Position numbers and translations under genes: made by a program. This document shows, in pieces, positions 1 to 64,000 of a stretch of DNA of 64,000 nt (its first letter is position 1; the number at the start of each line of letters is the position of its first letter). Under the pieces are notes generated by a model, which searched no databases, had not been told where the DNA came from, and saw only the letters and a list, made by a program, of their open reading frames with translations. The stretch lies in the NCBI RefSeq assembly GCF_014203835.1, contig NZ_JACHJW010000001.1:4724501-4788500 (forward strand), read 5' to 3'. Source of the stretch: Micromonospora polyrhachis. GTDB taxonomy: Bacteria > Actinomycetota > Actinomycetes > Mycobacteriales > Micromonosporaceae.

Positions 1-1
1 G

Positions 2-1459
2 CTGGAGGTGCGTGGGGGCGCGGTCGAGGTGCGGGAGCTGGCCCTGACCGGGCGGGATGCGCCGGCTGTCACCGTGACCGGTGGCGAGTTCGCGTTGCAC
101 GGCTGCGCGGTCGAGGCGGGCTCCGCCACGGCGGTGCACATCGGCGGTCGGGCCACCTTCGAGGTCACCGGGTGTCGGATCTCCGGTGCCCAGATCGGGC
201 TGTCGCTCAACAACTGCGAAGGCTCGGTCACCGACTGTGAGATCGTCGACATCGTCACCGACGGCATCCTGATTCGCTCGGCCGATCCCCAGCTAAGGAA
301 CTGCAGCGTCACCGACTGCGGCTACCGCGGCGTGTACGTGTACGAATACTCCAAGCCCACCCTCGACAATTGCAAGATCGCCCGGATCGGTGACGTCGGC
401 ATCGCGGTGGCCCAGCACAGCTCACCGGTGCTGCGCGGGTGCGTGGTCAGCGAGGCCCGGGGCGCTGGCATCACGGTGGCCGCCGACTGCGGTGGCGAGC
501 TGTCGGACTGCCAAACCGAACGCACGGCGAAGCCGGGCATCCAGATCGCCCCCGGTTCCCGGGCAGAGCTGATCACCAGCGAGCGACGTCGACACGGCCA
601 GGTGGGTGCGGCGGACCGGCCGGTCACCGCCGACCAGGCCCGGGTGGACCAGTTGCTCGCCGAGTTGGACGACCTGGTCGGGCTGCCCGCGGTCAAGGAC
701 GAGGTCCGGGCGCTGATCGACGAGATCCAGGTCAACGAGTGGCGCCGCAAGGGCGGGCTCTCGGTGGCACCGACCAGTCACCACCTGGTGTTCACCGGCT
801 CACCGGGCACCGGCAAGACCACCGTCGCCCGGCTGTTCGGCCAGATCCTCGCGGCGCTGGGCCTGCTGACGCGCGGCGGGTTCAAGGAGGTCGCCCGACG
901 CGACCTGGTCGGGCAATACCTCGGCCACACCGCCGAGAAGACCACCGTCGCATTCGAGTCCGCACTCGGTGGAGTGCTGTTCATCGACGAGGCGTACACC
1001 CTGTCCCGGTCGTTCGGCTCCGGCAGCGACTTCGGTCAGGAGGCCATCGACACCCTGGTCAAGTTGATGGAGGACCACCGGCACGAGGTGGCGGTCATCG
1101 TCGCCGGCTACACCGGCGACATGCTGCACTTTCTGGACGCCAACCCCGGCCTGGCCTCCCGGTTCAGCAAGACCATCGAGTTCGAGAACTACACGCCGGC
1201 CGAGCTGGCCAGGATCCTCAGCTCGATGGCCGAGTCCCACGAGTACTACCTGGACGGCGAGGCCGCCACCGAGTCGACCCGGTACTTCGGCCGCCGGCTG
1301 GGCGACCCGAACTTTGGCAACGCCCGTGAGGCGCGCAAGCTGTTCGAGTCGATGCGCAAGACGCAGTCCCAGCGGCTGCGCCAGCTGCGTCGGATGCCGT
1401 CGCCGGAGGAACTGCAGCTGCTGACCCTCGCCGACCTGACCGCCGCCATCCCCAACTGA
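2..1459 (+). CDS. Beta-helix repeat protein fused to a CbbX/EccA-like AAA+ ATPase (5' partial)
   Basis: The reading frame is open to the left window edge, so the true start lies upstream and 485 residues are visible. The first ~190 residues are short repeats rich in G, C and V with regularly spaced Cys and Asn, typical of a right-handed parallel beta-helix (pectate-lyase-like fold). From about nt 640 to the stop is one AAA+ module: Walker A GSPGTGKTT at nt 797-823, Walker B LFIDEAY near nt 976-996, and a C-terminal helical lid. The ATPase part resembles the CbbX/SpoVK/EccA group, which remodels protein complexes. Joining a beta-helix to it suggests the helix selects or docks a substrate, but that is inference. 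No type VII secretion gene is visible here; any partner would lie upstream of the window. The fold assignments are solid, the role is unknown. Confidence 0.85.
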   Translation: MEVRGGAVEVRELALTGRDAPAVTVTGGEFALHGCAVEAGSATAVHIGGRATFEVTGCRISGAQIGLSLNNCEGSVTDCEIVDIVTDGILIRSADPQLRNCSVTDCGYRGVYVYEYSKPTLDNCKIARIGDVGIAVAQHSSPVLRGCVVSEARGAGITVAADCGGELSDCQTERTAKPGIQIAPGSRAELITSERRRHGQVGAADRPVTADQARVDQLLAELDDLVGLPAVKDEVRALIDEIQVNEWRRKGGLSVAPTSHHLVFTGSPGTGKTTVARLFGQILAALGLLTRGGFKEVARRDLVGQYLGHTAEKTTVAFESALGGVLFIDEAYTLSRSFGSGSDFGQEAIDTLVKLMEDHRHEVAVIVAGYTGDMLHFLDANPGLASRFSKTIEFENYTPAELARILSSMAESHEYYLDGEAATESTRYFGRRLGDPNFGNAREARKLFESMRKTQSQRLRQLRRMPSPEELQLLTLADLTAAIPN

Positions 1460-1580
1460 CCACCGCCACCGGCAGCCTCCGCGGTTGGCCGAACTCCAGA
1501 TGGGCGAGAGACAGGCGCGGGAAGATGCGGTGCCTGCGCCGGCCGGCTCACCGAGGGGCGGGTGGTGTGGGAAGGTCGGA

Positions 1581-1841
1581 CTAGCGTTCCAGGCCCGACC
1601 AACCGCGTGGCGACTCCGGCTCCCGGTCCCGATCCATGCCGGTAATGATGTCGTCGGCGACAGCCGTCCGGCAGTGTTCCTCGGCGAAGTCCGGATCGCC
1701 GATCGGATCAGCGTCCCCGTCCGGCTGACCGAGGACCGGTAGGCGTTCCGCCGGCTGGTTCCGCCCAAGCCGGTCGTCGCCGATCATGGCAGCGGCTTCC
1801 GGTCGCTGACGGTCATATCGTCGGCTCCCGGTGCTCGTCAC
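1581..1841 (-). CDS. Possible small hypothetical protein (86 aa)
   Basis: This is a GTG-started frame overlapping the end of the 1813-2142 gene by 29 bp. The product would be hydrophilic and acidic, with a DFAEEHC stretch and no recognised domain. Third-position GC is moderately high, around 70 percent, so it could be a real distal gene of that transcript. Equally it could be chance in a GC-rich spacer, since an opposite-strand frame of similar length also exists. No convincing ribosome binding site was seen. Confidence 0.28.
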   Translation of the reverse strand: MTSTGSRRYDRQRPEAAAMIGDDRLGRNQPAERLPVLGQPDGDADPIGDPDFAEEHCRTAVADDIITGMDRDREPESPRGWSGLER

Positions 1842-2142
1842 CGACCCTACGATCGGCGAGGATCTCGGCCGCCTCGTCGATGGCGTACTCGCCCTGCGGC
1901 ATCGCGTTGATCCGGATCAGCAGTTCGGCCGGTAGTTCTGCGGCCACTGCCCGCCGGTGGATCTCCGACTGGGTGATCCGGTCCTGCCCGAGATAGATGT
2001 CGTCGAGCAGTTCGTCGAGATCGCGTGCCGGTGGGAACACGTCGACCTCGGTTAACGGGGTGTCCAAGTCGCGGACGACCACCTCGTCCAGGTCTCGTCG
2101 TCGTATCTCGTCGGTGTCGAGTAAGGGCTGGTCATCCGTCAT
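1813..2142 (-). CDS. Small acidic hypothetical protein (109 aa)
   Basis: An ATG frame with consistent GC-rich codon third positions encodes a strongly acidic, hydrophilic 109-residue protein with no signal peptide or membrane segment. The N-terminal half has repeated D/E-L-D patterns; the C-terminal half (ELLIRINAMPQGEYAIDEAAE) looks like a small folded helical unit, loosely reminiscent of DUF2795-like proteins. That resemblance is weak and offered only as a lead. It is convergent with the AAA+ gene and reads away from the DAHP synthase gene. It is probably a genuine small cytosolic protein of unknown function. Confidence 0.6.
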   Translation of the reverse strand: MTDDQPLLDTDEIRRRDLDEVVVRDLDTPLTEVDVFPPARDLDELLDDIYLGQDRITQSEIHRRAVAAELPAELLIRINAMPQGEYAIDEAAEILADRRVGDEHREPTI

Positions 2143-2571
2143 CGTGCGCAGCTACCCGGGTTGGGGTACGTCAAACCCGGTTCCGGCCGCTGTGCTCCGG
2201 GCTGCCGTGCTCACGACGCCGGGCTCGGGCCCCTGCGCTCCGGGCTGCCGCGCTCCGCTGTGACCGGGGCGACAGTCCGGACCGGAACACCCAGGCAGGT
2301 CAGCGGGTTGGAATGACTGTCGGTGTGTCCAGTGTCCCCGGGCCTCACCCAAATTGCCTTCGCGGAATACCGTCCGGCTGGAGCCGCGTCGCGCCACTCG
2401 CCGAGAGGCGACCTGCACACCGACACCGCGCCGCCCACGGCCTTGGCCGTGGGCGGCGCATCGTCTTTCGTCGGGTTTCTGACCTGCTTTTCCCTGAGTA
2501 CTCCTCCGTCGGTTTTTCCGGGCGGGGCTGCGCTGGGGGAGGGGCATCGCGCGGGGAACAGGGCGATGCTC
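2143..2571. other. Intergenic region with hairpin and short direct repeat
   Basis: About 430 bp without a supported gene. It contains two copies of a 22-bp segment (CTCCGGGCTGCCG core) at 2191-2212 and 2235-2256, and a long GC-rich hairpin listed separately. The remainder shows no start-codon context or codon bias that supports a gene. Confidence 0.5.
2428..2459. terminator. GC-rich hairpin between convergent/divergent units
   Basis: A near-perfect inverted repeat with 14-bp arms (CGCCGCCCACGGC and its complement) surrounds a 4-nt loop. On the + strand it is followed by a T-rich stretch (GTCTTTCG then GGGTTTC); on the - strand it lies 180 bp beyond the DAHP synthase stop. A factor-independent terminator is the simplest reading. 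Direction is uncertain. Confidence 0.5.
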
Positions 2572-2652
2572 CCCGCCCGAGCCGACGTGAGGCCAGGGCC
2601 CGCCCGAGCTGAGGTGAGGCCAGGGCCCGCCCGAGCTGACGTCAGGCCAGGG
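2572..2652. repeat. 27-bp tandem repeat x3 across the aroG stop codon
   Basis: Three consecutive 27-bp units (2572-2598, 2599-2625, 2626-2652) share the core CCCGCCCGAGCTGA..GGCCAGGG with 2-4 differences. The third copy contains the last codons and stop of DAHP synthase (stop at 2642), so the array runs from the coding region into the 3' flank. Confidence 0.9.
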
Positions 2653-3736
2653 TCTGGCCGACCGCCCGCCGGGCTCGTCGGGCGCGTACGGCGTCGGCCA
2701 GCTTCGTCAGCACACCTTCCGTCTGGTCCCAGCTCAGGCAGGCATCAGTGACCGACTGTCCGTAGACCAGTTCCCGGGTCGGGTCCAGCTCCTGCCGGCC
2801 GGCCACCAGGAACGACTCCAGCATCACTCCCACGATTCCGCGCTGGCCGGCGGCCAACTGGTCGGCGACATCGGCCACCACCAGGGGCTGCCGCCGGTGG
2901 TCCTTGCCGCTGTTGTCGTGGCTCGCGTCGATCACCAGCCGCTCGGGTAGGCCCGCCTCCCGGAGCAGCCGCAGTGCGTCGGCCACCGCCGCCGCGTCGT
3001 AGTTGGGCCCGCCCCGGCCGCCGCGCAGCACGACGTGGCCATCGGTGTTGCCCCGGGTGTGCATGATCGCCGGTGCGCCGGAGACGTCGATGCCCGGGAA
3101 GACGTGTGGCACGCTGGCCGCCCGGATCGCGTCCACGGCGGTGGCGACGTTCCCGTCCGACCGGTTCTTCATCCCGATCGGCATCGACAGGCCGGAGGCC
3201 AACTGGCGGTGGACCTGACTCTCCACCGTACGGGCACCAATCGCCCCCCAGGCGACCGTGTCGGCGATGTACTGCGGGGTGATCGGGTCGAGGAACTCGC
3301 AACCGACGTGCAGCCCCATCCGTAGCACCTCGACCAGGAGCGACCGGGCGGTACGCAGGCCGGTGTTGACGTCGCCCGACCCGTCCAGCGCCGGATCGTT
3401 GATCAGGCCCTTCCAACCGACCGTCGAGCGGGGCTTCTCGAAGTAGACCCGCATCACGACCAGCAGGTCGTCGGCGAGACGCCCGGCGATGTCCCGGAGC
3501 CGGGCGGCGTAGTCCAGCGCCGCCGCCGGGTCGTGCACCGAGCACGGCCCGACGACGACGAGCAGCCGGTCGTCGGCCCGGTCCAACACGCGGGTCACCG
3601 CCTGTCGGCCCTCCACTACCGCCGAGACCAGCGTCTCGTCCAGGGGTAACTCGTGGCGTAACAGTGCCGGGGTGGTCAGCGGCACGATCTTGTCGATGCG
3701 CTGGTCGCTGATGCGTCCCGTACCGGTGATTGTCAT
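2642..3736 (-). CDS. aroG: 3-deoxy-7-phosphoheptulonate (DAHP) synthase, class I
   Basis: The product condenses phosphoenolpyruvate with erythrose 4-phosphate, the first step of aromatic amino-acid synthesis in the cytosol. The 364-residue length and motifs fit the AroF/G/H (type I-alpha) family: VVGPCSVHDP near residue 63, YFEKPRSTVGWKGLINDP, GCEFLDPITPQY, GMKNRSDG, DASHDNSGKDH and the late GVMLESFL segment, together carrying the metal- and PEP-binding Cys, His, Glu and Asp residues. The ATG follows a 5' leader of about 190 nt that encodes a short peptide with Tyr-Arg-Trp-Phe and ends in a terminator, so expression is very probably controlled by attenuation. The stop codon lies inside a 27-bp tandem repeat. 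The paralog name (aroF, aroG or aroH) cannot be decided; aroG is used as a generic symbol. Confidence 0.95.
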   Translation of the reverse strand: MTITGTGRISDQRIDKIVPLTTPALLRHELPLDETLVSAVVEGRQAVTRVLDRADDRLLVVVGPCSVHDPAAALDYAARLRDIAGRLADDLLVVMRVYFEKPRSTVGWKGLINDPALDGSGDVNTGLRTARSLLVEVLRMGLHVGCEFLDPITPQYIADTVAWGAIGARTVESQVHRQLASGLSMPIGMKNRSDGNVATAVDAIRAASVPHVFPGIDVSGAPAIMHTRGNTDGHVVLRGGRGGPNYDAAAVADALRLLREAGLPERLVIDASHDNSGKDHRRQPLVVADVADQLAAGQRGIVGVMLESFLVAGRQELDPTRELVYGQSVTDACLSWDQTEGVLTKLADAVRARRARRAVGQTLA

Positions 3737-3806
3737 GCTCTGGAATCCTCCCGCCGACAGCCTCGGTGCCGGCGTGCCCGAGGTCGAGCCGGCTGCTCAC
3801 GAACGC

Positions 3807-3834
3807 AAAAAGGCAGGGACGAATGTCCCTGCCT
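3807..3834 (-). terminator. Attenuator terminator in the aroG leader
   Basis: On the - strand a perfect 10-bp stem (AGGCAGGGAC with GTCCCTGCCT) closes a 4-nt loop and is followed directly by five U residues. It lies between the leader peptide and the aroG start, in the correct orientation to stop aroG transcription. Just 5' of it, GCCGGCTG can pair with CAGCCGGC inside the leader peptide sequence, giving a candidate alternative structure. Confidence 0.8.
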
Positions 3835-3861
3835 CAGCCGGCTCTGGCGGATGTGGTGACG

Positions 3862-3927
3862 TCAGGTCATGGCTGAGTCACCGGCGCCCAGGGCCGGCTG
3901 ACTAAACCATCGATACGAGCACGTCAC
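3862..3927 (-). CDS. Aromatic leader peptide of aroG (21 aa)
   Basis: A GTG-started frame encodes 21 residues containing consecutive Tyr-Arg-Trp-Phe codons (TAT CGA TGG TTT) and stops 28 nt before the terminator stem. Such aromatic clusters in a short frame before an aromatic pathway gene are the classical mark of ribosome-mediated attenuation. An upstream in-frame ATG at 3939 would give 25 residues. The GTG is favoured because a -10-like TATGGT lies exactly 7 nt before it, the arrangement of leaderless starts elsewhere in this window, and no Shine-Dalgarno precedes either codon. Confidence 0.75.
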   Translation of the reverse strand: MTCSYRWFSQPALGAGDSAMT

Positions 3928-3934
3928 GTCGGCA

Positions 3935-3940
3935 ACCATA
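3935..3940 (-). promoter_or_regulatory. Candidate -10 element of the aroG leader transcript
   Basis: TATGGT on the - strand sits 7 nt before the leader-peptide GTG. No clear -35 hexamer at 16-18 bp was recognised. A leaderless transcript beginning at the leader peptide would follow if this is the promoter. Confidence 0.45.
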
Positions 3941-4028
3941 CCCGACCGGCGAGCACACGACGAAAGCCACCGCCGGCGTCGCCCGCGATTCGGCGTGGCG
4001 GAGCACCCGGTTGGGTAGGAGAGGACGC

Positions 4029-4337
4029 ATGACTACCGAGATCAATGATCAGCAGCGAGTCGAGTCCCGAGCGGAACACCTGCTCCCCGAGGAGCGGGCG
4101 GCGGGCAGTGAAGATCCGCTGGCCCAGGCCGAGGCCATCCTCGCCGACTCCGGCCAGCGGGAACAGGCCGACTCCGGCCAGCGGGAACAGGCCGACTCCG
4201 GCCAGCGGGAACAGGCCGACTCCGGCCAGTGGCAGTCGACCTCGACCAGTGTCGCCGAAGACGCCGCCGCGCCGGACACGATCATCGAGCGGCGTACGTC
4301 GGACGAGGCGACCGCCGTGATGGAACCGTCGGACTGA
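4029..4337 (+). CDS. Acidic repeat-containing hypothetical protein (102 aa)
   Basis: The ATG at 4029 has a good ribosome binding site (AGGAGAGGA, about 5 nt upstream); an in-frame ATG 18 nt earlier has none. The product is strongly hydrophilic and Gln/Glu/Asp rich, with no membrane segment, and its centre is made of nearly four copies of the octapeptide ADSGQREQ encoded by a 24-bp tandem repeat. It is probably disordered. It lies 113 bp before the M16 peptidase pair and is transcribed in the same direction. The function is unknown. Confidence 0.7.
   Translation: MTTEINDQQRVESRAEHLLPEERAAGSEDPLAQAEAILADSGQREQADSGQREQADSGQREQADSGQWQSTSTSVAEDAAAPDTIIERRTSDEATAVMEPSD
4143..4236 (+). repeat. 24-bp in-frame tandem repeat, 3.9 copies
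   Basis: Units at 4143-4166, 4167-4190 and 4191-4214 are identical; a degenerate fourth follows to about 4236. Each encodes ADSGQREQ in the 4029-4337 gene. Exact identity implies recent expansion. Confidence 0.95.
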
Positions 4338-4450
4338 GCCGGCCGTGGGTGATGCGGACGTCGGATTCTGCTCGCCATGGCGGAACCGCCGGACTCTGCT
4401 CGCCGTGGGCGCTGGGCTCACCGACGGCTGATCGGATAGCGTCACTAACC

Positions 4451-5743
4451 ATGACCGAGACCGGGTACCCCTGGCCGATCGAGACCACCCGACTGGACAA
4501 CGGGTTGCGGGTGGTCGTCAGTGCGGACCAGACCGCCCCCGTGGTGGCCGTCAACCTTTGGTACGACGTGGGGTCACGCCATGAACCCGCCGGTCAGACC
4601 GGCTTCGCCCACCTATTCGAGCACCTGATGTTCGAGGGCTCGGTCAACGTGGCCAAGACCGAGCATATGCAACTGATCCAGGGCTCCGGCGGCTCGCTCA
4701 ACGCCACCACCAACCCGGACCGCACCAACTACTTCAACACCGTCCCGGCCGAGCATCTGGAACTGGTGCTGTGGCTGGAGGCCGACCGGATGGGCGGCCT
4801 GGTCCCGGCGCTGACCCAGGAGACGCTGGACAACCAGCGGGAAGTGGTCAAGAACGAGCGGCGGCAGCGCTACGAGAACGTTCCGTACGGCGATGCCTGG
4901 CTGCGGCTGCTGCCCCTGCTCTATCCGCCCGGGCACCCGTACCACCACGCCACGATCGGGTCGATGGCCGACCTCAACGCCGCCGACCTGGGCACCTTCC
5001 AGGCGTTCCACAGCACCTACTACGCGCCCAACAACGCGGTACTGACCGTGGTCGGTGACGTGACGCCGAGCGACGTCTTCGCCCTGGCCGACAAGTACTT
5101 CGGTGCGCTCGCGTCCCGCCCCGACATCCCGGCCGCGCCGGACGGGCACACCGTCGCGCCAACCGGGATGCCGGCCCGGGACACGGTGACCGCCGATGTC
5201 CCCTCGCCCCGGGTCTATCTCGCCCATCGCACCCACCCGTTCGGCAGCGCGGGCTACGACGCGGTGACCGTACTCGCGGCGGTGCTCGGCGGTGGCCGGG
5301 GCAGCCGGCTCTACCAGCGGATCGCCGACGGGGCGCGGCTCGCCCAGCCGGATACGGTCGCCGCGTACGGGGTCGATCTGGCGCATGCCCCGGCACCACT
5401 GATCGTGACCGGTACCGCCCGCCCCGGCGTCACCGCCGACGAACTGGAGGCCGGGCTCGTCGAGGTGCTGGACGAGGTCGCCACGGGCGGAGTGACCGAG
5501 GTCGAGCTGGACCGTGCCAAGGCGCTGCTCACCACGTCCTGGTGGCGACAGATGTCCACTGTCGATGGCCGGGCCGACACCCTCGGCCGCTACGCCACCC
5601 AGTTCGGTGACCCGGCGCGGGCAGCCGATCGACTGCCCGGCTGGCTCGCGGTGACCGCCGCCGACGTGGCCGGCTTGGCCAGCGAGGCGCTGCGGTCGCA
5701 GGACCGGGTGATCCTGACCTATCTGCCGGAGGAGAGCGCATGA
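4451..5743 (+). CDS. M16 family zinc metallopeptidase, catalytic subunit
   Basis: This 430-residue protein carries the inverted zinc motif HLFEH (His54, Glu57, His58) and the distal Glu near residue 136 (VVKNERR), the complete catalytic set of pitrilysin/MPP-type peptidases. It has the usual two M16 domains and no signal peptide. The frame is open upstream, but the ATG at 4451 fits the family N-terminus and has a -10-like TAGCGT 8 nt before it, suggesting leaderless initiation. The next gene overlaps it by four bases (ATGA) and encodes the non-catalytic partner, so the two are translationally coupled and likely form a heterodimer resembling mitochondrial processing peptidase. The substrate is unknown. 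Confidence 0.93.
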   Translation: MTETGYPWPIETTRLDNGLRVVVSADQTAPVVAVNLWYDVGSRHEPAGQTGFAHLFEHLMFEGSVNVAKTEHMQLIQGSGGSLNATTNPDRTNYFNTVPAEHLELVLWLEADRMGGLVPALTQETLDNQREVVKNERRQRYENVPYGDAWLRLLPLLYPPGHPYHHATIGSMADLNAADLGTFQAFHSTYYAPNNAVLTVVGDVTPSDVFALADKYFGALASRPDIPAAPDGHTVAPTGMPARDTVTADVPSPRVYLAHRTHPFGSAGYDAVTVLAAVLGGGRGSRLYQRIADGARLAQPDTVAAYGVDLAHAPAPLIVTGTARPGVTADELEAGLVEVLDEVATGGVTEVELDRAKALLTTSWWRQMSTVDGRADTLGRYATQFGDPARAADRLPGWLAVTAADVAGLASEALRSQDRVILTYLPEESA

Positions 5744-7086
5744 CGCTGATATCGGAGCGCCCCGCCCCGGGCGTGGCCCGGCCATACCGCTTCCCGGCCG
5801 TCGTACGCCGGTCCGTCGGCGACGGCCAGGTGGTCGCGGCGCACCTGCCCGGACACAACCTCGCCGTCGCGGTGTTGCTGCTCGACGCCGGTGCCGGCCG
5901 CGAACCGGTCGGCCGCGAAGGGCTGACCGTCGTCGTGGCCAAGGCCCTTGAGGAGGGTACGACCCGACGCGACTCGGCCGACTACGCGTTGGCGCTGGAG
6001 CGGCTGGGCAGCCAGCTTTCCACCGCGGCCGACTGGGATTCCTTCCAGGTCAGCGTGCAGGTGCCGGTGAACCGGCTGCTGCCCGCAGTGGAACTGCTCG
6101 CCGAGGCGGTCCGTACGCCCCGGCTCGACCCCGCCGACGTGACCCGGGTCCGCGACGACGAGGTGACCGCGCTGCGGATGGACTGGGCGCATCCCGGTCC
6201 GCGTGCCGACGCGGCCCTGCGGGCCGACCTGTTCGGAGTGGCCCATCGGCACGGCCGGCCGATGGATGGTGACCCGGACTCGGTGGCCACGTTGACCGTC
6301 GACGACGTGATCGGGTTCCACGCCGAGTGGCTGACCCGTCCCGGCACCCTGCTGGTCGCCGGTGACCTGGACCGTATCGACCTTGACGCGCTCGGTGCGG
6401 CGGCGTTCGCGGGCGCGGCCGGCGGGCCGGTCGAGGTGGGTGCCCCGATCGAGGTGGACCCCCGGGTCGGACGGCGGATCATCCTGGTGGACAGGCCCGG
6501 CTCGGTCCAGTCCACGCTTCGGCTCGGGCACACCGCACCGCACCGCGCCCACCCGGACCATGTACCGATGGTGCTCGCCGGCACCGTGCTCGGCGGTGCC
6601 TTCACCTCCCGGCTCAACCATTTGATCCGCGAGGTACGCGGCTACACGTACGGCATCCGGGCCGACTTCGGTTCGTCCCGCCGATTCGGCCGGTTCACGG
6701 TCAGCTCCGGCGTACAGACCGGGGTCACCACCCCGGCCCTGGTCGACGCGGTGGGGGAGATCACCCGCACCCAGGCCGACGGGGTGACCGAGGCGGAGCT
6801 TGCGGTGGCTCGCGCCTGGCGGGCCGGGCAGCTCTCCGTGGAGTTGCAGAGCCCTCGGGCCATTGCCGCCGCGCTCGGCACGCTGGTCGTACACGGCCTG
6901 CCCGACGACTACCACGCGCGGCTGCGCAGCCAGCTGCTCTCCGCCACCGAGGCGGAGGTGTCGAGGGCGGCCGCGACCTATCTGCGCCCCCAGGGACTGA
7001 CCCTGGTGGTGGAGGGGGACGCGGCACTGATCCGCGACGAACTGGTCGCCAGCGGGCTCGGTGAGGTGGTCGACGCCGCTCCCTGA
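5740..7086 (+). CDS. M16 family peptidase-like protein, non-catalytic subunit
   Basis: This 448-residue homolog of the preceding gene keeps the M16 fold but has no HxxEH: the equivalent stretch reads VVVAKALEEGT, so it cannot bind zinc in the usual way. The C-terminal domain keeps the substrate-contact motif RGYTYGIRADF. In two-gene M16 systems the inactive partner presents substrate to the active one, and the ATGA overlap with the upstream gene supports equimolar production. It is cytosolic, as no export signal is seen. Confidence 0.9.
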   Translation: MTLISERPAPGVARPYRFPAVVRRSVGDGQVVAAHLPGHNLAVAVLLLDAGAGREPVGREGLTVVVAKALEEGTTRRDSADYALALERLGSQLSTAADWDSFQVSVQVPVNRLLPAVELLAEAVRTPRLDPADVTRVRDDEVTALRMDWAHPGPRADAALRADLFGVAHRHGRPMDGDPDSVATLTVDDVIGFHAEWLTRPGTLLVAGDLDRIDLDALGAAAFAGAAGGPVEVGAPIEVDPRVGRRIILVDRPGSVQSTLRLGHTAPHRAHPDHVPMVLAGTVLGGAFTSRLNHLIREVRGYTYGIRADFGSSRRFGRFTVSSGVQTGVTTPALVDAVGEITRTQADGVTEAELAVARAWRAGQLSVELQSPRAIAAALGTLVVHGLPDDYHARLRSQLLSATEAEVSRAAATYLRPQGLTLVVEGDAALIRDELVASGLGEVVDAAP

Positions 7087-8770
<1,684 letters not shown>

Positions 8771-8877
8771 CGCGAAGCGGAGCGTGGCCAGTCCGCGCCG
8801 GAGGCACCGACGGGATCCGGTTACCTTCCCGCTCGGCTCGGGTAGACGCGAAGTGCCCGAGACGAGAGGGGAGCAGG

Positions 8878-9294
8878 ATGACGACCGTCGGAGAGTTCAT
8901 GACGACCCGGCTGGTGACCATGGACGGCACCGACACGCTCACCGCCGCCGCGCAGGAGATGCGTGACCGGTCGATCGGGGACGTGATCGTTACTGACGGC
9001 GATGCCGTGCTGGGTATCGTCACCGACCGGGACATCACGGTACGTGGGGTCGCTGAGGAACTGGACGTCGACAGTGCGACGCTCAACCAGATCCTCAGCC
9101 AGGACGTCGTGACCGTGAGCCAGTACGACGATGCGGTGGCGGCGGCCGACCTGATGCGGACATACGGCGTACGCCGGTTGCCGGTGTTGGAAGACGGACG
9201 ACTGGTGGGTCTGGTCTCGCTGGGGGACATCGCCGTCGAGCGGGAGCCGCAGTCCGTGCTGGCCGACATCAGCGCGGACGAGCCGAACAACTGA
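8878..9294 (+). CDS. Tandem CBS-domain protein
   Basis: The 138 residues are two CBS motifs in sequence (VGEFMTTRLVTMDGTDTL.. and ILSQDVVTVSQYDDAV.. each ending in GIVTDRDI or GLVSLGDI). Such paired units form a Bateman module that binds adenosyl nucleotides. There is no attached enzymatic domain, as in Hrp1-like stress proteins of actinobacteria. The ATG follows GAGGGGAGCAGG. A bidirectional terminator follows. The partner or role is not evident from neighbours. Confidence 0.9.
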   Translation: MTTVGEFMTTRLVTMDGTDTLTAAAQEMRDRSIGDVIVTDGDAVLGIVTDRDITVRGVAEELDVDSATLNQILSQDVVTVSQYDDAVAAADLMRTYGVRRLPVLEDGRLVGLVSLGDIAVEREPQSVLADISADEPNN

Positions 9295-9310
9295 TTCGTG
9301 CCGCATGCAG

Positions 9311-9352
9311 GGAAGGGCCTCTTCCTGTCGCCGACAGGAAGAGGCCCCTTCC
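9311..9352. terminator. Bidirectional terminator between convergent genes
   Basis: Arms of about 20 bp (GGAAGGGCCTCTTCCTGTCG and complement, one bulged base) lie between the CBS gene (+) and the winged-helix gene (-). Confidence 0.85.
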
Positions 9353-9385
9353 TGACACCCCAGACCCCGAGCCGGTGCCATCTGC

Positions 9386-9478
9386 GGCTGTTCCGCCTGG
9401 CTGGCCTAGCGGCTGTTCCGCCTGGCTGGCCGAGCGGCTGTTCCGCCTGGCTGCCCTAGCGGCTATTCCACCTGGCTG
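9386..9478. repeat. 25-bp tandem repeat, 3.7 copies, across a stop codon
   Basis: Units at 9386-9410, 9411-9435 and 9436-9460 plus 18 bp, with the core GGCTGTTCCGCCTGGCTGG. The last partial unit contains the final codons and stop (9463-9465) of the winged-helix gene. The unit is not a multiple of three and lies almost entirely downstream of that stop. Confidence 0.9.
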
Positions 9479-10569
9479 ACCCGTACGTCGGTGGCACCGC
9501 GCGCCTGTGCCAACACTCGGGCCTCGTCGTCGACGGCCGACCGTACCCGGTCGGACAGCGGCTCGAAGGGGGCCACCGTGACGTCCAGCCGGCCCCGGCC
9601 GGCCAGCTTCGCCCGCCAGACGCCCATGATCTCGCCGTCCACGAGCAACGCGCCAGGGTTGCCGAGGACGCGCCACACTTCCGACTGTCGGGTCTTGTCC
9701 GGCACCAGGACATCACGGTCCCGGGCCGAGAGGTAGGGATCACCCGCCGGCAGCAGCCGGACCAGCCTCGGCGGTGGTGCGCTGCGCAACGCGTCGATCC
9801 GGTCGGTGGGTAGCCAGGTCCGCCGACCGTCGACGGTCACCTCGGTGAGCCCTTCTGGCCACACCGGGCGTAGCTCGGCCTGGCTGGTGCCGACGTGCCT
9901 GGCCGCCTCGGCCAGCGTCGCCGGGCCGAGCAACCGCAGGTAGGTGGCGATCAGGTCGGCCGTACCGGTGGCGGCCCTCGGCCGGCCAGCCCAATCGGAT
10001 ACGGGAGCGATCATGGTCTTGCCGCCGACCACCGTCAGTTGGGCACCTCCGGCCAGCCCAGCCTGCTGGAACAGCGCGCCGGAGATGTGCGTGGACTGGC
10101 AGGAGCGGCATGGGTAGGTCACCTCGGCCGGTACCCGAGCGGTTACCGCACTGCTCACCTCGCCCTTGGCCATCGGCTCGGCGGCCACCGCCGCCGAGAA
10201 GGCGTCGGCGGCCGCCTCGAACGCCACCAACCCCAGCTTCCCGGCGTCCCGGATCTGGGTGCTGACGATCCGCTTCGCCGCGTCCGCGTCACTGAGTGGC
10301 CACAGTGCCTCCGCGATCCGGGGCAGTTCGGCCCGGCGGTGCAGGTGGGGTGCACCTCGGGCCGCCCAGACCAGAGCCAGCGACTCGTCGTCCAGCTCAG
10401 CGGAGGTACGGGCGGCGAGTGCGAGCCGCGCCGAGCCGTACGGGGTGTCCTGCACCCCGAGGTCGAGCACCGCCAACTCGGCGGGTCGCTGGTCGACTCG
10501 GTCGAGTTGCTGGGCCGCGATCCGATAGGCGAGCATCTGCTGCCGATCGACCCGAAGCGTTCCGGTCAC
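9463..10569 (-). CDS. Winged-helix DNA-binding protein of the AlkZ/YcaQ-like superfamily
   Basis: This 368-residue protein has the architecture of the HTH_42 (AlkZ-like) family: N-terminal helical region, central region with a Cys pair (YPCRSCQSTHISG), tandem winged helices, and C-terminal LLPAGDPYLSARDRDVL..LVDGEIMGVWRAKLAGRGRLDVTVAPF. Related proteins include glycosylases that unhook interstrand crosslinks. The glycosylase QxQ loop expected near the N-terminus is not clear here (GVQDTPYGSARLAL), so activity is uncertain. The GTG at 10569 overlaps the MFS stop by four bases, so it is coupled to the exporter gene. A much longer frame exists upstream but only shadows the MFS gene. Confidence 0.82.
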   Translation of the reverse strand: MTGTLRVDRQQMLAYRIAAQQLDRVDQRPAELAVLDLGVQDTPYGSARLALAARTSAELDDESLALVWAARGAPHLHRRAELPRIAEALWPLSDADAAKRIVSTQIRDAGKLGLVAFEAAADAFSAAVAAEPMAKGEVSSAVTARVPAEVTYPCRSCQSTHISGALFQQAGLAGGAQLTVVGGKTMIAPVSDWAGRPRAATGTADLIATYLRLLGPATLAEAARHVGTSQAELRPVWPEGLTEVTVDGRRTWLPTDRIDALRSAPPPRLVRLLPAGDPYLSARDRDVLVPDKTRQSEVWRVLGNPGALLVDGEIMGVWRAKLAGRGRLDVTVAPFEPLSDRVRSAVDDEARVLAQARGATDVRVSQVE

Positions 10570-11786
10570 TGGGTGATCCCCTCCGTCGACCCGGGTGGGG
10601 TGAATTTGAACAGTAGCGGGAGGCAAGCCAGCGTAACGACGATCGGGGCGAGCAGGAAGCCGACGGTGACCTCCCCGGTGGTGTCCAGCAGTACGCCGTC
10701 GACCGCGGAACCGACCGCGCTGCCGACCGAGAAGGCGGTGGCGGCCCAGGCGAAGCCCTCCGCCGCCGTACCGGCAGGGGCGACCGAGTCGATCGACACG
10801 AAGGCGATCGTCAACAGTGGGGAGAGGGCCAGGCCGCTGACCAGCATCAGGGCCAGCATGCCGGGCAGGGCGGGGGTGAGTAGCAGCGGCAGGAAGCCGA
10901 CCGCGTACGCGCCGGTGGCCCGGAGCAGGGTGTTGCGGGCGCGCAGCCCGGCGAAGCGGATGTAGAGCAGCCCGCCGATCAGGGCCCCACCGGCCTGGGC
11001 AGCCAGCAGCCAACTGGCCAGGGACCGGTCGCCGGCCGCTTCGGCATAACTGGTCACCGCGACCGTGACGCTGCCGACCGCCGCGCCGACCAGCAGCAAT
11101 GCGACCAGGATCAGGCGTAGTCGACCGGCGCGCAGCGGGCCGGCCCAGTGTCGTACCGCCGGCTCGCCGCGCCAACGGCGGACCGCCGGCGCGGTGACGA
11201 ACAGGGCGGTGCCCAGGGCCTGGAACAGCGCTGCGGCGGCCAGGCCGCCGACCGGCCCGGCGACCTGGGTCGCGGCGAGCGTCACCATCGGCCCCGCCAC
11301 GAAGATGATCTCCTGGGTTGCGGTGTCCAGTGTGTACGCGGTGTGCACCTGGTGTGCCGGGAGCAGGTCCCGCCAGAGCACCCGTAGCCCGGCTTCGAAT
11401 GGTGGCGCTCCGAGCCCGGCCAGCGCGGCACCGAGCAGGGTCGCCGGCAGCCCGGCCCCGGCGGCGGTCAACACGAATCCGGCGGTGGAGACCAGGACAC
11501 CGCTCCACAACACCGGCGGCTGCCGCCATCGGTCGGCGATCCGGGCGAGCAGGGGCTGCCCGACCGCCATGCCGGCGGTGTACGCGGCGACGAGCAGACC
11601 CGCCACGGTGAGCGACATCGTCTCCCGGGCGAAGATCAGCAGAGCGAGCGGGGCCGCGCCCTGGGGAAGCCGGCCGAGCAGGCTGGCCCCCAGCACCCGG
11701 GCGGTCTGCGGTGCCCGGAGTACGGACCACGCGCCGGTGCCGCCGGCCGGAGTGGAGTCAGGGGGAATGGTCGAGGTGTCGGACAT
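10566..11786 (-). CDS. MFS transporter
   Basis: This is a 406-residue integral membrane protein with about twelve hydrophobic helices, the N-terminal-half signature GQPLLARIADRWRQPPVL between helices 2 and 3, and a hydrophilic central loop (VRRWRGEPAVRHW). The start is ATG at 11786 (MSDTSTIPP), with GGGAG 9 nt upstream; the frame upstream of it has no coding character. It is coupled to the winged-helix gene downstream by a GTGA overlap. A drug or metabolite exporter is likely; pairing with a DNA-repair-like protein suggests export of a DNA-reactive compound, which is inference. Confidence 0.88.
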   Translation of the reverse strand: MSDTSTIPPDSTPAGGTGAWSVLRAPQTARVLGASLLGRLPQGAAPLALLIFARETMSLTVAGLLVAAYTAGMAVGQPLLARIADRWRQPPVLWSGVLVSTAGFVLTAAGAGLPATLLGAALAGLGAPPFEAGLRVLWRDLLPAHQVHTAYTLDTATQEIIFVAGPMVTLAATQVAGPVGGLAAAALFQALGTALFVTAPAVRRWRGEPAVRHWAGPLRAGRLRLILVALLLVGAAVGSVTVAVTSYAEAAGDRSLASWLLAAQAGGALIGGLLYIRFAGLRARNTLLRATGAYAVGFLPLLLTPALPGMLALMLVSGLALSPLLTIAFVSIDSVAPAGTAAEGFAWAATAFSVGSAVGSAVDGVLLDTTGEVTVGFLLAPIVVTLACLPLLFKFTPPGSTEGITQ

Positions 11787-11845
11787 CGACGAGCGCTCCC
11801 AGTGGAGAGAGGGGAAGGACCGGAGGCGGGGGAAACCGGGACCGG

Positions 11846-11956
11846 TCAGGGAGCGAAGTCGGTGCGCTCGTGGTCGTTGCCGTAGAGCGGCAGGGCGGGT
11901 GTGATCCACTGGCCGTACGCGGCGGCAACCGCCTCTACCGGGATCACGAGCGTCAC
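11846..11956 (-). CDS. Possible small protein upstream of the MFS gene (36 aa)
   Basis: A GTG frame encodes an N-terminal hydrophobic stretch (TLVIPVEAVAAAYGQWITP) and a polar tail, stopping 59 bp before the MFS start. Codon use is plausible, but no ribosome binding site and no homology were recognised. It may be a small gene of this operon or chance. Confidence 0.28.
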   Translation of the reverse strand: MTLVIPVEAVAAAYGQWITPALPLYGNDHERTDFAP

Positions 11957-12031
11957 TCTACGACGGGAGCCGCCGCCGACGGTCGACCGACATGCGAATG
12001 TCCGACCCGGCCGGAGGCGGACGGGTAAGGA

Positions 12032-12105
12032 GGCTGACGGGTACGGGGACTTGGTGCGGTCGAGGGCTGACGGGTACGGGAACTTGATGCGGCCGAGGGC
12101 TGACG
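12032..12105. repeat. 33-bp tandem repeat, 2.2 copies
   Basis: Units at 12032-12064 and 12065-12097 (GGCTGACGGGTACGGG core) differ at three positions; eight bases of a third copy follow. It is intergenic, upstream of the CGNR gene. Confidence 0.85.
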
Positions 12106-12143
12106 CGATCTGACGCATGGGTCGGCGAGATAGCATAAGAAGC

Positions 12144-12743
12144 ATGGATTCCGTGCAGTTGTCCGCAGGCGGTGCGCCACTGCTCGGGGAGCCGTTGCCG
12201 CTGGAGTTGGCCAACACGACCTATGCGGTACGCAGTCAGCTACGCGACGGGCTGGAAACGGTCGAGCACCTGGCCGGCTGGTTGCGGGACGTGGCGGGAC
12301 GGCTCGGCACGCCACTGCGCGATCGTGATCTGGCCGAGGCCGGCACCGCCGACCTGGCGGTCGCCCGGGACCTACGGCAGGCGATCCGGCTGATCGCCCA
12401 GGCGACGGTGACCGGTGACCAGCCGCCCTCGGCCGCGATCGACGACGTCAACCAGGTGATCCGTACCGCGCCGTCCTGGCGTGAGCTGCGGTGGGCGGCG
12501 GAACCATCGACGATCACCGCCAGCGACCACCCGCCAGTGGCCGCCGCGCTGGCCGAGATCGCCATGGCGACGGTCGACCTGTTCGCCGGCCCGGATCGGG
12601 CCGCACTGCGGCCCTGCCAGGGCCCCGGCTGCGTGCTCTACTTCGTCAAGCAGCATCCCCGGCGGGAGTGGTGCTCCGGTGGCTGTGGCAACCGGGCCCG
12701 GGCCGCCCGCTACTACGAGCGGACGAAGACCCGGGCCGGATAG
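12144..12743 (+). CDS. CGNR zinc-finger (ABATE) protein
   Basis: This 199-residue protein has an N-terminal helical region (LANTTYAVRSQLRDGLETVEHLAGWL) and a C-terminal zinc finger: C-x-G-P-G-C..RREWCSGGCGNRARAARYYER, the CGNR motif that gives the family its name. Such proteins are presumed stress-induced transcription regulators. The ATG at 12144 has TAGCAT 7 nt before it and the weak AAGAAG; a leaderless start is possible. It is convergent with the NTF2-like gene, with 21 bp between stops. Confidence 0.88.
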   Translation: MDSVQLSAGGAPLLGEPLPLELANTTYAVRSQLRDGLETVEHLAGWLRDVAGRLGTPLRDRDLAEAGTADLAVARDLRQAIRLIAQATVTGDQPPSAAIDDVNQVIRTAPSWRELRWAAEPSTITASDHPPVAAALAEIAMATVDLFAGPDRAALRPCQGPGCVLYFVKQHPRREWCSGGCGNRARAARYYERTKTRAG

Positions 12744-12764
12744 CGCAGTCGTAGGCGTGGAGAC

Positions 12765-13214
12765 TCAGGCGAACGGCGGCCGGGAGCCACGGAGTCGACG
12801 CTGCTCCGACGTGATCCGCAGGTCGTTGATGCTCGCCTCCCGGCGACGCATCAAACCGTTCGGGTCGAACTCCCACAGTTCGTTGCCATAGCTGCGCCAC
12901 CACCGGCCCTCGGCGTCGTGCCACTCGTACTGGAACCGGACCGCGATCCGGTCATCGGTGAACGCCCACAACTCCTTGCGCAGGACGTAGTCCAGTTCCC
13001 GTTCCCACTTACGCGTCAAGAACGCGACGATCTCCGAGCGTCCGGTGAGGAACTCGTCGCGGTTGCGCCACACCGAATCCGGGGTGTACGCCAGCGACAC
13101 CCGCTCCGGGTCGCGGGTGTTCCAGGCGTCCTCGGCCGCCCGTACCTTGGCCTCGGCGGTGGCGGCGGTGAACGGGGGCAGCGGCGGACGCTCCGCCGGG
13201 GGTGCGGGATTCAC
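12765..13214 (-). CDS. NTF2-like protein (DUF1348 family)
   Basis: The 149 residues form one SnoaL/NTF2-like cone fold: [40 protein letters not shown], then [24 protein letters not shown] and a terminal [13 protein letters not shown], the conserved DUF1348 pattern. Its biochemical function is unknown. GTG at 13214 overlaps the stop of the ferredoxin reductase gene by four bases, so it is the last gene of a coupled operon. The cavity could bind a small hydrophobic substrate of the redox system, which is inference. Confidence 0.88.
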
Positions 13215-14383
13215 GACTCGATCTCCTCTGACAGTTGGTGGCGACAGGCGGCCAAGCGGCGGACCAGACCGACGGTCACCGCGCCGATCAGCCGCCCGTG
13301 CCGGCGGTATTCGGCGAGGAACCGGCCCTCTGGTTCTCCCTCGACGATCCGTAGGTCGTACGCGGCACCGGTGAATCCGACGGATTGCACCCGCCGGTCG
13401 TACAGATGGGTCCAGAACGACGGCACGCTGGCGAACCGGCGATGCCGGGCCGGGTCGAGCAGCGCCCGGGCGGCGAAGGTGCCCTGGTCGACGGCGTTGC
13501 TGTGATGCTCGACGCGGACCAACTCCCCGACCAACAGCGGGTGTGGCCATCGGGCGACGTCGCCGGCCACCGCCACGCCGGGTGCGGCCAGCCCGTCTGG
13601 GCCGCAGACCACGCCATCGTCGATCCGCAGGCCGCTGCCGCGTAGCCATTCGGTGTTCGGCTCGGCGCCGAGGGCCAGGACCAGCAGGTCGGCGGGGAGG
13701 GCGGTGCCGTCGTCGAGGCGGACCTGTTCGACCCGGCCAGCACCGGAGACTCCGACCACCGTACGGCCGAGCCGCAGGTCGACGCCGTGCTCGCGGTGGG
13801 TGCGGGCGACCATCCGCCCGAGTCGTACGCCGAGGGCCCGGTGCAGGGGGACCGGCTCGCGGCCGACCAGGGTGACCGCCAGGCCGAGGCCGCGGAGCGT
13901 GGCGGCGATCTCCGAGCCGACGAACCCGGCACCGGCCACCACCACCGTCGGGCGGTGGGACAGCTCGGCGCGCAGCGCCAGCGCGTCATCGAGGCTGCGC
14001 AGGGTGTGGATTCCGGCCAGTGCCGGTATGGCCGCCGGCCGCCGGGCCCGTACGCCGGTGGCCACGACTGCCGTGTCGAAGGGTACGGCCGGCAGTTGAC
14101 CGCGCAGGACCCGCCGGTGTCGCAGGTCCAGCCCGGTGGCCGGCTGCCCGAGGAGCCACCGCGCGTCAAGCGTCTCGGTGCCGGGCAGCAGCACGTCCAC
14201 CGGGCCGACCAGGAGTTCCTTCGACAGTGGTGGCCGGCGGTACGGTCGGTGTGGTTCGTCACCGACCATGGTCAGCTCACCGTCGTAGCCGAGGGCACGT
14301 AGTTCCTGTGCGGCGCGGAAGCCGGCCGGCCCGGCCCCGATCACCACGATGTGCCGGGGTGGGCTGGCTGACCGCCCGGTCAT
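13211..14383 (-). CDS. FAD-dependent ferredoxin reductase-type oxidoreductase
   Basis: This 390-residue pyridine-nucleotide disulfide oxidoreductase-fold enzyme has FAD-binding [13 protein letters not shown] at the N-terminus, NAD(P)-binding [12 protein letters not shown] in the middle, the second FAD contact [11 protein letters not shown], and a C-terminal reductase domain. It matches reductases that feed electrons from NAD(P)H to small ferredoxins serving P450s or dioxygenases. ATG at 14383 overlaps the ferredoxin stop (ATGA), which makes it the natural partner of that ferredoxin. No P450 or Rieske oxygenase lies in the window, so the terminal acceptor may be the VOC or PPOX protein of this operon, or encoded elsewhere. 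Confidence 0.92.
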
Positions 14384-14571
14384 GACGGGGCGATGAGAAT
14401 CGCCTGGACCGGGCAGGCAGCCATGGCCTGCTCGATGTCCGGCCGTAACGAGTCGTCGGGCGCGGAGTCGTAGACGAGTTCGTCGTTGTCGTCGAGACGG
14501 AAGACGTCCGGGGCGGCGAAGACGCACTGAGCGTGGGTCTCACACCGGTTCATGTCCACTCGGACACGCAT
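14380..14571 (-). CDS. Small [3Fe-4S]-type ferredoxin (63 aa)
   Basis: Cys10, His13, Cys16 and Cys53-Pro make the pattern CxxHxxC...CP, that of single-cluster ferredoxins associated with actinobacterial P450 systems, in which one cluster ligand position is not Cys. The acidic middle (RLDDNDELVYDSAPDD) is the usual docking surface. The ATG at 14571 is preferred because GGAAAGGA is about 6 nt upstream; another ATG at 14577 overlaps the PPOX stop. It lies between the PPOX gene and its likely reductase. Confidence 0.92.
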   Translation of the reverse strand: MRVRVDMNRCETHAQCVFAAPDVFRLDDNDELVYDSAPDDSLRPDIEQAMAACPVQAILIAPS

Positions 14572-14573
14572 GA

Positions 14574-15473
14574 TCATTCCTTTCCGAATGGCGCGGGGTT
14601 GAAGCGGGAGTAGCGGCCGAACGTCCAGCGCAGGGCGGTGGCCCGATCGATCTGGACGACCCGGTCGACCTCGAAGTCGACGACCCGTTGGGCACCGGGT
14701 AGCCGGGCGGCCCGGTCCGGGTCCCAGTCGGTGCGGGCCTGCCCGGTCAGGTGCAGCGTGTGACCCCGTTCCCAGTCCAGGAAGAGCAGGCCGCAGCGCG
14801 GGTCGAGTTCGAGGTTGCCCAGCGTCATGTACATCGAGTTGCCGAGGTAGTCGGGCCAGCTGAGCTGGCGGGGCCCGGTGACCGTGACGAAGCCCGGGTT
14901 GCCGCCCCGATGGGATGTGTCGGTGCCGTGCCGGGAGTGGCTGGCGACGAAGAACGTGTCCGCAGCGGTGATCCAGCGACGCTGCTGGTCGTCGAGTTCC
15001 CGTGTGGTACGGGCCGGTCCGCTCGGGGACGACTGTGCGTCGGCGAGCACGTCCCGGGTCTGGATGTACTTCGGGCAGTTGGCGTAGACCTGCTCGGTGC
15101 GGACCACGAGCCGGTGGCCGTCTCGGACAGCTTGGCCGTTGACCCGCATCCGTCGGCGGCTCTGCGGCTCGATGGCGAGCATGCCGAGGTCCCGCCCGGT
15201 CTCGAAGACGCCGGCGAGCGGATCCTCGGGGCCGGGGCGACCATTTATCGCGATGGTCCGCTCGTCGGTCGGGTCGGCGAATCCCGGTGTGCCGGTCAAC
15301 AGACTCGCCCACACCGCACCCGCGTCGTCCGCCGCGCCGATCAGCAGCATCCGCTGCTGACGGAGGAAGTCCATCGCCACCGGTGGGATGGTGGCCGCCA
15401 CCCCGGCGGAGCCCCAGTTCTCGGCGGTCACCCCAGCCCGACGTTGCGCCGCGCGTTCGCCGTCGTGGTTCAT
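14574..15473 (-). CDS. PNPOx-family flavin-binding protein (COG3576-like)
   Basis: This 299-residue protein has two related split-barrel halves typical of pyridoxamine-phosphate-oxidase-like proteins: LRQQRMLLIGAADDAGAVWASLLTGTPGF, then RRRMRVNGQA..., and a second unit with ADTFFVASHSRHGTDTSHRGGNPGFV and NSMYMTLGNLELDPRCGLLFLDWERG. Relatives occur alone or fused to flavohemoglobin/ferredoxin-reductase modules, so electron transfer is plausible. Cofactor and substrate are unknown. It ends just before the ferredoxin gene, and the VOC gene lies 61 bp upstream on the same strand. Confidence 0.88.
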   Translation of the reverse strand: MNHDGERAAQRRAGVTAENWGSAGVAATIPPVAMDFLRQQRMLLIGAADDAGAVWASLLTGTPGFADPTDERTIAINGRPGPEDPLAGVFETGRDLGMLAIEPQSRRRMRVNGQAVRDGHRLVVRTEQVYANCPKYIQTRDVLADAQSSPSGPARTTRELDDQQRRWITAADTFFVASHSRHGTDTSHRGGNPGFVTVTGPRQLSWPDYLGNSMYMTLGNLELDPRCGLLFLDWERGHTLHLTGQARTDWDPDRAARLPGAQRVVDFEVDRVVQIDRATALRWTFGRYSRFNPAPFGKE

Positions 15474-15534
15474 CAGGTTCCTCCAGGGGTACCGCTGCGG
15501 GCCACCGTCGCGGCCCGCAGCGGCGGCGGGTCGA

Positions 15535-15981
15535 TTAGAAGAAGCCGCAGGTGGGGGCGGCCTGGGTGGGGGCGGGGGCGTTCTCCGCGCCAGCGGGGGC
15601 GTAGATCTCCAGGCGGATGCCGTCCGGGTCGGTGAAGAAGACGCCGCCGGAGGAGGCTCCCTCGCCGTGTGCGACGACCCCGTCGTACGCCAGGGGAGCG
15701 CCGATCTCGCGGAGGACCGTCTCGGCCCGGCGTACCGCGTCGATGTCGGGCACCTGGAACGAGAGGTGGTGCAGGCCGGGTAGCTCGGTGGCGAATTCCC
15801 CGGTGCTCTGCTGCCAGAGGGTCAGCACCAGCTTGCCGTCAAGGCCGAGGAACGCGAACCGTCGGTCGCCCTCGCGGGACTCGCCGAGGGTCTCGAAGTC
15901 GAAGACCTTCCGGTAGAAGGCGATCGAGCGGTCGAGGTCGGTCACGTTCAGTCCGACGTGTCCAGTTTGGAAGGTCGTCAC
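15535..15981 (-). CDS. VOC-superfamily metalloprotein (glyoxalase/dioxygenase type)
   Basis: The 148 residues contain two beta-alpha-beta-beta-beta halves. Candidate metal ligands are His8 (GHVGLNVTDLDRS), His71 or His72 (LHHLSFQV) and Glu125 (IRLEIYAP), a 2-His-1-Glu site as in glyoxalase I and extradiol dioxygenases. The tail is Ala/Pro rich and ends CGFF. It is the first gene of the redox operon, and the tandem palindromes at 16106-16147 lie 125 bp upstream of its start. The reaction cannot be named from sequence. Confidence 0.88.
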   Translation of the reverse strand: MTTFQTGHVGLNVTDLDRSIAFYRKVFDFETLGESREGDRRFAFLGLDGKLVLTLWQQSTGEFATELPGLHHLSFQVPDIDAVRRAETVLREIGAPLAYDGVVAHGEGASSGGVFFTDPDGIRLEIYAPAGAENAPAPTQAAPTCGFF

Positions 15982-16105
15982 GAAAGCTCCGTTCTAATGG
16001 TTGCCATGTCGGCTATACGTGAGAACACTAGGGCAATCTTCTGATGGAAGCAAGGCCAATTTGGCATTAGATGACTCGGATGGCGCGGATCACGCGACGC
16101 CGACT

Positions 16106-16126
16106 ACTTGACGTTCGACGTCAAGT
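16106..16126. promoter_or_regulatory. Palindromic operator O1
   Basis: A 21-bp perfect palindrome: arms ACTTGACGT and ACGTCAAGT around TCG. It abuts O2, which has the same outer half-sites, between the divergent VOC and HTH genes. It is the likely binding site of the HTH product. Confidence 0.75.
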
Positions 16127-16147
16127 ACTTGACACTTGCTGTCAAGT
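16127..16147. promoter_or_regulatory. Palindromic operator O2
   Basis: A 21-bp palindrome with arms ACTTGACA and TGTCAAGT around CTTGC, immediately next to O1. It also contains a TTGACA hexamer. It ends 3 nt before the ribosome binding site GGAGG of the HTH gene, so an occupied operator would block that gene's transcription, consistent with autoregulation. Confidence 0.75.
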
Positions 16148-16162
16148 AGAGGAGGTCGGCTG

Positions 16163-16708
16163 ATGCTGCCAACCCGCGAACAGCTCACCGAGCACCTGAC
16201 CCGACTCGTCGACATCCGGTTGCTCGACCCGGTGGAGATCCTGCTCGACGGAGACGACACCGTCGACGTACTGCGTACGGTCGTCCGAAACCGCGCCAAG
16301 ACCTGGGTGGCCCGGCTCCTCGACGGCGACGAGCAGGAAGCCACCATGGCGATCGTCCGGTTGCTGTCCACGCTCTACCCCGGTGATGGTCCGTTCCAAC
16401 CGGCAGCCGACTGGTGGGCAACGCCGCTGGGCCGGGTCGTGGCGTGGCGGGTCGGCCACCCGAGCGCCGACTCGGTGTCGTACACGGTGGCCGGCGCGAT
16501 GCTCGGGATCACCCGGCAGGGCGTCCACGACCTGGTCAACCGCGGCAAACTGGCCCGCCACCCGGACGGTGGCGTGGTGCCCACCTCGGTGCGGGACCGC
16601 CTCGTCCAACTAGAAGGACAGCCAGGAGTCCAACCGGAAGAACAGTCGAAAGCCCAACCGGAAGGACGGTCGAAAGCCCAACTGGAAGGACGGTCGAAAC
16701 ATGCATGA
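16163..16708 (+). CDS. HTH DNA-binding protein with repetitive C-terminus (181 aa)
   Basis: Residues ~112-155 (SVSYTVAGAMLGITRQGVHDLVNRGKL...) form an excisionase/MerR-like helix-turn-helix followed by a short wing. The N-terminal ~100 residues are helical with no named domain. The last ~35 residues are repeats of QPEGRSKA encoded by a 24-bp tandem repeat. GGAGG at 16151 precedes ATG 16163 by 7 nt. Its position beside two abutting palindromes and divergence from the redox operon suggest it is that operon's regulator and controls itself. It overlaps the downstream hydrolase gene by 8 bp, so the two are co-translated. Confidence 0.8.
   Translation: MLPTREQLTEHLTRLVDIRLLDPVEILLDGDDTVDVLRTVVRNRAKTWVARLLDGDEQEATMAIVRLLSTLYPGDGPFQPAADWWATPLGRVVAWRVGHPSADSVSYTVAGAMLGITRQGVHDLVNRGKLARHPDGGVVPTSVRDRLVQLEGQPGVQPEEQSKAQPEGRSKAQLEGRSKHA
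16631..16702 (+). repeat. 24-bp in-frame tandem repeat x3 at a gene 3' end
   Basis: Units 16631-16654, 16655-16678 and 16679-16702 (CAACCGGAAGGACGGTCGAA core), with a degenerate copy before them, encode QPEGRSKA repeats and end at the stop of the HTH gene; the next gene's ATG lies inside the last unit. Confidence 0.92.
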
Positions 16709-17627
16709 CCTGCTGGTTACCGCCGGACCCGTGCCGATCGCGGTCCGGGACTTCGGTGGGGACGGAAGTCCGATACTGCTGCTCCACGGTGCGGGTGCCA
16801 ACCTCGAAAGCATGCAGGTGCTGGCCCAGGCACTTCGGCCGGCATGCCGGGTGGTCACAGTGGACCTGCGCGGCCACGGCCGATCCGGTGACGGTCCCTG
16901 GGGGTGGGACGCCGTACTCGACGATCTCGACGCCGTGGTCAACGAACTCCGCCTCGGTGTGCCGGCCGTGGTGGGAGTGTCCCTCGGCGGCATGGTGGCG
17001 ACAAGGTGGGCCCGGCGGCATCCCGAATGCCCGGGGGCGGTGAGCCTGGATGGCAATCCGCCGCCCAGCCGTCCGGAACACCTGGCCGGCATGGCACCCG
17101 AGCGGGCCGCCACCGAACTGGACCGGCTGCACACGCTCTTCGCGGCGATGGCCGGTGCGATGGCGGGGCCACTCAGCGACGAACAGCTCGCCGCAGCGCG
17201 GGCCGGGCAGCGCATGATGGCCGAACGCTACGGCGGTCCGTCCGGTGCGGCCTGGGTGGCGACCTTCGAACGGAACCTGGTCACCCGGGATGGCGAGACG
17301 TCGCTGCGGCCGGGTGCCGTGACCACCGAGGAACTGCGGGTGGCGATGGCCGCGCTCGACCTGACTCCGGACTACCGGGCGACTCGCTCTCCGTTGCTGC
17401 TCGTGCTCGCCACCGAGAACCTGCCGGAACAGCAGGCCTTCCACGATCTGTACGAGACGTACCGGCGGGGGGTGGCCGCCCGGCTCGCCGGGGTCCGGGG
17501 CGAGAACCCGTACCTGCGGGTGGTGGAGTTGGCGGGAGCCAGCCACGCCATGGTGGCGGAACGGCCGGAGCACCTGGCCGAGTTGGTGACCGGCTTCCTC
17601 GCCACCGGGACGGCCGCCGGCCGGTAA
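16701..17627 (+). CDS. Alpha/beta-fold hydrolase
   Basis: This 308-residue hydrolase has the oxyanion-region HGAGANLES, strand-turn DLRGHGRSG, nucleophile elbow GVSLGG (Ser94) and a C-terminal His in GASHAMVAER. The cap region (residues ~120-220) is helical. There is no signal peptide, so it is cytosolic. The ATG overlaps the end of the HTH gene by 8 bp, linking it to the same regulatory unit as the redox operon. Substrate class (ester, lactone, epoxide) is undetermined. Confidence 0.9.
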   Translation: MHDLLVTAGPVPIAVRDFGGDGSPILLLHGAGANLESMQVLAQALRPACRVVTVDLRGHGRSGDGPWGWDAVLDDLDAVVNELRLGVPAVVGVSLGGMVATRWARRHPECPGAVSLDGNPPPSRPEHLAGMAPERAATELDRLHTLFAAMAGAMAGPLSDEQLAAARAGQRMMAERYGGPSGAAWVATFERNLVTRDGETSLRPGAVTTEELRVAMAALDLTPDYRATRSPLLLVLATENLPEQQAFHDLYETYRRGVAARLAGVRGENPYLRVVELAGASHAMVAERPEHLAELVTGFLATGTAAGR

Positions 17628-17735
17628 CCCGACAACCTGCCGGCCGGTAACCGACGGTCGACGCGGTGGGTCCGGTCCGTGCGAATAGTGGATGGCGACC
17701 GTTACAGCGGTCGGGTCGCTGGGTAGAGTCCGAGC

Positions 17736-18509
17736 GTGCCAGAGATCGTGTACCCGCCTGTCATCGCCGCTGCCAAGACCCTGTTCCGGGTCCTGGACCT
17801 GCGCCTACGGTTGGAGGGCGGGCAGCACGTGCCGACCACCGGGGGCGCGGTCCTGGCCAGCAACCACGTCAGCTATCTCGACTTCATCTTCGCCGGCCTC
17901 GGCGCACACGAGTCGCGGCGGCTGGTGCGGTTCATGGCCAAGCAGGAGGTCTTCACCCACCGGATCTCCGGGCCGTTGATGCGCGGAATGCGGCACATCC
18001 CGGTCGACCGCCAGGATGGGGCGAAGGCATTCATGACCGCGGTCGGGGCGCTGCGCCGGGGGGAGGTCGTCGGCATCTTCCCCGAAGCCACGATCAGCCG
18101 GTCGTTCACCGTCAAGAACCTGAAGTTGGGGGCGGCGCGGATGGCCCGGGAGGCCAAGGTGCCGATCATCCCGGTCGCACTCTGGGGCACCCAGCGCCTG
18201 TGGACCAAGGGTCGGCCCCGTACGCTGACCCGCCGCCACACCCCGATCACCATCCTGGTCGGCGAACCCTTCGAGGCGACGGAGAAGGCCGGTTCCACCA
18301 CGATCGAGCTGCGGCGACGGTTGTCCGCGCTGGTCGACCAGGCGCAGCGGGAATACCCCGATCAGCCCGCCGGGCCGGGCGACGACTGGTGGCTGCCGGC
18401 GCACCTCGGCGGATCGGCCCCCACCCCGGAAGAGGCGGCGATCCTGGACGGCCAGGGACGACGTACCCCGGCGACCTCGGACCGACCGGAGTCGAAGCCC
18501 GAGGCCTGA
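17736..18509 (+). CDS. PlsC-type 1-acylglycerol-3-phosphate acyltransferase
   Basis: This 257-residue acyltransferase contains the NHVSYLD block (His44, Asp49: HX4D catalytic motif), the glycerol-phosphate-binding FPEATISRS and the later VPIIPVALWGTQRLW. The family acylates lysophosphatidic acid in membrane lipid synthesis; actinobacterial paralogs can act on other polar lipids. The GTG start has TAGAGT 6 nt upstream and no Shine-Dalgarno, a leaderless-type start. It is convergent with the GlxA-family gene, 26 bp apart. Confidence 0.92.
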   Translation: MPEIVYPPVIAAAKTLFRVLDLRLRLEGGQHVPTTGGAVLASNHVSYLDFIFAGLGAHESRRLVRFMAKQEVFTHRISGPLMRGMRHIPVDRQDGAKAFMTAVGALRRGEVVGIFPEATISRSFTVKNLKLGAARMAREAKVPIIPVALWGTQRLWTKGRPRTLTRRHTPITILVGEPFEATEKAGSTTIELRRRLSALVDQAQREYPDQPAGPGDDWWLPAHLGGSAPTPEEAAILDGQGRRTPATSDRPESKPEA

Positions 18510-18535
18510 CGGTGTCAACTCCCGGGGCCTGACGG

Positions 18536-19441
18536 TCAGGTACGGGACCGGAGCCGGCGGAGCATCCGGGCATCCTCGAAGCCGACGGCTCGGGCGGCTG
18601 ACTCCAGCGTCGTACCGTGCCCAATCAGATGCTCGGCGCGTTCGACCCGGAGCAGATGCTGGTAACGCAGCGGTGTCATGCCGGTCGCCTTGCCGAACAG
18701 TCGGGTCAGGGTCCGTTGGCTTACCCCACCGGCTGCCGCCAGCCGGCTCAGCGGCAGCCGTTCGGTGAACCGCGAATCGATCAGATCCTGTACCCGGTGC
18801 ACCACGTCGTGCAGGTGCGCCCGGTGCCGCAACATGGTGCTGGCCTGCCGCTCGTCACCGTTGCGGCGGGCGTAGACCACCATTGCGCGGGCGATCCGGG
18901 CGGCGACGCCGGGGCCATGCCGGATCGCGACGAGATGCAACGCGAGGTCGATGCCGCTGGCGATGCCGGCCGAGGTGACCACCCGCTCGTCCACGACGTA
19001 CAGCACGTCGCGCACCACGGTTGCCCTCGGGTAGCGCCGGGCCAACTCGTTCTGCACGCCGTGGTGGGTGGTGCAGCGGCGACCGTCGAGCAGACCGGCC
19101 CGGCCCAGCGCGTCCGCCCCGGCGCATACGCTGGCCACCGTGCCACCGGTCGCGTGGTGTTCGGCCAACCGCCGCAGGCTGTCCGCGCCGAGGTGCCCGG
19201 TGCGGGCGAGGCTTGGTGCCCGCCAGCCGGGTACGACGACGAGGTCCTCCGGCGCGAGGGCCGGCCAGCTCAGCGTGGCCCGGACCGGTAGGCCCTGGGC
19301 GGTCGGCACGTCCTCCTGTTCGGCCACGTAGACGAGCCGGTAGTCGTATCCGAACTCCGCAGCGGTGTGGAACACCTGGGCGGGCCCGGCGACGTCCAGC
19401 AGGTGCAGTTGCGGGACAAGCAGGAAGACGACCTGGGTCAC
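18536..19441 (-). CDS. GlxA-family AraC-type transcriptional regulator
   Basis: This 301-residue regulator has an N-terminal DJ-1/PfpI-like domain (VVFLLVPQLHLLDVAGPAQVF; Cys in SVCAGADALG) and a C-terminal AraC double helix-turn-helix (LPLSRLAAAGGVSQRTLTRLFGKATGMTPLRYQHLLRVERAEHL). Members typically sense small metabolites. It lies directly downstream of the isochorismatase-like gene on the same strand, with a gap of 7 bp, so the pair is an operon and the regulator may control the hydrolase. Confidence 0.92.
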   Translation of the reverse strand: MTQVVFLLVPQLHLLDVAGPAQVFHTAAEFGYDYRLVYVAEQEDVPTAQGLPVRATLSWPALAPEDLVVVPGWRAPSLARTGHLGADSLRRLAEHHATGGTVASVCAGADALGRAGLLDGRRCTTHHGVQNELARRYPRATVVRDVLYVVDERVVTSAGIASGIDLALHLVAIRHGPGVAARIARAMVVYARRNGDERQASTMLRHRAHLHDVVHRVQDLIDSRFTERLPLSRLAAAGGVSQRTLTRLFGKATGMTPLRYQHLLRVERAEHLIGHGTTLESAARAVGFEDARMLRRLRSRT

Positions 19442-19448
19442 GATATGG

Positions 19449-20054
19449 TCAGCCGTTCACCGGTGTGGCCAGTTGGCTGGTCAGTTCTGCGACAGTACGG
19501 ATCGTCGCGAACCGACCGGCCAGGGCGTACTCGGTCCGGCTGACGATGTCAGCGGTGTGCAACGTCCTCGGATCGGCCAGGATCTCGGCCGGGGTGAGCC
19601 CTTTCGGCGCGTTTCGGTGCGGAATGGGGAAGGTCGCGGTCGCGTCGGTCACGAAGGTCACGTCGAAGCCGAGGTCTGCGGCCACCCGGGTGGTCGTCTC
19701 ACAGCACTGTTCGGTCTGGATGCCGCAGACGACCAGCTTGCGGATGCCCCGGGCGGTGAGCAGTTGTTGCAGGTTGGTGGTGGTGAAGGCATTGCGCGAG
19801 GTCTTGGTGATGACCGGTTCGTCCTCGGCCGGCACCAGCCCGTCGATCAGCCGGACATAGCCGCTGGCCGGGTCGAAGGGAGTGTTGCTGCCCGGTGCGG
19901 TGTGCAGAACCCAGACGACGAGGTCACCCGCGTCCCGGGCCGCGGTCACGAGGCGGTCTACCTGGGCGACGAGGTCGGGGTTGGAGACGGCCGACCAGAT
20001 TGGCCGCTGCCGGAAGGACTCCTGGACGTCGATGACGACAAGTGCTTTGGTCAT
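19449..20054 (-). CDS. Isochorismatase-family cysteine hydrolase
   Basis: This 201-residue cysteine hydrolase has Asp9 (VVIDVQ), Lys84 (ITKTSRNAF) and Cys117 (GIQTEQCCE), the catalytic triad of the family that includes nicotinamidases and N-carbamoyl amidases. The cis-peptide region before the Cys is normal. It is transcribed with the GlxA regulator just downstream. The substrate is not determined; catabolism of a small amide is the usual role for this pairing. Confidence 0.9.
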   Translation of the reverse strand: MTKALVVIDVQESFRQRPIWSAVSNPDLVAQVDRLVTAARDAGDLVVWVLHTAPGSNTPFDPASGYVRLIDGLVPAEDEPVITKTSRNAFTTTNLQQLLTARGIRKLVVCGIQTEQCCETTTRVAADLGFDVTFVTDATATFPIPHRNAPKGLTPAEILADPRTLHTADIVSRTEYALAGRFATIRTVAELTSQLATPVNG

Positions 20055-20202
20055 GCTCCGATCCTGGTCCGGCGACGACGCGAGGGTAAGGCACCATCAT
20101 GTCCCGACCCGGACCGATCTGGTCACCGGTGCTCGGTGCCGGTGTGCCGTCGTACGGTGCTGCGCGTGCCGGGGAGTGCGTCTGCGGAAGGAGCAGTCGT
20201 CC

Positions 20203-20260
20203 GCCTTCGGCAGGGCCGGCGTGACCCACTCACTTGGGCAAGCCACGCCGGGCCGAAGGC
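20203..20260 (-). terminator. Imperfect hairpin downstream of the SPFH lipoprotein gene
   Basis: Arms GCCTTCGG..GGCCGGCGTG and CACGCCGGGCCGAAGGC pair with a small bulge, 6 nt after the SPFH stop on the - strand. No T-run follows, so efficiency is uncertain. Confidence 0.5.
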
Positions 20261-20265
20261 AGCAA

Positions 20266-21225
20266 CTACTTGGTGCTCACGTTCACGTCGGCGCCGCCGA
20301 CAATGAGGGTGCAGTTGGGGTTCGCCGCACAGGCCTGGGCGGCCTGCAACTGCAACTTGGCCTTCTCCAACTCCAGGTAGCCGGGGGTCTTGTTCGCTTG
20401 GGCCAGCAGTTGGGCCTCGCGCACCTTCGCCTCTGCCCTGATCAGATCGGCTGCGGCCTGTTGCCGGGCGGCGAACACCGCAGCCCGAGCCTCAGCGATC
20501 TTGGGGTCGGCGAAGCCGATATCGGTGATCGAGATCCGGATCGGCGGGCAGCTTCCATTCGTACGGTCGAAGGTTGGACCACAGAAGTAGTCCCCACCGG
20601 TCTTGGTCCTCAACTCGTCCAGGAACGACTGCCCGAGCTGATCTTCGATCTGCTTCCAGATGCCGTTGGTGTTGGCGTCCAGGTCGTCGGCGGAATGGGT
20701 CCGCGTCGCCTCCCGGATCGCCTTCTCCTCAGCCGGGACCAAGGTGTTCAGAAGCATCTTGCGCCAGTTCTCGGTCGAGAACTCGCCGTCGGTCGCGACC
20801 TCGTAACGGCGTCCCGTCTTCTCCCAGAACTGCACGATCGGTGAGTTCTTACCGCCGTCGCAGTTGGTGTTCAGGTAGAACTCGGCCGTTGCGTGCACGA
20901 TCACGTCGGGGCCGGGTTGACCGTCGGGGCCGGGCTTCGACGACGAGCGGATCGGCTGGTCGGTGTCCCCGCCATCCGGGCGGATGTTCCAGGTCCGTAG
21001 GGAGGTTGGCAGGGGATAGGTCACGTCGTCGATCGGGTAGGAGCCGGAGCCGCCCGGCTCGATGCACTCGACGAACTCCCTGTTGTCGCCGGCCCCGGAC
21101 TTGTAGTAGAGGATGATCTGGTCGGGATCGGAGCGGGTGGCGCAGGCTGACAGGGTCGACGCGGCGGCGGCGAGGGCCAGCAGCCCGGCCAAGGCCCGCG
21201 CCGGGCGCGAGCGTCTGGTGCTCAT
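20266..21225 (-). CDS. SPFH/prohibitin-domain lipoprotein
   Basis: This 319-residue exported lipoprotein has an Arg-rich N-region, a hydrophobic stretch and the lipobox LSAC with Cys28. The mature part has an SPFH-like beta region (VIVHATAEFYLNTNC) and a long Ala/Glu/Lys helix (DPKIAEARAAVFAARQQAAADLIRAEAKVREAQLLAQANKTPGYLELEKAKLQLQ condensed here as positions ~240-300) typical of prohibitin/stomatin assembly segments. AAGGAG precedes the ATG by 7 nt; an upstream frame extension lacks coding character. A ring-forming membrane scaffold on the outer face is likely; no NfeD-like partner is adjacent. Confidence 0.85.
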   Translation of the reverse strand: MSTRRSRPARALAGLLALAAAASTLSACATRSDPDQIILYYKSGAGDNREFVECIEPGGSGSYPIDDVTYPLPTSLRTWNIRPDGGDTDQPIRSSSKPGPDGQPGPDVIVHATAEFYLNTNCDGGKNSPIVQFWEKTGRRYEVATDGEFSTENWRKMLLNTLVPAEEKAIREATRTHSADDLDANTNGIWKQIEDQLGQSFLDELRTKTGGDYFCGPTFDRTNGSCPPIRISITDIGFADPKIAEARAAVFAARQQAAADLIRAEAKVREAQLLAQANKTPGYLELEKAKLQLQAAQACAANPNCTLIVGGADVNVSTK

Positions 21226-21746
21226 CCGTTGAACTCCTTGTGGTAGTCGTCCAGCCACCGGCGGATGGCCTCGTTGGCTTGTGGTGCCAGCACTGTGACC
21301 TGATCCAGATCGACAGGATTGCGAAGTTGGGTCATGATCCGGGCCGCGAGTGGTGCAGGCGCATCCGCTCGACAACCTCGGACGGGGCAGGGCCAACCCC
21401 GTCCGATGTGGCGTTACGCTGCCGGCAAAACGTGAGCGGCACGCCGACGACGATAGGCGCCATCGTCAACCACCCAGCGACGTGCGCCTTCGGGGACTCT
21501 CGATGCATTGGACGTGGAGGCCGATGCGCTCCCGACGGACCGACCTCCGCGAGGCGGATTCGTCAACCGCGAGGCGGGATCATCAACCGCGAGGCGGGAT
21601 CATCAACCGCGAGGCGGGATCATCAACCGCGAGGCGGGACGGGGCCGGTCGTCATGGTTCGGGTAGTGGTGAGGTCGGCATGAGCCGGGTGGTACGGGCT
21701 CTGCCGGTCACCCGATCGCCCGTCACCCGGTCACGCCGCTATCCGG
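21226..21746. other. Intergenic region with tandem repeat
   Basis: About 520 bp separates two lipoprotein genes on the - strand. Apart from the 20-bp tandem repeat listed separately, no start with codon bias, no RNA gene and no clear promoter hexamers were recognised. Confidence 0.5.
21551..21640. repeat. 20-bp tandem repeat, 4.5 copies
   Basis: Units at 21551-21570, 21571-21590, 21591-21610 and 21611-21630 (GAGGCGGGATCATCAACCGC), with half of a fifth. Copies 2-4 are identical. They are contiguous with no spacers, so this is not CRISPR. It is intergenic and the unit is not a multiple of three. Confidence 0.95.
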
Positions 21747-22262
21747 TTAGGACTCCTTTTTGTAGGTGTCCTTCGTCCCGCCGTTTTCGCTGCTGACCGT
21801 GAACGAATCGTCATTGACCAGCTCGATCTGGAAGGTCAACTTCTTGTCCGGCTCGGTCGATCCGTCCTCCCGGCCGGTGAGTGCCAGCCGGTAGCGGTGG
21901 GTGGAGCCGTCCCCGGTGTATTCCAGCTTGCCGCGATAGGTAAGCGGGTCACCCTCGGTGAAGTAGACCGCCGAGCCGTCCGACTCCACCTTGATCGAGG
22001 AGACGTCGGTCGGGAAGTCGCCGCGAGCGACCCAGCGTCCCTTCAGTAGCCGGATCGGGTCACTGCTCGGGTTCGCAGCCCGGGTGGTGGTCGGGCTCGC
22101 GGCCGGGGTGCTCGTAGCCGTGCTGACCGGTGTGCCGGACGGTGGTTGTGCCGCGTCGGGGTTGCCGCCGTCGTCGACCCCACACGCTCCGACCCCGAGG
22201 ATCGGTAGCAGGGCCAGGCTGACCGTTACGCCGATCCGGTGTCTCTTTGCGAGTCGCTTCAC
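21747..22262 (-). CDS. Secreted lipoprotein of unknown function (171 aa)
   Basis: The N-terminus MKRLAKRHRIG is followed by a hydrophobic core and the lipobox GVGAC (Cys27). A Thr/Pro/Ala/Ser linker to residue ~66 leads to a ~100-residue mature domain rich in beta-strand (KGRWVARGDF..YFTEGDPLTYRGKLEYTGDG..) that resembles small lipocalin-like or META-type extracytoplasmic domains. No specific family was recognised. GAGGAG precedes the ATG. It is divergent from the alpha-amylase gene. Confidence 0.82.
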   Translation of the reverse strand: MKRLAKRHRIGVTVSLALLPILGVGACGVDDGGNPDAAQPPSGTPVSTATSTPAASPTTTRAANPSSDPIRLLKGRWVARGDFPTDVSSIKVESDGSAVYFTEGDPLTYRGKLEYTGDGSTHRYRLALTGREDGSTEPDKKLTFQIELVNDDSFTVSSENGGTKDTYKKES

Positions 22263-22603
22263 GAGAACTCCTCTGCCGATCTTGCCTGGTATCGACCACC
22301 TTAACCCGGATACCGATCGGCTGCTGAGTGGCGATTCGACTGTCTCCTGTCGACAAGATGCTGAAAGGTATTGCAGATATTTCGCCCACTGGTGACCCCG
22401 GGCTGCGCGCTGCTGGTCGGCTAAAGCGGGAAATCAGACGACTTGCCCAAGTGGCTATCCATCGAAACATGTGGTTCACATCTGGGCCGCGAGTTGTTAC
22501 CCTCAGCATCACTCGTGGAAACTTTTGCGAAACCTGCAAGAAATCTGCAAGTCCGCGAGCTGTCCCGCCCATCCGGGAAATCCCCCGTCCCTTGGAGAGC
22601 GTG
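22263..22603. other. Divergent regulatory region, lipoprotein / alpha-amylase
   Basis: About 340 bp with relatively AT-rich stretches. It contains the CTGCAAG repeats listed separately and no supported gene; the amylase frame is open through part of it but lacks coding character before 22604. Confidence 0.5.
22518..22551 (+). promoter_or_regulatory. Candidate operator of the alpha-amylase gene
   Basis: GAAACTTTTGCGAAAC followed by two CTGCAAG heptamers (22534-22540 and 22545-22551, 11 bp apart) lies about 50 bp before the amylase start. Streptomyces amylase promoters carry similar CTTGCAG/CTGCAAG repeats bound by the LacI-type repressor MalR/Reg1. The match is from memory of the motif, so this is a candidate only. 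Confidence 0.45.
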
Positions 22604-24772
22604 ATGACTGTCCGTAGATCGATGGCCGCCACCTTGGCGGCCGTACTCGGATTTTCCCTGTCCCTTCTCGCCGCACCGACCAGCAGCCCCGCCGCCAGCG
22701 CTGCGCCCGCCCCCGAACCGACGACGACGGCGGCGGTGGAAAGCAACGGCAAGTCGATCGTCCACCTGTTCCAGTGGCGCTGGGACTCGGTGGCCCAGGA
22801 GTGCGAGACCAACCTCGGCCCGAACGGATGGGGCGGAGTCCAGGTCTCGCCACCCCAGGAACACGTGGTCCTGCCCAGCGCCGAGGGTGCAACCTATCCC
22901 TGGTGGCAGGACTACCAGCCGGTGTCGTACCGGTTGGACCAGACCCGGCGCGGCAACCGGGCCGACTTCATCGACATGGTCGAACGCTGCCGGGACGTGG
23001 GCGTGAAAATCTACGTCGACATGGTGCTCAACCACATGAGCGGCACCGGCTCGATCGGTAGTGGTTCGGGCAGCGCCGGCACCGTCTTCAGCAAGTACGG
23101 CTATCCCAACCTCTTCAACGACGGCTCCGGGGACAGCTATGGCTACGCCGACTTCGGCCCCTGCTATCGCAAGATCAGCAACTGGAACAGCAAGAGCGAG
23201 GTCCAGGACTGCGAACTGCTCGACCTGGCCGACCTCAACACCGCCGACCCCAACGTCCGCCGCAAGATTGCCAAGTACATGAACTCGGTGATCGACCTCG
23301 GGGTCGCCGGCTTCCGGGTGGACGCGGCCAAGCACGTCCAGGAGGCGCACCTCGCCGACATCATCTCGAAGCTGCACGACGTGCCCGGCTTCGGCGGTAA
23401 GCCCGACCTGTTCCACGAGGTCTACGGAGATGCGACGGTGCCCTACACGGCGTATGCCCCGTATGGCGGAGTCACCAACTTCGACTACCAGCGCGCGGTC
23501 TCCTCCGGCTTCAAGGACGGCAACATCGCGCAGTTCGCCAACCTGCCCAACTACGGCGGGCTGACCAGCGCCCAGGCGGTGGTCTTCATCGACAACCACG
23601 ACACGCAGCGGTCGACGCCGACCCTGACCTACAAGAACGGCGACCGGTACTACCTGGCCGACGCGTTCATGATGGCCCACCCGTACGGCACACCCCAGCT
23701 GATGTCCAGCTACGCCTTCGGCTCGGTGGTGGCCCAGGGGCCGCCCAGCTCCGCCAACGGCACCACCAACGCCACCGACTGCGGCAGCTCGGCGTGGATC
23801 TGCGAGCACCGCAACGAGCAGGTCGCCGGCATGCCGAGCTTCCGTAACGCCACCGAGGGCACCGGGATCGGCAACACCGTCACCGACGGCAACGGCCGGC
23901 TCGGCTTCGCTCGCGGCAGCAAGGGGTACGCCGCCTTCAACGCCACCGGCAACGCCTGGAGCCGGACCTTCACCACCAACCTGCCTGACGGCGAATACTG
24001 CAACGTCGCCCGGGGCACCTACCGGGCGGCCACCGACGAGTGCACCGGTGGCGTGATCGCGGTCGCCGGCGGCACGTTCACCACCAGCATCCCGGCCAAC
24101 CGGGGCGTCGCCCTGCACGTCGAGGCGATGACCGAATGCGACGACCCGGAGGGCTGCGACCCGGTCGACCCGCCGCTGGACGACACCTCCTTCGCCGCCA
24201 CCGTGGAGACCTCGTACGGCCAGGAGGTCTACGTGGTCGGCTCGATCCCGGAGCTGGGCTCGTGGAACCCGGCCAACGGTCTGCACCTGACCACCGACGC
24301 GACCACCTATCCGGCCTGGTCCGGCTCGGTGGACATCCCGGCCGACACGTCGTTCGAGTGGAAGCTGGTGAAGGTCTCGCCGGACGGCTCGGTGCAGTGG
24401 GAGAACGACCCGAACCGCACCGGGACCGGAGGCAACGCGTTCACCGTCACCTGGAACCAGGCCGGTGGCGGCGGAGGCACCAGCGCAGCGGTCTCCTTCC
24501 ATGCCACCGTGACCACCTGGTACGGCCAGGAGGTCTACGTGGTCGGCTCGGCCCCGGAGCTGGGCTCGTGGAACCCGGCCAACGCGGTGCGACTCACCGC
24601 CGACGAGAGCAGCTACCCGACCTGGAAGGGCACGGCGAACCTGCCGATCAACCAGCAGTTCGAATACAAGTTCCTCAAGAAGGACCCGAACGGGACGGTG
24701 ACCTGGGAGTCCGGCGGAAACCGCTCCTACACCCCGACCGGAGCGGTGACCCTCACCGACACCTGGCGCTAG
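22604..24772 (+). CDS. Secreted GH13 alpha-amylase with two CBM20 modules
   Basis: This 722-residue enzyme has a secretory signal peptide (MTVRRSMAAT... cleaved near ASAAPAP). The GH13 barrel has Asp240 (GFRVDAAKH, nucleophile), Glu272 (FHEVYGD, acid/base) and Asp333 (FIDNHDTQR); Trp/Gln-rich HLFQWRW at the start matches Streptomyces-type amylases (GH13_32). After an Asp/Pro linker come two starch-binding CBM20 modules (about residues 530-625 and 630-722), nearly identical over their first third at DNA level. GGAGA precedes ATG 22604. It hydrolyses starch extracellularly. A terminator follows directly. Upstream repeats suggest maltose-type control. Confidence 0.95.
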   Translation: MTVRRSMAATLAAVLGFSLSLLAAPTSSPAASAAPAPEPTTTAAVESNGKSIVHLFQWRWDSVAQECETNLGPNGWGGVQVSPPQEHVVLPSAEGATYPWWQDYQPVSYRLDQTRRGNRADFIDMVERCRDVGVKIYVDMVLNHMSGTGSIGSGSGSAGTVFSKYGYPNLFNDGSGDSYGYADFGPCYRKISNWNSKSEVQDCELLDLADLNTADPNVRRKIAKYMNSVIDLGVAGFRVDAAKHVQEAHLADIISKLHDVPGFGGKPDLFHEVYGDATVPYTAYAPYGGVTNFDYQRAVSSGFKDGNIAQFANLPNYGGLTSAQAVVFIDNHDTQRSTPTLTYKNGDRYYLADAFMMAHPYGTPQLMSSYAFGSVVAQGPPSSANGTTNATDCGSSAWICEHRNEQVAGMPSFRNATEGTGIGNTVTDGNGRLGFARGSKGYAAFNATGNAWSRTFTTNLPDGEYCNVARGTYRAATDECTGGVIAVAGGTFTTSIPANRGVALHVEAMTECDDPEGCDPVDPPLDDTSFAATVETSYGQEVYVVGSIPELGSWNPANGLHLTTDATTYPAWSGSVDIPADTSFEWKLVKVSPDGSVQWENDPNRTGTGGNAFTVTWNQAGGGGGTSAAVSFHATVTTWYGQEVYVVGSAPELGSWNPANAVRLTADESSYPTWKGTANLPINQQFEYKFLKKDPNGTVTWESGGNRSYTPTGAVTLTDTWR

Positions 24773-24785
24773 CCGGCGCTGCGGG

Positions 24786-24821
24786 CCCCGGCCCCGCGTA
24801 CCTCGGTACGCAGGGCCGGGG
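24786..24821 (+). terminator. Terminator of the alpha-amylase gene
   Basis: Arms of 16 bp (CCCCGGCCCCGCGTAC and near-complement, one mismatch) with a CTCG loop, then GTCATTGTTATGTT. Confidence 0.85.
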
Positions 24822-24841
24822 TCATTGTTATGTTCGCCGGC

Positions 24842-24872
24842 TTAGAACGAGTGTTCGATGGCGGCGTAGGCT
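24842..24872 (+). promoter_or_regulatory. Candidate leaderless promoter of alkB
   Basis: TTAGAA at 24842-24847 and TAGGCT at 24867-24872 with a long 19-bp spacer; the -10 ends 6 nt before the ATG, so transcription would begin at about the start codon. Confidence 0.4.
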
Positions 24873-24878
24873 GCCCAA

Positions 24879-25571
24879 ATGACCGACATGGCGTACCAGC
24901 CCTCGATGTTGGACCTGGCCGACGAGCCGACCCTGGGCCGGCTGGCCGGACGCGTCCGACGTCACGAACTGACCCGTGGTGCCTGGGTGGACCACCTGCC
25001 CGGCTGGGTGGTCGGCTCCGACGCCGTGCTCCGGACGTTGCTGCGGGACGTCGAGTGGCGGGCCGAGCGTCGGGAGATGTACGACCGCGAGGTCGACGTG
25101 CCACGCCTGCTGCGCTGGTACGCCGGACACGAGCGGCTGCCCCACGAGCTGCTGACGCAGGCGCGTCAACAGCTCACCGATCACTACGCCGATGAGCTGG
25201 GCGAGCCGTTCGTCACCGCCGGCATGTGCCTGTACCGCGACGGACGGGACAGTGTGGCCTGGCATGGCGACACGAAGGGCCGGTCGGCGCGACACGACAC
25301 GATGGTGGCGATCGTCTCGTTCGGCTCACCCCGACCACTGTTGCTGCGCCCGAGGGATGGCGGCCTGAGGGATGGCGGCCTGAGGGATGGCGGCCTGAGG
25401 GATGGTGGCCTGAGGGATGGTGGTCCGAGCCTGCGTTTTCCACTGGGTCACGGCGACCTGGTCGTGATGGGCGGCTCCTGCCAGCGGACCTGGGAGCACG
25501 CCATCCCGAAGACCAGCCGGCCGGTCGGGCCACGCATCAGCGTGCAGTTCCGTCCGGCCGGTGTCGCGTGA
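24879..25571 (+). CDS. alkB: AlkB-type 2-oxoglutarate/Fe(II) dioxygenase with repeat insertion
   Basis: This 230-residue dioxygenase has iron ligands His129 and Asp131 (AWHGD) and His207 (EHAIPKT), and 2-oxoglutarate-binding Arg219 and Arg225 (RISVQFR). It would remove alkyl groups from damaged nucleobases by oxidation. Between strands of the double-stranded beta-helix, residues ~159-182 are a run of RDGGL pentapeptides from a 15-bp tandem repeat, an expansion of a loop that is short in relatives; catalytic residues are intact. No Shine-Dalgarno is present and a -10-like element abuts the start. It stands alone and is convergent with the ABC exporter gene. Confidence 0.9.
   Translation: MTDMAYQPSMLDLADEPTLGRLAGRVRRHELTRGAWVDHLPGWVVGSDAVLRTLLRDVEWRAERREMYDREVDVPRLLRWYAGHERLPHELLTQARQQLTDHYADELGEPFVTAGMCLYRDGRDSVAWHGDTKGRSARHDTMVAIVSFGSPRPLLLRPRDGGLRDGGLRDGGLRDGGLRDGGPSLRFPLGHGDLVVMGGSCQRTWEHAIPKTSRPVGPRISVQFRPAGVA
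25354..25428 (+). repeat. 15-bp in-frame tandem repeat x5 inside alkB
   Basis: Five contiguous units AGGGATGGCGGCCTG (25354 to 25428; the first three identical, later ones with T substitutions) encode RDGGL within the catalytic domain. Confidence 0.95.
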
Positions 25572-25623
25572 CCGCTGCGGCGAGGGCGCTGCCCGGTGTG
25601 GCGTAGCTAGGCGGCAGGCACCG

Positions 25624-27543
25624 TCATCGGCGTCCCGCCAGCTCAAGGTCCCCGTCTGGCTGCTCGCCTCGCCTCCGGTCGTCTGGCTGCTCGCCTCGCC
25701 TCCGGTCGTCTGGCTGCTCGCCTCGCCTCCGGTCGTCCGGCTGCTCGCCTCGCCTCCGGTCGTCCGACTGCTGGCCGTGCTCTCGGGAGTCGGCGATCCG
25801 CAGCGCCTCGACGAGTTGACGGTAGAGGTCGTCGGTGGCGAGGAGTTCGCTGTGGGTGCCCTGGGCTCGGATCCGTCCATCCTCCATCACCGCGATGCTG
25901 TCGGCGTCGAGCACCGTGGAGAGGCGGTGGGCGATGGTGACGACGGCACCGACGGCGGCCCGGTCCCGGATGCAGTCGTGCAGGGCCGCCTCGGTGAGCC
26001 CGTCGACCTGCGCGGTCGCTTCGTCCAGCAGCAGGACCTCCGGGGTACGCAGGATCGCCCGGGCCAGGGCGATGCGCTGCCGCTGACCGCCGGAGACCGC
26101 ACTGGAGGAGAGTGAGGTGTCCAGGCCCTCGTCCAGCGAGTCGATCTTTTCGTCCAGCCGGACCGCCTTCAGGACGGCCCGTAGCTCGTCGTCGGTGGCA
26201 TCGGGGTGGGTGAAGAGCAGGTTGTCCCGGATGGTGCCGGGCACGACCGGCGTCTCCTGTTCGACGTACGCGAGTTTGGCCCGAACCTCGCTGTGCGAGT
26301 ACGTCGCGTAGGGACGACCGTCGAGCAGCAGTTCCCCCTCGGTCGGTTCGAGGAAGCGCAGGACCAGGGAGAACAGGGTCGTCTTGCCCGCTCCCGAGGG
26401 GCCGACGATGGCGGTGTGCCCCCGGCGCGGGATGGTCAGGTCGATGCCCCGAACGGCGGGGGCGGTGTCCGGCGCGTACCGCGCGGTGACGGCGCGGAAG
26501 ACGAGCACGGGCGAGTCGTCGTACCCGGTCTGGTCTGCTGTGGACGGCCCGGCGGGGGCGGCTGCCACCCGGGGTTCGACGGCGATGGCCTCGATCTCGC
26601 GGATGCGGGACGCGGCGGCGATGCCGGCCTGGAGGGCGGTGACGTTCTGGGTCAGCTCGCTGATCGGGCCCATCAGTTGGAAGGCGTAGAGCAGGAAGGC
26701 GATGAGGCTGGAGAGCTCCAACAGCCCGAGCTGCGCTCGCCAGGCACCGATGCCGAGGATCGCGATGATCGACAACTGGATGCCGGTCCAGGCGATCGTC
26801 CAGACCGAGGCGGTCCGCCGAGCGGCCCGTACGCTGTGCGCGGCCGAGTCCCGGGCGTCGGCGATGATCCGCTCACCCTGCCGGACCTCGGCCCGGCTCG
26901 CCTTGACGGTACGGATCGCGCGAAGCGCACCTTCGAGTGATCCGCCGAGCCGGCCGACCGATTCCTGTGCCGCCTCCTGCGCCTTGGCGATCGAGGGCAT
27001 CAGCGTCGCCATGATGATGGCGACCACGATCACCGCGACCAGGGTGCTGCCGAGCAGTACGAGGTCGAGCACGCCCATCAGTACCAGGGTGCCGAGCAGG
27101 GCGAGCGTGCTGTTGATCAGTCCGACGATGCTGCCGGACGCCTGGTGCAGGAGTGCGGTGTCGGAGGTGACCCGGGTGACCAGCTCGCCGCTCGGTCGCT
27201 TGAGCAGTTCACCGATCTTCGCGGCGAGGTAGCGCCGGATGACCGAGGTGCGGGCGTCCAGCACAACCCGTTCGGCCAGGGTGCCCAGCAGCACCCACTG
27301 CCACAGCGACACCGCCGCACCCACGACGACCAGGGCCAGCAGTACGGCGATCGGTTGGGTCATCGACGCGGCGGCACCGAGGGTGTCGAGGACCCACTTG
27401 GTGACCATGGGTGTGGCGAGTCCGATGGCGTTGGCGAAGAGCCCGAGCACGAGTCCGAGCAGCAACACCCGCCAGTGCGGGGTGACGAAGGAGAGGAGGA
27501 GCCGAAGTCGCGGAAGAGATGCGTCTGATTTCGGATCGTTCAC
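25624..27543 (-). CDS. ABC exporter half-transporter (permease-ATPase fusion)
   Basis: This 639-residue protein has six N-terminal membrane helices (residues ~20-310) fused to a nucleotide-binding domain: Walker A GPSGAGKTT, Q-loop VEQETPVVPGT, signature VSGGQRQR, Walker B VLLLDEATAQVD and H-loop TIAHRLSTV. It works as a homodimer, probably exporting lipids, drugs or peptides. The last ~40 residues are four copies of RRRGEQPDD from a 27-bp repeat, a charged cytosolic tail. It is divergent from a TetR gene, and a perfect palindrome begins 6 nt upstream of its ATG, so it is very probably repressed by that TetR. Confidence 0.93.
   Translation of the reverse strand: MNDPKSDASLPRLRLLLSFVTPHWRVLLLGLVLGLFANAIGLATPMVTKWVLDTLGAAASMTQPIAVLLALVVVGAAVSLWQWVLLGTLAERVVLDARTSVIRRYLAAKIGELLKRPSGELVTRVTSDTALLHQASGSIVGLINSTLALLGTLVLMGVLDLVLLGSTLVAVIVVAIIMATLMPSIAKAQEAAQESVGRLGGSLEGALRAIRTVKASRAEVRQGERIIADARDSAAHSVRAARRTASVWTIAWTGIQLSIIAILGIGAWRAQLGLLELSSLIAFLLYAFQLMGPISELTQNVTALQAGIAAASRIREIEAIAVEPRVAAAPAGPSTADQTGYDDSPVLVFRAVTARYAPDTAPAVRGIDLTIPRRGHTAIVGPSGAGKTTLFSLVLRFLEPTEGELLLDGRPYATYSHSEVRAKLAYVEQETPVVPGTIRDNLLFTHPDATDDELRAVLKAVRLDEKIDSLDEGLDTSLSSSAVSGGQRQRIALARAILRTPEVLLLDEATAQVDGLTEAALHDCIRDRAAVGAVVTIAHRLSTVLDADSIAVMEDGRIRAQGTHSELLATDDLYRQLVEALRIADSREHGQQSDDRRRGEQPDDRRRGEQPDDRRRGEQPDDRRRGEQPDGDLELAGRR
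25660..25767 (-). repeat. 27-bp in-frame tandem repeat x4 at the ABC gene 3' end
   Basis: Units 25660-25686, 25687-25713, 25714-25740 and 25741-25767 (CTGCTCGCCTCGCCTCCGGT core) encode the charged nonapeptide repeats of the exporter tail. Confidence 0.95.
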
Positions 27544-27549
27544 GTCCTC

Positions 27550-27573
27550 TAGTGGAACACATCTGTTCCACTA
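27550..27573. promoter_or_regulatory. TetR operator between exporter and regulator genes
   Basis: A perfect inverted repeat: TAGTGGAACA and TGTTCCACTA around CATC. It is placed 6 bp before the ABC start codon and 45 bp before the TetR start. Confidence 0.85.
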
Positions 27574-27618
27574 CGGTCAAAGGATTTACCGTTTAGGGGC
27601 GCTTGCTAACCTCATCGG

Positions 27619-28185
27619 GTGAGCGACGTGAAGGAAAGCGGCAGTCGAGCCCGTACCCGGCAGGCGATCATCGAGGCCGCCATCGAGGTGCTCGGGCAGA
27701 ATCCGGCCGCATCCCTCGGTGAGATCGCGGTGGCGGCGGACGTCGGCCGGACCACCCTGCACCGCTACTTCCCCGAGCGGTCCGACCTGCTGGCCGCGAT
27801 CAGCGCGGAGAGCGTGGCCCGGATCAACCAGGCGGCCGAACGCGCCCGCCTCGGCGAGGGCACCGGTGCCGAGGCGCTACGCCGGCTCTGCCACGAATAC
27901 TTCGACCTTGGCGATCTGCTGTCGCTGCTCTTCAACGATCCGCAACTCGTCGGCAATCCGGTGGGGGACGACCAGGGCGGTTGTGACCCCCGGTTCGACG
28001 CGATGGTCGAGCGGGGCCATCGAGACGGCTCACTCGATCCGGAGCTGCCAGCCTCCTGGCTACAGAGCGTGCTCTGGTCCCAGCTCTACAGTGGCTGGAG
28101 CTACCTCGCCGAGACCGGAGCCTCCCGCCACGAGGTGCTCCGCCTGGTCGTCCGCACCGTCGAGAAGGCCATCGGCCCGAGGTAA
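27619..28185 (+). CDS. TetR-family transcriptional repressor
   Basis: This 188-residue repressor has the TetR helix-turn-helix (RQAIIEAAIEVLG..SLGEIAVAADVGRTTLHRYFPERSDLL) and a helical ligand domain. The GTG start has TAACCT 6 nt upstream and no Shine-Dalgarno, a leaderless arrangement. The divergent ABC exporter and shared palindrome indicate a ligand-inducible efflux unit in which both genes are repressed. Confidence 0.93.
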   Translation: MSDVKESGSRARTRQAIIEAAIEVLGQNPAASLGEIAVAADVGRTTLHRYFPERSDLLAAISAESVARINQAAERARLGEGTGAEALRRLCHEYFDLGDLLSLLFNDPQLVGNPVGDDQGGCDPRFDAMVERGHRDGSLDPELPASWLQSVLWSQLYSGWSYLAETGASRHEVLRLVVRTVEKAIGPR

Positions 28186-28450
28186 GGAAGGGCCCCGCCT
28201 GACGCCTCAACTGCCGGGGCGAACTTCCGGTCGTCCGGATGGCCCCGTGGGGATGGATGGTTACCCTGGTCATGCCTATTGATCGAGAGGCGGCGGCATA
28301 CGGTCGGCTTCCGCTGACGTCCTGGGGTGCAGGTCGACGCCGGTCGCGGCTTCGTACCCGATGGTGGGTGAATCCTGCCGCTACGCGGGCATCGATCTCC
28401 GTACGCTCGTGGCATCGCCCAAAGGGCACCGCACGACAAAGACTTGAACG

Positions 28451-28912
28451 GTGACGAACCGACGACTCCGTGCGACCCTGCTGGCCGTCGCGCTGCCCAT
28501 CGCCCTGACGATGGTCGCATGTGGGGCAGGAACCGCCGACCCGACAGCGCAACCGACCGAGCGGACGGTCGAGGTTTCGTCCTCGCCGACGTCGACTCCC
28601 ACGGCTACTCCGAGCCCGAGCGCCGCATCGCCCACCCCGTCGCCGGACGTACCCGGGGCGTTGACCACCACCCTGCCGCCGCTGCCCAAGCCACCGGTCA
28701 AGCCGGCCCCCACCAAGAGCGTGAAGCCGACGAGAAAGGCACCAGCCCCGACGCCGAAGAAGACGACCACGACGAAGAAGCCCAGCGGCGGCAGCGCCTA
28801 CTACGCGAACTGCGCGGCGGTACGAGCGGCGGGCAAGGCCCCGCTCTACCGCGGTCAGCCCGGCTATTCCCGCAAGCTCGATCGGGACGGTGACGGAGTC
28901 GCCTGCGAATGA
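28451..28912 (+). CDS. Excalibur calcium-binding domain lipoprotein
   Basis: This 153-residue lipoprotein has a signal peptide with lipobox VACG (Cys24). A long Thr/Pro/Ser/Lys linker (residues ~35-115) would cross the cell wall. The C-terminal ~37 residues are an excalibur domain: YYANCAAVRAAG..YSRKLDRDGDGVACE, with DxDxDGxxCE calcium ligands and two Cys. Start is GTG. It is a surface-anchored protein of unknown partner. A terminator follows before the tRNA. Confidence 0.88.
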   Translation: MTNRRLRATLLAVALPIALTMVACGAGTADPTAQPTERTVEVSSSPTSTPTATPSPSAASPTPSPDVPGALTTTLPPLPKPPVKPAPTKSVKPTRKAPAPTPKKTTTTKKPSGGSAYYANCAAVRAAGKAPLYRGQPGYSRKLDRDGDGVACE

Positions 28913-28985
28913 TCGTTCTGCCGGGGCGAGGTCGACCACGTGCTGACCATGCCCGTGTCCCCTGGGTGTCCCCATACGCAGAGCG

Positions 28986-29017
28986 ACGCCCCTCCGGTTT
29001 GTTGATTGGAGGGGCGT
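28986..29017 (+). terminator. Terminator downstream of the excalibur gene
   Basis: A 10-bp perfect stem ACGCCCCTCC/GGAGGGGCGT with a 12-nt loop, followed by TTC. It lies 19 bp from the tRNA 3' end on the opposite strand. Confidence 0.75.
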
Positions 29018-29036
29018 TTCGCCTGTTCAATCCCTG

Positions 29037-29109
29037 CGCGCCCGGCAGGATTCGAACCTGCGGCCTTGAGATTAGAAGTCTCCTGCTCTATCCGCTGAGC
29101 TACGGGCGC
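29037..29109 (-). tRNA. tRNA-Arg (anticodon TCT)
   Basis: A complete cloverleaf on the - strand: 7-bp acceptor stem GCGCCCG/CGGGCGC, D-arm TAGCTCAGCGGATAGAGCA, anticodon loop CTTCTAA with TCT, and T-arm GGTTCGAATCC. The 3' CCA is not encoded. It reads AGA codons, which are rare in this GC-rich sequence. Confidence 0.96.
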
Positions 29110-29279
29110 CTGGTGTGGTGCGCCAGAAGGTTACCCAAGCCGCCGGTTGGTCGTCCGGCTGGATGGGGGGGTGACCGTCCGGCCAGCACATCCTAGGTTT
29201 ACAGACCGGCCGCTGACGAGCATCAGGTTTTCGATGTCCCTGGGTGTCGGCCGGTCGTCGCCCTCAGGTGCCGGCTGGG

Positions 29280-30251
29280 TCACCGCTCCGCTTCGCCGGT
29301 GTCGGCCGGGGTGAGGAACGCGTCGACCCAGCGGCCCAGTTCGGTGAAGACCTGCTCGCGAACAGCCGGTCCGGAGAGCGTGAGATCGTGCATGCCGCCG
29401 TCGAACCGGACCAGGGTGACGTGCCGTCCTAGTCGGGGTGCCCAACGGACCATGTGTTCCACGTCGAGTACGGCGTCGGCCAACGCCGCCGAATCCTGCC
29501 ACCGGGCGCCCCGGAAGCTCCGTGTCGAGCAGGCCAGCATCACCGGTACGGGGATCGCCAGCCCCGCCCGCAGCTGCTGCTGGGCCCGGCGGATGGCGGC
29601 CAGCCACCCGACCCGTACCGGGAATCCACCGAGCGGCTTCCAGGCCAGGTCGTAGGTCCACTCGCCGCGCTGGGTGGCGTGCAGGCTCTGGCCGTACACG
29701 TTGGGGAGCCGGATCGGGACGACCCGGTAGGGCGACCCCCGACCGAGCCAGGTCACGGCCGACGCCAACGGCCGGCGTACCAGCCAGGGGGCGTTCAGGT
29801 CGAAGAAGGGGCTGTTGAGGAATGCCCCGTCGACGATGCCCGCGTCCCGTCGGGCGTGCGCCCAGAGCGCGGTGAGCAGGCCGCCGGTGGAGTGCCCGAT
29901 GGTCAGCAGGGTGTCGTGGCCGTCCTCGGCGCGGATGATCCGGGCCGCCTCGTCCAGCTCCGGGAAGTAGTCGCTCAGGTCGCGGCAGAAGTTCGGTGTC
30001 TGGTGGGGGAGCAGGCTACGGCCGTACTTGCGCAGGTCGAGGGCGTAGAAGTCCCATCCGCGCTCGGTGAAGAACTCGGCCAGGTGGGTCTGGAAGAAGT
30101 AGTCGACGAACCCGTGTACGTAGAGCACGGCCCGCCGGCTCGGCTGCTCCGCGCGACACCGGACGAGGGTGGCCACCACCGGGCCTTCGTCGTCCTGCCC
30201 CAGGTCGATCGTGTGGCACTCGTACGGGGTGCCGAGGACATCCGGTTCCAC
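29280..30251 (-). CDS. Alpha/beta hydrolase (serine aminopeptidase S33 type)
   Basis: This 323-residue hydrolase has HGFVDYFFQTHLAEFF at the oxyanion region, nucleophile elbow GHSTGG (Ser121), and a late GGMHDLTLSG carrying the catalytic His. It resembles lysophospholipase/monoacylglycerol-lipase-like actinobacterial proteins with an N-terminal ECHTIDLG strand. There is no export signal. It is divergent from ssb. The substrate is unknown. Confidence 0.9.
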   Translation of the reverse strand: MEPDVLGTPYECHTIDLGQDDEGPVVATLVRCRAEQPSRRAVLYVHGFVDYFFQTHLAEFFTERGWDFYALDLRKYGRSLLPHQTPNFCRDLSDYFPELDEAARIIRAEDGHDTLLTIGHSTGGLLTALWAHARRDAGIVDGAFLNSPFFDLNAPWLVRRPLASAVTWLGRGSPYRVVPIRLPNVYGQSLHATQRGEWTYDLAWKPLGGFPVRVGWLAAIRRAQQQLRAGLAIPVPVMLACSTRSFRGARWQDSAALADAVLDVEHMVRWAPRLGRHVTLVRFDGGMHDLTLSGPAVREQVFTELGRWVDAFLTPADTGEAER

Positions 30252-30303
30252 GCTGCGACGTTACCTCGCGGTAGCGGTAGCAGATAAGTGCATGATCAGG
30301 TTC

Positions 30304-30312
30304 TTTTCCACA
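30304..30312 (+). promoter_or_regulatory. DnaA-box-like site 1
   Basis: TTTTCCACA differs by one base from the actinobacterial DnaA box TTGTCCACA. It is 19 bp before a perfect match in the same orientation, 119 bp upstream of ssb. Confidence 0.45.
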
Positions 30313-30322
30313 GGTGCCCCGG

Positions 30323-30331
30323 TTGTCCACA
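30323..30331 (+). promoter_or_regulatory. DnaA-box-like site 2 (perfect TTGTCCACA)
   Basis: An exact match to the high-GC Gram-positive DnaA box consensus, located 100 bp upstream of the ssb start. Single 9-mers occur by chance, but two in tandem before a replication gene is suggestive. Confidence 0.55.
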
Positions 30332-30430
30332 GCTCGCGGTTGCGTGGTCGCGGCGGCAGGTGGCTGCGGTCCAGGCTGTGCGACGAGTCGACTCGGACAG
30401 ATCGTGGAACCGGAACCCTGTGGAGGGGCG

Positions 30431-31072
30431 ATGTTCGATACGTATGTGACCGTGGTGGGAAACGTGCTCACCGCGCCGGAGTGGCGGCGTACGACGCAGA
30501 GCGGCACGCTGGTGGCCAACTTCAAGGTGGCGTCGACCGCCCGCCGGCTCGACCGGGAGAGCGGCCGGTGGGTGGATGGAAACAGCCTTCGCGTACGCGT
30601 CAACTGCTGGCGCAAACTCGCCGAGGGGGTCGCCTCCTCGATCATGGTCGGTGACCCGGTGGTGGTGGCCGGCCGCCTGTACACCCGGGACTGGGTCGAC
30701 GACGCCGGTAACCACCGCACCCTCTACGAGCTGGAGGCGGTCGCCGTGGGGCACGACCTGTCCCGGGGGCGGGGCAAGTTCCAGCGCAACCGGCCGAGCA
30801 TGACCACCAGTTCGATCGAGGACGAGGAGGCCGAGGCCCGAGTCCACGGGGAAATCGCCGAGCTGGTGGCGGAGGATGAGGCCCCGACTCGGCCCGACGA
30901 CCGCCCGTTCGACGACGACGATCTGTCGGAGATGCCGGTCTCCCCAGCGGGTGGCTACCTACCCGCGCTCGGCCAGCGGTCCGCGACCGACGTCCGGATT
31001 GGTGATCTCGATGCGGAGGAAGGCATCGAGGAGGAGGACGTCGAGTCGGCTGCCCTGCCGGTGCCGGCCTGA
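30431..31072 (+). CDS. ssb: Single-stranded DNA-binding protein
   Basis: This 213-residue SSB has an OB-fold in residues 1-115 (FDTYVTVVGNVLTAPEWRRT..SLRVRVNCWRKLAEGV..GDPVVVAGRLYTRDW). The C-terminal ~95 residues are acidic and disordered, but the protein ends LPVPA rather than the DDDIPF-type tip that recruits repair proteins, so it is probably a secondary SSB. It lacks rpsF/rpsR neighbours, consistent with a paralog. ATG 30431 follows GGAGGGG; the frame upstream is non-coding. Two DnaA-box-like sites are upstream. Confidence 0.92.
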   Translation: MFDTYVTVVGNVLTAPEWRRTTQSGTLVANFKVASTARRLDRESGRWVDGNSLRVRVNCWRKLAEGVASSIMVGDPVVVAGRLYTRDWVDDAGNHRTLYELEAVAVGHDLSRGRGKFQRNRPSMTTSSIEDEEAEARVHGEIAELVAEDEAPTRPDDRPFDDDDLSEMPVSPAGGYLPALGQRSATDVRIGDLDAEEGIEEEDVESAALPVPA

Positions 31073-31161
31073 TCGGCCTGATCGGTCTGATCGTGCGGAT
31101 CGGATGGATCGGCCTGATCGAATGGATCGGCCTGATCAGATGGATCGGGCGGATCGGGCGG
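31065..31161. repeat. Irregular GATCGGCCTGAT repeat downstream of ssb
   Basis: Nine-to-twelve-base variations on ATCGGCCTG and ATGGATCGG begin at the ssb stop codon and fill the gap to the convergent gene at 31163. They are degenerate compared with other arrays here. Confidence 0.7.
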
Positions 31162-31162
31162 T

Positions 31163-31441
31163 TCAGCTTCGGGGTGGAGGCGGGATGTCAGGGCACCCGT
31201 CCTCCCCCCGGGATCGGTTCCTTCTCGGCACCCAGCCGATGAGCCGGCCGTAGATCAGTGCGGGGTCTGTCGGGTAGAGGTCGGCCAGCGCCACCACGTA
31301 CAGGCCAGCCAGGTAGACATGTAACCCGATCCGATCGGCGGCGAACTCGTGCAGCAAGCCCAGTCGGGCCGTGCCACAGGGCCACGGGCCACCGCAGGCG
31401 CGGCACAGCCAGAGACGCCGGATCGGGGTGTGCGTGGTCAC
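31163..31441 (-). CDS. Small Cys-rich WPC-motif protein (92 aa)
   Basis: GTG at 31441 overlaps the stop of the upstream gene by four bases. The N-terminus RRLWLCRACGGPWPC has a CxxC...C arrangement suggesting a zinc ribbon; a helical segment follows (LHEFAADRIGLHVYLAGLYVVALADL). Close relatives accompany XRE/DUF397 genes in actinomycetes and are sometimes labelled flavin reductase without support. The upstream protein shares the CG..WPC motif. Function unknown. Confidence 0.75.
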   Translation of the reverse strand: MTTHTPIRRLWLCRACGGPWPCGTARLGLLHEFAADRIGLHVYLAGLYVVALADLYPTDPALIYGRLIGWVPRRNRSRGEDGCPDIPPPPRS

Positions 31442-31947
31442 CGGCCGTCGTCCGGTGGTGGAAACGGGTGCACCAGCACACCTGGCACCTGTAGCGCGCT
31501 CAGGTGCACGTACACCGTGTGCTCCAGCGGCCAGCCGCGTGCGCGCTGCGGTATGTCCCAGCCGCTGACCTCCACGCAGGAACGGCCATCGGCGTGTGTC
31601 ACCGGCCCGACGCTCGTTACCTCCAGCCACAACAGGTCATCCCCGTCGGGGAGGTAGTGGGAGCCGAGCAGGGACATCAGCGTGCCAGGCACGACACGCT
31701 CCGCGACCCACGCGGAGAGTACGCGGTGCGCGTCGAGGGGGTCCGGTTGTCTCATCAGGCACCGTGCCGAGGGTGGTAGCTCCGAGGTCCAGGGGACGGG
31801 GGAGTCGGCGCGCACCCGAGGTGCCCCTTCGCCGGGAAACGGATACCGGTCCGGGCAGGGCCATCTCAGTCCACAGACGCAGCGGCGGCCCAGGGTGCGC
31901 CAGTCACGGCGATGTTCGATGAGAGTGACTCTTCGGCCGTAGCGCAT
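31438..31947 (-). CDS. Cys-rich WPC-motif hypothetical protein (169 aa)
   Basis: ATG 31947 follows GAGAGGA by 8 nt; the longer upstream frame is non-coding. Residues ~17-31 (RRCVCGLRWPCPDR) carry three Cys in a likely metal site resembling that of the next gene; the rest is a soluble domain with GSHYLPDGDDLLWLEVTSVGP and VYVHLSALQVPGVL. It is coupled to the 92-aa gene by a GTGA overlap and divergent from the XRE/DUF397 pair. No known function. Confidence 0.75.
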   Translation of the reverse strand: MRYGRRVTLIEHRRDWRTLGRRCVCGLRWPCPDRYPFPGEGAPRVRADSPVPWTSELPPSARCLMRQPDPLDAHRVLSAWVAERVVPGTLMSLLGSHYLPDGDDLLWLEVTSVGPVTHADGRSCVEVSGWDIPQRARGWPLEHTVYVHLSALQVPGVLVHPFPPPDDGR

Positions 31948-31982
31948 GGCAATGGTCCTCTCTGCACTGAGATCGAGGTCGG

Positions 31983-32026
31983 GTGGGGACCACCGCGCGG
32001 GGCGCGGGGGAGGCGGGCGGTGGTCC
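31983..32026. other. Hairpin in the divergent region of the WPC and XRE units
   Basis: Perfect 12-bp arms GGGGACCACCGC and GCGGTGGTCCCC enclose a 20-nt GC-rich loop, 36 bp upstream of the 31947 start. It could be a 5' UTR structure or an operator-like element; nothing decides. Confidence 0.5.
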
Positions 32027-32203
32027 CCGGATCGGAAGAGTTCCCGCTGGCGGCATTGCCGTACCGCCACATCCGATAGACACATGCTGGTGTTCGGATG
32101 ACTACGCTCGGAAGGTGGTCGGGGCAGGTGGGCCCGCGCTGGGTAGGTCGCGGCAGCGCCAGGGCGAGGTGAGTAGTGGATCTATGACGGTGAGGGGAAC
32201 TGG

Positions 32204-33004
32204 ATGTCTGATCTAGCGGGACCATTGGCAGAGTTCGTCGTTGGGGAGATCCGCCGGGGCCGAGGGGCCGCCGGCATGACGCAGGAAGCATTCGGCCGGA
32301 AGGCCGGGTTCAGCGCCTCGCATGTCAGCGCCGTGGAGAGCGGTACCCGGGCGTTGACGATGTCGTTCGTCCGAGGCGCTGACCGTGCTTTGGAGACGGG
32401 GGGCTTCTATGAGCGCCTGGTGACCAGGTTCGGTGCTCCGTCGTGGTTCCGGCCGTGGCTGGACGCCGAGCGCGCCGCGATCCAGCTCTGCTGCTTCCAT
32501 CCGAACCTGATTCCGGGCCTGCTCCAGACGGCGGACTACGCGCGCGCCGTGCTGCGGCTGGCCCCCCGGTTGACCGACGACGAGGTCGACGAGCGGGTCG
32601 CCACCAGACTGGAGCGGCAGGGGATCCTCACCCAGGGTCACCCGCCGCAGCTCGTCGCGGTGGTGAACGAGACCGCCATCCGTCAAGCCGGTGAGGGCTG
32701 TGCCAAGGTCATGCCCGAGCAACTGCTGCACCTGCACAGGTGTGCCGAGCGGCCCAACATCAGCGTCCACGTCGTCCCGTCGAGCGCGGGGCTGCACGCG
32801 GGGCTCTCCGGTCCGCTGCTGCTGGCGCGCATGGCCGACAACAGTTGGGCGGGGCACCTGGAAAACCAGCTCGGTGGGACGGGGGCGGATCGACCGGAAG
32901 ATCTGGATACGCTGTTGGAGCGGTGGGAGAGCATCCGCAACGAGGCGCTGCCGAGCCGGCAGTCCCTGGCGCTCATCGAGGAAGTGGCGAACTCATGGAT
33001 CTGA
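32204..33004 (+). CDS. XRE-family HTH regulator with DUF5753 sensor domain
   Basis: This 266-residue regulator has a helix-turn-helix in residues ~13-68 (EIRRGRGAAGMTQEAFGRKAGFSASHVSAVESGTR) and a DUF5753 domain thereafter (WLDAERAAIQLCCFHPNLIPGLLQTADYARAVL). This is the actinomycete family that is nearly always paired with a DUF397 protein; characterised members such as WhiJ affect development and antibiotic production. It overlaps the DUF397 gene by 10 bp. Confidence 0.93.
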   Translation: MSDLAGPLAEFVVGEIRRGRGAAGMTQEAFGRKAGFSASHVSAVESGTRALTMSFVRGADRALETGGFYERLVTRFGAPSWFRPWLDAERAAIQLCCFHPNLIPGLLQTADYARAVLRLAPRLTDDEVDERVATRLERQGILTQGHPPQLVAVVNETAIRQAGEGCAKVMPEQLLHLHRCAERPNISVHVVPSSAGLHAGLSGPLLLARMADNSWAGHLENQLGGTGADRPEDLDTLLERWESIRNEALPSRQSLALIEEVANSWI

Positions 33005-33192
33005 TTGACGCTCGGTGGCGGAAGTCCACCCGCAGCGGCACCAGCGGCGGCGACTGCGTCGAGGTGGCCGACAACCTTCCCGGCATCGTCCTGGTCCGGG
33101 ACACCAAGAACCGCGATGGCGGCACGCTGACCTTCGATCCGGCCGCGTGGCGCGCGTTCGTCGGCTTCGCCGCCGAGCGGGCAAGCAACTGA
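32995..33192 (+). CDS. DUF397 protein (65 aa)
   Basis: The protein contains the DUF397 pattern WRKSTRSGTSGGDCVEVADN...VRDTKNRDGGTLTFDPAAWRAFV. DUF397 proteins act with their XRE partner, probably as a modulator or toxin/antitoxin-like counterpart, by analogy with AbaA/WhiJ loci. The 10-bp overlap indicates translational coupling. Confidence 0.93.
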   Translation: MDLIDARWRKSTRSGTSGGDCVEVADNLPGIVLVRDTKNRDGGTLTFDPAAWRAFVGFAAERASN

Positions 33193-33389
33193 CCCACCCG
33201 AAGCGCTCGCCCCGATTCTCGGTGGCGAGAGCGGTGTACAGCTAGCCGCTGACCTGGTCCGGGTGCGCGGGTAATCGTCCTGGGTACGCAGGTAACCAGA
33301 CAGGCGGATCGGTCGAGCTGGACGGGCGGTGAACAGGGTCCTGGATAGCGGGGGCCAGGTCCGGTTCGGCGGGGATTTTCGGAAGCGCT

Positions 33390-33449
33390 GGTAATCATGG
33401 CGTCATGGACCCTACGGCGCCTCGTGAGGTCCATGACGCCATGATTACC
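33390..33449. repeat. Long perfect palindrome, 22-bp arms
   Basis: Arms 33390-33411 (beginning GGTAATCATGGCGTCATGG) and 33428-33449 are exact reverse complements around a 16-nt loop. There is no T-run on either strand. A second palindrome of similar design lies at 56264-56321, and both have a TCATG..ACC end. Confidence 0.9.
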
Positions 33450-33472
33450 TTTGTTGACTGGCGCTGCCCATC

Positions 33473-33563
33473 GGATGCCACGGCACCCCGCCCCGTATAC
33501 GCCCCTAGCTCGACAGGCTGACGAACGACCATCACCACGGCAGAGACGACAGAAACTCAGCGT
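33473..33563. repeat. Direct repeat copy A flanking the secreted-protein gene
   Basis: GGATGCCACGGCACCCCGCC...GACGACAGAAACTCAGCG matches copy B (34213-34301) at roughly 85 percent by eye, same orientation. Weaker similarity extends about 25 bp to the left. Confidence 0.8.
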
Positions 33564-33666
33564 TCCGACTTGCGGGGTGGGGCGCCGCTGAACTATCGGT
33601 GATCACGTCACCACTCAGACCGGATTCCCGGCCAAGCACGCGGCAGCGCGATCACCGAGCTGCAGC

Positions 33667-34077
33667 TCAGTAGATAATGCCCACCGCGAGGCAGCCGGTC
33701 GTAGCGCCTCCGACGTATTCCCCGCCATAAATTTCGGAGACGTTGTCGGCAAAGTTGTAGGTTACGGTCTTCGTCGTGCCCTTGCCGCCGCTGTTGTGTA
33801 CCCGTTCTTTCCGCGAGCCGCCATCACTGTATTCCGCCCTCAGGCACATGCCTGCGGCTTCGCCGTCCGCAACGGTGTCCTTGACGTTGACCTCCACGTA
33901 GAATCGGCCGCCAGACCACCACCAGGAGCCGTACGCCCAGGAGCCCGCCATGTCACTGTAAGAGCCGGTCAGATCCCATTTGACCGCGGCTTGCGCAGGA
34001 GCGGGCGCCACCACGATGCCACCGACCAGGACGGCGAGTCCTGTCGCCAGCGACATCAGATATCGACGGATCTTCAT
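33667..34077 (-). CDS. Secreted small protein of unknown function (136 aa)
   Basis: A classical signal peptide (MKIRRYLMSLATGLAVLVGGIVVAPAPAQA, shown in part: Arg-rich N-region, hydrophobic core, AQA cleavage) precedes a ~105-residue mature domain with two Cys (GMCLRAEYSDGG and TTGCLAVG) that could form a disulphide. The domain is rich in Gly, Tyr, Trp and predicted beta-strand. AAGGAAGG precedes the ATG. The gene is bracketed by direct repeats and sits in the IS-containing accessory segment. No family was recognised. Confidence 0.8.
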   Translation of the reverse strand: MKIRRYLMSLATGLAVLVGGIVVAPAPAQAAVKWDLTGSYSDMAGSWAYGSWWWSGGRFYVEVNVKDTVADGEAAGMCLRAEYSDGGSRKERVHNSGGKGTTKTVTYNFADNVSEIYGGEYVGGATTGCLAVGIIY

Positions 34078-34402
34078 CCGCGCCTTCCTTCCAGGGATGG
34101 AAATTCATCACGATAATCGCTTAGCTGGTTGAGGAACGTCAACTCCATGGACGAGCACAGCTTCCCGGCGGTCAGAGATTCCTCGCCTTTTTCGACAACG
34201 GCTCTGGCCACCGGATGTCACGACACCCCGCCCCGTTATGCATCCAGCCGACAGCCTGACGAACGATCGTCACCGACGGTGGAGACGACAGAAACTTAGC
34301 GCTCGGATACTTGAGGGTGGCCCTGCCTGTCAGGGTGAGTTGAGGTCAGTGGCTTGTAGTAAGTCCGACTGGCAGGGCGAGATCGGGATCGATTGATGGT
34401 GA
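34078..34402. other. Intergenic region upstream of the secreted-protein gene
   Basis: About 325 bp, lower in GC near 34100-34200 (CGATAATCGC). It contains direct repeat copy B; the promoter of the secreted gene should lie here, but no confident hexamers were identified. Confidence 0.45.
34213..34301. repeat. Direct repeat copy B
   Basis: GGATGTCACGACACCCCGCC...GACGACAGAAACTTAGCG, the counterpart of copy A 740 bp away. It lies ~135 bp upstream of the secreted-protein start. Confidence 0.8.
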
Positions 34403-34585
34403 GTGTTTCTGCTGTTGGCGGGCCGGCCCGGGAAGATGGGGGTTACGCCGGGCCGGGTCAGCCGGATTGAGAACGGCGCTCTGGGGGCCAACGAGGTGGC
34501 GACCCTCGGCCGATACGCACGAGCGCTGGGTGTTCGGATGCGGATCATCTTCGACTACGGCGGGGACCTCCGTCAGATCGCCTGA
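34403..34585 (+). pseudogene. Fragment of a HigA-like XRE antitoxin
   Basis: The frame encodes MGVTPGRVSRIENGALGANE..LGRYARALGVRMRIIFDYGGD, the second half of the helix-turn-helix and the typical C-terminus of HigA/XRE antitoxins that pair with RelE/HigB toxins. The N-terminal helices are missing: upstream sequence does not continue the motif. No toxin gene remains. It lies 74 bp before an IS982-family element, so it is probably a decayed toxin-antitoxin remnant. Confidence 0.6.
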
Positions 34586-34658
34586 TCGCGCAATGGCTGG
34601 GCGAGCCAGATGCTCCTGCGTCTGAGCACGTACGACGGCAACGGTATGGGCATTGGCC

Positions 34659-35670
34659 TAGATGATTGAGTCCTAAATCTTTGCTGGTGGGAGGTGCCGG
34701 CGTACTGGTACAGGGAAGGGTGTCGTTGTCTGCTCGTGACAGCTGACATCAACACCCTTCTGACCGCACTGTACGTGTTCGTAGACGATCACCTGGTACC
34801 GCGTCGCCGCCGTCCCGGCCGGCCCCAGCGGTTGTCCGACGCCGAACTGGTCTGCCTGATGATCACCCAGGTCCTGTTCGACTTCCCTCGTGAACGGCAC
34901 TGGATCCGCTGGGCCGGCACCCACCTGCGCGACATGTTCCCGTACCTGCCGACCGCGTCCGGCTACGGCAAACGGGTCCGCGGCAGCGGTCAGCTCATCG
35001 CCACCGTGCTCCGGGCCCTGGCCCATGTCACCCCGACCAGTGCCCCGATCCTCAGGTTGATCGACTCCACCCCGGTACCGTGCGGCACCTCGCGGGAGAC
35101 CACGAAACGTTCGGACCTGGCCGGGGACGCCGGCTACGGCTACAGCGCCTCACACTCCCGCTACTTCTGGGGCATGCGCCTGTATCTACTGGCCACAGCC
35201 GAGGGCATGCCCGTGCTGTGGTGCCTGGCCAACCCGAAACTCGACGAACGGGAGGTGATGGCCGCCCTCATCGAGGCCGACCACCACCTAATCGCCGACG
35301 GGCAGGTCATCCTGGCCGACCGTGGCTTCGCCAGCCCGGAGTTCGACCAGTTCTGCGACCTGCGCAGCATCCACCTGGTCCGCCCGAAACGCGCCAACGC
35401 CACAGCCGACGCCCCACGCACCCCGGCCGAGAAAGCCCTGCTCCGCGCCCGCCAATGGATCGAGTCGATCTTCCAGAGCCTGAAAGGCCAACTCTCCCTG
35501 GAACGACACGGAGCCCGCCGACACGACGGCCTGTTCGCCCGCGTCGGTCAACGCCTACTCGCCCTGGCCGCCGTGATCTGGCACAACACCAACATCGGCG
35601 CACCCAACCCAAGATCACTCATCGCATACGACCATTGACCAGCAAGAATTTAGGACTCAATCATCTAGGC
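34659..35670 (+). mobile_element. IS982-family insertion sequence (~1.0 kb)
   Basis: Terminal inverted repeats match at 28 of 30 positions: left from 34659 (TAGATGATTGAGTCCTAAAT...) and right ending near 35667, with one GCC/GGC step of further pairing outside. CTAG occurs at both junctions and could be a short target duplication or part of the inverted repeats. One transposase gene fills the interior. The near-perfect ends and intact transposase suggest a recent, possibly active copy. Confidence 0.88.
34736..35638 (+). CDS. IS982-family DDE transposase
   Basis: The 300 residues contain Asp110 (LIDSTPVPCG), Asp195 (VILADRGFASPEF) and Glu243 (RQWIESIFQSLKGQL), the DDE triad, with YGYSASHSRYFWGMRLYLL between the first two. 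The GTG at 34736 (VTADINTLLTALYVFVDDH) fits the family N-terminus better than the ATG 42 nt upstream. The frame is intact. Confidence 0.92.
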   Translation: MTADINTLLTALYVFVDDHLVPRRRRPGRPQRLSDAELVCLMITQVLFDFPRERHWIRWAGTHLRDMFPYLPTASGYGKRVRGSGQLIATVLRALAHVTPTSAPILRLIDSTPVPCGTSRETTKRSDLAGDAGYGYSASHSRYFWGMRLYLLATAEGMPVLWCLANPKLDEREVMAALIEADHHLIADGQVILADRGFASPEFDQFCDLRSIHLVRPKRANATADAPRTPAEKALLRARQWIESIFQSLKGQLSLERHGARRHDGLFARVGQRLLALAAVIWHNTNIGAPNPRSLIAYDH

Positions 35671-35689
35671 TGCACCAGGGGTGATCAAC

Positions 35690-36787
35690 ATGCGGGTGAC
35701 GACCGGCTTGGCTAACACGATCGGCCTGGCCAAGAAGACCGGCCTGGCCAAGAAGACCGGCCTGGCCAAGGCAGCAAACGTGGCCAACGCGACCAGTCTG
35801 GCCAACGCGGCGGGCCTGGTGGCGGGCTACACACTTGACGCGTTGCTCGGTGATCCACGTCGGTTCCACCCGGTGGCGGGGTTCGGGCAGGCGGCGGGAG
35901 CGCTCGAACGACGGCTCTACCGGCCGCACCGCTCGGCCGGGACGCTGCACACCGCGCTGGCGGTCGGCGTACCGGTGCTGCTGGGGGCGGCGGCGACCGC
36001 AGCGACCCGACGGCACCCGGTGGCGCGTGCGGTGCTCGTCGCCGCCGGCACCTGGACCGTGCTCGGTGGTCGTACTCTGCGCCGCGAAGCCACGATCATG
36101 GGCAAGGCACTGCACAGCGGTGACCTGCCGGCCGCCCGGGACCGACTGGGCCATCTCTGCGGGCGCGACCCGGCAACGCTGGACGAGCCGGAACTCGCCC
36201 GCGCCACCGTCGAGTCGGTCGCGGAGAACACCTCCGACGCGGTGGTCGCACCACTGTGCTGGGGAGCGGTCGCGGGCCTGCCTGGCCTGCTCGGATACCG
36301 GGCGGCGAACACCCTCGACGCGATGGTGGGACACCGATCACCACGGTACGAACGGTTCGGCACCCCGGCCGCCCGCCTCGACGACCTGCTCAACCTGGTG
36401 CCGTCCCGGCTGACCGGCCTGTTGACCATCGCCACCGCCCCGGTCGTACATGGGGACCGGGCTGAGGCATGGCGGGTCTGGTGGCGGGACCGCAACGACC
36501 ACCCAAGCCCCAACGCCGGGCAGTGCGAGTCCGCCATGGCCGGCGCGCTCGGCGTACGACTCGGTGGGCGCAACATCTACTTCGGGCGCTCCGAGGTTCG
36601 CCCCTTCCTCGGCGACGGTCCCCGTCCGGATGCGCGACACATCAAGCGGGCCGCCCGACTCTCCGGGGCCGTCGGCCTGGCCGTGCTCGGACTGACGGCG
36701 GGCCACGCGGCCGCGGCACCCGCCCGGCGGGCGATCCTCCGCTGGGCACTGCGCGGGGTACGGGGCCGGACCGGAGGCCAGGCATGA
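35690..36787 (+). CDS. cobD: Adenosylcobinamide-phosphate synthase (CobD/CbiB)
   Basis: This is the integral membrane enzyme that attaches the aminopropanol arm to adenosylcobyric acid. The core begins at [27 protein letters not shown], then RPHRSAG..., [39 protein letters not shown] and [27 protein letters not shown], all diagnostic. The N-terminal ~40 residues are unusual: GLAKKT repeats from an 18-bp tandem array that relatives lack. The IS982 element ends about 20 bp before the start, so the native promoter is displaced or lost. ATG 35690 has AGGGG 9 nt upstream; GTG 35681 is an alternative. Confidence 0.92.
35723..35770 (+). repeat. 18-bp in-frame tandem repeat, 2.7 copies, at the cobD 5' end
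   Basis: Units 35723-35740 and 35741-35758 (GGCCTGGCCAAGAAGACC) are identical, with a partial third. It encodes GLAKKT next to the IS right end. Confidence 0.9.
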
Positions 36788-36882
36788 CCCGGGCGCTGCT
36801 CGGTTCCAGCCCGGCGATGAGTGGGGGCCGCCCGCCCCGGCGCCGCCCGCCCCGGAGCCAGGCGTGATCGGGGCGCTGCTCG
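36773..36882 (+). repeat. Duplicated cobQ translation-start segment
   Basis: About 30 bp around the cobQ start (GAGCCAGGCGTGATCGGGGCGCTGCTCG in part, 36855-36882) is matched 80 bp upstream at 36773-36802 with ATGACC in place of GTGATC. The upstream copy overlaps the cobD stop (ATGA) and opens a 27-codon dead-end frame. Between the copies is a doubled GCCGCCCGCCCCGG. Confidence 0.75.
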
Positions 36883-38447
36883 TCGCCGGGGCCAGCTCCG
36901 ACGCGGGCAAGAGCGTGGTCACCGCCGGGATCTGTCGGTGGCTGCACCGACGCGGAGTCCGAGTCGCCCCCTTCAAGGCACAGAACATGTCCAACAACTC
37001 GGCGGTGGCGATCAGCCCCGCCGGGCGGGGTGGCGAGATCGGCCGGGCACAGGCGTTGCAGGCCGCTGCCTGCGGTCTGGCCCCCGACCTCCGGTTCAAC
37101 CCGGTGCTGCTCAAGCCGGGCAGTGATCTTTCCAGCCAGGTCGTCCTGCTCGGCGAGGCGGTCGACACGGTCACCGCGACCAACTTCCGTACGCTGCGCC
37201 CCCGCCTCGCCGAGACCGCCTTCGCCGCCCTGGCCGAACTGCGCGCCGAGTACGACGTGGTGGTCTGTGAAGGGGCGGGCAGCCCGGCCGAGATCAACCT
37301 GCGGGACACCGACTACGTCAACATGGGGCTGGCCCGGCACGCCAACCTGCCCACCATCGTGGTTGCCGACATCGACCGGGGTGGGGTCTTCGCCTCCCTC
37401 TTCGGCACGCTCGCCCTGCTCGACGCCGCCGACCAGGCACTGATCGCCGGCTTTGTGATCAACAAGTTCCGGGGCGACCTGGGACTGCTCCAACCGGGGC
37501 TGGACATGCTCCAGCGGGTCACCGGGCGGCCGACGTACGGGGTGCTGCCCTGGCACGTCGACCTGTGGCTGGACGCCGAGGACTCACTCGCCTACGGGCG
37601 GGTGCTCGGCCGACCGGCACCCCCGTGCGGTACCGAGTGGCTGGACGTGGCCGTGGTCCGGCTGCCCCGGGTCTCCAACGCCACCGACGTGGAGGCGCTG
37701 GCCACCGAGCCCGGCGTACGGGTCCGGCTGACCGTGGAGCCGGCCGAAATCGCCGCCGCCGACCTCGTCGTACTCCCCGGGACGAAGTCCACCGTGGACG
37801 ACCTGGACTGGCTTCGGCGGACCGGCGTCGCCGACGCCATCCGAGCGCACGCCGCTACCGGCCGCCCGGTGCTCGGCATCTGTGGGGGCTACCAGATGCT
37901 CGGTCGATCCATCCACGACGAGGTGGAGAGCCGGCTCGGCAGCGTCGCCGGGCTCGGCCTGCTGCCCATCGAAGTCACCTTCGACAAGCGCAAGACGGTC
38001 GCCCGCTCGGTGGGCACGGCCTACGGCATGGTCAACGCCCCGGCCTACCGCATGGTCAACGCCCCGGCCGTCGGCACGGTCCCGGTCCGGGGCTACGAAA
38101 TCCACCACGGCTACGTCTCGTCCGCAGATCCGGATCTTGCGCCGCTGCTGACCTACGCCGACGGTCGCGCGGAGGGAGCCGCCGCCGGCCATGTCTTCGG
38201 TACGCACTGGCACGGGGCCTTCGAGTCCGACGAGTTCCGCCGTCGCTTCCTGACCGAGGCGGCCCGACTCGCCGGCCGGCACGGCTTCCAGGCTGCCCCG
38301 GACACCTCCTTCGCCGCCGCCCGCGAACGCACGCTCGACCTACTCGGTGATCTTGTCGAGGAGCACCTGGACACCGACGCGCTCTGGCGAACCGTCATGG
38401 AGGGGCCCGCCGCCGACCTGCCGTTCGTGCCGCCCGGCGCACCGTAA
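36864..38447 (+). CDS. cobQ: Cobyric acid synthase (CobQ/CbiP)
   Basis: This enzyme amidates four carboxylates of adenosylcobyrinic a,c-diamide using glutamine and ATP. The 527 residues contain an N-terminal P-loop ([16 protein letters not shown]), [11 protein letters not shown], and a C-terminal class I glutaminase with Cys340 ([10 protein letters not shown]) and His450 (GTHWHGAFE). The GTG start is 77 bp after cobD, and a partial duplicate of its start lies between. A 24-bp duplication at 38025-38072 repeats MVNAPAYR within the glutaminase domain; catalytic residues are intact. A 7-bp repeat array begins just after the stop. Confidence 0.95.
38025..38072 (+). repeat. 24-bp in-frame duplication inside cobQ
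   Basis: 38025-38048 and 38049-38072 share CGCATGGTCAACGCCCCGGC; they duplicate an octapeptide in the glutaminase domain. Confidence 0.85.
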
Positions 38448-38448
38448 C

Positions 38449-38497
38449 GTCGGGAGTCGGGAGTCGGGAGTCGGGAGTCGGGAGTCGGGAGTCGGGA
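38449..38497. repeat. 7-bp tandem repeat x7 after the cobQ stop
   Basis: Seven exact copies of GTCGGGA begin 2 nt after the cobQ stop codon and end in GTTGG. Exact identity suggests recent slippage. Confidence 0.97.
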
Positions 38498-38550
38498 GTT
38501 GGCTGCATGATTGTCCCGGTTACGGGTACGCCCGACCCGGGGTGATTCGA

Positions 38551-38673
38551 GTGGCTCCGAACAGGTCCAGGATCGTGCAGTGGATCGTCATCGCGGCGAT
38601 CGTGATCGGGATCGTGGTCGTCGCCATCGTGTACGGCACGGGCGGCGGTGGTGACGGCGGGGGCGAATACTGA
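38551..38673 (+). CDS. Small single-pass membrane protein (40 aa)
   Basis: A GTG frame encodes MAPNRSRIVQW, a ~19-residue hydrophobic helix (IVIAAIVIGIVVVAIVYG) and a Gly/Asp tail. In-frame GTG at 38542 is an alternative. Short proteins of this type are common and often unannotated in actinomycetes. Function unknown. Confidence 0.55.
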   Translation: MAPNRSRIVQWIVIAAIVIGIVVVAIVYGTGGGGDGGGEY

Positions 38674-38726
38674 CCGGTCAGCACCTGCTCGGCGCTATCC
38701 CGCCCCGGACGACTACGGTCTGCACC

Positions 38727-39485
38727 GTGGCAGGAGTGGTCGAGGCGTATGCGGATCTGGCCCGGCGGATCCTGGACCGGCCAGCCCGGCTGGGGCGTAC
38801 CCGGTTGGTCGCCATCGACGGGCCCAGCGGCGCGGGCAAGACAGTCTTCGCCGAGCGGCTGGCCGAGGCGTTCACCGCGATCGGGCGGGCCAGGGCATCC
38901 AACGCGGCCGGGCGGGCCGAGCCATTCGCGGTGGCTGGGCTGGACCGGCCGCCGATCGTGCACACCGACGACCTGCTCGACGGCTGGGCGGACCAATTCA
39001 CCTTCTGGCATCGACTGGAGGAGTGGGTCCTCGCCCCGCTGCGGGCGGGCCGGACCGGCCACTACCGCTCGTACGACTGGGACCGGCGGCGTTTCGGCGC
39101 GGACTGGACCCCGGTCCCGCCCGCTCCGGTGGTGCTCCTGGAGGGTTTCACGGCCGCCCGGGCCATCATCCGGCCAGAGTTGACCTTCGCTGTCTTCGTG
39201 ACCGCCCCGGACCGACTGCGACTGGACCGGGCCCTGATCCGGGACGGCGCGGCGATCCGCCCCTGTCTGGACCGGTGGCGGCGTGCGGAACGCGATCATC
39301 TGGCCGTGGACGACACCGTCGGAACCGCCGACCTCCTCGTCGACGGCGCAGCCACACCAGCGCCTGAGCCGGCAGCCGAGGCGGCGCCCGAACCGGCAGC
39401 CACACCAGCGCCCGAAGCGGTGACCGGATCAGGAACCGATCCGGCTCGGTTCTACGTACGGTTGCCCGGTCCGCCTCGCCGATAG
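38727..39485 (+). CDS. P-loop uridine kinase-like ATP-binding protein
   Basis: This 252-residue protein has Walker A AIDGPSGAGKT near residue 30, HTDDLLDGW, YDWDRRRFGADWTPVPPAPVVLLEGF and AERDHLAVDDT, the layout of the uridine kinase/phosphoribulokinase-like group in actinobacteria. The segment near residues 210-235 is an Ala/Pro/Glu low-complexity insert (TPAPEPAAEAAPEP) just before the conserved C-terminus FYVRLPG. GTG 38727 is preceded by TACGGT 7 nt upstream. Substrate unconfirmed. Confidence 0.82.
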   Translation: MAGVVEAYADLARRILDRPARLGRTRLVAIDGPSGAGKTVFAERLAEAFTAIGRARASNAAGRAEPFAVAGLDRPPIVHTDDLLDGWADQFTFWHRLEEWVLAPLRAGRTGHYRSYDWDRRRFGADWTPVPPAPVVLLEGFTAARAIIRPELTFAVFVTAPDRLRLDRALIRDGAAIRPCLDRWRRAERDHLAVDDTVGTADLLVDGAATPAPEPAAEAAPEPAATPAPEAVTGSGTDPARFYVRLPGPPRR

Positions 39486-39560
39486 GGCATGGACGTAAGG
39501 GTTTCACTGCGGCACGATCTGCGGGAGAGGGCCGAGGCGAGGCGATCGGGGGCACGCACC

Positions 39561-40685
39561 ATGACGACCGGTGACCAGGAAACGACCGCCACCCCGGCCC
39601 GGCGACGGGTCGTACTCACCGGGATCAGCTCGCGGGCCTGGGAACATCCGGCGGACCGGGGGGCGCTCACCGCGCTACGCGAACTTCGCGGCTTCGACGA
39701 CGTACTCAAGACGTTCTTCGGGATGTGGAACGAGCGCGCCTTCCGACTGTCCTATCTGGCGGCCGGTATCCGGGTGGACCACCGGCAGTACCCGCGCGTT
39801 TATCACCGGTTCACCGAGGCGGCCAGCACCCTCGACTGGCCCGAGTTGCCCGAACTGTACGTCACCCAGTCGCCCTGGCTCACCGCCGAGGCGATCGGGC
39901 TCGATAGACCCTTCATCGTGGTCAGCTCCGCCGCCGTACAACAACTCGACGACGACGAACTGCGCTACCTGCTCGGCCACGAGCTTGGTCATGTGGGCAG
40001 CGGCCATGCCGTCTACAAGACGATCCTGATGATCCTCACCCGGTGGGCGGCCAACCTGAGCTGGCTTCCGGTCGGTGCGCTCGCCCTGCGGGCGATCATC
40101 GCCGCGATGCTCGAATGGTGGCGCAAGGCCGAACTCTCCGCCGACCGAGCCGGGCTGCTCGCCGGGCAGGATCCGGCCGCCGCGCTGCGGCTGCTGATGA
40201 AGCTCGCCGGTGGCGGCGACCTGTCCCAGATCGACACGACCGCCTTTCTCGAACAGGCAGCCGAGTACGACGGTGGCGGCGACCTACGGGACAGCTTCCA
40301 CAAGATCCGGATGACCGCGTGGAGCACCCATCCGGTGCCGGTGGCGCGCGCGGCACACCTGCGGCAGTGGGTCGACTCGGGTGCCTACGGGCAGGTGCTG
40401 GCCGGGGAGTATCCCCGGCGGGCGGACGACGGCGACACCTCGGTGACCGAGGAGATCAAGGCCGCGGCCGAGTCCTACCGGGAGGCGTTCGGGCGTACTC
40501 AGGATCCGTTGGTGGGTCTGCTACGCCGACTCGGCGACGGAGCCAGCGACATCGGCGAGTGGGTCGGCAGCGGTGCCGGCCGGGCCCGGTCCTGGATGGG
40601 GGCCGCCGGGGAGGCTGCCGCCCGTGCCGCCGGTCGGGCGGGCCGCCGGCCGGGCCGCACGACCACAGCAGATAACGGAAACTAG
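39561..40685 (+). CDS. M48-family metallopeptidase
   Basis: This 374-residue protease has the zinc motif HELGH (His140, Glu141, His144), the third ligand region KAELSADRAGLL, and a hydrophobic segment after the motif (ILMILTRWAANLSWLPVGALALRAIIAAML in part) that likely anchors it, as in HtpX-like proteases. The N-terminal region WEHPADRGALTALRELRGFDDVLK is conserved in actinobacterial homologs. The tail is Ala/Gly/Arg rich. The ATG at 39561 is chosen; an in-frame ATG at 39489 would add 24 residues. Confidence 0.88.
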   Translation: MTTGDQETTATPARRRVVLTGISSRAWEHPADRGALTALRELRGFDDVLKTFFGMWNERAFRLSYLAAGIRVDHRQYPRVYHRFTEAASTLDWPELPELYVTQSPWLTAEAIGLDRPFIVVSSAAVQQLDDDELRYLLGHELGHVGSGHAVYKTILMILTRWAANLSWLPVGALALRAIIAAMLEWWRKAELSADRAGLLAGQDPAAALRLLMKLAGGGDLSQIDTTAFLEQAAEYDGGGDLRDSFHKIRMTAWSTHPVPVARAAHLRQWVDSGAYGQVLAGEYPRRADDGDTSVTEEIKAAAESYREAFGRTQDPLVGLLRRLGDGASDIGEWVGSGAGRARSWMGAAGEAAARAAGRAGRRPGRTTTADNGN

Positions 40686-40763
40686 CGCCGGGCGGGCCCG
40701 GAGACGCACGGCATCGAGGGCTCCCGGGGCGGCGGCCGGTAAGGTCGGCCTACCATTTCGGTC

Positions 40764-42131
40764 ATGACCACACCCACCTTCACCGAGGCTGAACTGCGCG
40801 CGGCGGTCGAACACGAGCTGCCCGGCGTTCGTGCCGACCTCGAACGACTGGTCCGCATCCCGGGCATCGCGTTCGACGGCTTCGACCACTCCCACGTCGA
40901 GCGATCCGCGGAGGCGGTCGCCGAACTGCTGCGGGGCTGCTCGCTCGACGTGCAGATCGTGCGTTCCGGCGGACAGCCGGCGGTGATCGGTCGGCGGCCC
41001 GCACCCCCCGGTGCGCCGACCGTGATGCTCTACGCCCACCACGACGTACAGCCGGTCGGCGACCTGTCACTCTGGGAGAGCGACCCGTTCGAGCCGGTCG
41101 AGCGGGACGGGCGGCTCTACGGTCGCGGTGCGGCGGACGACAAGGCCGGGATCATGGCGCACATCGCGGCGCTGCGGGCCTTCGGCGACGACCTGCCGGT
41201 GGGTGTGGTGCTGTTCATCGAGGGCGAGGAGGAGTACGGCTCCGACTCCCTCGAACAGCTCCTGAAGGAGTACCGGGACGAGATCGCGTCGGACGTGATC
41301 GTCATCGCCGACTCCAGCAACTGGGACATCGGGGTGCCAGCGCTGACCACCTCGTTGCGCGGCATCGTCAACTGCTTCGTCGAGGTCCGTACGCTGTCGC
41401 ACGCCGTACACAGCGGGATGTTCGGCGGCGTGGTGCCGGATTCGCTGACCGCGCTCTCCCGGCTGCTGGCCACCCTGCACGACGACGCCGGGGACGTGGC
41501 GGTCGAGGGACTGGTCGGCCGGACCGGGGCCACCGTCGACTACCAGGAGGAGCGACTGCGCACCGAGTCCGGCCTGGTCGACGGGGTCTCCTTCATCGGC
41601 ACCGGGCGGCTCACCGACCGGATGTGGACCAAGCCGGCGCTCGCGGTACTCGGCATCGACGCCCCGGCCACCGGCGAGGCACCCAACGCCCTCGTGCCGG
41701 CGGCGAAGGCCAAGCTGAGCCTCCGGCTCGCTCCGGGCGACGACCCGAAGAAGGCGTACGCCGCGCTGACCGCGCACCTGGAGCGCAACGCCCCCTGGGG
41801 TGCGCAGATCACCGTCTCCTTCGAGCACGACGGCGACCCGTGCGTGATCGACGCCTCCGGACCGATGTTCGACGCGGCGCGGTCCGCCTTCCGTACCGCC
41901 TGGGACGGGGTCGACCCGGTCGACATGGGGGTCGGTGGCTCCATCCCGTTCATCGCCACCTTCCAGGAGATGTTCCCGGCGGCGGCGATCCTGGTGACCG
42001 GTGTGGAGGACCCGCACGCCCAGGCGCACGGCCCGAACGAGAGTCTGCACCTGGGGGAGTTCGCCCGGGTCTGCCTCGCCGAGACGCTGTTGCTGGCGAA
42101 GGTTGCCGAGGCGGCCGCCGCCGGCCGCTGA
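40764..42131 (+). CDS. M20-family dipeptidase
   Basis: This 455-residue enzyme has metal-binding YAHHDVQPVGD, GRGAADDKAGIMAHIAALRAF, FIEGEEEYGSDSLEQLL (catalytic Glu pair) and late HAQAHGPNESLHLGEF, the M20/PepV-like dipeptidase pattern with an inserted dimerisation domain. It would hydrolyse dipeptides in the cytosol with two Zn ions. TACCAT lies 7 nt before the ATG, consistent with leaderless initiation. Downstream, imperfect GGCGGCTGACCGTACG repeats follow the stop. Confidence 0.93.
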   Translation: MTTPTFTEAELRAAVEHELPGVRADLERLVRIPGIAFDGFDHSHVERSAEAVAELLRGCSLDVQIVRSGGQPAVIGRRPAPPGAPTVMLYAHHDVQPVGDLSLWESDPFEPVERDGRLYGRGAADDKAGIMAHIAALRAFGDDLPVGVVLFIEGEEEYGSDSLEQLLKEYRDEIASDVIVIADSSNWDIGVPALTTSLRGIVNCFVEVRTLSHAVHSGMFGGVVPDSLTALSRLLATLHDDAGDVAVEGLVGRTGATVDYQEERLRTESGLVDGVSFIGTGRLTDRMWTKPALAVLGIDAPATGEAPNALVPAAKAKLSLRLAPGDDPKKAYAALTAHLERNAPWGAQITVSFEHDGDPCVIDASGPMFDAARSAFRTAWDGVDPVDMGVGGSIPFIATFQEMFPAAAILVTGVEDPHAQAHGPNESLHLGEFARVCLAETLLLAKVAEAAAAGR

Positions 42132-42294
42132 CCGTACGCCCGGCGGCTGACCGTACACACGGCTTACCGCTGGCGGCTTGCCGTACGCCCGGCTGCACCG
42201 ACCCCCGGTCGAGTGCAGTCGGGCTTGTTCTTTCCGGCCGTGCCGAACTGGGAAAACGCCCCGCGAAGTGGACATCTACGATAGGCTTTCGAAC

Positions 42295-42501
42295 ATGAGT
42301 ACGAACGAAGCGATCGCGCGGCTCGACGCCGCTGTCTGTGCTCTGGGGGACGTCGACGTCTCCGCATGGTCCGACGAGTTGCTGACCGACCAACTCGGCG
42401 AGCTCTCCGCTGTTCTCTGCGCGCTCGACAGGGTGTTGTCCCAGGTGGCTGACGCGGTACGGGCCCGAGGGCTGCGGATCGAGGAGCCGCTCCCCGCGTA
42501 G
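42295..42501 (+). CDS. Small hypothetical helical protein (68 aa)
   Basis: ATG 42295 has TAGGCT 7 nt upstream and no Shine-Dalgarno. The product (MSTNEAIARLDAAVCALGDVD..LTDQLGELSAVLCALDRVLSQVADAVRARGL) is two or three amphipathic helices and weakly resembles the N-terminus of DUF222 proteins, but no HNH domain follows. The stop codon lies in a repeated 18-bp unit, so an alternative stop is duplicated downstream. Confidence 0.65.
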   Translation: MSTNEAIARLDAAVCALGDVDVSAWSDELLTDQLGELSAVLCALDRVLSQVADAVRARGLRIEEPLPA

Positions 42502-42525
42502 GTGCTGCTCCCCGCGTAGGTGTCG
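42490..42525 (+). repeat. 18-bp tandem duplication carrying the stop codon
   Basis: 42490-42507 and 42508-42525 share CTCCCCGCGTAGGTG; each contains TAG. The first TAG terminates the 42295 gene. Confidence 0.85.
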
Positions 42526-42594
42526 TTCGCCACGGAGCCGTTCGCCGCATAGGAGCAGCCGACATTCGTCGGAGGTGGCTGCCAGGATGGACGG

Positions 42595-44247
42595 GTGCAG
42601 TTCCTGGATCTGGCGGCCACCTCCGCCGCTGTGACAGTCACCCCCGGTCGCCTGGCCAAGGTCGACCTGTTGGCGGTGGCGCTGCGTCGACTCGACGTCG
42701 ACGAGATCCCGGCCGGGGCCGGCTATCTCGCCGGTGAACTGCGGCAGCGGCAGACCGGGGTCGGTCCGGCCGGCCTGCGTGACCTGCCCCCACCGGCACC
42801 GCAGCCGACCCTGACCGTGGCCGGCGTCGACGCGGCGATCGCCGAGATCGCCGCCGTACATGGTGCCGGCACGCAGGCCCGTCGCCGGGAACTGCTCGGC
42901 GCACTCTTCGCCGCCGCCACCGCCGACGAGCAACGGATGCTGGTCGGCCTGTTCAGCGGCGAACTGCGCCAGGGCGCACAGTCCGGACTGCTGGCCGATG
43001 CCATCGCCCGCGCCGCCGACGTTCCAGCCACCGCCGTACGCCGGGCGCTGCTGCTCGCCGGCGACCTGAGGGTGGTCGCCGTGGCCGCGCTGACCGGCGG
43101 GGCGGCGGCGTTGAGCGAGTTCACCCTCCGGGTCGGCCGACCGCTCGCCCCGATGCTGGCGCAGAGCGCATCGTCGGTCGACGAGGCCCTGACCGCGACC
43201 GGCACCCCGACGGTCGTCGACGTCAAACTCGACGGGATCCGCATCCAGGTGCACCGATCCGGCAACGACATCGCCGTTTTCAGCCGCAGCCTCGACGAGA
43301 TCACCGCCCGGGTGCCGGAGGTGGTCGCGGCGGTCCGCGCGTTGCCGGCCCGGGAGATGGTGCTCGACGGTGAGGCGATCGCCCTCGACGCGACCGGTCG
43401 GCCCCGCCCGTTCCAGGAGACCGCCAGCCGCGCCGCCACCCGAGGTGCGCGCCGCCGCCAAGGAAGCCCCGCTGGCCGTACGACCGCTGACATGGCCGGC
43501 ACGGTCTCCGTCGAAGCCTCCCGGCCGTCGCACCCCGCCCCGGCCGCTCCGGCGGTACGCGCCGCCGCCGGCACCACCGGCGAGACCGTGCTGACACCGT
43601 ACTTCTTCGATCTGCTGCACCTCGACGGCACGGACCTGCTCGACGCACCCGGCCGGGACCGGTGGGCGGCACTGGCCGGCGCGGTCGGCGTACCGCTGCT
43701 CGTCGGACGGACCGAGGTGGCCACGGTCGACGAGGCCTCGGCCGCCTTCGCCACCGCGCTCGACGCCGGCCAGGAGGGGATCGTGGTCAAGGTGCCCGAC
43801 GCGCCGTACGCCGCCGGTCGTCGCGGTGCCGCCTGGGTGAAGGTGAAGCCCCGGCACACCCTCGACCTGGTCGTGCTCGCGGTCGAGTGGGGCAGCGGGA
43901 GGCGTTCCGGCTGGCTGTCCAACCTGCATCTCGGCGCTCGGGACCCGGACACCGGCGGGTTCGTGATGCTCGGCAAGACGTTCAAGGGGCTCACCGACGA
44001 GTTGCTGCGCTGGCAGACCGAGCGGTTCCTGGAGTTGGCGGTCGACCGGGGCGAGTGGGTGGTCCGGGTCCGTCCGGAGCAGGTGGTGGAGATCGCCTTC
44101 GACGGGGTGCAGACCAGTTCCCGCTATCCGGGTGGGGTGGCCCTGCGCTTCGCCCGGGTGGTGCGTTACCGCGACGACAAGAGCGCGGCCGAGGCGGACA
44201 CCATCGACGCCGTACGGGCGATTCACGTCGGCCGGCGCAGCAGCTGA
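42595..44247 (+). CDS. lig: ATP-dependent DNA ligase
   Basis: This 550-residue ligase has an N-terminal DNA-binding domain, nucleotidyltransferase motif I KLDGIRIQ (Lys211 as adenylation site), motif III-like GEAIALD, motif IV EGIVVKVPDAPYAAGRRGAAWVKVKP, and an OB domain ending in YPGGVALRFARVVRYRDDKSA. It seals nicks using ATP; actinobacteria also have NAD-dependent LigA for replication, so this is an accessory or repair ligase. Between PFQETASR and TPYFFDLLHLDG there is an Ala/Pro/Arg-rich stretch of about 50 residues (nt ~43430-43585) longer than expected for the family. GTG start with CAGGAT 6 nt upstream. Confidence 0.92.
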   Translation: MQFLDLAATSAAVTVTPGRLAKVDLLAVALRRLDVDEIPAGAGYLAGELRQRQTGVGPAGLRDLPPPAPQPTLTVAGVDAAIAEIAAVHGAGTQARRRELLGALFAAATADEQRMLVGLFSGELRQGAQSGLLADAIARAADVPATAVRRALLLAGDLRVVAVAALTGGAAALSEFTLRVGRPLAPMLAQSASSVDEALTATGTPTVVDVKLDGIRIQVHRSGNDIAVFSRSLDEITARVPEVVAAVRALPAREMVLDGEAIALDATGRPRPFQETASRAATRGARRRQGSPAGRTTADMAGTVSVEASRPSHPAPAAPAVRAAAGTTGETVLTPYFFDLLHLDGTDLLDAPGRDRWAALAGAVGVPLLVGRTEVATVDEASAAFATALDAGQEGIVVKVPDAPYAAGRRGAAWVKVKPRHTLDLVVLAVEWGSGRRSGWLSNLHLGARDPDTGGFVMLGKTFKGLTDELLRWQTERFLELAVDRGEWVVRVRPEQVVEIAFDGVQTSSRYPGGVALRFARVVRYRDDKSAAEADTIDAVRAIHVGRRSS

Positions 44248-44278
44248 TCGCCGCCACGCCGGCCCGGGGTCGCTCGGC

Positions 44279-45145
44279 TCAGTTGGCCGCCGCCAGCGAC
44301 CGTACGTAGTTGATCTGGTTGTTGAGGTGGTGCACCTGGGTCTGGTCGGTGACCGGGATCCGGGCCACGTACTGCCGCCCGGCGTTGGCGACCGTCACCT
44401 GGACGGTGCCCCGGTAGATGGTCTCCTTGGCCAGCAGGAACAGCAGACTGAAGACGGTCAGGATGCAGAAGCCGACGACCGCGCAGACGATCGCCCAGGT
44501 CGGGATCTTCTGTTCGGTCTGCCAGTAGTCCTGGATGTGCCACGACGATCCGGCGAGTGGGATGTCTCCGGCCGGGGTACGGACCATCGGCGGTGCCACC
44601 ATGATCTCGCCGATCTGTGCCACCACCGGTCCCGGGGCTCCGGCTGCGAAGACCGCCGGCGCACCGGGTGGGAACGGTCCGGGCGGGCCACCCGCCGGGT
44701 ATACGTCCGGTTGCCCACTCACCGGGTACGCACCGGGCCCGCTCACCGGGTACGCGCCGGGCGGCCCACTCACCGAGTACGCGCCGGGCGGCCCACTGAC
44801 CGGATATCCGCCGGGCTGGCCGGGATAGCCAGCGGGAGAGGGCTGCCCCGGCGGGTACGACTGTGCGGGGATCGCCTGGGTGGGGGGTGCCGACTGGACC
44901 GGGATCGCCTGGGTGGGGGGTGCCGACTGGACCGGGATCGGCTGGGTGGGAGGTGCTGGCTGTTCCGGGATCGCCTGGGCGGCCGGGAACGGTTGAGCCG
45001 GGGGCACCGAGAACGGAGATGACGCTGGGCTGGGTGGGGGCGCGGGCAACGAAGCTGGTGCTGGCATGGCCGGCGGGTCGACTGGTGACGGAGACTGCTC
45101 CGGCATCCCCGGCCCGGGGATGGGAGCCGTCGGATCCACACTCAC
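44279..45145 (-). CDS. Proline-rich single-pass membrane protein (288 aa)
   Basis: Residues 1-~165 are Pro/Gly/Ala/Gln-rich and built from repeats (QSAPPTQAIPV undecapeptides and GPPGAYPVS nonapeptides). Around residue 220-245 a hydrophobic helix (IVCAVVGFCILTVFSLLFLLA) spans the membrane; the ~45-residue C-terminus (YRGTVQVTVANAGRQYVARIPVTDQTQVHHLNNQINYVRSL) is the conserved part. The disordered repeat region is probably cytosolic. Similar proline-rich tails occur in actinobacterial membrane proteins of unknown role. It is convergent with the DNA ligase gene. Confidence 0.82.
   Translation of the reverse strand: MSVDPTAPIPGPGMPEQSPSPVDPPAMPAPASLPAPPPSPASSPFSVPPAQPFPAAQAIPEQPAPPTQPIPVQSAPPTQAIPVQSAPPTQAIPAQSYPPGQPSPAGYPGQPGGYPVSGPPGAYSVSGPPGAYPVSGPGAYPVSGQPDVYPAGGPPGPFPPGAPAVFAAGAPGPVVAQIGEIMVAPPMVRTPAGDIPLAGSSWHIQDYWQTEQKIPTWAIVCAVVGFCILTVFSLLFLLAKETIYRGTVQVTVANAGRQYVARIPVTDQTQVHHLNNQINYVRSLAAAN
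44714..44821 (-). repeat. 24-28-bp in-frame repeats (GPPGAYPVS)
   Basis: Four units sharing CCCACTCACCGGGTACGC, two of them 27 bp, encode Gly-Pro-Tyr repeats of the proline-rich protein. Confidence 0.85.
44868..44966 (-). repeat. 33-bp in-frame tandem repeat x3 (APPTQAIPVQS)
   Basis: 44868-44900 and 44901-44933 are identical; 44934-44966 is divergent and a partial fourth follows. Core GGGATCGCCTGGGTGGGG. Confidence 0.92.
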
Positions 45146-45318
45146 CGGATTACCTCCCTCTGCTCGATCACGACGGCACCTTACCCCGGCGGGTGATACC
45201 TACCGATGTGCAGCGTCACGGGAAGATCGCAGTAGGGGCCGGGCGTACTTCGGCGGATTCTGCGGACGTGGCGACGTAGAGACAGACGCGCTGACGGCGG
45301 GGCGGACGCGCGGTGGGC

Positions 45319-46134
45319 TCAGGCCGGGGACGTCGATGTTGGCTCGCCGAGACGGTCCTCGGGCACCGCGCTTCGGTCCGGGGGGCCATGGGCCTCCCGG
45401 CGTGCCAGCCAGCCGAAGCCCACCAGGGTCATCAACGCGAACAGCCACCACTGGATGACGTATCCGGCGTTCTGCCAGTTGTTTTCGTGCTTGATCGGGA
45501 TGGCCGCGAAGACCGGATCGGCCGGTGGATTTTGCTCGTCGAGCAGCAGGTAGACGCCGTAGGTCGGATAGGGCAGTTCGGCGGCGAGCTGGGGCACCCC
45601 GATCCGGCGTGTCTCGATGTAGCCGTTGCGTCGCTGCGGCGTGTCAGGCCGACTCTCCGACATGTGCACCCGCCCGACAACGGTCACCTGACCGGTTGGT
45701 GTGGCCGGCACCTCCGGTTGGGCGGTGGCGCCGCCGCTGGCCGGCGGAATCCAACCCCGGTTCACCAACACCGCCGAGCCATCGGCCAGGACCAGGGGGG
45801 TCACCACCTCGAAGCCGACCCGGCTGTTCACCGTACGGCCCCGAACCAGGACCGTGTTGTCGCTGTCGTATCGGCCGGTGGTCGTGACCCGGGTCCATTC
45901 CGTGGCCTTCGGCGGCACCTGGCCAGCCGTACCAGGGGCACTTCCCGGTCCGGGTAGCGCCTCGGTCAGCGGGTTCGGAGTCTGGTGGGTGGCCGCGTCG
46001 ATCTGGTCGTTGATCGCCGAGCGTGTCTGGTAACGGCTCAACTGCCAGTTGCCGAGCAGGACCATCACCGTGGCCGCGACCAGAGTCAGGGCGAGGATGC
46101 CCAGCCAGCGTGGCGTGAGCAGGAACCGGTACAC
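45319..46134 (-). CDS. SURF1-family cytochrome oxidase assembly protein
   Basis: This 271-residue protein has two membrane helices, one at the N-terminus (RWLGILALTLVAATVMVLLGNWQL with the conserved GxWQ) and one near the C-terminus (YVIQWWLFALMTLVGFGWLA), enclosing an extracytoplasmic domain with GRYDSDNTVLV, NRGWIPP and HMSESRPDTPQ. SURF1 helps insert heme a or assemble subunit I of aa3-type oxidase. It is divergent from cobB. Confidence 0.93.
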   Translation of the reverse strand: MYRFLLTPRWLGILALTLVAATVMVLLGNWQLSRYQTRSAINDQIDAATHQTPNPLTEALPGPGSAPGTAGQVPPKATEWTRVTTTGRYDSDNTVLVRGRTVNSRVGFEVVTPLVLADGSAVLVNRGWIPPASGGATAQPEVPATPTGQVTVVGRVHMSESRPDTPQRRNGYIETRRIGVPQLAAELPYPTYGVYLLLDEQNPPADPVFAAIPIKHENNWQNAGYVIQWWLFALMTLVGFGWLARREAHGPPDRSAVPEDRLGEPTSTSPA

Positions 46135-46287
46135 ATGACGAGGTTACCCGGGTGGCCGGAGCCACTACGCTCGGGCCGGATCGGCGATCGACCGGCGGCC
46201 GGGTGCACACGGTATCGTCGCGCGTGAACCCGTTGTCCGATCGAGACCGAATCAGCCCGTCCCGGGCCCTGTCCCCAGGAGCCGACC

Positions 46288-47937
46288 ATGACCGCCGTTC
46301 CCCGTTTGGCGGTTAGTGCTCCATCCTCCGGACACGGTAAGACCGCTGTCGCCGTCGGGCTGCTCGCGGCGTACGCGGCCCGGGGGATGACCACCGCCGG
46401 TTTCAAGGTCGGCCCGGACCAGACCGACGCCGCCTACCTGGGCCTGGCCGCCGGCCGCCCCGGCCGCAATCTCGACCCTCGGCTCGTCGGCGCTCAGCGG
46501 ATCGCGCCCCTGTTCGTGCACGGCGCCGCGAATGCCGACCTGGCCGTCGTCGAGGGCACCATGGGCCTGTTCGACAGCGTCGTCGAGCAACCGGAGGTCG
46601 ACTCGACCGCCGCTATCTGCGCCGCGCTGCGGACACCGGTGGTGCTGGTGGTCGACGTCGCGGCGATGGGCCAGTCGGTGGCGGCGTTGGTGCACGGGTT
46701 CCGCGCCTACGACGAGTTGGTCTGGCTCGGGGGAGTCATCCTCAACCGGGTCGCCTCCGACCGGCATGAGCAGTTGCTCCGGGAGGCGCTCGACGACATC
46801 GGCGTACCCGTCTTCGGGGTACTGCGCCGGCCCGACCTGTCCCGCGCGTTGCCCGCCCGGGAACACGGGATCGTACCGGTGGCCCACGGCAGCGTCGAGG
46901 CGTACCGGGGGGTTCGTCGGCTGGGCGAGGCGATCGCCGAGGCGGTGGATCTCGACCGGCTGCTCAGCCTGGCCCGTTCCGCGCCGCGCCTGCCGGGCGA
47001 GGCATGGGCCCCCGACCCGCCCTGGGCTTCCGAGCAACCGCCCTGGGCTTCCGAGCAACCGCCCTGGGCTTCCGAGCAACCGCCCTGGGCTTCCGAGCAA
47101 CCGCCCTGGGCCCCCGACCCGAACGTGCGGGTCGCTCCGGTGGTGCCGGGCGGTGGCCCGGTTACTCCGGTCGCGTTGCCCGGCGTGGGGGTGCCTCGGC
47201 CGGTGGTGGCGGTTGCCGGCAGCCCCACGGTGACCTACTCCTACCCGGAGACCGTCGAGCTGCTCGTCGCCGCCGGGGCGGAGGTGCGTGTCGTCGATCC
47301 GTTGCGCGACGAGACGCTGCCGGCGGGGGTGGCCGCTCTGGTCGTCGGCGGCGGCCTGCCCGAGTCGTACGCTGAGGAACTGGCGGCGAACCGGCGACTG
47401 TGCGGCGCGGTCAGCGATTTTGCTCGCTCCGGGCGGCCGGTACTCGCCGAGGGTGCGGGCGCGCTGTGGCTGGCCCGGGAGTTCGACGGGCGGCCGATGT
47501 GCGGGGTGCTCGACGCCAGCGGGACGAGTACCGCTCATCTGGTGGCCGGCTATCGCGAGGCGACGGCCCGGGCGAACACACCGGTGGCGAGACTCGGTAC
47601 CCGGGTGGTCGGCTACAAGCATCATTCCGCGGTGCTTCAGCCCCGCGCAGGGCACACCCCCGCCTGGACGTGGAGTGGTGGTGCCCCGGAGGGATTCGTG
47701 TGGCGTGGGGTGCACGCGTCCCAACTGATCCTGCACTGGGTGGGCGTACCCGGGATCGCCCACCGGCTCGTCACCAGCGCGGCGCGGATACCCGACGCGC
47801 GACCATTCCGGCCCGGGGCGGACCCGGGGACGGTCGTTCCGCTGTCGCCGGCCGTACCGGCCTTTTCGGTTGTCCCGGCGGATCCAGCGGCCGTGCCGGT
47901 GGTCGTGGTCGACCCGGTTGGTCAGGTAAGGGCGTGA
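46288..47937 (+). CDS. cobB: Cobyrinate a,c-diamide synthase (CobB/CbiA) with altered glutaminase site
   Basis: This enzyme amidates cobyrinate carboxyls a and c. The 549 residues have an N-terminal P-loop (APSSGHGKTA) and synthetase domain with VEGTMGLFDS, then a C-terminal class I glutaminase domain. At the nucleophile position, where homologs read AECxG, this protein reads AEGAGALWL: Gly389 (GGT codon) replaces Cys. The later His region VHASQLILHW is kept. Residues ~243-273 are PWASEQP repeats from a 21-bp array placed between the two domains. It may use free ammonia or another glutaminase, or be impaired. CAGGAG precedes the ATG. It is divergent from the SURF1 gene. Confidence 0.88.
   Translation: MTAVPRLAVSAPSSGHGKTAVAVGLLAAYAARGMTTAGFKVGPDQTDAAYLGLAAGRPGRNLDPRLVGAQRIAPLFVHGAANADLAVVEGTMGLFDSVVEQPEVDSTAAICAALRTPVVLVVDVAAMGQSVAALVHGFRAYDELVWLGGVILNRVASDRHEQLLREALDDIGVPVFGVLRRPDLSRALPAREHGIVPVAHGSVEAYRGVRRLGEAIAEAVDLDRLLSLARSAPRLPGEAWAPDPPWASEQPPWASEQPPWASEQPPWASEQPPWAPDPNVRVAPVVPGGGPVTPVALPGVGVPRPVVAVAGSPTVTYSYPETVELLVAAGAEVRVVDPLRDETLPAGVAALVVGGGLPESYAEELAANRRLCGAVSDFARSGRPVLAEGAGALWLAREFDGRPMCGVLDASGTSTAHLVAGYREATARANTPVARLGTRVVGYKHHSAVLQPRAGHTPAWTWSGGAPEGFVWRGVHASQLILHWVGVPGIAHRLVTSAARIPDARPFRPGADPGTVVPLSPAVPAFSVVPADPAAVPVVVVDPVGQVRA
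47017..47111 (+). repeat. 21-bp in-frame tandem repeat, 4.5 copies, in cobB
   Basis: Units 47017-47037, 47038-47058, 47059-47079 and 47080-47100 (CCGCCCTGGGCTTCCGAGCA) are identical and encode PPWASEQ in the interdomain linker; a partial fifth follows. Confidence 0.97.
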
Positions 47938-47986
47938 ACAGGTACGGCACGGCGATGGCAATCGACGAGCGTGGTGCGGTGATGAT

Positions 47987-48556
47987 GTGAGCGGACACGT
48001 GGCGGTACGACGTTTTCCCACCCTGACCGTGTCGACGCCCCGGGCACATGTACGCCCGCTCGGGGCGGCTGACGCGGCCACGGTAGCCGAGATCTTCGCC
48101 GACAAGCAGACCCAGCGATGGCTGCCGCTGCCCGAGGAGTCCGGCCAGATCGATGGACTCTCCTGGTGCACCGAGATGGCCCAGGAACGCCGGGACAGTG
48201 GTAGCGGCGACCACTACGGCGTGGTCCGGCGCGAGGACGAGCAGCTCGTTGGCTGTCTCTGGACCAAACGCACCGACTGGGCCGGTCGGGTCACCGAGGT
48301 GTCGTACGCCATCGCCCCGGAGGCGCGTGGCTTCGGGATCGCGGCCGAGGCGGTTGATGCCCTGGCCATCGCGTTGATCCTGGAGCACGGGTTCCAGCGG
48401 GTGGAGTTGCGGGTGGCGCCAGGTAACACCGCGTCCCGGCGGGTGGCGGAGAAGGCCGGCTTCACGTACGAGGGGCTGCTGCGCAACGCGGGCTATGCCC
48501 AGGGCGGCCGGGTCGACCTGGAGGTCTGGTCCTTCGTGGCGGCCGACCTGCGCTGA
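47987..48556 (+). CDS. GNAT-family N-acetyltransferase
   Basis: This 189-residue protein has the RimJ/RimL-type GNAT fold: TPRAHVRPLGAADAATVAEIF at the start, EVSYAIAPEARGFGIAAEAVDAL containing the acetyl-CoA pyrophosphate loop (variant R/F-G-x-A), then VELRVAPGNTASRRVAEKAGFTYEGLLR. N-terminal or small-molecule acetylation is likely. The GTG start is 50 bp after cobB; an adjacent ATG is out of frame. A terminator separates it from the convergent PBP gene. Confidence 0.9.
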   Translation: MSGHVAVRRFPTLTVSTPRAHVRPLGAADAATVAEIFADKQTQRWLPLPEESGQIDGLSWCTEMAQERRDSGSGDHYGVVRREDEQLVGCLWTKRTDWAGRVTEVSYAIAPEARGFGIAAEAVDALAIALILEHGFQRVELRVAPGNTASRRVAEKAGFTYEGLLRNAGYAQGGRVDLEVWSFVAADLR

Positions 48557-48580
48557 GACGTCTTGCTGGTCAGAGCGATG

Positions 48581-48627
48581 GGGGAGGGCCCCTTCCTAGC
48601 GCTTTCGTATGGGAGGGGACCTTCCCC
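48581..48627. terminator. Bidirectional hairpin between GNAT and PBP genes
   Basis: Arms 48581-48596 (GGGGAGGGCCCCTTCC) and 48612-48627 pair with two wobbles and one mismatch around a 15-nt loop, 25 bp after the GNAT stop and 8 bp from the PBP stop. Confidence 0.7.
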
Positions 48628-48634
48628 ACACCCG

Positions 48635-50797
48635 TCAGCGAACGATGGCGTCGGAGGGTGGGGTGAACTGACGGACTGGTTTGTCCTTCAGCGCGTCTTT
48701 CAAGGTGAATGCGACGCTGTCGACAGGTTTGTTGGACTGCCCGTCACCCACGGCGTTGAACGGGTTGTCCGGGTCGGCGATGAAGCTGGCCGCCGCCAAC
48801 TCCGGGGTGTAGCCCACGAACCAGGCCGACCGGGTGCTGTCGGTGGTACCGGTCTTGCCGGCCACCGGACGACCCACCGTGCCCCGTACGCTGTCGGCGG
48901 TCGACCAGCCGCCGCAGGAGCCCCGGGCCGGGGTGTCGCCGGTCGGGCAGCGGGCCGCGTCGGTGGCGGCACGGGCGGCGTCGGCACTCACCTCCTGGCG
49001 GCAACGCGGTTTCGCCGCTTCCCGTTCCAGGCCCGAGGCCGTCTTGTACATCGCGGGTGAACCGTTCGGATTGGTGATCGACAGCACCGGCAGCGCGTCG
49101 CAGTACTGCCCGTCGGCGGCGATCGCCGCGTAGGCGTTGGCCATCTCCAACGGGGTGGCATCGGAGACGCCGAGGGTGAACGCGCCCCACATCTTGGCGC
49201 GGTCGATCGAGGCCTGCCGCCGGTCCACCTCGGTACGCCAACGCAGGCCGAGCCGCTCGGCCAGCCGGACCGCCTGGTCCGCCCCCACCTTCTGTTCGAG
49301 CTGCACGAAGTAGGTGTTGACCGACTTGCCGAACCCGGACCACATGGCGTGGGTACCGGTCATCGCGCCGCTGGCGTTGGAGGGGCACCAGAATCCGCCG
49401 CAGTCGGTGGGGCCACCGCTGCCATCGGGATAGATGGTGGTGAACCGGTGTGGGGAGTTGAACGAGGTCGACAGGGGCATCCCGGCGTCGAGCGCGGCCA
49501 ACATGGTGAACATCTTGAATGTCGAGCCCGCCTGGTAACCGGGTACGGTGCCACCACCGAGTAGCGGGGCCACGGTGTTGGGATAGTTGCCCTTCATCCG
49601 CTCCCGCAGCGCCGGGTTGGAGTGGGGCGCGTTCTCGCTCAGGTCCAGCGAGTAGTTCCGGTTCACCGACATCGCCTTGACCCGGCCGCTGCCGGGTTCG
49701 ATGACGACCAGGCCGTGGGCGAACGGGCTGCCGATGGCCTCCCGGGACTGTATCTGCTGGTCGGCGATTTCCTGGATCTTCGGGTCGATGCTGGTGACGA
49801 TCCGGTAGCCGCCTCGGCGGAGCTTGTCGATCCGTTCCAGCGGGTTGTCGCCGAACGCCGGTTGGGCGCTCCACCAGTTCTTCAGGTAGTCGCAGAAGAA
49901 GCCCCAGCTGTTGTACTTCTTCGGCAGCGCGGTGCAGTCGTTGGGCGGGTCGGTCAACTTGAGCCGGATGGGTTCGGCCTGTGCTGTCGCGGCGGCGTCC
50001 GGCGAGAGGTAGCCCATGTCCCGCATCCGGGAGATGACGTAGTTGCGGCGGTCGGTCGCGGCCTTCTGGTCGGAGCTGGCCGGGTCGTACTCGGAGGGGG
50101 ACTTGACCAGCCCGGCGAGGGTGGCCGCCTCGACCGGGGTCAGTTCCTTGGGCGTCTTCGAGAAGAAGATCTCGGAGGCGGCGTAGATGCCGTACGCCCG
50201 GTGCCCGAAGTACGCGGAGTTGAGATAGCGCTCCAGGATCTCCTGCTTGGTCAGCTGCTTCTCCAGGTCGAGTGCCAACCGCATTTCACGGATCTTGCGG
50301 ACCGCGGTCTGCTCGGTGGCCTGCTGCACCTCGATCGGGGACTTGGCGTTGTCCCGGGAGGCCATCCGGACGTACTGCATGGTCAGCGTCGACGCGCCCT
50401 GGGACACCCCGCCGGCCTGCTGGTTGGCGACGAAGGCCCGCAGCGCACCCTTCGGGTCGACCCCGTTGTGCTTGTAGAAGCGGGAGTCCTCGGATGCCAC
50501 GATCGCCTGCTGGATGTTCGGTGACATGTCCTCAAGTCGGGTGTACTTCCGATGCTCCTCATAGAAGGCCGTGAGTAGGGTTTTGTTGTCCGACGCGTAG
50601 ACGTACGTGGTCTGTGCCGGTGCCGAGTCCTGTAACGCGCTGGTCTTGACCCCAATGGCGTCGGCACCGGCCTTGGTGGTGAGGCCGACGATGGCTACCA
50701 GCGGGTAAGCCGCGACGGCGACGACGACGCCGGCGATGAGCCCGGCGCGGAGTAGCGGAGTGAGCCGCCCCATGGCGGAAAACGGAGACTTTTTCAC
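48635..50797 (-). CDS. Bifunctional class A penicillin-binding protein
   Basis: This 720-residue enzyme polymerises and crosslinks peptidoglycan outside the membrane. One N-terminal helix (~residues 16-40) anchors it. The GT51 glycosyltransferase domain has Glu103 in SEDSRFYKHNGVD and GGVSQGASTLTMQY. The transpeptidase domain has Ser424 in GSTFK, SVN at 491-493 and KTGTT from 647. A short Cys-containing insert (RCPTGDTPARGSCGGW) precedes KTG. The GTG start leads into KKSPFSAMG. It is divergent from the cobC gene, with a CGAAACTTTC element between. Confidence 0.93.
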   Translation of the reverse strand: MKKSPFSAMGRLTPLLRAGLIAGVVVAVAAYPLVAIVGLTTKAGADAIGVKTSALQDSAPAQTTYVYASDNKTLLTAFYEEHRKYTRLEDMSPNIQQAIVASEDSRFYKHNGVDPKGALRAFVANQQAGGVSQGASTLTMQYVRMASRDNAKSPIEVQQATEQTAVRKIREMRLALDLEKQLTKQEILERYLNSAYFGHRAYGIYAASEIFFSKTPKELTPVEAATLAGLVKSPSEYDPASSDQKAATDRRNYVISRMRDMGYLSPDAAATAQAEPIRLKLTDPPNDCTALPKKYNSWGFFCDYLKNWWSAQPAFGDNPLERIDKLRRGGYRIVTSIDPKIQEIADQQIQSREAIGSPFAHGLVVIEPGSGRVKAMSVNRNYSLDLSENAPHSNPALRERMKGNYPNTVAPLLGGGTVPGYQAGSTFKMFTMLAALDAGMPLSTSFNSPHRFTTIYPDGSGGPTDCGGFWCPSNASGAMTGTHAMWSGFGKSVNTYFVQLEQKVGADQAVRLAERLGLRWRTEVDRRQASIDRAKMWGAFTLGVSDATPLEMANAYAAIAADGQYCDALPVLSITNPNGSPAMYKTASGLEREAAKPRCRQEVSADAARAATDAARCPTGDTPARGSCGGWSTADSVRGTVGRPVAGKTGTTDSTRSAWFVGYTPELAAASFIADPDNPFNAVGDGQSNKPVDSVAFTLKDALKDKPVRQFTPPSDAIVR

Positions 50798-50842
50798 TCC
50801 ATCAAGCTATGACATACACCCATTTGGGTTGACAAAGATTCA

Positions 50843-50852
50843 CGAAACTTTC
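50843..50852. promoter_or_regulatory. CGAAACTTTC element between PBP and cobC genes
   Basis: CGAAACTTTC followed by TCGCGAAATCTGGG. A related stretch (CGAAACTTGTCGCCAATCTGGG, part) occurs at 54531 before the GHL10 gene, and GAAACTTTTGC before the amylase gene. A partly palindromic ACCCAAATGGGT-type element lies 20 bp to its left, upstream of PBP. Function unproven. Confidence 0.35.
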
Positions 50853-50919
50853 TCGCGAAATCTGGGTGTCCGGGACCCGGACGTCTGGGCCGGCCGGCGT
50901 ACCGAGCAGGATCGCCAGC

Positions 50920-52131
50920 ATGTACGCGCAGCCATACCCGCCCCCGACGGCGGCAACCATCGACGAGGACCCGGATCAGCGCGAGGACCGTGGCCAGGGT
51001 GAGGACCCCGGCCAGCGCGAGGACCCCGGCCAGCGCGAGGACCCCGGCCAGCGCGAGGACCCCGGCCAGCGCGAGGACCCCGGTCGACATGAGGACCTCG
51101 GCCACCACGGGGACGTCGAGGTTGTGCCGGGCCTGGTCGACCTGGCGGTGAACGTACGTCGGGGTCCGATGCCGGAGTGGCTCCGCGAGCCGATCACCGC
51201 CGCCCTGGACGAGCTGGCGGCCTACCCCGACCCGGCCCCGACCCGGGCCGCGGTCGCCGCCCGGCATCGGCGACCCGCCGACGAGGTGTTGCTCACCTCG
51301 GGGGCCGCCGAGGGGTTCGTCCTGCTGGCTCAGGCGCTGCGCGGGGCCCGGCGGCCGGTGGTGGTGCACCCCCAGTTCACCGAACCGGAGGCCGCACTGC
51401 GCGCGGCCGGCCATCGGGTCGAGCGGGTCCTGCTGCCGGCGGAGACCGGCTTCCGGCTGGACCCCACCCTGGTACCGGCCGACGCCGATCTCGTCTTCGT
51501 GGGCAACCCCACCAACCCGACCTCGGTACTGCACCCGGCCGAGGTGCTCACCGCCCTTGCCCGACCGGGTCGGGTCCTCGTCGTCGACGAGGCGTTCGCC
51601 GACACCACCATCGCACCGGGCGTACCGGGTGAGCCCGAGTCACTGGCCACCCGACGGGACGTACCGGGCCTGGTGGTGGTGCGCAGCCTCACCAAGACCT
51701 GGGGGTTGGCCGGACTGCGGATCGGCTACCTGCTTGGCCCAGCCCAACTGCTCGCGCGGCTGGCCGCCGTACAGCCGTTGTGGGCGGTCTCCACCCCGGC
51801 GCTGGCCGCCGCCACCGCCTGCGCGACCCCGCATGCGGTCGCCGCCGAACGCGAGATCGCCACCCGGCTCGCCGAGGACCGCGCCCACCTGGTCGCCCGG
51901 CTGACCGCGCTTTCCGGCGTCCAGGTCGCGGGCACGCCGGCCAGCGCCTTCGTCCTGGTACGCCTCGCTGGTGCCACCGCCGTCCGGCTGGCGCTACGGG
52001 AGCACGGCTACGCGGTACGACGGGGCGACACCTTCCCTGGCCTGGGCCCGGACTGGCTCCGGGTGGCGGTACGGGACACTGCCACCACTGACGCGTTCGT
52101 CGACGCGTTGGCGAACATCCTGGAGGTCTGA
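50920..52131 (+). CDS. cobC: CobC-like PLP-dependent aminotransferase (Rv2231c family)
   Basis: This is a 403-residue fold-type I PLP enzyme related to histidinol-phosphate aminotransferase; the family is linked to L-threonine-phosphate decarboxylation for the cobalamin aminopropanol arm. The Schiff-base Lys259 lies in RSLTKTWGLAGLRIGYLLG; LTSGAAEGFVLL, FVGNPTNPTSVLHP and VVDEAF are family motifs. The N-terminal ~55 residues are REDPGQ repeats from an 18-bp array. The stop overlaps the cobT start (TGATG), so cobC-cobT-cysG form an operon. Confidence 0.88.
   Translation: MYAQPYPPPTAATIDEDPDQREDRGQGEDPGQREDPGQREDPGQREDPGQREDPGRHEDLGHHGDVEVVPGLVDLAVNVRRGPMPEWLREPITAALDELAAYPDPAPTRAAVAARHRRPADEVLLTSGAAEGFVLLAQALRGARRPVVVHPQFTEPEAALRAAGHRVERVLLPAETGFRLDPTLVPADADLVFVGNPTNPTSVLHPAEVLTALARPGRVLVVDEAFADTTIAPGVPGEPESLATRRDVPGLVVVRSLTKTWGLAGLRIGYLLGPAQLLARLAAVQPLWAVSTPALAAATACATPHAVAAEREIATRLAEDRAHLVARLTALSGVQVAGTPASAFVLVRLAGATAVRLALREHGYAVRRGDTFPGLGPDWLRVAVRDTATTDAFVDALANILEV
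50965..51090 (+). repeat. 18-bp in-frame tandem repeat, ~7 copies, at the cobC 5' end
   Basis: Units GAGGACCCCGGCCAGCGC at 51001-51018, 51019-51036, 51037-51054 and 51055-51072 are identical; degenerate copies lie on both sides. Encodes REDPGQ. Confidence 0.97.
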
Positions 52132-53186
52132 TGCTGACAACCACCCTGGCGGCGATCCGGCCGCTCGACGAGGAGGCGATGGCGAGCGCCCGCGCGCTGC
52201 ACGGCCGGTTGACCAAACCGGCCGGCTCGCTGGGTGCCCTGGAGGAGCTGTCCGTACGGCTCGCCGGGCTGGCCGGGAGCTGCCCACCGCCGCTGCCGGA
52301 ATCCGCCGCAGTGGCGGTCTTCGCCGGTGACCACGGGGTACACGCCCAGGGAGTGACCCCCTGGCCGCAGGAGGTCACCGCACAGATGGTCGGCAACTTC
52401 CTGGCCGGCGGGGCGGTGGTCAACGCGTTCGCCCGACAGATGGGCGCGTCGGTCACCGTGGTCGACGTGGGCGTGGCGGGCGTCCTGCCGGAGCTGGACC
52501 ATCGGGATCTGGTGGCCGCGAAAGTGCGTCCCGGCACCCGTGACCTGAGCCAGCAGCCGGCGCTGACCCGGGACGAGGCCCGGACCGCCGTCGAGGTGGG
52601 TATCCAGGTGGCCCGGGACCTGGTCGACGCTGGAGCGGACCTCCTGCTCACCGGGGACATGGGCATCGCGAACACCACCCCGGCCGCCGCGCTGATCGCC
52701 GCCTTCACGGGGGCCGCCCCGGCGGCGGTGACCGGCCGGGGCACCGGAGTGGACGACCCGACGTACACCAGGAAGGTCGCGGTGGTGCGGGCCGCGCTGG
52801 ACCGGCACACCCCGGACCCGACGGACCCGCTCGGCGTACTCGCGGCGGTCGGCGGGCTGGAACACGCGGCGCTGACCGGATTCATCCTCGGCGCGGCGGC
52901 CCGACAGCGACCGGTGCTGTTGGACGGCGTCATCGGGGTCTCGGCGGCGCTGGCGGCGGCGGCGTTCGCCCCCGACGCGGTCGGCGCGATGGTCGCCGGA
53001 CACCGCTCGGTCGAGCCGGGGGCGAGCCTGGGCCTGGCCCGGCTGGGCCTGGAACCGCTGATCGACCTGGGCCTGCGGCTGGGCGAGGGGACCGGGGCGC
53101 TGCTCGCCTATCCGGTCGTCGCCTCGGCGGTACGAGTGCTGCACGAGGTGGCCACCTTCGATTCGGCGGGAGTGTCCGAGAAGTGA
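52131..53186 (+). CDS. cobT: Nicotinate-nucleotide:dimethylbenzimidazole phosphoribosyltransferase (CobT)
   Basis: This enzyme makes alpha-ribazole phosphate for the lower ligand of cobalamin. The 351 residues show LTKPAGSLGALEELSVRLAG, FAGDHGVHAQGVTPWPQEVTAQM, LTGDMGIANTTPAAA and GHRSVEPGASLGLARLGLEPLIDLGLRLGEGTGA with the catalytic Glu near the end, all diagnostic. Its ATG overlaps the cobC stop by one base, and its own stop overlaps the next start (GTGA). Confidence 0.96.
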   Translation: MLTTTLAAIRPLDEEAMASARALHGRLTKPAGSLGALEELSVRLAGLAGSCPPPLPESAAVAVFAGDHGVHAQGVTPWPQEVTAQMVGNFLAGGAVVNAFARQMGASVTVVDVGVAGVLPELDHRDLVAAKVRPGTRDLSQQPALTRDEARTAVEVGIQVARDLVDAGADLLLTGDMGIANTTPAAALIAAFTGAAPAAVTGRGTGVDDPTYTRKVAVVRAALDRHTPDPTDPLGVLAAVGGLEHAALTGFILGAAARQRPVLLDGVIGVSAALAAAAFAPDAVGAMVAGHRSVEPGASLGLARLGLEPLIDLGLRLGEGTGALLAYPVVASAVRVLHEVATFDSAGVSEK

Positions 53187-54502
53187 GCGACGAGGGCCGC
53201 CGGTTGCCGAGCGACGAGGGCCGCCGGTTGCCGAGCGACGAGGGCCGCCGGTTGCCGAGCGGCAACCCCTATCCGTTGGGGCTGCGCCTAGCCGGTCGGT
53301 GGGTGCTGGTGGTGGGCGGGGGAGCGGTGGCGACCCGCCGGGTGCCCGCCCTGCTGGACGCCGGGGCGCGGGTGCTCCTGGTCGCCCCGGAGTTGACCCC
53401 GGCGCTGCGGGCCCACGTCGACGCCGGTCGACTGGACTGGGCGCAGCGCCGGTTCGAGGACACCGACCTGGACGGGGTCTGGTTGGTGCAGGTGGCGATC
53501 GACGACCCGGTCGCCGCCGAGGCGGTCAGTGCGGCGGCGGCCCGGCGACGGGTGTTCTGCGTACGCGCCGACGACCGGGACGCGGCGACCGCGTGGACTC
53601 CGGCGGTGACCCGGCACGGGCCGGTGACCGTGGCGGTGCTCGGCGGCGGCGACCCGCGCCGGTCGATGGCGGTACGCGACGCGATCCGTGGGTTCCTTGA
53701 GGAGGTGGGGAAGGCTCCCCTGTTGTCGGATCCTGCCTTGGCCGAGGCCCTGCCCAGTACCAGATCGGGGCGGGTCGCCCTCGTCGGTGCCGGTCCGGGC
53801 GACCCTGAGTTGATCACGGTCAAGGGTTGGCGGTTGCTTACCGAGGCGGACGTCGTGGTCGCCGACCGGCTGGTGCCGGGACTGCTCCTCGACGAGTTGC
53901 GATCCGATGTGGAGTTGGTCGACGCGTCGAAGATTCCGTACGGCCCGGCCCGTGCGCAGGAGGAGATCAACCGGATCCTGGTGGATCGGGCCCGGGCCGG
54001 TTCGTTCGTGGTCCGGCTCAAGGGCGGTGACCCGTACGTCTTCGGACGGGGCGGCGAGGAACTGCTCGCCTGCGCGGCGGCCGGGGTGCCGGTGACCGTG
54101 GTACCCGGGGTGACCAGTTCGATCGCCGTCCCGGCGGTCGCCGGGATCCCGGTGACCCACCGGGGCGTGGCACACGAGTTCACCGTGGTTTCCGGGCACC
54201 TTGCGCCCGATGATCCGGCCTCGCTGGTCGACTGGGCGGCGCTGGCCCGGCTGCGGGGCACGCTGGTCGTACTGATGGGGCTGAAGAATCTGGCCGCGAT
54301 CACCGCGACGCTGCGGGCACACGGGCGAGCGCCGGGCACGCCGGCGGCGGTGGTGCAGGAGGGTACGACCGGCGCGCAGCGGCTGCTGCGCTCCACGCTC
54401 GGCGAGGTGGCCGATGCGGTACGCGACGCCGGCCTTCGTCCGCCGGCCGTGGTGGTGCTCGGCGAGGTGGTGACGGTGCTCGGAGCCGACTCGATCACCT
54501 GA
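53183..54502 (+). CDS. cobA: Uroporphyrinogen-III C-methyltransferase fused to a siroheme-synthase N-terminal domain
   Basis: This 439-residue protein has an N-terminal CysG/Met8-like NAD-binding domain (WVLVVGGGAVATRRVPALLDAGARV, residues ~38-175) that in CysG oxidises precorrin-2 and chelates iron, then a SUMT domain with VGAGPGDPELITVKGWRLL, VVADRLV, RLKGGDPYVFGRGGEE and GVTSSIAVPAVAGIPVTHRG. It supplies precorrin-2 for cobalamin and siroheme. The first ~25 residues are three SDEGRRLP repeats from a 24-bp array. GTG overlaps the cobT stop by four bases. It is CysG-like in layout; chelatase activity is not proven. Confidence 0.93.
   Translation: MSDEGRRLPSDEGRRLPSDEGRRLPSGNPYPLGLRLAGRWVLVVGGGAVATRRVPALLDAGARVLLVAPELTPALRAHVDAGRLDWAQRRFEDTDLDGVWLVQVAIDDPVAAEAVSAAAARRRVFCVRADDRDAATAWTPAVTRHGPVTVAVLGGGDPRRSMAVRDAIRGFLEEVGKAPLLSDPALAEALPSTRSGRVALVGAGPGDPELITVKGWRLLTEADVVVADRLVPGLLLDELRSDVELVDASKIPYGPARAQEEINRILVDRARAGSFVVRLKGGDPYVFGRGGEELLACAAAGVPVTVVPGVTSSIAVPAVAGIPVTHRGVAHEFTVVSGHLAPDDPASLVDWAALARLRGTLVVLMGLKNLAAITATLRAHGRAPGTPAAVVQEGTTGAQRLLRSTLGEVADAVRDAGLRPPAVVVLGEVVTVLGADSIT
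53185..53256 (+). repeat. 24-bp in-frame tandem repeat x3 at the cobA/cysG 5' end
   Basis: Units 53185-53208, 53209-53232 and 53233-53256 (GAGCGACGAGGGCCGCCGGT) are identical; the first overlaps the cobT stop and this gene's start. Confidence 0.97.
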
Positions 54503-54601
54503 AGCATCTTTACATTTAAATTTGCTTGCGCGAAACTTGTCGCCAATCTGGGGGCGGCTCCGGCCGGCCTGTCCATGCCTTGCCGGACCGGAGGTGTCCT
54601 G

Positions 54602-56245
54602 ATGGCGAGAAGCTTCCTACGTGAGCGACGACTGGTTGTCACGGCGGTGATGGCGGCCCTCGCCGCCGTGGCGACGGTCGGTGGGGCGGTATCCCACTCC
54701 GCCGGGGCTACCACCCGATCGGACGCGGGGGCGGGGGCGGTTGCCCCGATGTCCGGGACGCCGGAGGGCACCCCGCTGTCGGCGGCACAGTCCACCGCCG
54801 AGGACGGCTGTCCAGTGGGTGACCTCCCCAAGCGGCAACTGCGGGCTGCCTGGATCGCCTCGGTGGCCAACATCAACTGGCCGTCCCGGACCGGGCTGTC
54901 CGTAGCCGCGCAGCAGGCCGAGCTGCGTACCCTGCTCGACCGGGCGCAGGGGCTGCGGCTCAATGCGGTGTTTCTCCAGATCCGACCGGCTGCCGACGCG
55001 TTCTGGCCGTCCACCCTGGAACCCTGGTCGCAGTACCTGACCGGAACGCAGGGCGACAACCCCGGCTACGACCCGCTCGCCTACGCCGTGACCCAGGCGC
55101 ACGCCCGCAACCTGGAACTGCACGGCTGGTTCAACCCCTACCGGGTGAGCACCCAGCCGGACGTGACGAAACTGGTCACCTCGCACCCGGCCCGGCGTAA
55201 TCCGAGCTGGGTGGAGCGCTACGACGGGAAGCTCTTCTACAACCCCGGGGTGCCGGCCGCCCGGCAGCACACGGTCAACGCGATCATGGACGCGGTCACC
55301 CGGTACGACCTCGACGGTGTGCACTTCGACGACTACTTCTACCCGTACCCGGTCAGCGGGCAGATCTTCGACGACGCCGCCGAGTACGCCGCATACGGTG
55401 CCGGCCGATCGCTCGCCGACTGGCGGCGGTCCAACGTCGACACGCTGGTGCAGGAGGTCGGCACCCGGATCCGGCAGGCCAAGCCGCACGTACGGTTCGG
55501 CATCTCGCCGTTCGGGATCTGGCGCAACCAGTCCACCGACCCGCTCGGCTCGGCCACCTCGGGACTCCAGTCCTACGACGCGATCTACGCGGACAGCCGC
55601 AAGTGGGTCAAGCAGGGGTGGGTGGACTACATCGCCCCGCAGCTCTACTGGACCACCGGCTTCGCCGCAGCGGCGTACGAGGTGCTGATGCCCTGGTGGT
55701 CCAGTGTGGTGTCCGGCACGAACGTGCAGCTCTACATCGGTCAGGCGGCGTACCGGATCACCTCCTGGGGCGACCCGGAGGAGATGCCGCAGCACCTGGT
55801 GCTCAACCGGAGCCACCGGGTGTCCGGTGACATCTACTACTCGATCGAGGAGTTGCTGGCCAACCCGCTCGGGTTCGCCGATCGGCTGCGCACCGACTTC
55901 TACCGGTACCCGGCGTTGGTGCCGGTGAACACCCGGCTCGGCGGTTCGGCTCCCGGCGTACCGGTGCGGTTGACCGCCACCCGGACCAGCGGCGGGGTCG
56001 AGCTGACCTGGACCGCTCCCAGCGGTGGTACGACCCCGACGTACTACGCGGTCTACCGGGCGGACGGGGCCGGCTGCGGTATCGAGGCCGCCCGGAACCT
56101 GATCGCCCTGCCTCGGGCGGGCAGCGGCACCCAGCGCTTCGTGGACACCACGCCGCCACCGGTCGGTACGGTGACCTACCTGGTGACCGCCGTGTCCCGG
56201 CTGCACCACGAAAGCACCCCGGCCACCGTCTCGACCGCCAACTGA
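54602..56245 (+). CDS. Secreted GHL10-type glycoside hydrolase (YngK family)
   Basis: This 547-residue protein has a signal peptide (MARSFLRERRLVVTAVMAAL..). The main domain (~residues 75-430) has RAAWIASVANINWPSR, LNAVFLQIRPAADAFWPS, GWFNPYR, YDLDGVHFDDYFYPYP and YIAPQLYWT, typical of the GHL10 barrel (UPF0748/YngK), proposed to act on peptidoglycan-like or other polysaccharides. A fibronectin-III-like domain (PVRLTATRTSGGVELTWTAPSGGTTPTYYAVYR) ends the protein. GGAGG precedes ATG 54602; a CGAAACTT element lies 70 bp upstream. Confidence 0.9.
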   Translation: MARSFLRERRLVVTAVMAALAAVATVGGAVSHSAGATTRSDAGAGAVAPMSGTPEGTPLSAAQSTAEDGCPVGDLPKRQLRAAWIASVANINWPSRTGLSVAAQQAELRTLLDRAQGLRLNAVFLQIRPAADAFWPSTLEPWSQYLTGTQGDNPGYDPLAYAVTQAHARNLELHGWFNPYRVSTQPDVTKLVTSHPARRNPSWVERYDGKLFYNPGVPAARQHTVNAIMDAVTRYDLDGVHFDDYFYPYPVSGQIFDDAAEYAAYGAGRSLADWRRSNVDTLVQEVGTRIRQAKPHVRFGISPFGIWRNQSTDPLGSATSGLQSYDAIYADSRKWVKQGWVDYIAPQLYWTTGFAAAAYEVLMPWWSSVVSGTNVQLYIGQAAYRITSWGDPEEMPQHLVLNRSHRVSGDIYYSIEELLANPLGFADRLRTDFYRYPALVPVNTRLGGSAPGVPVRLTATRTSGGVELTWTAPSGGTTPTYYAVYRADGAGCGIEAARNLIALPRAGSGTQRFVDTTPPPVGTVTYLVTAVSRLHHESTPATVSTAN

Positions 56246-56263
56246 TCCAGGTTTCGAGCTAGC

Positions 56264-56321
56264 TGGTCATGAAGTTATCGCCTGCGACACGCCGGTACGC
56301 GTGGCGATAACTTCATGACCA
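56264..56321. repeat. Long perfect palindrome, 19-bp arms
   Basis: Arms 56264-56282 (TGGTCATGAAGTTATCGCC) and 56303-56321 are exact reverse complements around a 20-nt loop. It lies in the 100-bp gap between convergent genes, so it may act as a bidirectional terminator despite lacking T-runs, or be a dispersed palindromic repeat. Confidence 0.9.
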
Positions 56322-56346
56322 ACAACTGCCTTGGCGGGTTGGCCGA

Positions 56347-58950
56347 CTACTTGACCATGTTGTCCAGCAGCAGGGCACAGCGGATCAGACCGAGGTGGCT
56401 GTAGGCCTGCGGGTGGTTGCCCAGCCCCCGCTCGGCGAGCGGGTCGTACTGCTCGGGAAGCAGTCCGGTCGGCCCGGCGGTGTCGACCATCTGCCGGAAC
56501 AGCTCCTCGGCGTCCGACCGCCGGCCGGTCCGCAGGTACGCCTCGATCAGCCAGGCGGTGCAGATGTGGAACCCGCCCTCCCGGCCCGGCAGACCGTCGT
56601 CCCAGTGGTAGCGGTAGACGACCGGTCCGCTACGCAGATCCGCCTCGATCTTGAGGACGGTGGCCAGGAACCGGGGATCGTCGTCGGGCAGCAGCCCGGA
56701 GAGGCCGATCCAGAGCGAGGAGGCGTCCATCTCCTCGTCGCCGTACGCCACGCTGTAGGCGCCGACACCCTCGTGCCAGCCGTACTCGAGCACGTTGTGC
56801 CCGATCCGGTCCCGCAGCTCGACCCAGTCCGGCCGGTCGCCGTCACCGTGCTGGCGGACCATGTGCAGCGCCCGGTCCACCGTCATCCAGCACATCACCT
56901 TGGAGTAGACGTGGTGCCGGGGCGGCAGACGGGCCTCCCAGAGGCCGTGGTCGGGCTCGTGCCACCGGCGGCTGACCGCCTCGACCATGTTCTCCAGCAC
57001 TCGCCACTCGGAGTCCCGTACCGAGCCACGCAGGTCGGCCACGGCCGCCAGCAGATCGGCGATCGGGCCGAAGACGTCGAGTTGGAGCTGGTGGTTGGCC
57101 AGGTTACCGACCCGTACTGGCCGGGAGCCGGCGTAGCCGGGGAGGGTGTCGATGACCGCCTCGGCACCCAGCTCGTAGCCGTCGACCGTGTAGAGCGGGT
57201 GCAGCCGTTCCGGGTGCCCGCCGGTGCGTTCGATGCAGCCGTCGACCCAGCGCAGGAAGGCCTCGGCCTCGGTGATCGAGCCCAGGTCCACCAGCGCGCG
57301 GGCGGTCATCGCCGCGTCCCGCAGCCAGCAGTAGCGGTAGTCCCAGTTGCGTACCCCGCCCAGTTCCTCCGGCAGCGACGTGGTCGCGGCGGCGAGGATG
57401 GAGCCGGTGGCCTCGTGGCACAGCCCGCGCAGGGTGAGGGCGCTGCGAGCGACCATGTCCCGAGAGGTGGTGGGCAGCCGTAGCTCCGCCACCCAGTCCT
57501 GCCAGGGGCGCTCGGCGGCGAGCTGACGCTCGTGCACCGGGGTCCGGTGGTGCTCCAGACTGTGCGAGCCGAACCGTAGTTCCACGGTGATCGAGCCACC
57601 GGCGGCGGAGAGGTCGACCAGGGCCCGAGCCGTCTCGTAGCCACCGTCCGCCACCACGTCCCACGTCACGCCAGGGGAGTAGAGCGAAACCGGCTCGTTG
57701 GAGCCGAGCACCAGCAACCCGTCGCCCAGCGGCTGCAACTGCACCGCGACCTGACCGAACTCGGGCCGGGGGGCGAACTCCAACTGCACCCGGCCGGAGC
57801 CGGTGAGGACCCGGACCAGGGTCGAGTCGCCGCTGATCACCGCGTTGCCGGCCGGTACGGCGTCGCTGGAGGGCCGGTCCAGCCAGTCGGTGACGGTCAA
57901 CCCGGACCAGCGGGTCTCGACGGTCATCGTGCCGGCCCGGTAGCGCTGGCCCAGGGGCAGGCCGCCGCGTTCCGGAGCGATGCTGAAGTGCCCGGCCGGA
58001 CTGCCGCCGACCAGGTCGGCGAAGATCGCCGACGAGTCTGGCTTGGGGTGGCAGAGCCAGGTGAGCTTGGCTTCGGGGGTGACCAGGGCGACGGTACGGC
58101 CGTTGGCCAGCATCGAGTGCCGCTCGATCGGCACCGCCCGCTCGCCGAAGAGCCAGTGCCGCCGGGTCTCCAGCAGCAGACCGAGCACCCGGGCGGCCTC
58201 GATCGGCTCGTCGACCCGGTAACCGGCCTTGGTCTCGCCCGGACCGATCTTGATGCCGATGTCCGGGCCGTGCAGGTTGCCGAAGGCGTTCTCATCGGTG
58301 ATGTCGTCACCGATGAACAGGACGGCGCTGGCCGACATCTGGGTACGGAGCTGGTCGACCGCGGTCCCCTTGTGGGTGGCGACCACCGAGAGTTCGATGA
58401 CCTCCTTGCCCTGGGTGACCGTCACGTCCGGCCAGGTGGCTGGGCCGTCGAGCACCGCCGCCACGACCGCAGCCCGGGTCTGCGGATCCGCCCCCCGGGT
58501 GTGTACGGCGATGCTGGCCGGCTTTCGTTCCAGCCGTACACCGGTCTGGTCGGCGACGATCGTGCGCAGCTCGTTGCGAAGCCGGGTGCGTACCTCCAGC
58601 AGTTCGGGGGAGAGCCGCTCCACGAAGCCGATGTCGAATTCCGACCCGTGGCTGCCTACGAGGTGGACCTCGCTGGGCAGCCGGGAGAGGGCCGCGAGGT
58701 CACGGAGCGCACGTCCGGAGACGACCGCGACGGTGGTCTGCGGCAGTGCCGCGAGCGCCCGGATGGCAGCGACCGACTCGGGCAGCGGTACCGCCTTGGT
58801 CGGGTCCTCCACGATCGGTGCCAGTGTGCCGTCGTAGTCGCACGCGATCAGTAGCAGGGGCACCCGAGCGATGCGGCCGACAGCGGCCCGCAGCGCGGGG
58901 TCGATGGCGTCGGCGGCCGGCGGTGCGCCGTCCAGGACGGCAGTCTTCAC
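56347..58950 (-). CDS. otsB: Bifunctional trehalose-6-phosphate phosphatase / GH15 hydrolase
   Basis: This 867-residue fusion has in residues ~1-260 a HAD phosphatase: [12 protein letters not shown] (Asp38, Asp40), [17 protein letters not shown], and [12 protein letters not shown], fitting trehalose-phosphate phosphatase. Residues ~270-867 are a GH15 glucoamylase/trehalase-type domain: [48 protein letters not shown] and GLLPEQYD with a candidate catalytic Glu. The protein could release trehalose and also cleave a glucoside. NCBI-type annotations of this fusion are common in actinobacteria. GTG overlaps the otsA stop by four bases. Confidence 0.92.
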
Positions 58951-60347
58951 GCCGCCTCCTTGTCGGGTACGCCCAGCTCCTTGAGGAAGGACCGCGCCCA
59001 CTGCCCCACGTCGTGGGTCCGCAGATGACGCTGCATGATTCGCATTCGGCGCTTGGCCTCGACCTTGTCGACGTGTACGGCACGCAGCAGGGCGTCCTTC
59101 ACACCGTCGGGGTCGTGCGGGTTACAGAGGAAAGCCTGACGCAGCTCGGTAGCGGCGCCGGCGAACTCACTGAGCACGAGCGCGCCGCCAGTGTCGGCAC
59201 GCGATGCGACGTACTCCTTGGCCACCAGATTCATTCCGTCTCGCAGGGGGGTCACCATCATCACGTCAGCCGCGCAGTAGAGCGCGGCCAGTTCACTGCG
59301 ACTGTACGACTGGTGGAGATAATGGACGGCCGGCACGCCGACACGCCCAAATTCGCCATTAATCCGACCAACTTCGCGCTCTACCTTGACCCGAAGTGCC
59401 TGGTAGTGCTCGACCCGCTCGCGGCTGGGTGTGGCGACTTGCACCATAACCGCCTCGGGAACTGTCAACTTTTTGTCAGACAACAGCTCTCGGAATGCCT
59501 TGAGGCGAAGCTCGATGCCCTTGGTGTAGTCCAGCCGGTCGACGCCGAGGATGACGGTCTTCGGGTCACCCAGCTCGGCCCGGATCTGCTTGGCCCGGGC
59601 CTGCACCGCCGGGTCCGTGGCCATCCGCTCCATCTCGGCCACGTCGATCGAGATCGGGAAGGCGCCAGCCTTCACCTGGCGGCCGTCGACCTGGATCATC
59701 TGTCCCGCGTAGCGCAGCCCGAGCAGGTGCCGGGCCAGTCGGACGAAGTTCTGCGCCGCCAGCCGCTGCTGGAAGCCGACCAGGTCCGCGCCGAGCAGGC
59801 CGCGCAGCACCTCGGCACGCAGCGGCATCTGCATGAACAGCTCGATCGGCGGGAACGGGATGTGTAGGAAGAAGCCGATACGCAGGTCGGGGCGGAGCTC
59901 CCGGAGCATCGCCGGGACGAGCTGGAGCTGGTAGTCCTGCACCCACACCGTCGCGCCCTCGGCCGCGACTTCGGCGGCGGCCTCCGCGAATCGGGCGTTG
60001 ACCAGCCGGTACGCCTCCCGCCAGCGGCGCTTGTAGGCGGGAGTCTCGACCGCGTCGTGATAGAGCGGCCAGATCGTGGCGTTGGACTGCCCCTCGTAGT
60101 AGCGCTCCAACTCCTCGGCGCTGAGCGGGACCGGGTGCAGTCCGATACCGTCCAACTCGAACGGCTCCGGTGCCGCGCCGACACCGCCAGCCCAGCCGAC
60201 CCAGGTTCCCTGGTGGGCCACCAGCACCGGGTGGAGCGCGGTGACGAGTCCTCCCGGACTTCGGCGCCACTGTCGTCCCTCGGGCGTGGTCACCTCGTCA
60301 ACCGGCAGGCGGTTGGCCACGACCACGAACGAGCTACGTACCGTCAC
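58947..60347 (-). CDS. otsA: Trehalose-6-phosphate synthase (GT20)
   Basis: The enzyme joins glucose from UDP- or ADP-glucose to glucose-6-phosphate. The 466 residues show [67 protein letters not shown] and [19 protein letters not shown], all GT20 motifs. GTG start with GGAGG about 9 nt upstream. It is coupled to the phosphatase/GH15 gene by a GTGA overlap, so the two steps of trehalose synthesis are co-produced. It is divergent from ettA. Confidence 0.96.
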
Positions 60348-60631
60348 GATCCGAACACCTCCGGGTGGTTACGGGTTCACCGCATGAGCGTACTGAGCGT
60401 AGCCGCGCCCCGTGGCACTCTCACTGCCCCATCGAGCCGGCTGATGAAACCGCTTGGTGATCTTGCTAACAGGAGCCCGGGTTGGGGCGTTCGAGCGGGG
60501 TGATGTGGGCGGACGGGGTGGAACCTGTCAGGATTGAGGGTGGCGTGCGCGGCATCAATCGCCGTCCGTGACTTGCGGGGCGCATCACCGCCCACTGACT
60601 CTCGTTCAAGACTCTGGAGGTAGGCCGCACC
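60348..60631. other. Divergent regulatory region, otsA / ettA
   Basis: About 280 bp between divergent genes. The ettA ribosome binding site GGAGG is at about 60617-60621. No confident promoter hexamers or RNA structures were identified. Confidence 0.45.
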
Positions 60632-62300
<1,669 letters not shown>

Positions 62301-62308
<8 letters not shown>

Positions 62309-62768
62309 CGGCAAGCGGTACGTCTACCACTGCACGCTGCGGTGGTCCGACCTCGACGCGTACGGCCACGTCAACAACGCCCGCTTCCTCACCCTCTACG
62401 AGGAGGCCCGGGTGGCGTTGATGTTCTCCGGCGGCCGGGCGTGGGGAGTCAGCTCGTTCGCCGATGGAGTCGTCATCCGGCGCCACGAGGTCGACTACCT
62501 ACGCCCGGTGGACTACGCGATGGGTCGGGCCACGGCGGAAGAGGCACCCATGGTCCGGATCGAGATGTGGATCTCGGAGATCCGGGTGTCCAGCTTCACC
62601 GTCGCCTACGAACTCTTCGACGGCGAGGTGTTGGCCAGCCGGGCCCGCTCGGTGCTCGTACCGTTCGACCTGGAGCAGCAGCGGCCTCGGCGGATCACCG
62701 ACGCGGAGCGGGCGTTCCTGCTGCCGTACACGATCGCGGATCCGACGGCCGGCGACGGTCGACGATGA
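62301..62768 (+). CDS. Hotdog-fold acyl-CoA thioesterase (4HBT type)
   Basis: This 155-residue protein has RWSDLDAYGHVNNARFLTLYEEARVALM, the 4-hydroxybenzoyl-CoA thioesterase pattern with catalytic Asp in the first helix region, then VVIRRHEVDYLRPVDY. The GTG at 62301 overlaps the ettA end by 8 bp, implying coupled translation. Likely cytosolic thioester hydrolysis; substrate unknown. Confidence 0.92.
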
Positions 62769-62790
62769 TCGGCTCGGGACGGGTCGCCGG

Positions 62791-63636
62791 ATGGTGACCG
62801 GGCAGCGGCGACCCGCCGACGAGCCCGGCTGGTCCCCGGCCGGGCACGGCCTGGTGGGAGTAGCAGACGCGGGAGCCTTCCTGGCCCGGTTGAACCGGCT
62901 GGACCGGACGGCGGTGGTACGGCTGCGTTCCGTACCACCGTCGGAGTCGCCCGGTGGCGTCCACCGGACCGCGCTCTGGGCTCGACTGCCGTGGAACGTG
63001 CTGGTCGGCCGGATGGTGGCCGGAGTCGGCCCGGGGGACGTCACGGTGGCGGTCCGGGACCTGCTGGCCGAGTTGGCGCGTAACGGGACCGACCTGCCGT
63101 ACCGCCGGGACGCGGACTGGCGCTGGCCGTTGCCGCCCTCGGCCAGCCGGGTCGTGGAGATGCTGCCCGGCGCGGAGCTGCGGCGTATCGCCGCGGCGGC
63201 GGCCGGCACGCTGCGCAGCGCCGAGGCGTCCGGGGTCGGTGGCCGGGCGGTGGGGCAGCGGGCGGTACGCGACGCGTTGTTGGACCACGTGGCGGTGGTG
63301 GTGACCCAGCCCGCCGCCGACGGGGCACCTCCGGTCCAAGCGGAGGTGTCGCAACGGCTCGTGCAGGGGATCGTCCGGATGGGCTTCCTCGGCCCGGCCG
63401 GACCGGCCGAGAGGGCAGCGGCCACCGAGGGCACCGCGGATGCCGACGGCACGCCAACCGTCGGCAGCATTGCGGATGCCGGCGGCACCGAGCCGGCTGG
63501 CGTGCCGGGCGACAGTCCGGTGCAGGTGCGGCTCGCCGGTAACTGGATCGGCCTATCTGCACCATACGGAGTCGCATGGTCACTCAAGGTCAGTAATCTT
63601 GTGATGCGGCCCGTGCAAGTTCCACCGAACGGATGA
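62791..63636 (+). CDS. Hypothetical protein (281 aa)
   Basis: ATG 62791 begins MVTGQRRPADEPGWSPAGHGLVGVADAGAFLARLNRLD, then a soluble helical/beta domain with ALWARLPWNVLVGRMVAG and WRWPLPPSASRVVEMLPGAELRRIAAAAAGTLRSAE. A low-complexity stretch (AATEGTADADGTPTVGSIADAGGTEPA in part) precedes a conserved-looking end VRLAGNWIGLSAPYGVAWSLKVSNLVMRPV. There is no signal or membrane segment. It follows the thioesterase by 22 bp and is probably co-transcribed. Family not recognised. Confidence 0.78.
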   Translation: MVTGQRRPADEPGWSPAGHGLVGVADAGAFLARLNRLDRTAVVRLRSVPPSESPGGVHRTALWARLPWNVLVGRMVAGVGPGDVTVAVRDLLAELARNGTDLPYRRDADWRWPLPPSASRVVEMLPGAELRRIAAAAAGTLRSAEASGVGGRAVGQRAVRDALLDHVAVVVTQPAADGAPPVQAEVSQRLVQGIVRMGFLGPAGPAERAAATEGTADADGTPTVGSIADAGGTEPAGVPGDSPVQVRLAGNWIGLSAPYGVAWSLKVSNLVMRPVQVPPNG

Positions 63637-63767
63637 TGTCCCCTGGTACGTCTGGTTTGGTGCTGTCGTTAGGGGGGTGCCCTCAGCCGACTGTACGGGT
63701 ACCGTCGTCCCTCGGATCCAACGCACCGTAGGCGGCTGGATCCGCTGGGGAGCGAGGTGCGCGATCG

Positions 63768-64000
63768 ATGCCGTGGTGGTCATGGCGCCCCGGTCACACC
63801 GGTGGCGGTGAGCCGGAAACTCGAAGCAGGTCTTCTGCTGCTACTGCTGACGGCAGCGTACGGGTCGGTCCGCCGGCACCACGCGAGCCCGAACACGACT
63901 GCCTGTCCGCAGAGCGGTCCACGATGAAGGAGATGGCCGGCGACATCGCCCCGGTCACGTTGCACCGGATCGGTAACGCCCTCGACCTGCTCGACGTGCG
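63768..64000 (+). CDS. Probable YbjN-domain protein (3' partial)
   Basis: ATG 63768 opens a frame that runs off the window: MPWWSWRPGHTGG, a Pro/Ser/Ala linker, then REPEHDCLSAERSTMKEMAGDIAPVTLHRIGNALDLLDV in part. That last stretch resembles the start of actinobacterial YbjN (type III secretion chaperone-like fold) proteins. The identification is from memory of the family start and needs the missing sequence. GAGG lies 10 nt before the ATG. Confidence 0.55.
   Translation, partial: MPWWSWRPGHTGGGEPETRSRSSAATADGSVRVGPPAPREPEHDCLSAERSTMKEMAGDIAPVTLHRIGNALDLLDV

Follow-up and report, generated by a model that had tools for sequence, protein, structure and literature searches.

In the trp and pheA attenuators of E. 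coli, a translated leader with its own ribosome binding site carries control codons for one amino acid, a U-tailed terminator follows, and the antiterminator takes the 5' arm of that terminator. The described system closest to the one reported here is the aroR leader of C. glutamicum, a Phe-Tyr-Phe attenuator before aroF (Neshat et al. 2014, as presented in PMC11802643 and PMC4046766). According to PMC11802643, transcription of aroF goes up under Phe limitation, while Tyr limitation has no effect even though the leader contains a Tyr codon. The trpL, leuL and ilvL leaders of S. lividans (PMC8079986) and the ilvB leader of C. diphtheriae (PMC5784534) have been reported to be leaderless, beginning at the transcription start and carrying control codons and, mostly, terminator hairpins. 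Each of them responds to a single amino acid or to the branched-chain amino acids as a group, and neither paper lists a leader before 3-deoxy-7-phosphoheptulonate (DAHP) synthase or chorismate mutase. A 2005 survey of actinobacterial leaders makes no mention of aroG, aroF or DAHP.

We analysed a stretch of 64,000 nucleotides (the window) from the 7.15 Mb genome of a member of the Micromonosporaceae, Micromonospora polyrhachis, in which a candidate element of this kind precedes aroG (also aroF; 2642..3736), a gene for a type I DAHP synthase of 364 aa (NF009395, E 1.2e-150; TIGR00034, E 1.9e-143). All of its parts lie on the minus strand. A −10 promoter box, TATGGT (3935..3940), stands 7 nt upstream of a leader frame of 21 sense codons, VTCSYRWFSQPALGAGDSAMT (3862..3927), which runs from a GTG at 3927 to a TGA ending at 3862, lacks a Shine-Dalgarno sequence and is probably leaderless. 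The codons TAT CGA TGG TTT (Tyr-Arg-Trp-Phe; 3904..3915) were assigned as control codons from the sequence and its conservation. Three nt past the last aromatic codon, at 3900, begins segment A1, CAGCCGGC (3890..3900), which pairs with segment B, GCCGGCTG (3835..3845). The loop between them holds a hairpin, GGTGAC..GTCACC (3855..3882), which contains the leader stop codon and was identified from the fold, the alignment pairs and a partner-specificity z of −5.7 (A2:SH3). Segment B ends at 3835, exactly where the stem of an intrinsic terminator starts (3807..3835). This terminator comprises a hairpin of 11 pairs, GAGGCAGGGAC-ATTC-GTCCCTGCCTT (3835-3810), followed by TTTTT down to 3807, and it was the sole terminator-like site that the scan returned between 3600 and 4100. 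Further downstream are segment D, CAGCCGGCTC (3786..3795), which is complementary to B and is transcribed only once the polymerase is past the terminator, and a Shine-Dalgarno-like GGCGGGAGG (3747..3755) for aroG. The 184-nt leader folds better than dinucleotide shuffles (z −4.33), with none of 200 shuffles as good. An in-frame ATG at 3939 would give a longer frame, and we rejected it as the leader start because it overlaps the −10 box and differs from the conserved start. Direct reading of the sequence agreed with an earlier sequence-only reading in its description and coordinates of the leader, the segments and the terminator.

The element very probably belongs to the aroR family, since Corynebacterium leaders in our collection (e.g. 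MFVQRFYFGGAPGLQ and MRNWRFYFEWGSGR) share its architecture, C. glutamicum aroR itself being represented here by the published descriptions. As in aroR, adjacent aromatic codons stand in an attenuator-like leader before a type I DAHP synthase, with a leaderless start predicted from the spacing of box and start codon. The Corynebacterium leaders have the same box-start spacing, the same A1:B pairing with the stop codon in its loop, and the same abutting terminator as the window leader. The window leader differs from the published aroR in adding Trp to the codons that would be read, in the order Tyr-Arg-Trp-Phe.

The sequence-only reading had proposed conservation of the leader frame, aromatic codons and hairpins as its check. 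Upstream of DAHP synthase genes we searched with a strict pattern: a −10 box, 6–8 nt, an RTG start (ATG or GTG) and a short frame in which six residues include three or more aromatics. Of 110 Micromonosporaceae loci, 90 carry this pattern ahead of the gene, as against none of 2200 Markov-shuffled versions, so it is not a product of chance. Among the 20 loci without it, eight have a leader that is visible by reading, mostly of the type Y-x-R-F (mainly Tyr and Phe), and the remaining 12 either are second copies of low identity or lack a clear leader, one of these being a broken gene. In this family the leader is conserved upstream of almost all primary aroG/aroF orthologs that we examined. The same leader stands before DAHP synthase genes in Mycobacterium, Tsukamurella, Williamsia, Dietzia, Nocardia, Rhodococcus, Amycolatopsis, Kribbella, Glycomyces, Streptomyces sp. 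150FB and Corynebacterium, and a covariance model built from the Micromonosporaceae leaders (R1) found the element before DAHP synthase in other families. The proposed conservation therefore holds in Micromonosporaceae and beyond. The leader recurs across actinobacteria, and in the window its frame is predicted to read Tyr, Trp and Phe. In the host genome, we saw no leader upstream of the second type I DAHP synthase (G000:C1:6914573-6915586, one of the low-identity second copies, beside a carrier-protein gene) or the type II DAHP synthase (G000:C1:5468872-5470155), and found none at trpE.

The transcript is probably leaderless, because the promoter box stands at a near-constant distance from the start codon and a Shine-Dalgarno sequence is missing; this evidence is strong, if indirect. 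Taking the nearest in-frame ATG or GTG ahead of the aromatic cluster as the start, we found that TANNNT precedes it by 6–7 nt in 157 of 183 leaders and that no other single distance occurs in more than eight; these 183 had been gathered with a box-start spacing of 5–8 nt, and a broader scan that permitted 4–10 nt again gave 6–7 nt nearly everywhere. The distance stays constant though the length of the peptide before the aromatic cluster varies, position −1 is C in 95% of the 183 leaders, and a Shine-Dalgarno-like motif precedes the start in two of them and is missing in 181. The spacing pointed out in the window (TATGGT, 7 nt, GTG) is thus a conserved one. The earlier suggestion that this architecture in a leaderless transcript is the point of interest needs correcting, as Streptomyces and Corynebacterium commonly have attenuators of the leaderless kind (PMC8079986, PMC5784534). 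The principle is known, and the leaderless start is less special than it had seemed; what is of interest is that three amino acids would be read, that the codons match the branch of the pathway, and that the probable antiterminator abuts the terminator.

The control codons are rare ones, TAT and TTT. In the aromatic clusters TTT outnumbers TTC by 191 to 41 and TAT outnumbers TAC by 182 to 6, whereas the DAHP synthase genes at the same loci have 19 TTT against 481 TTC and 7 TAT against 470 TAC. The order of the aromatic codons differs among leaders (YRWF, FYWF, WYWRF, YFWF and WRFYF), always in one frame and at the fixed box-start distance. Beyond the cluster, species differ in reading frame through single-base insertions and deletions, and overlapping stop codons keep the same place in the A1-B loop, which indicates that the codons are conserved and not a peptide product.

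Leaders of a related kind precede chorismate mutase genes. In 20 Micromonosporaceae chorismate mutase genes, a box (CATACT or CATAAT) is followed after 6–7 nt by a frame with clusters such as YFYY and FYFYY, and the host genome carries both types, its chorismate mutase leader, VIEQVRAYFYYGSGSPAAVGRA, lying at about G000:C1:2213382 (L336). All 20 loci, L336 and 19 more, appear to be of the leaderless Tyr/Phe type, followed by a strong hairpin. Trp occurs in 109 of 116 Micromonosporaceae DAHP synthase leaders and in one of the 20 chorismate mutase leaders, a difference with a Fisher p of 1.6e-16 that is nominal, the sequences being related and not independent. In another family (f98), matches of the R1 model stand mostly before chorismate mutase genes, whose CM_2 domain was confirmed in Pfam; these leaders read Tyr and Phe, with Trp in one of 25 and there outside the cluster, compared with four of four f98 DAHP synthase leaders. 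Because chorismate mutase serves Phe and Tyr and not Trp, and nearly all of its leaders go without Trp, the codons follow the branch served by the enzyme. This distribution, with Trp codons present before DAHP synthase and nearly absent before chorismate mutase, supports the earlier view of an attenuator keyed to aromatic amino acids. The related idea that it senses the overall aromatic supply best suits the leaders that have kept Trp; some lineages read only Tyr and Phe, and about 17 of the 183 leaders have no Trp near the cluster. A classical antiterminator was considered for the Micromonosporaceae chorismate mutase leader and rejected, as the visible pairing is not partner-specific (z +1.0, 19 sequences). 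No paper plainly on actinobacterial chorismate mutase leaders turned up in the full-text literature searched, which leaves most subscription journals outside.

The aroG-type leader before chorismate mutase was seen in f98 and, as second copies, in f100 (for the two families together, L310-L312, L314, L319, L321, L324, L325, L327, most of L337-L362, L333 and L334), and the f98 chorismate mutase is often fused with a degenerate DAHP synthase-like domain.

To evaluate the RNA pairings, we set the pairing energies of segments and their own partners against those obtained with partners from other species, a measure whose z values are inflated by relatedness. A1:B gave −28.8 with the own partner against −22.3 with foreign ones (z −24), and the terminator stem, which served as positive control, was equally strong (z −23.5); combinations not expected to pair spanned z −1.1 to +2.6. 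The B:D pairing reached z −11.4 over all U-tailed leaders, and A1:A2 reached −6.5 overall and 0.7 within the YRWF group. Compensatory changes in A1:B are found in Corynebacterium, with GGCUUCGGC:GCCGAAGCC at L289 and AAGGCUUGCGG:CCGCAAGCCUU at L293. The RNAalifold consensus for model R1 contains A1:A2 and the terminator rather than A1:B, but the core of the Micromonosporaceae alignment is nearly invariant and cannot decide between A1:A2 and A1:B. A U-tailed hairpin occupies the same position in 132 of 179 unique leaders. In all 132 of these, the stop codon lies past A1 and ahead of B, in a loop of about 40 nt, and in 127 of the 132 the gap between B and the terminator stem is −1 to 2 nt. The Rhodococcus, Nocardia and Pseudonocardiaceae types (L008, L010, L013, L018, L181 and relatives) have no U-tailed hairpin; in them B is the 5' arm of a B:D hairpin without a U run, so that A1:B and B:D are mutually exclusive.

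Base pairing that would compete with the terminator is not supported by this comparison. A base-paired antiterminator on the terminator 5' arm was rejected, because the same test gave no specific pairing of this arm with A1 (z −1.1), the codon region (−0.7) or the middle (−0.8). We likewise rejected a thermodynamic switch, since in equilibrium folding of the window leader the terminator keeps P ≥ 0.93 with the ribosome at Tyr, Trp, Phe or stop. The candidate alternative structure upstream of the terminator, A1:B, is conserved and so placed that the position of the ribosome should matter to it, but equilibrium folding leaves the terminator formed. Where the sequence-only reading had seen a competing pairing segment, the pairing holds up as partner-specific, but it adjoins the terminator and does not share its arm. 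The element differs in this respect from the classical trp-type attenuator of E. coli, in which the antiterminator shares the terminator arm; here A1:B only abuts it.

We consider it highly probable that the aroG leader acts by ribosome-read transcription attenuation through its aromatic codons. A short leader frame with end-product codons, whose translation is predicted, and an intrinsic terminator before the structural gene are both present, and together with their conservation they support the attenuator proposed earlier as to its kind. What sequence comparison shows is the predicted leader with its start and control codons, the A1:B pairing and the terminator, together with the distances between these parts; beside these we infer the leaderless RNA, the ribosome stalling, the direction of the switch and the disabling of the terminator by A1:B. 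RNA polymerase would start at the G of the leader GTG, and a ribosome would begin on the leaderless transcript. During a shortage of charged Tyr-, Trp- or Phe-tRNA, this ribosome would stall on TAT-CGA-TGG-TTT with its front edge beside A1, the long A1:B helix would form just ahead of terminator synthesis, and the polymerase would read through into aroG. When all three tRNAs are charged, the ribosome would reach the stop codon in the A1-B loop and separate A1 from B, leaving the U-tailed hairpin to end transcription. A1:B shares at most a base or two with the terminator, and this spacer-less helix may prevent the terminator hairpin from closing at its foot inside the RNA exit channel, so that a flush helix would do the blocking. 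We put the switch drawn in this exact form at about even odds. An antiterminator is the most likely role of A1:B, because starvation must open the gene, as is reported for C. glutamicum under Phe limitation (PMC11802643), and this role agrees with the leader types whose terminator-like hairpin, B:D, has B as one of its arms. The null result for Tyr limitation in C. glutamicum counts against this explanation, because Tyr stands in its leader. So do the terminator that stays formed in equilibrium folding, the lack of specific pairing with its 5' arm, the low P(A1:B) under a full footprint at the last Phe codon, and the leaders that have no Trp near the cluster.

The main rival assigns A1:B the reverse role: it would assist termination as one half of a two-hairpin terminator, and a ribosome held up at the aromatic codons would cover A1, break A1:B and let the polymerase pass. 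When a ribosome with its full footprint is placed at the last codon, Phe, it masks 5–8 of the 10 leading positions of A1 in most leaders, and P(A1:B) of the window leader falls to 0.10. In the free fold of that leader, A1:B is present alongside the terminator, and PMC8355165 puts forward clusters of neighbouring hairpins as terminators. We nevertheless regard this role as unlikely: a stall at Tyr leaves A1:B intact (P 1.00), the ribosome at the stop codon in the fed state sits in the loop too, the U-tailed hairpin should terminate by itself, and in the lineages without a U tail A1:B would block the sole terminator-like hairpin, B:D. The absence of a U run in the Rhodococcus-, Nocardia- and Pseudonocardiaceae-type leaders, together with the conservation of B:D past the terminator, would fit control at another level, that is, Rho-dependent termination, RNA stability or aroG translation (for example through B:D), with the hairpin acting as a strong pause site or partial terminator. 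Such control seems quite improbable to us in view of the U-tailed hairpin kept at the same place in most of the unique leaders, with a stem maintained by partner-specific changes.

Finally, the element could be a structured RNA without a translated leader (a T-box, a riboswitch or a protein site), with aromatic codons that arose by chance in an AU-rich linker; UAU and UUU would keep the region free of GC pairing, and the flanking segments are indeed conserved as RNA. This explanation is very hard to reconcile with the varied aromatic codon orders kept in one frame at a fixed distance from the box and with the Trp codons that track the pathway branch. Rfam gave no match at gathering score at seven sampled loci and three chorismate mutase loci, and no relevant family in the window, and a T-box riboswitch was rejected, as none matched in 3300-4300 at E up to 10 or at the other loci at gathering score. 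Ribosome-read attenuation with A1:B as the antiterminator remains the preferred reading.

Outside actinobacteria, 30 of 54 DAHP synthase loci (L024-L080, e.g. L042, L025 and L068) have short frames dense in Phe, Tyr and Trp codons, as counted in a scan that did not demand the box-start spacing; a scan that did scored many of these loci as having none. Such leaders, found in Burkholderia, Xanthomonas, Bradyrhizobium and others, mostly have a T run ahead of the gene. The proteobacterial ones (Burkholderia MSAKFYFYFFWHLKPLADREG, Xanthomonas SFYFWYYGF and Bradyrhizobium SYFWYFSY) resemble the window leader in having several aromatic codons and are unlike it in sequence. By eye, the Burkholderia leader has the classical layout, unlike the window, with GCUGGCGG past the codons complementary to the terminator arm CCGCCAGC.

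Seen together, these comparisons allow a tentative proposal, to which we give somewhat less than even credence: an actinobacteria-wide family of leaderless attenuators with a neighbouring-helix switch (a flush antiterminator), whose codons are tuned to the pathway branch, Tyr, Trp and Phe before DAHP synthase and Tyr and Phe before chorismate mutase. A single short RNA would then control the entry step of aromatic synthesis as an OR-gate for three tRNAs, and chorismate mutase in that genome would have a Tyr/Phe gate to match; the need for an attenuator to share a strand with its terminator would be challenged. The two enzymes also supply precursors for actinobacterial natural products, and codon-specific control in GC-rich antibiotic producers would become directly testable.

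Two repeats were observed in the neighborhood of aroG. A stretch of 30 bp close to the 3' end of the gene (2359-2388) has exact copies in about 10 other Micromonospora-like genomes, where it again lies near aroG and occurs in both orientations, and it resembles an interspersed repeat. Upstream of aroG, a small gene on the other strand contains a tandem repeat of QREQADSG units (4155-4235).
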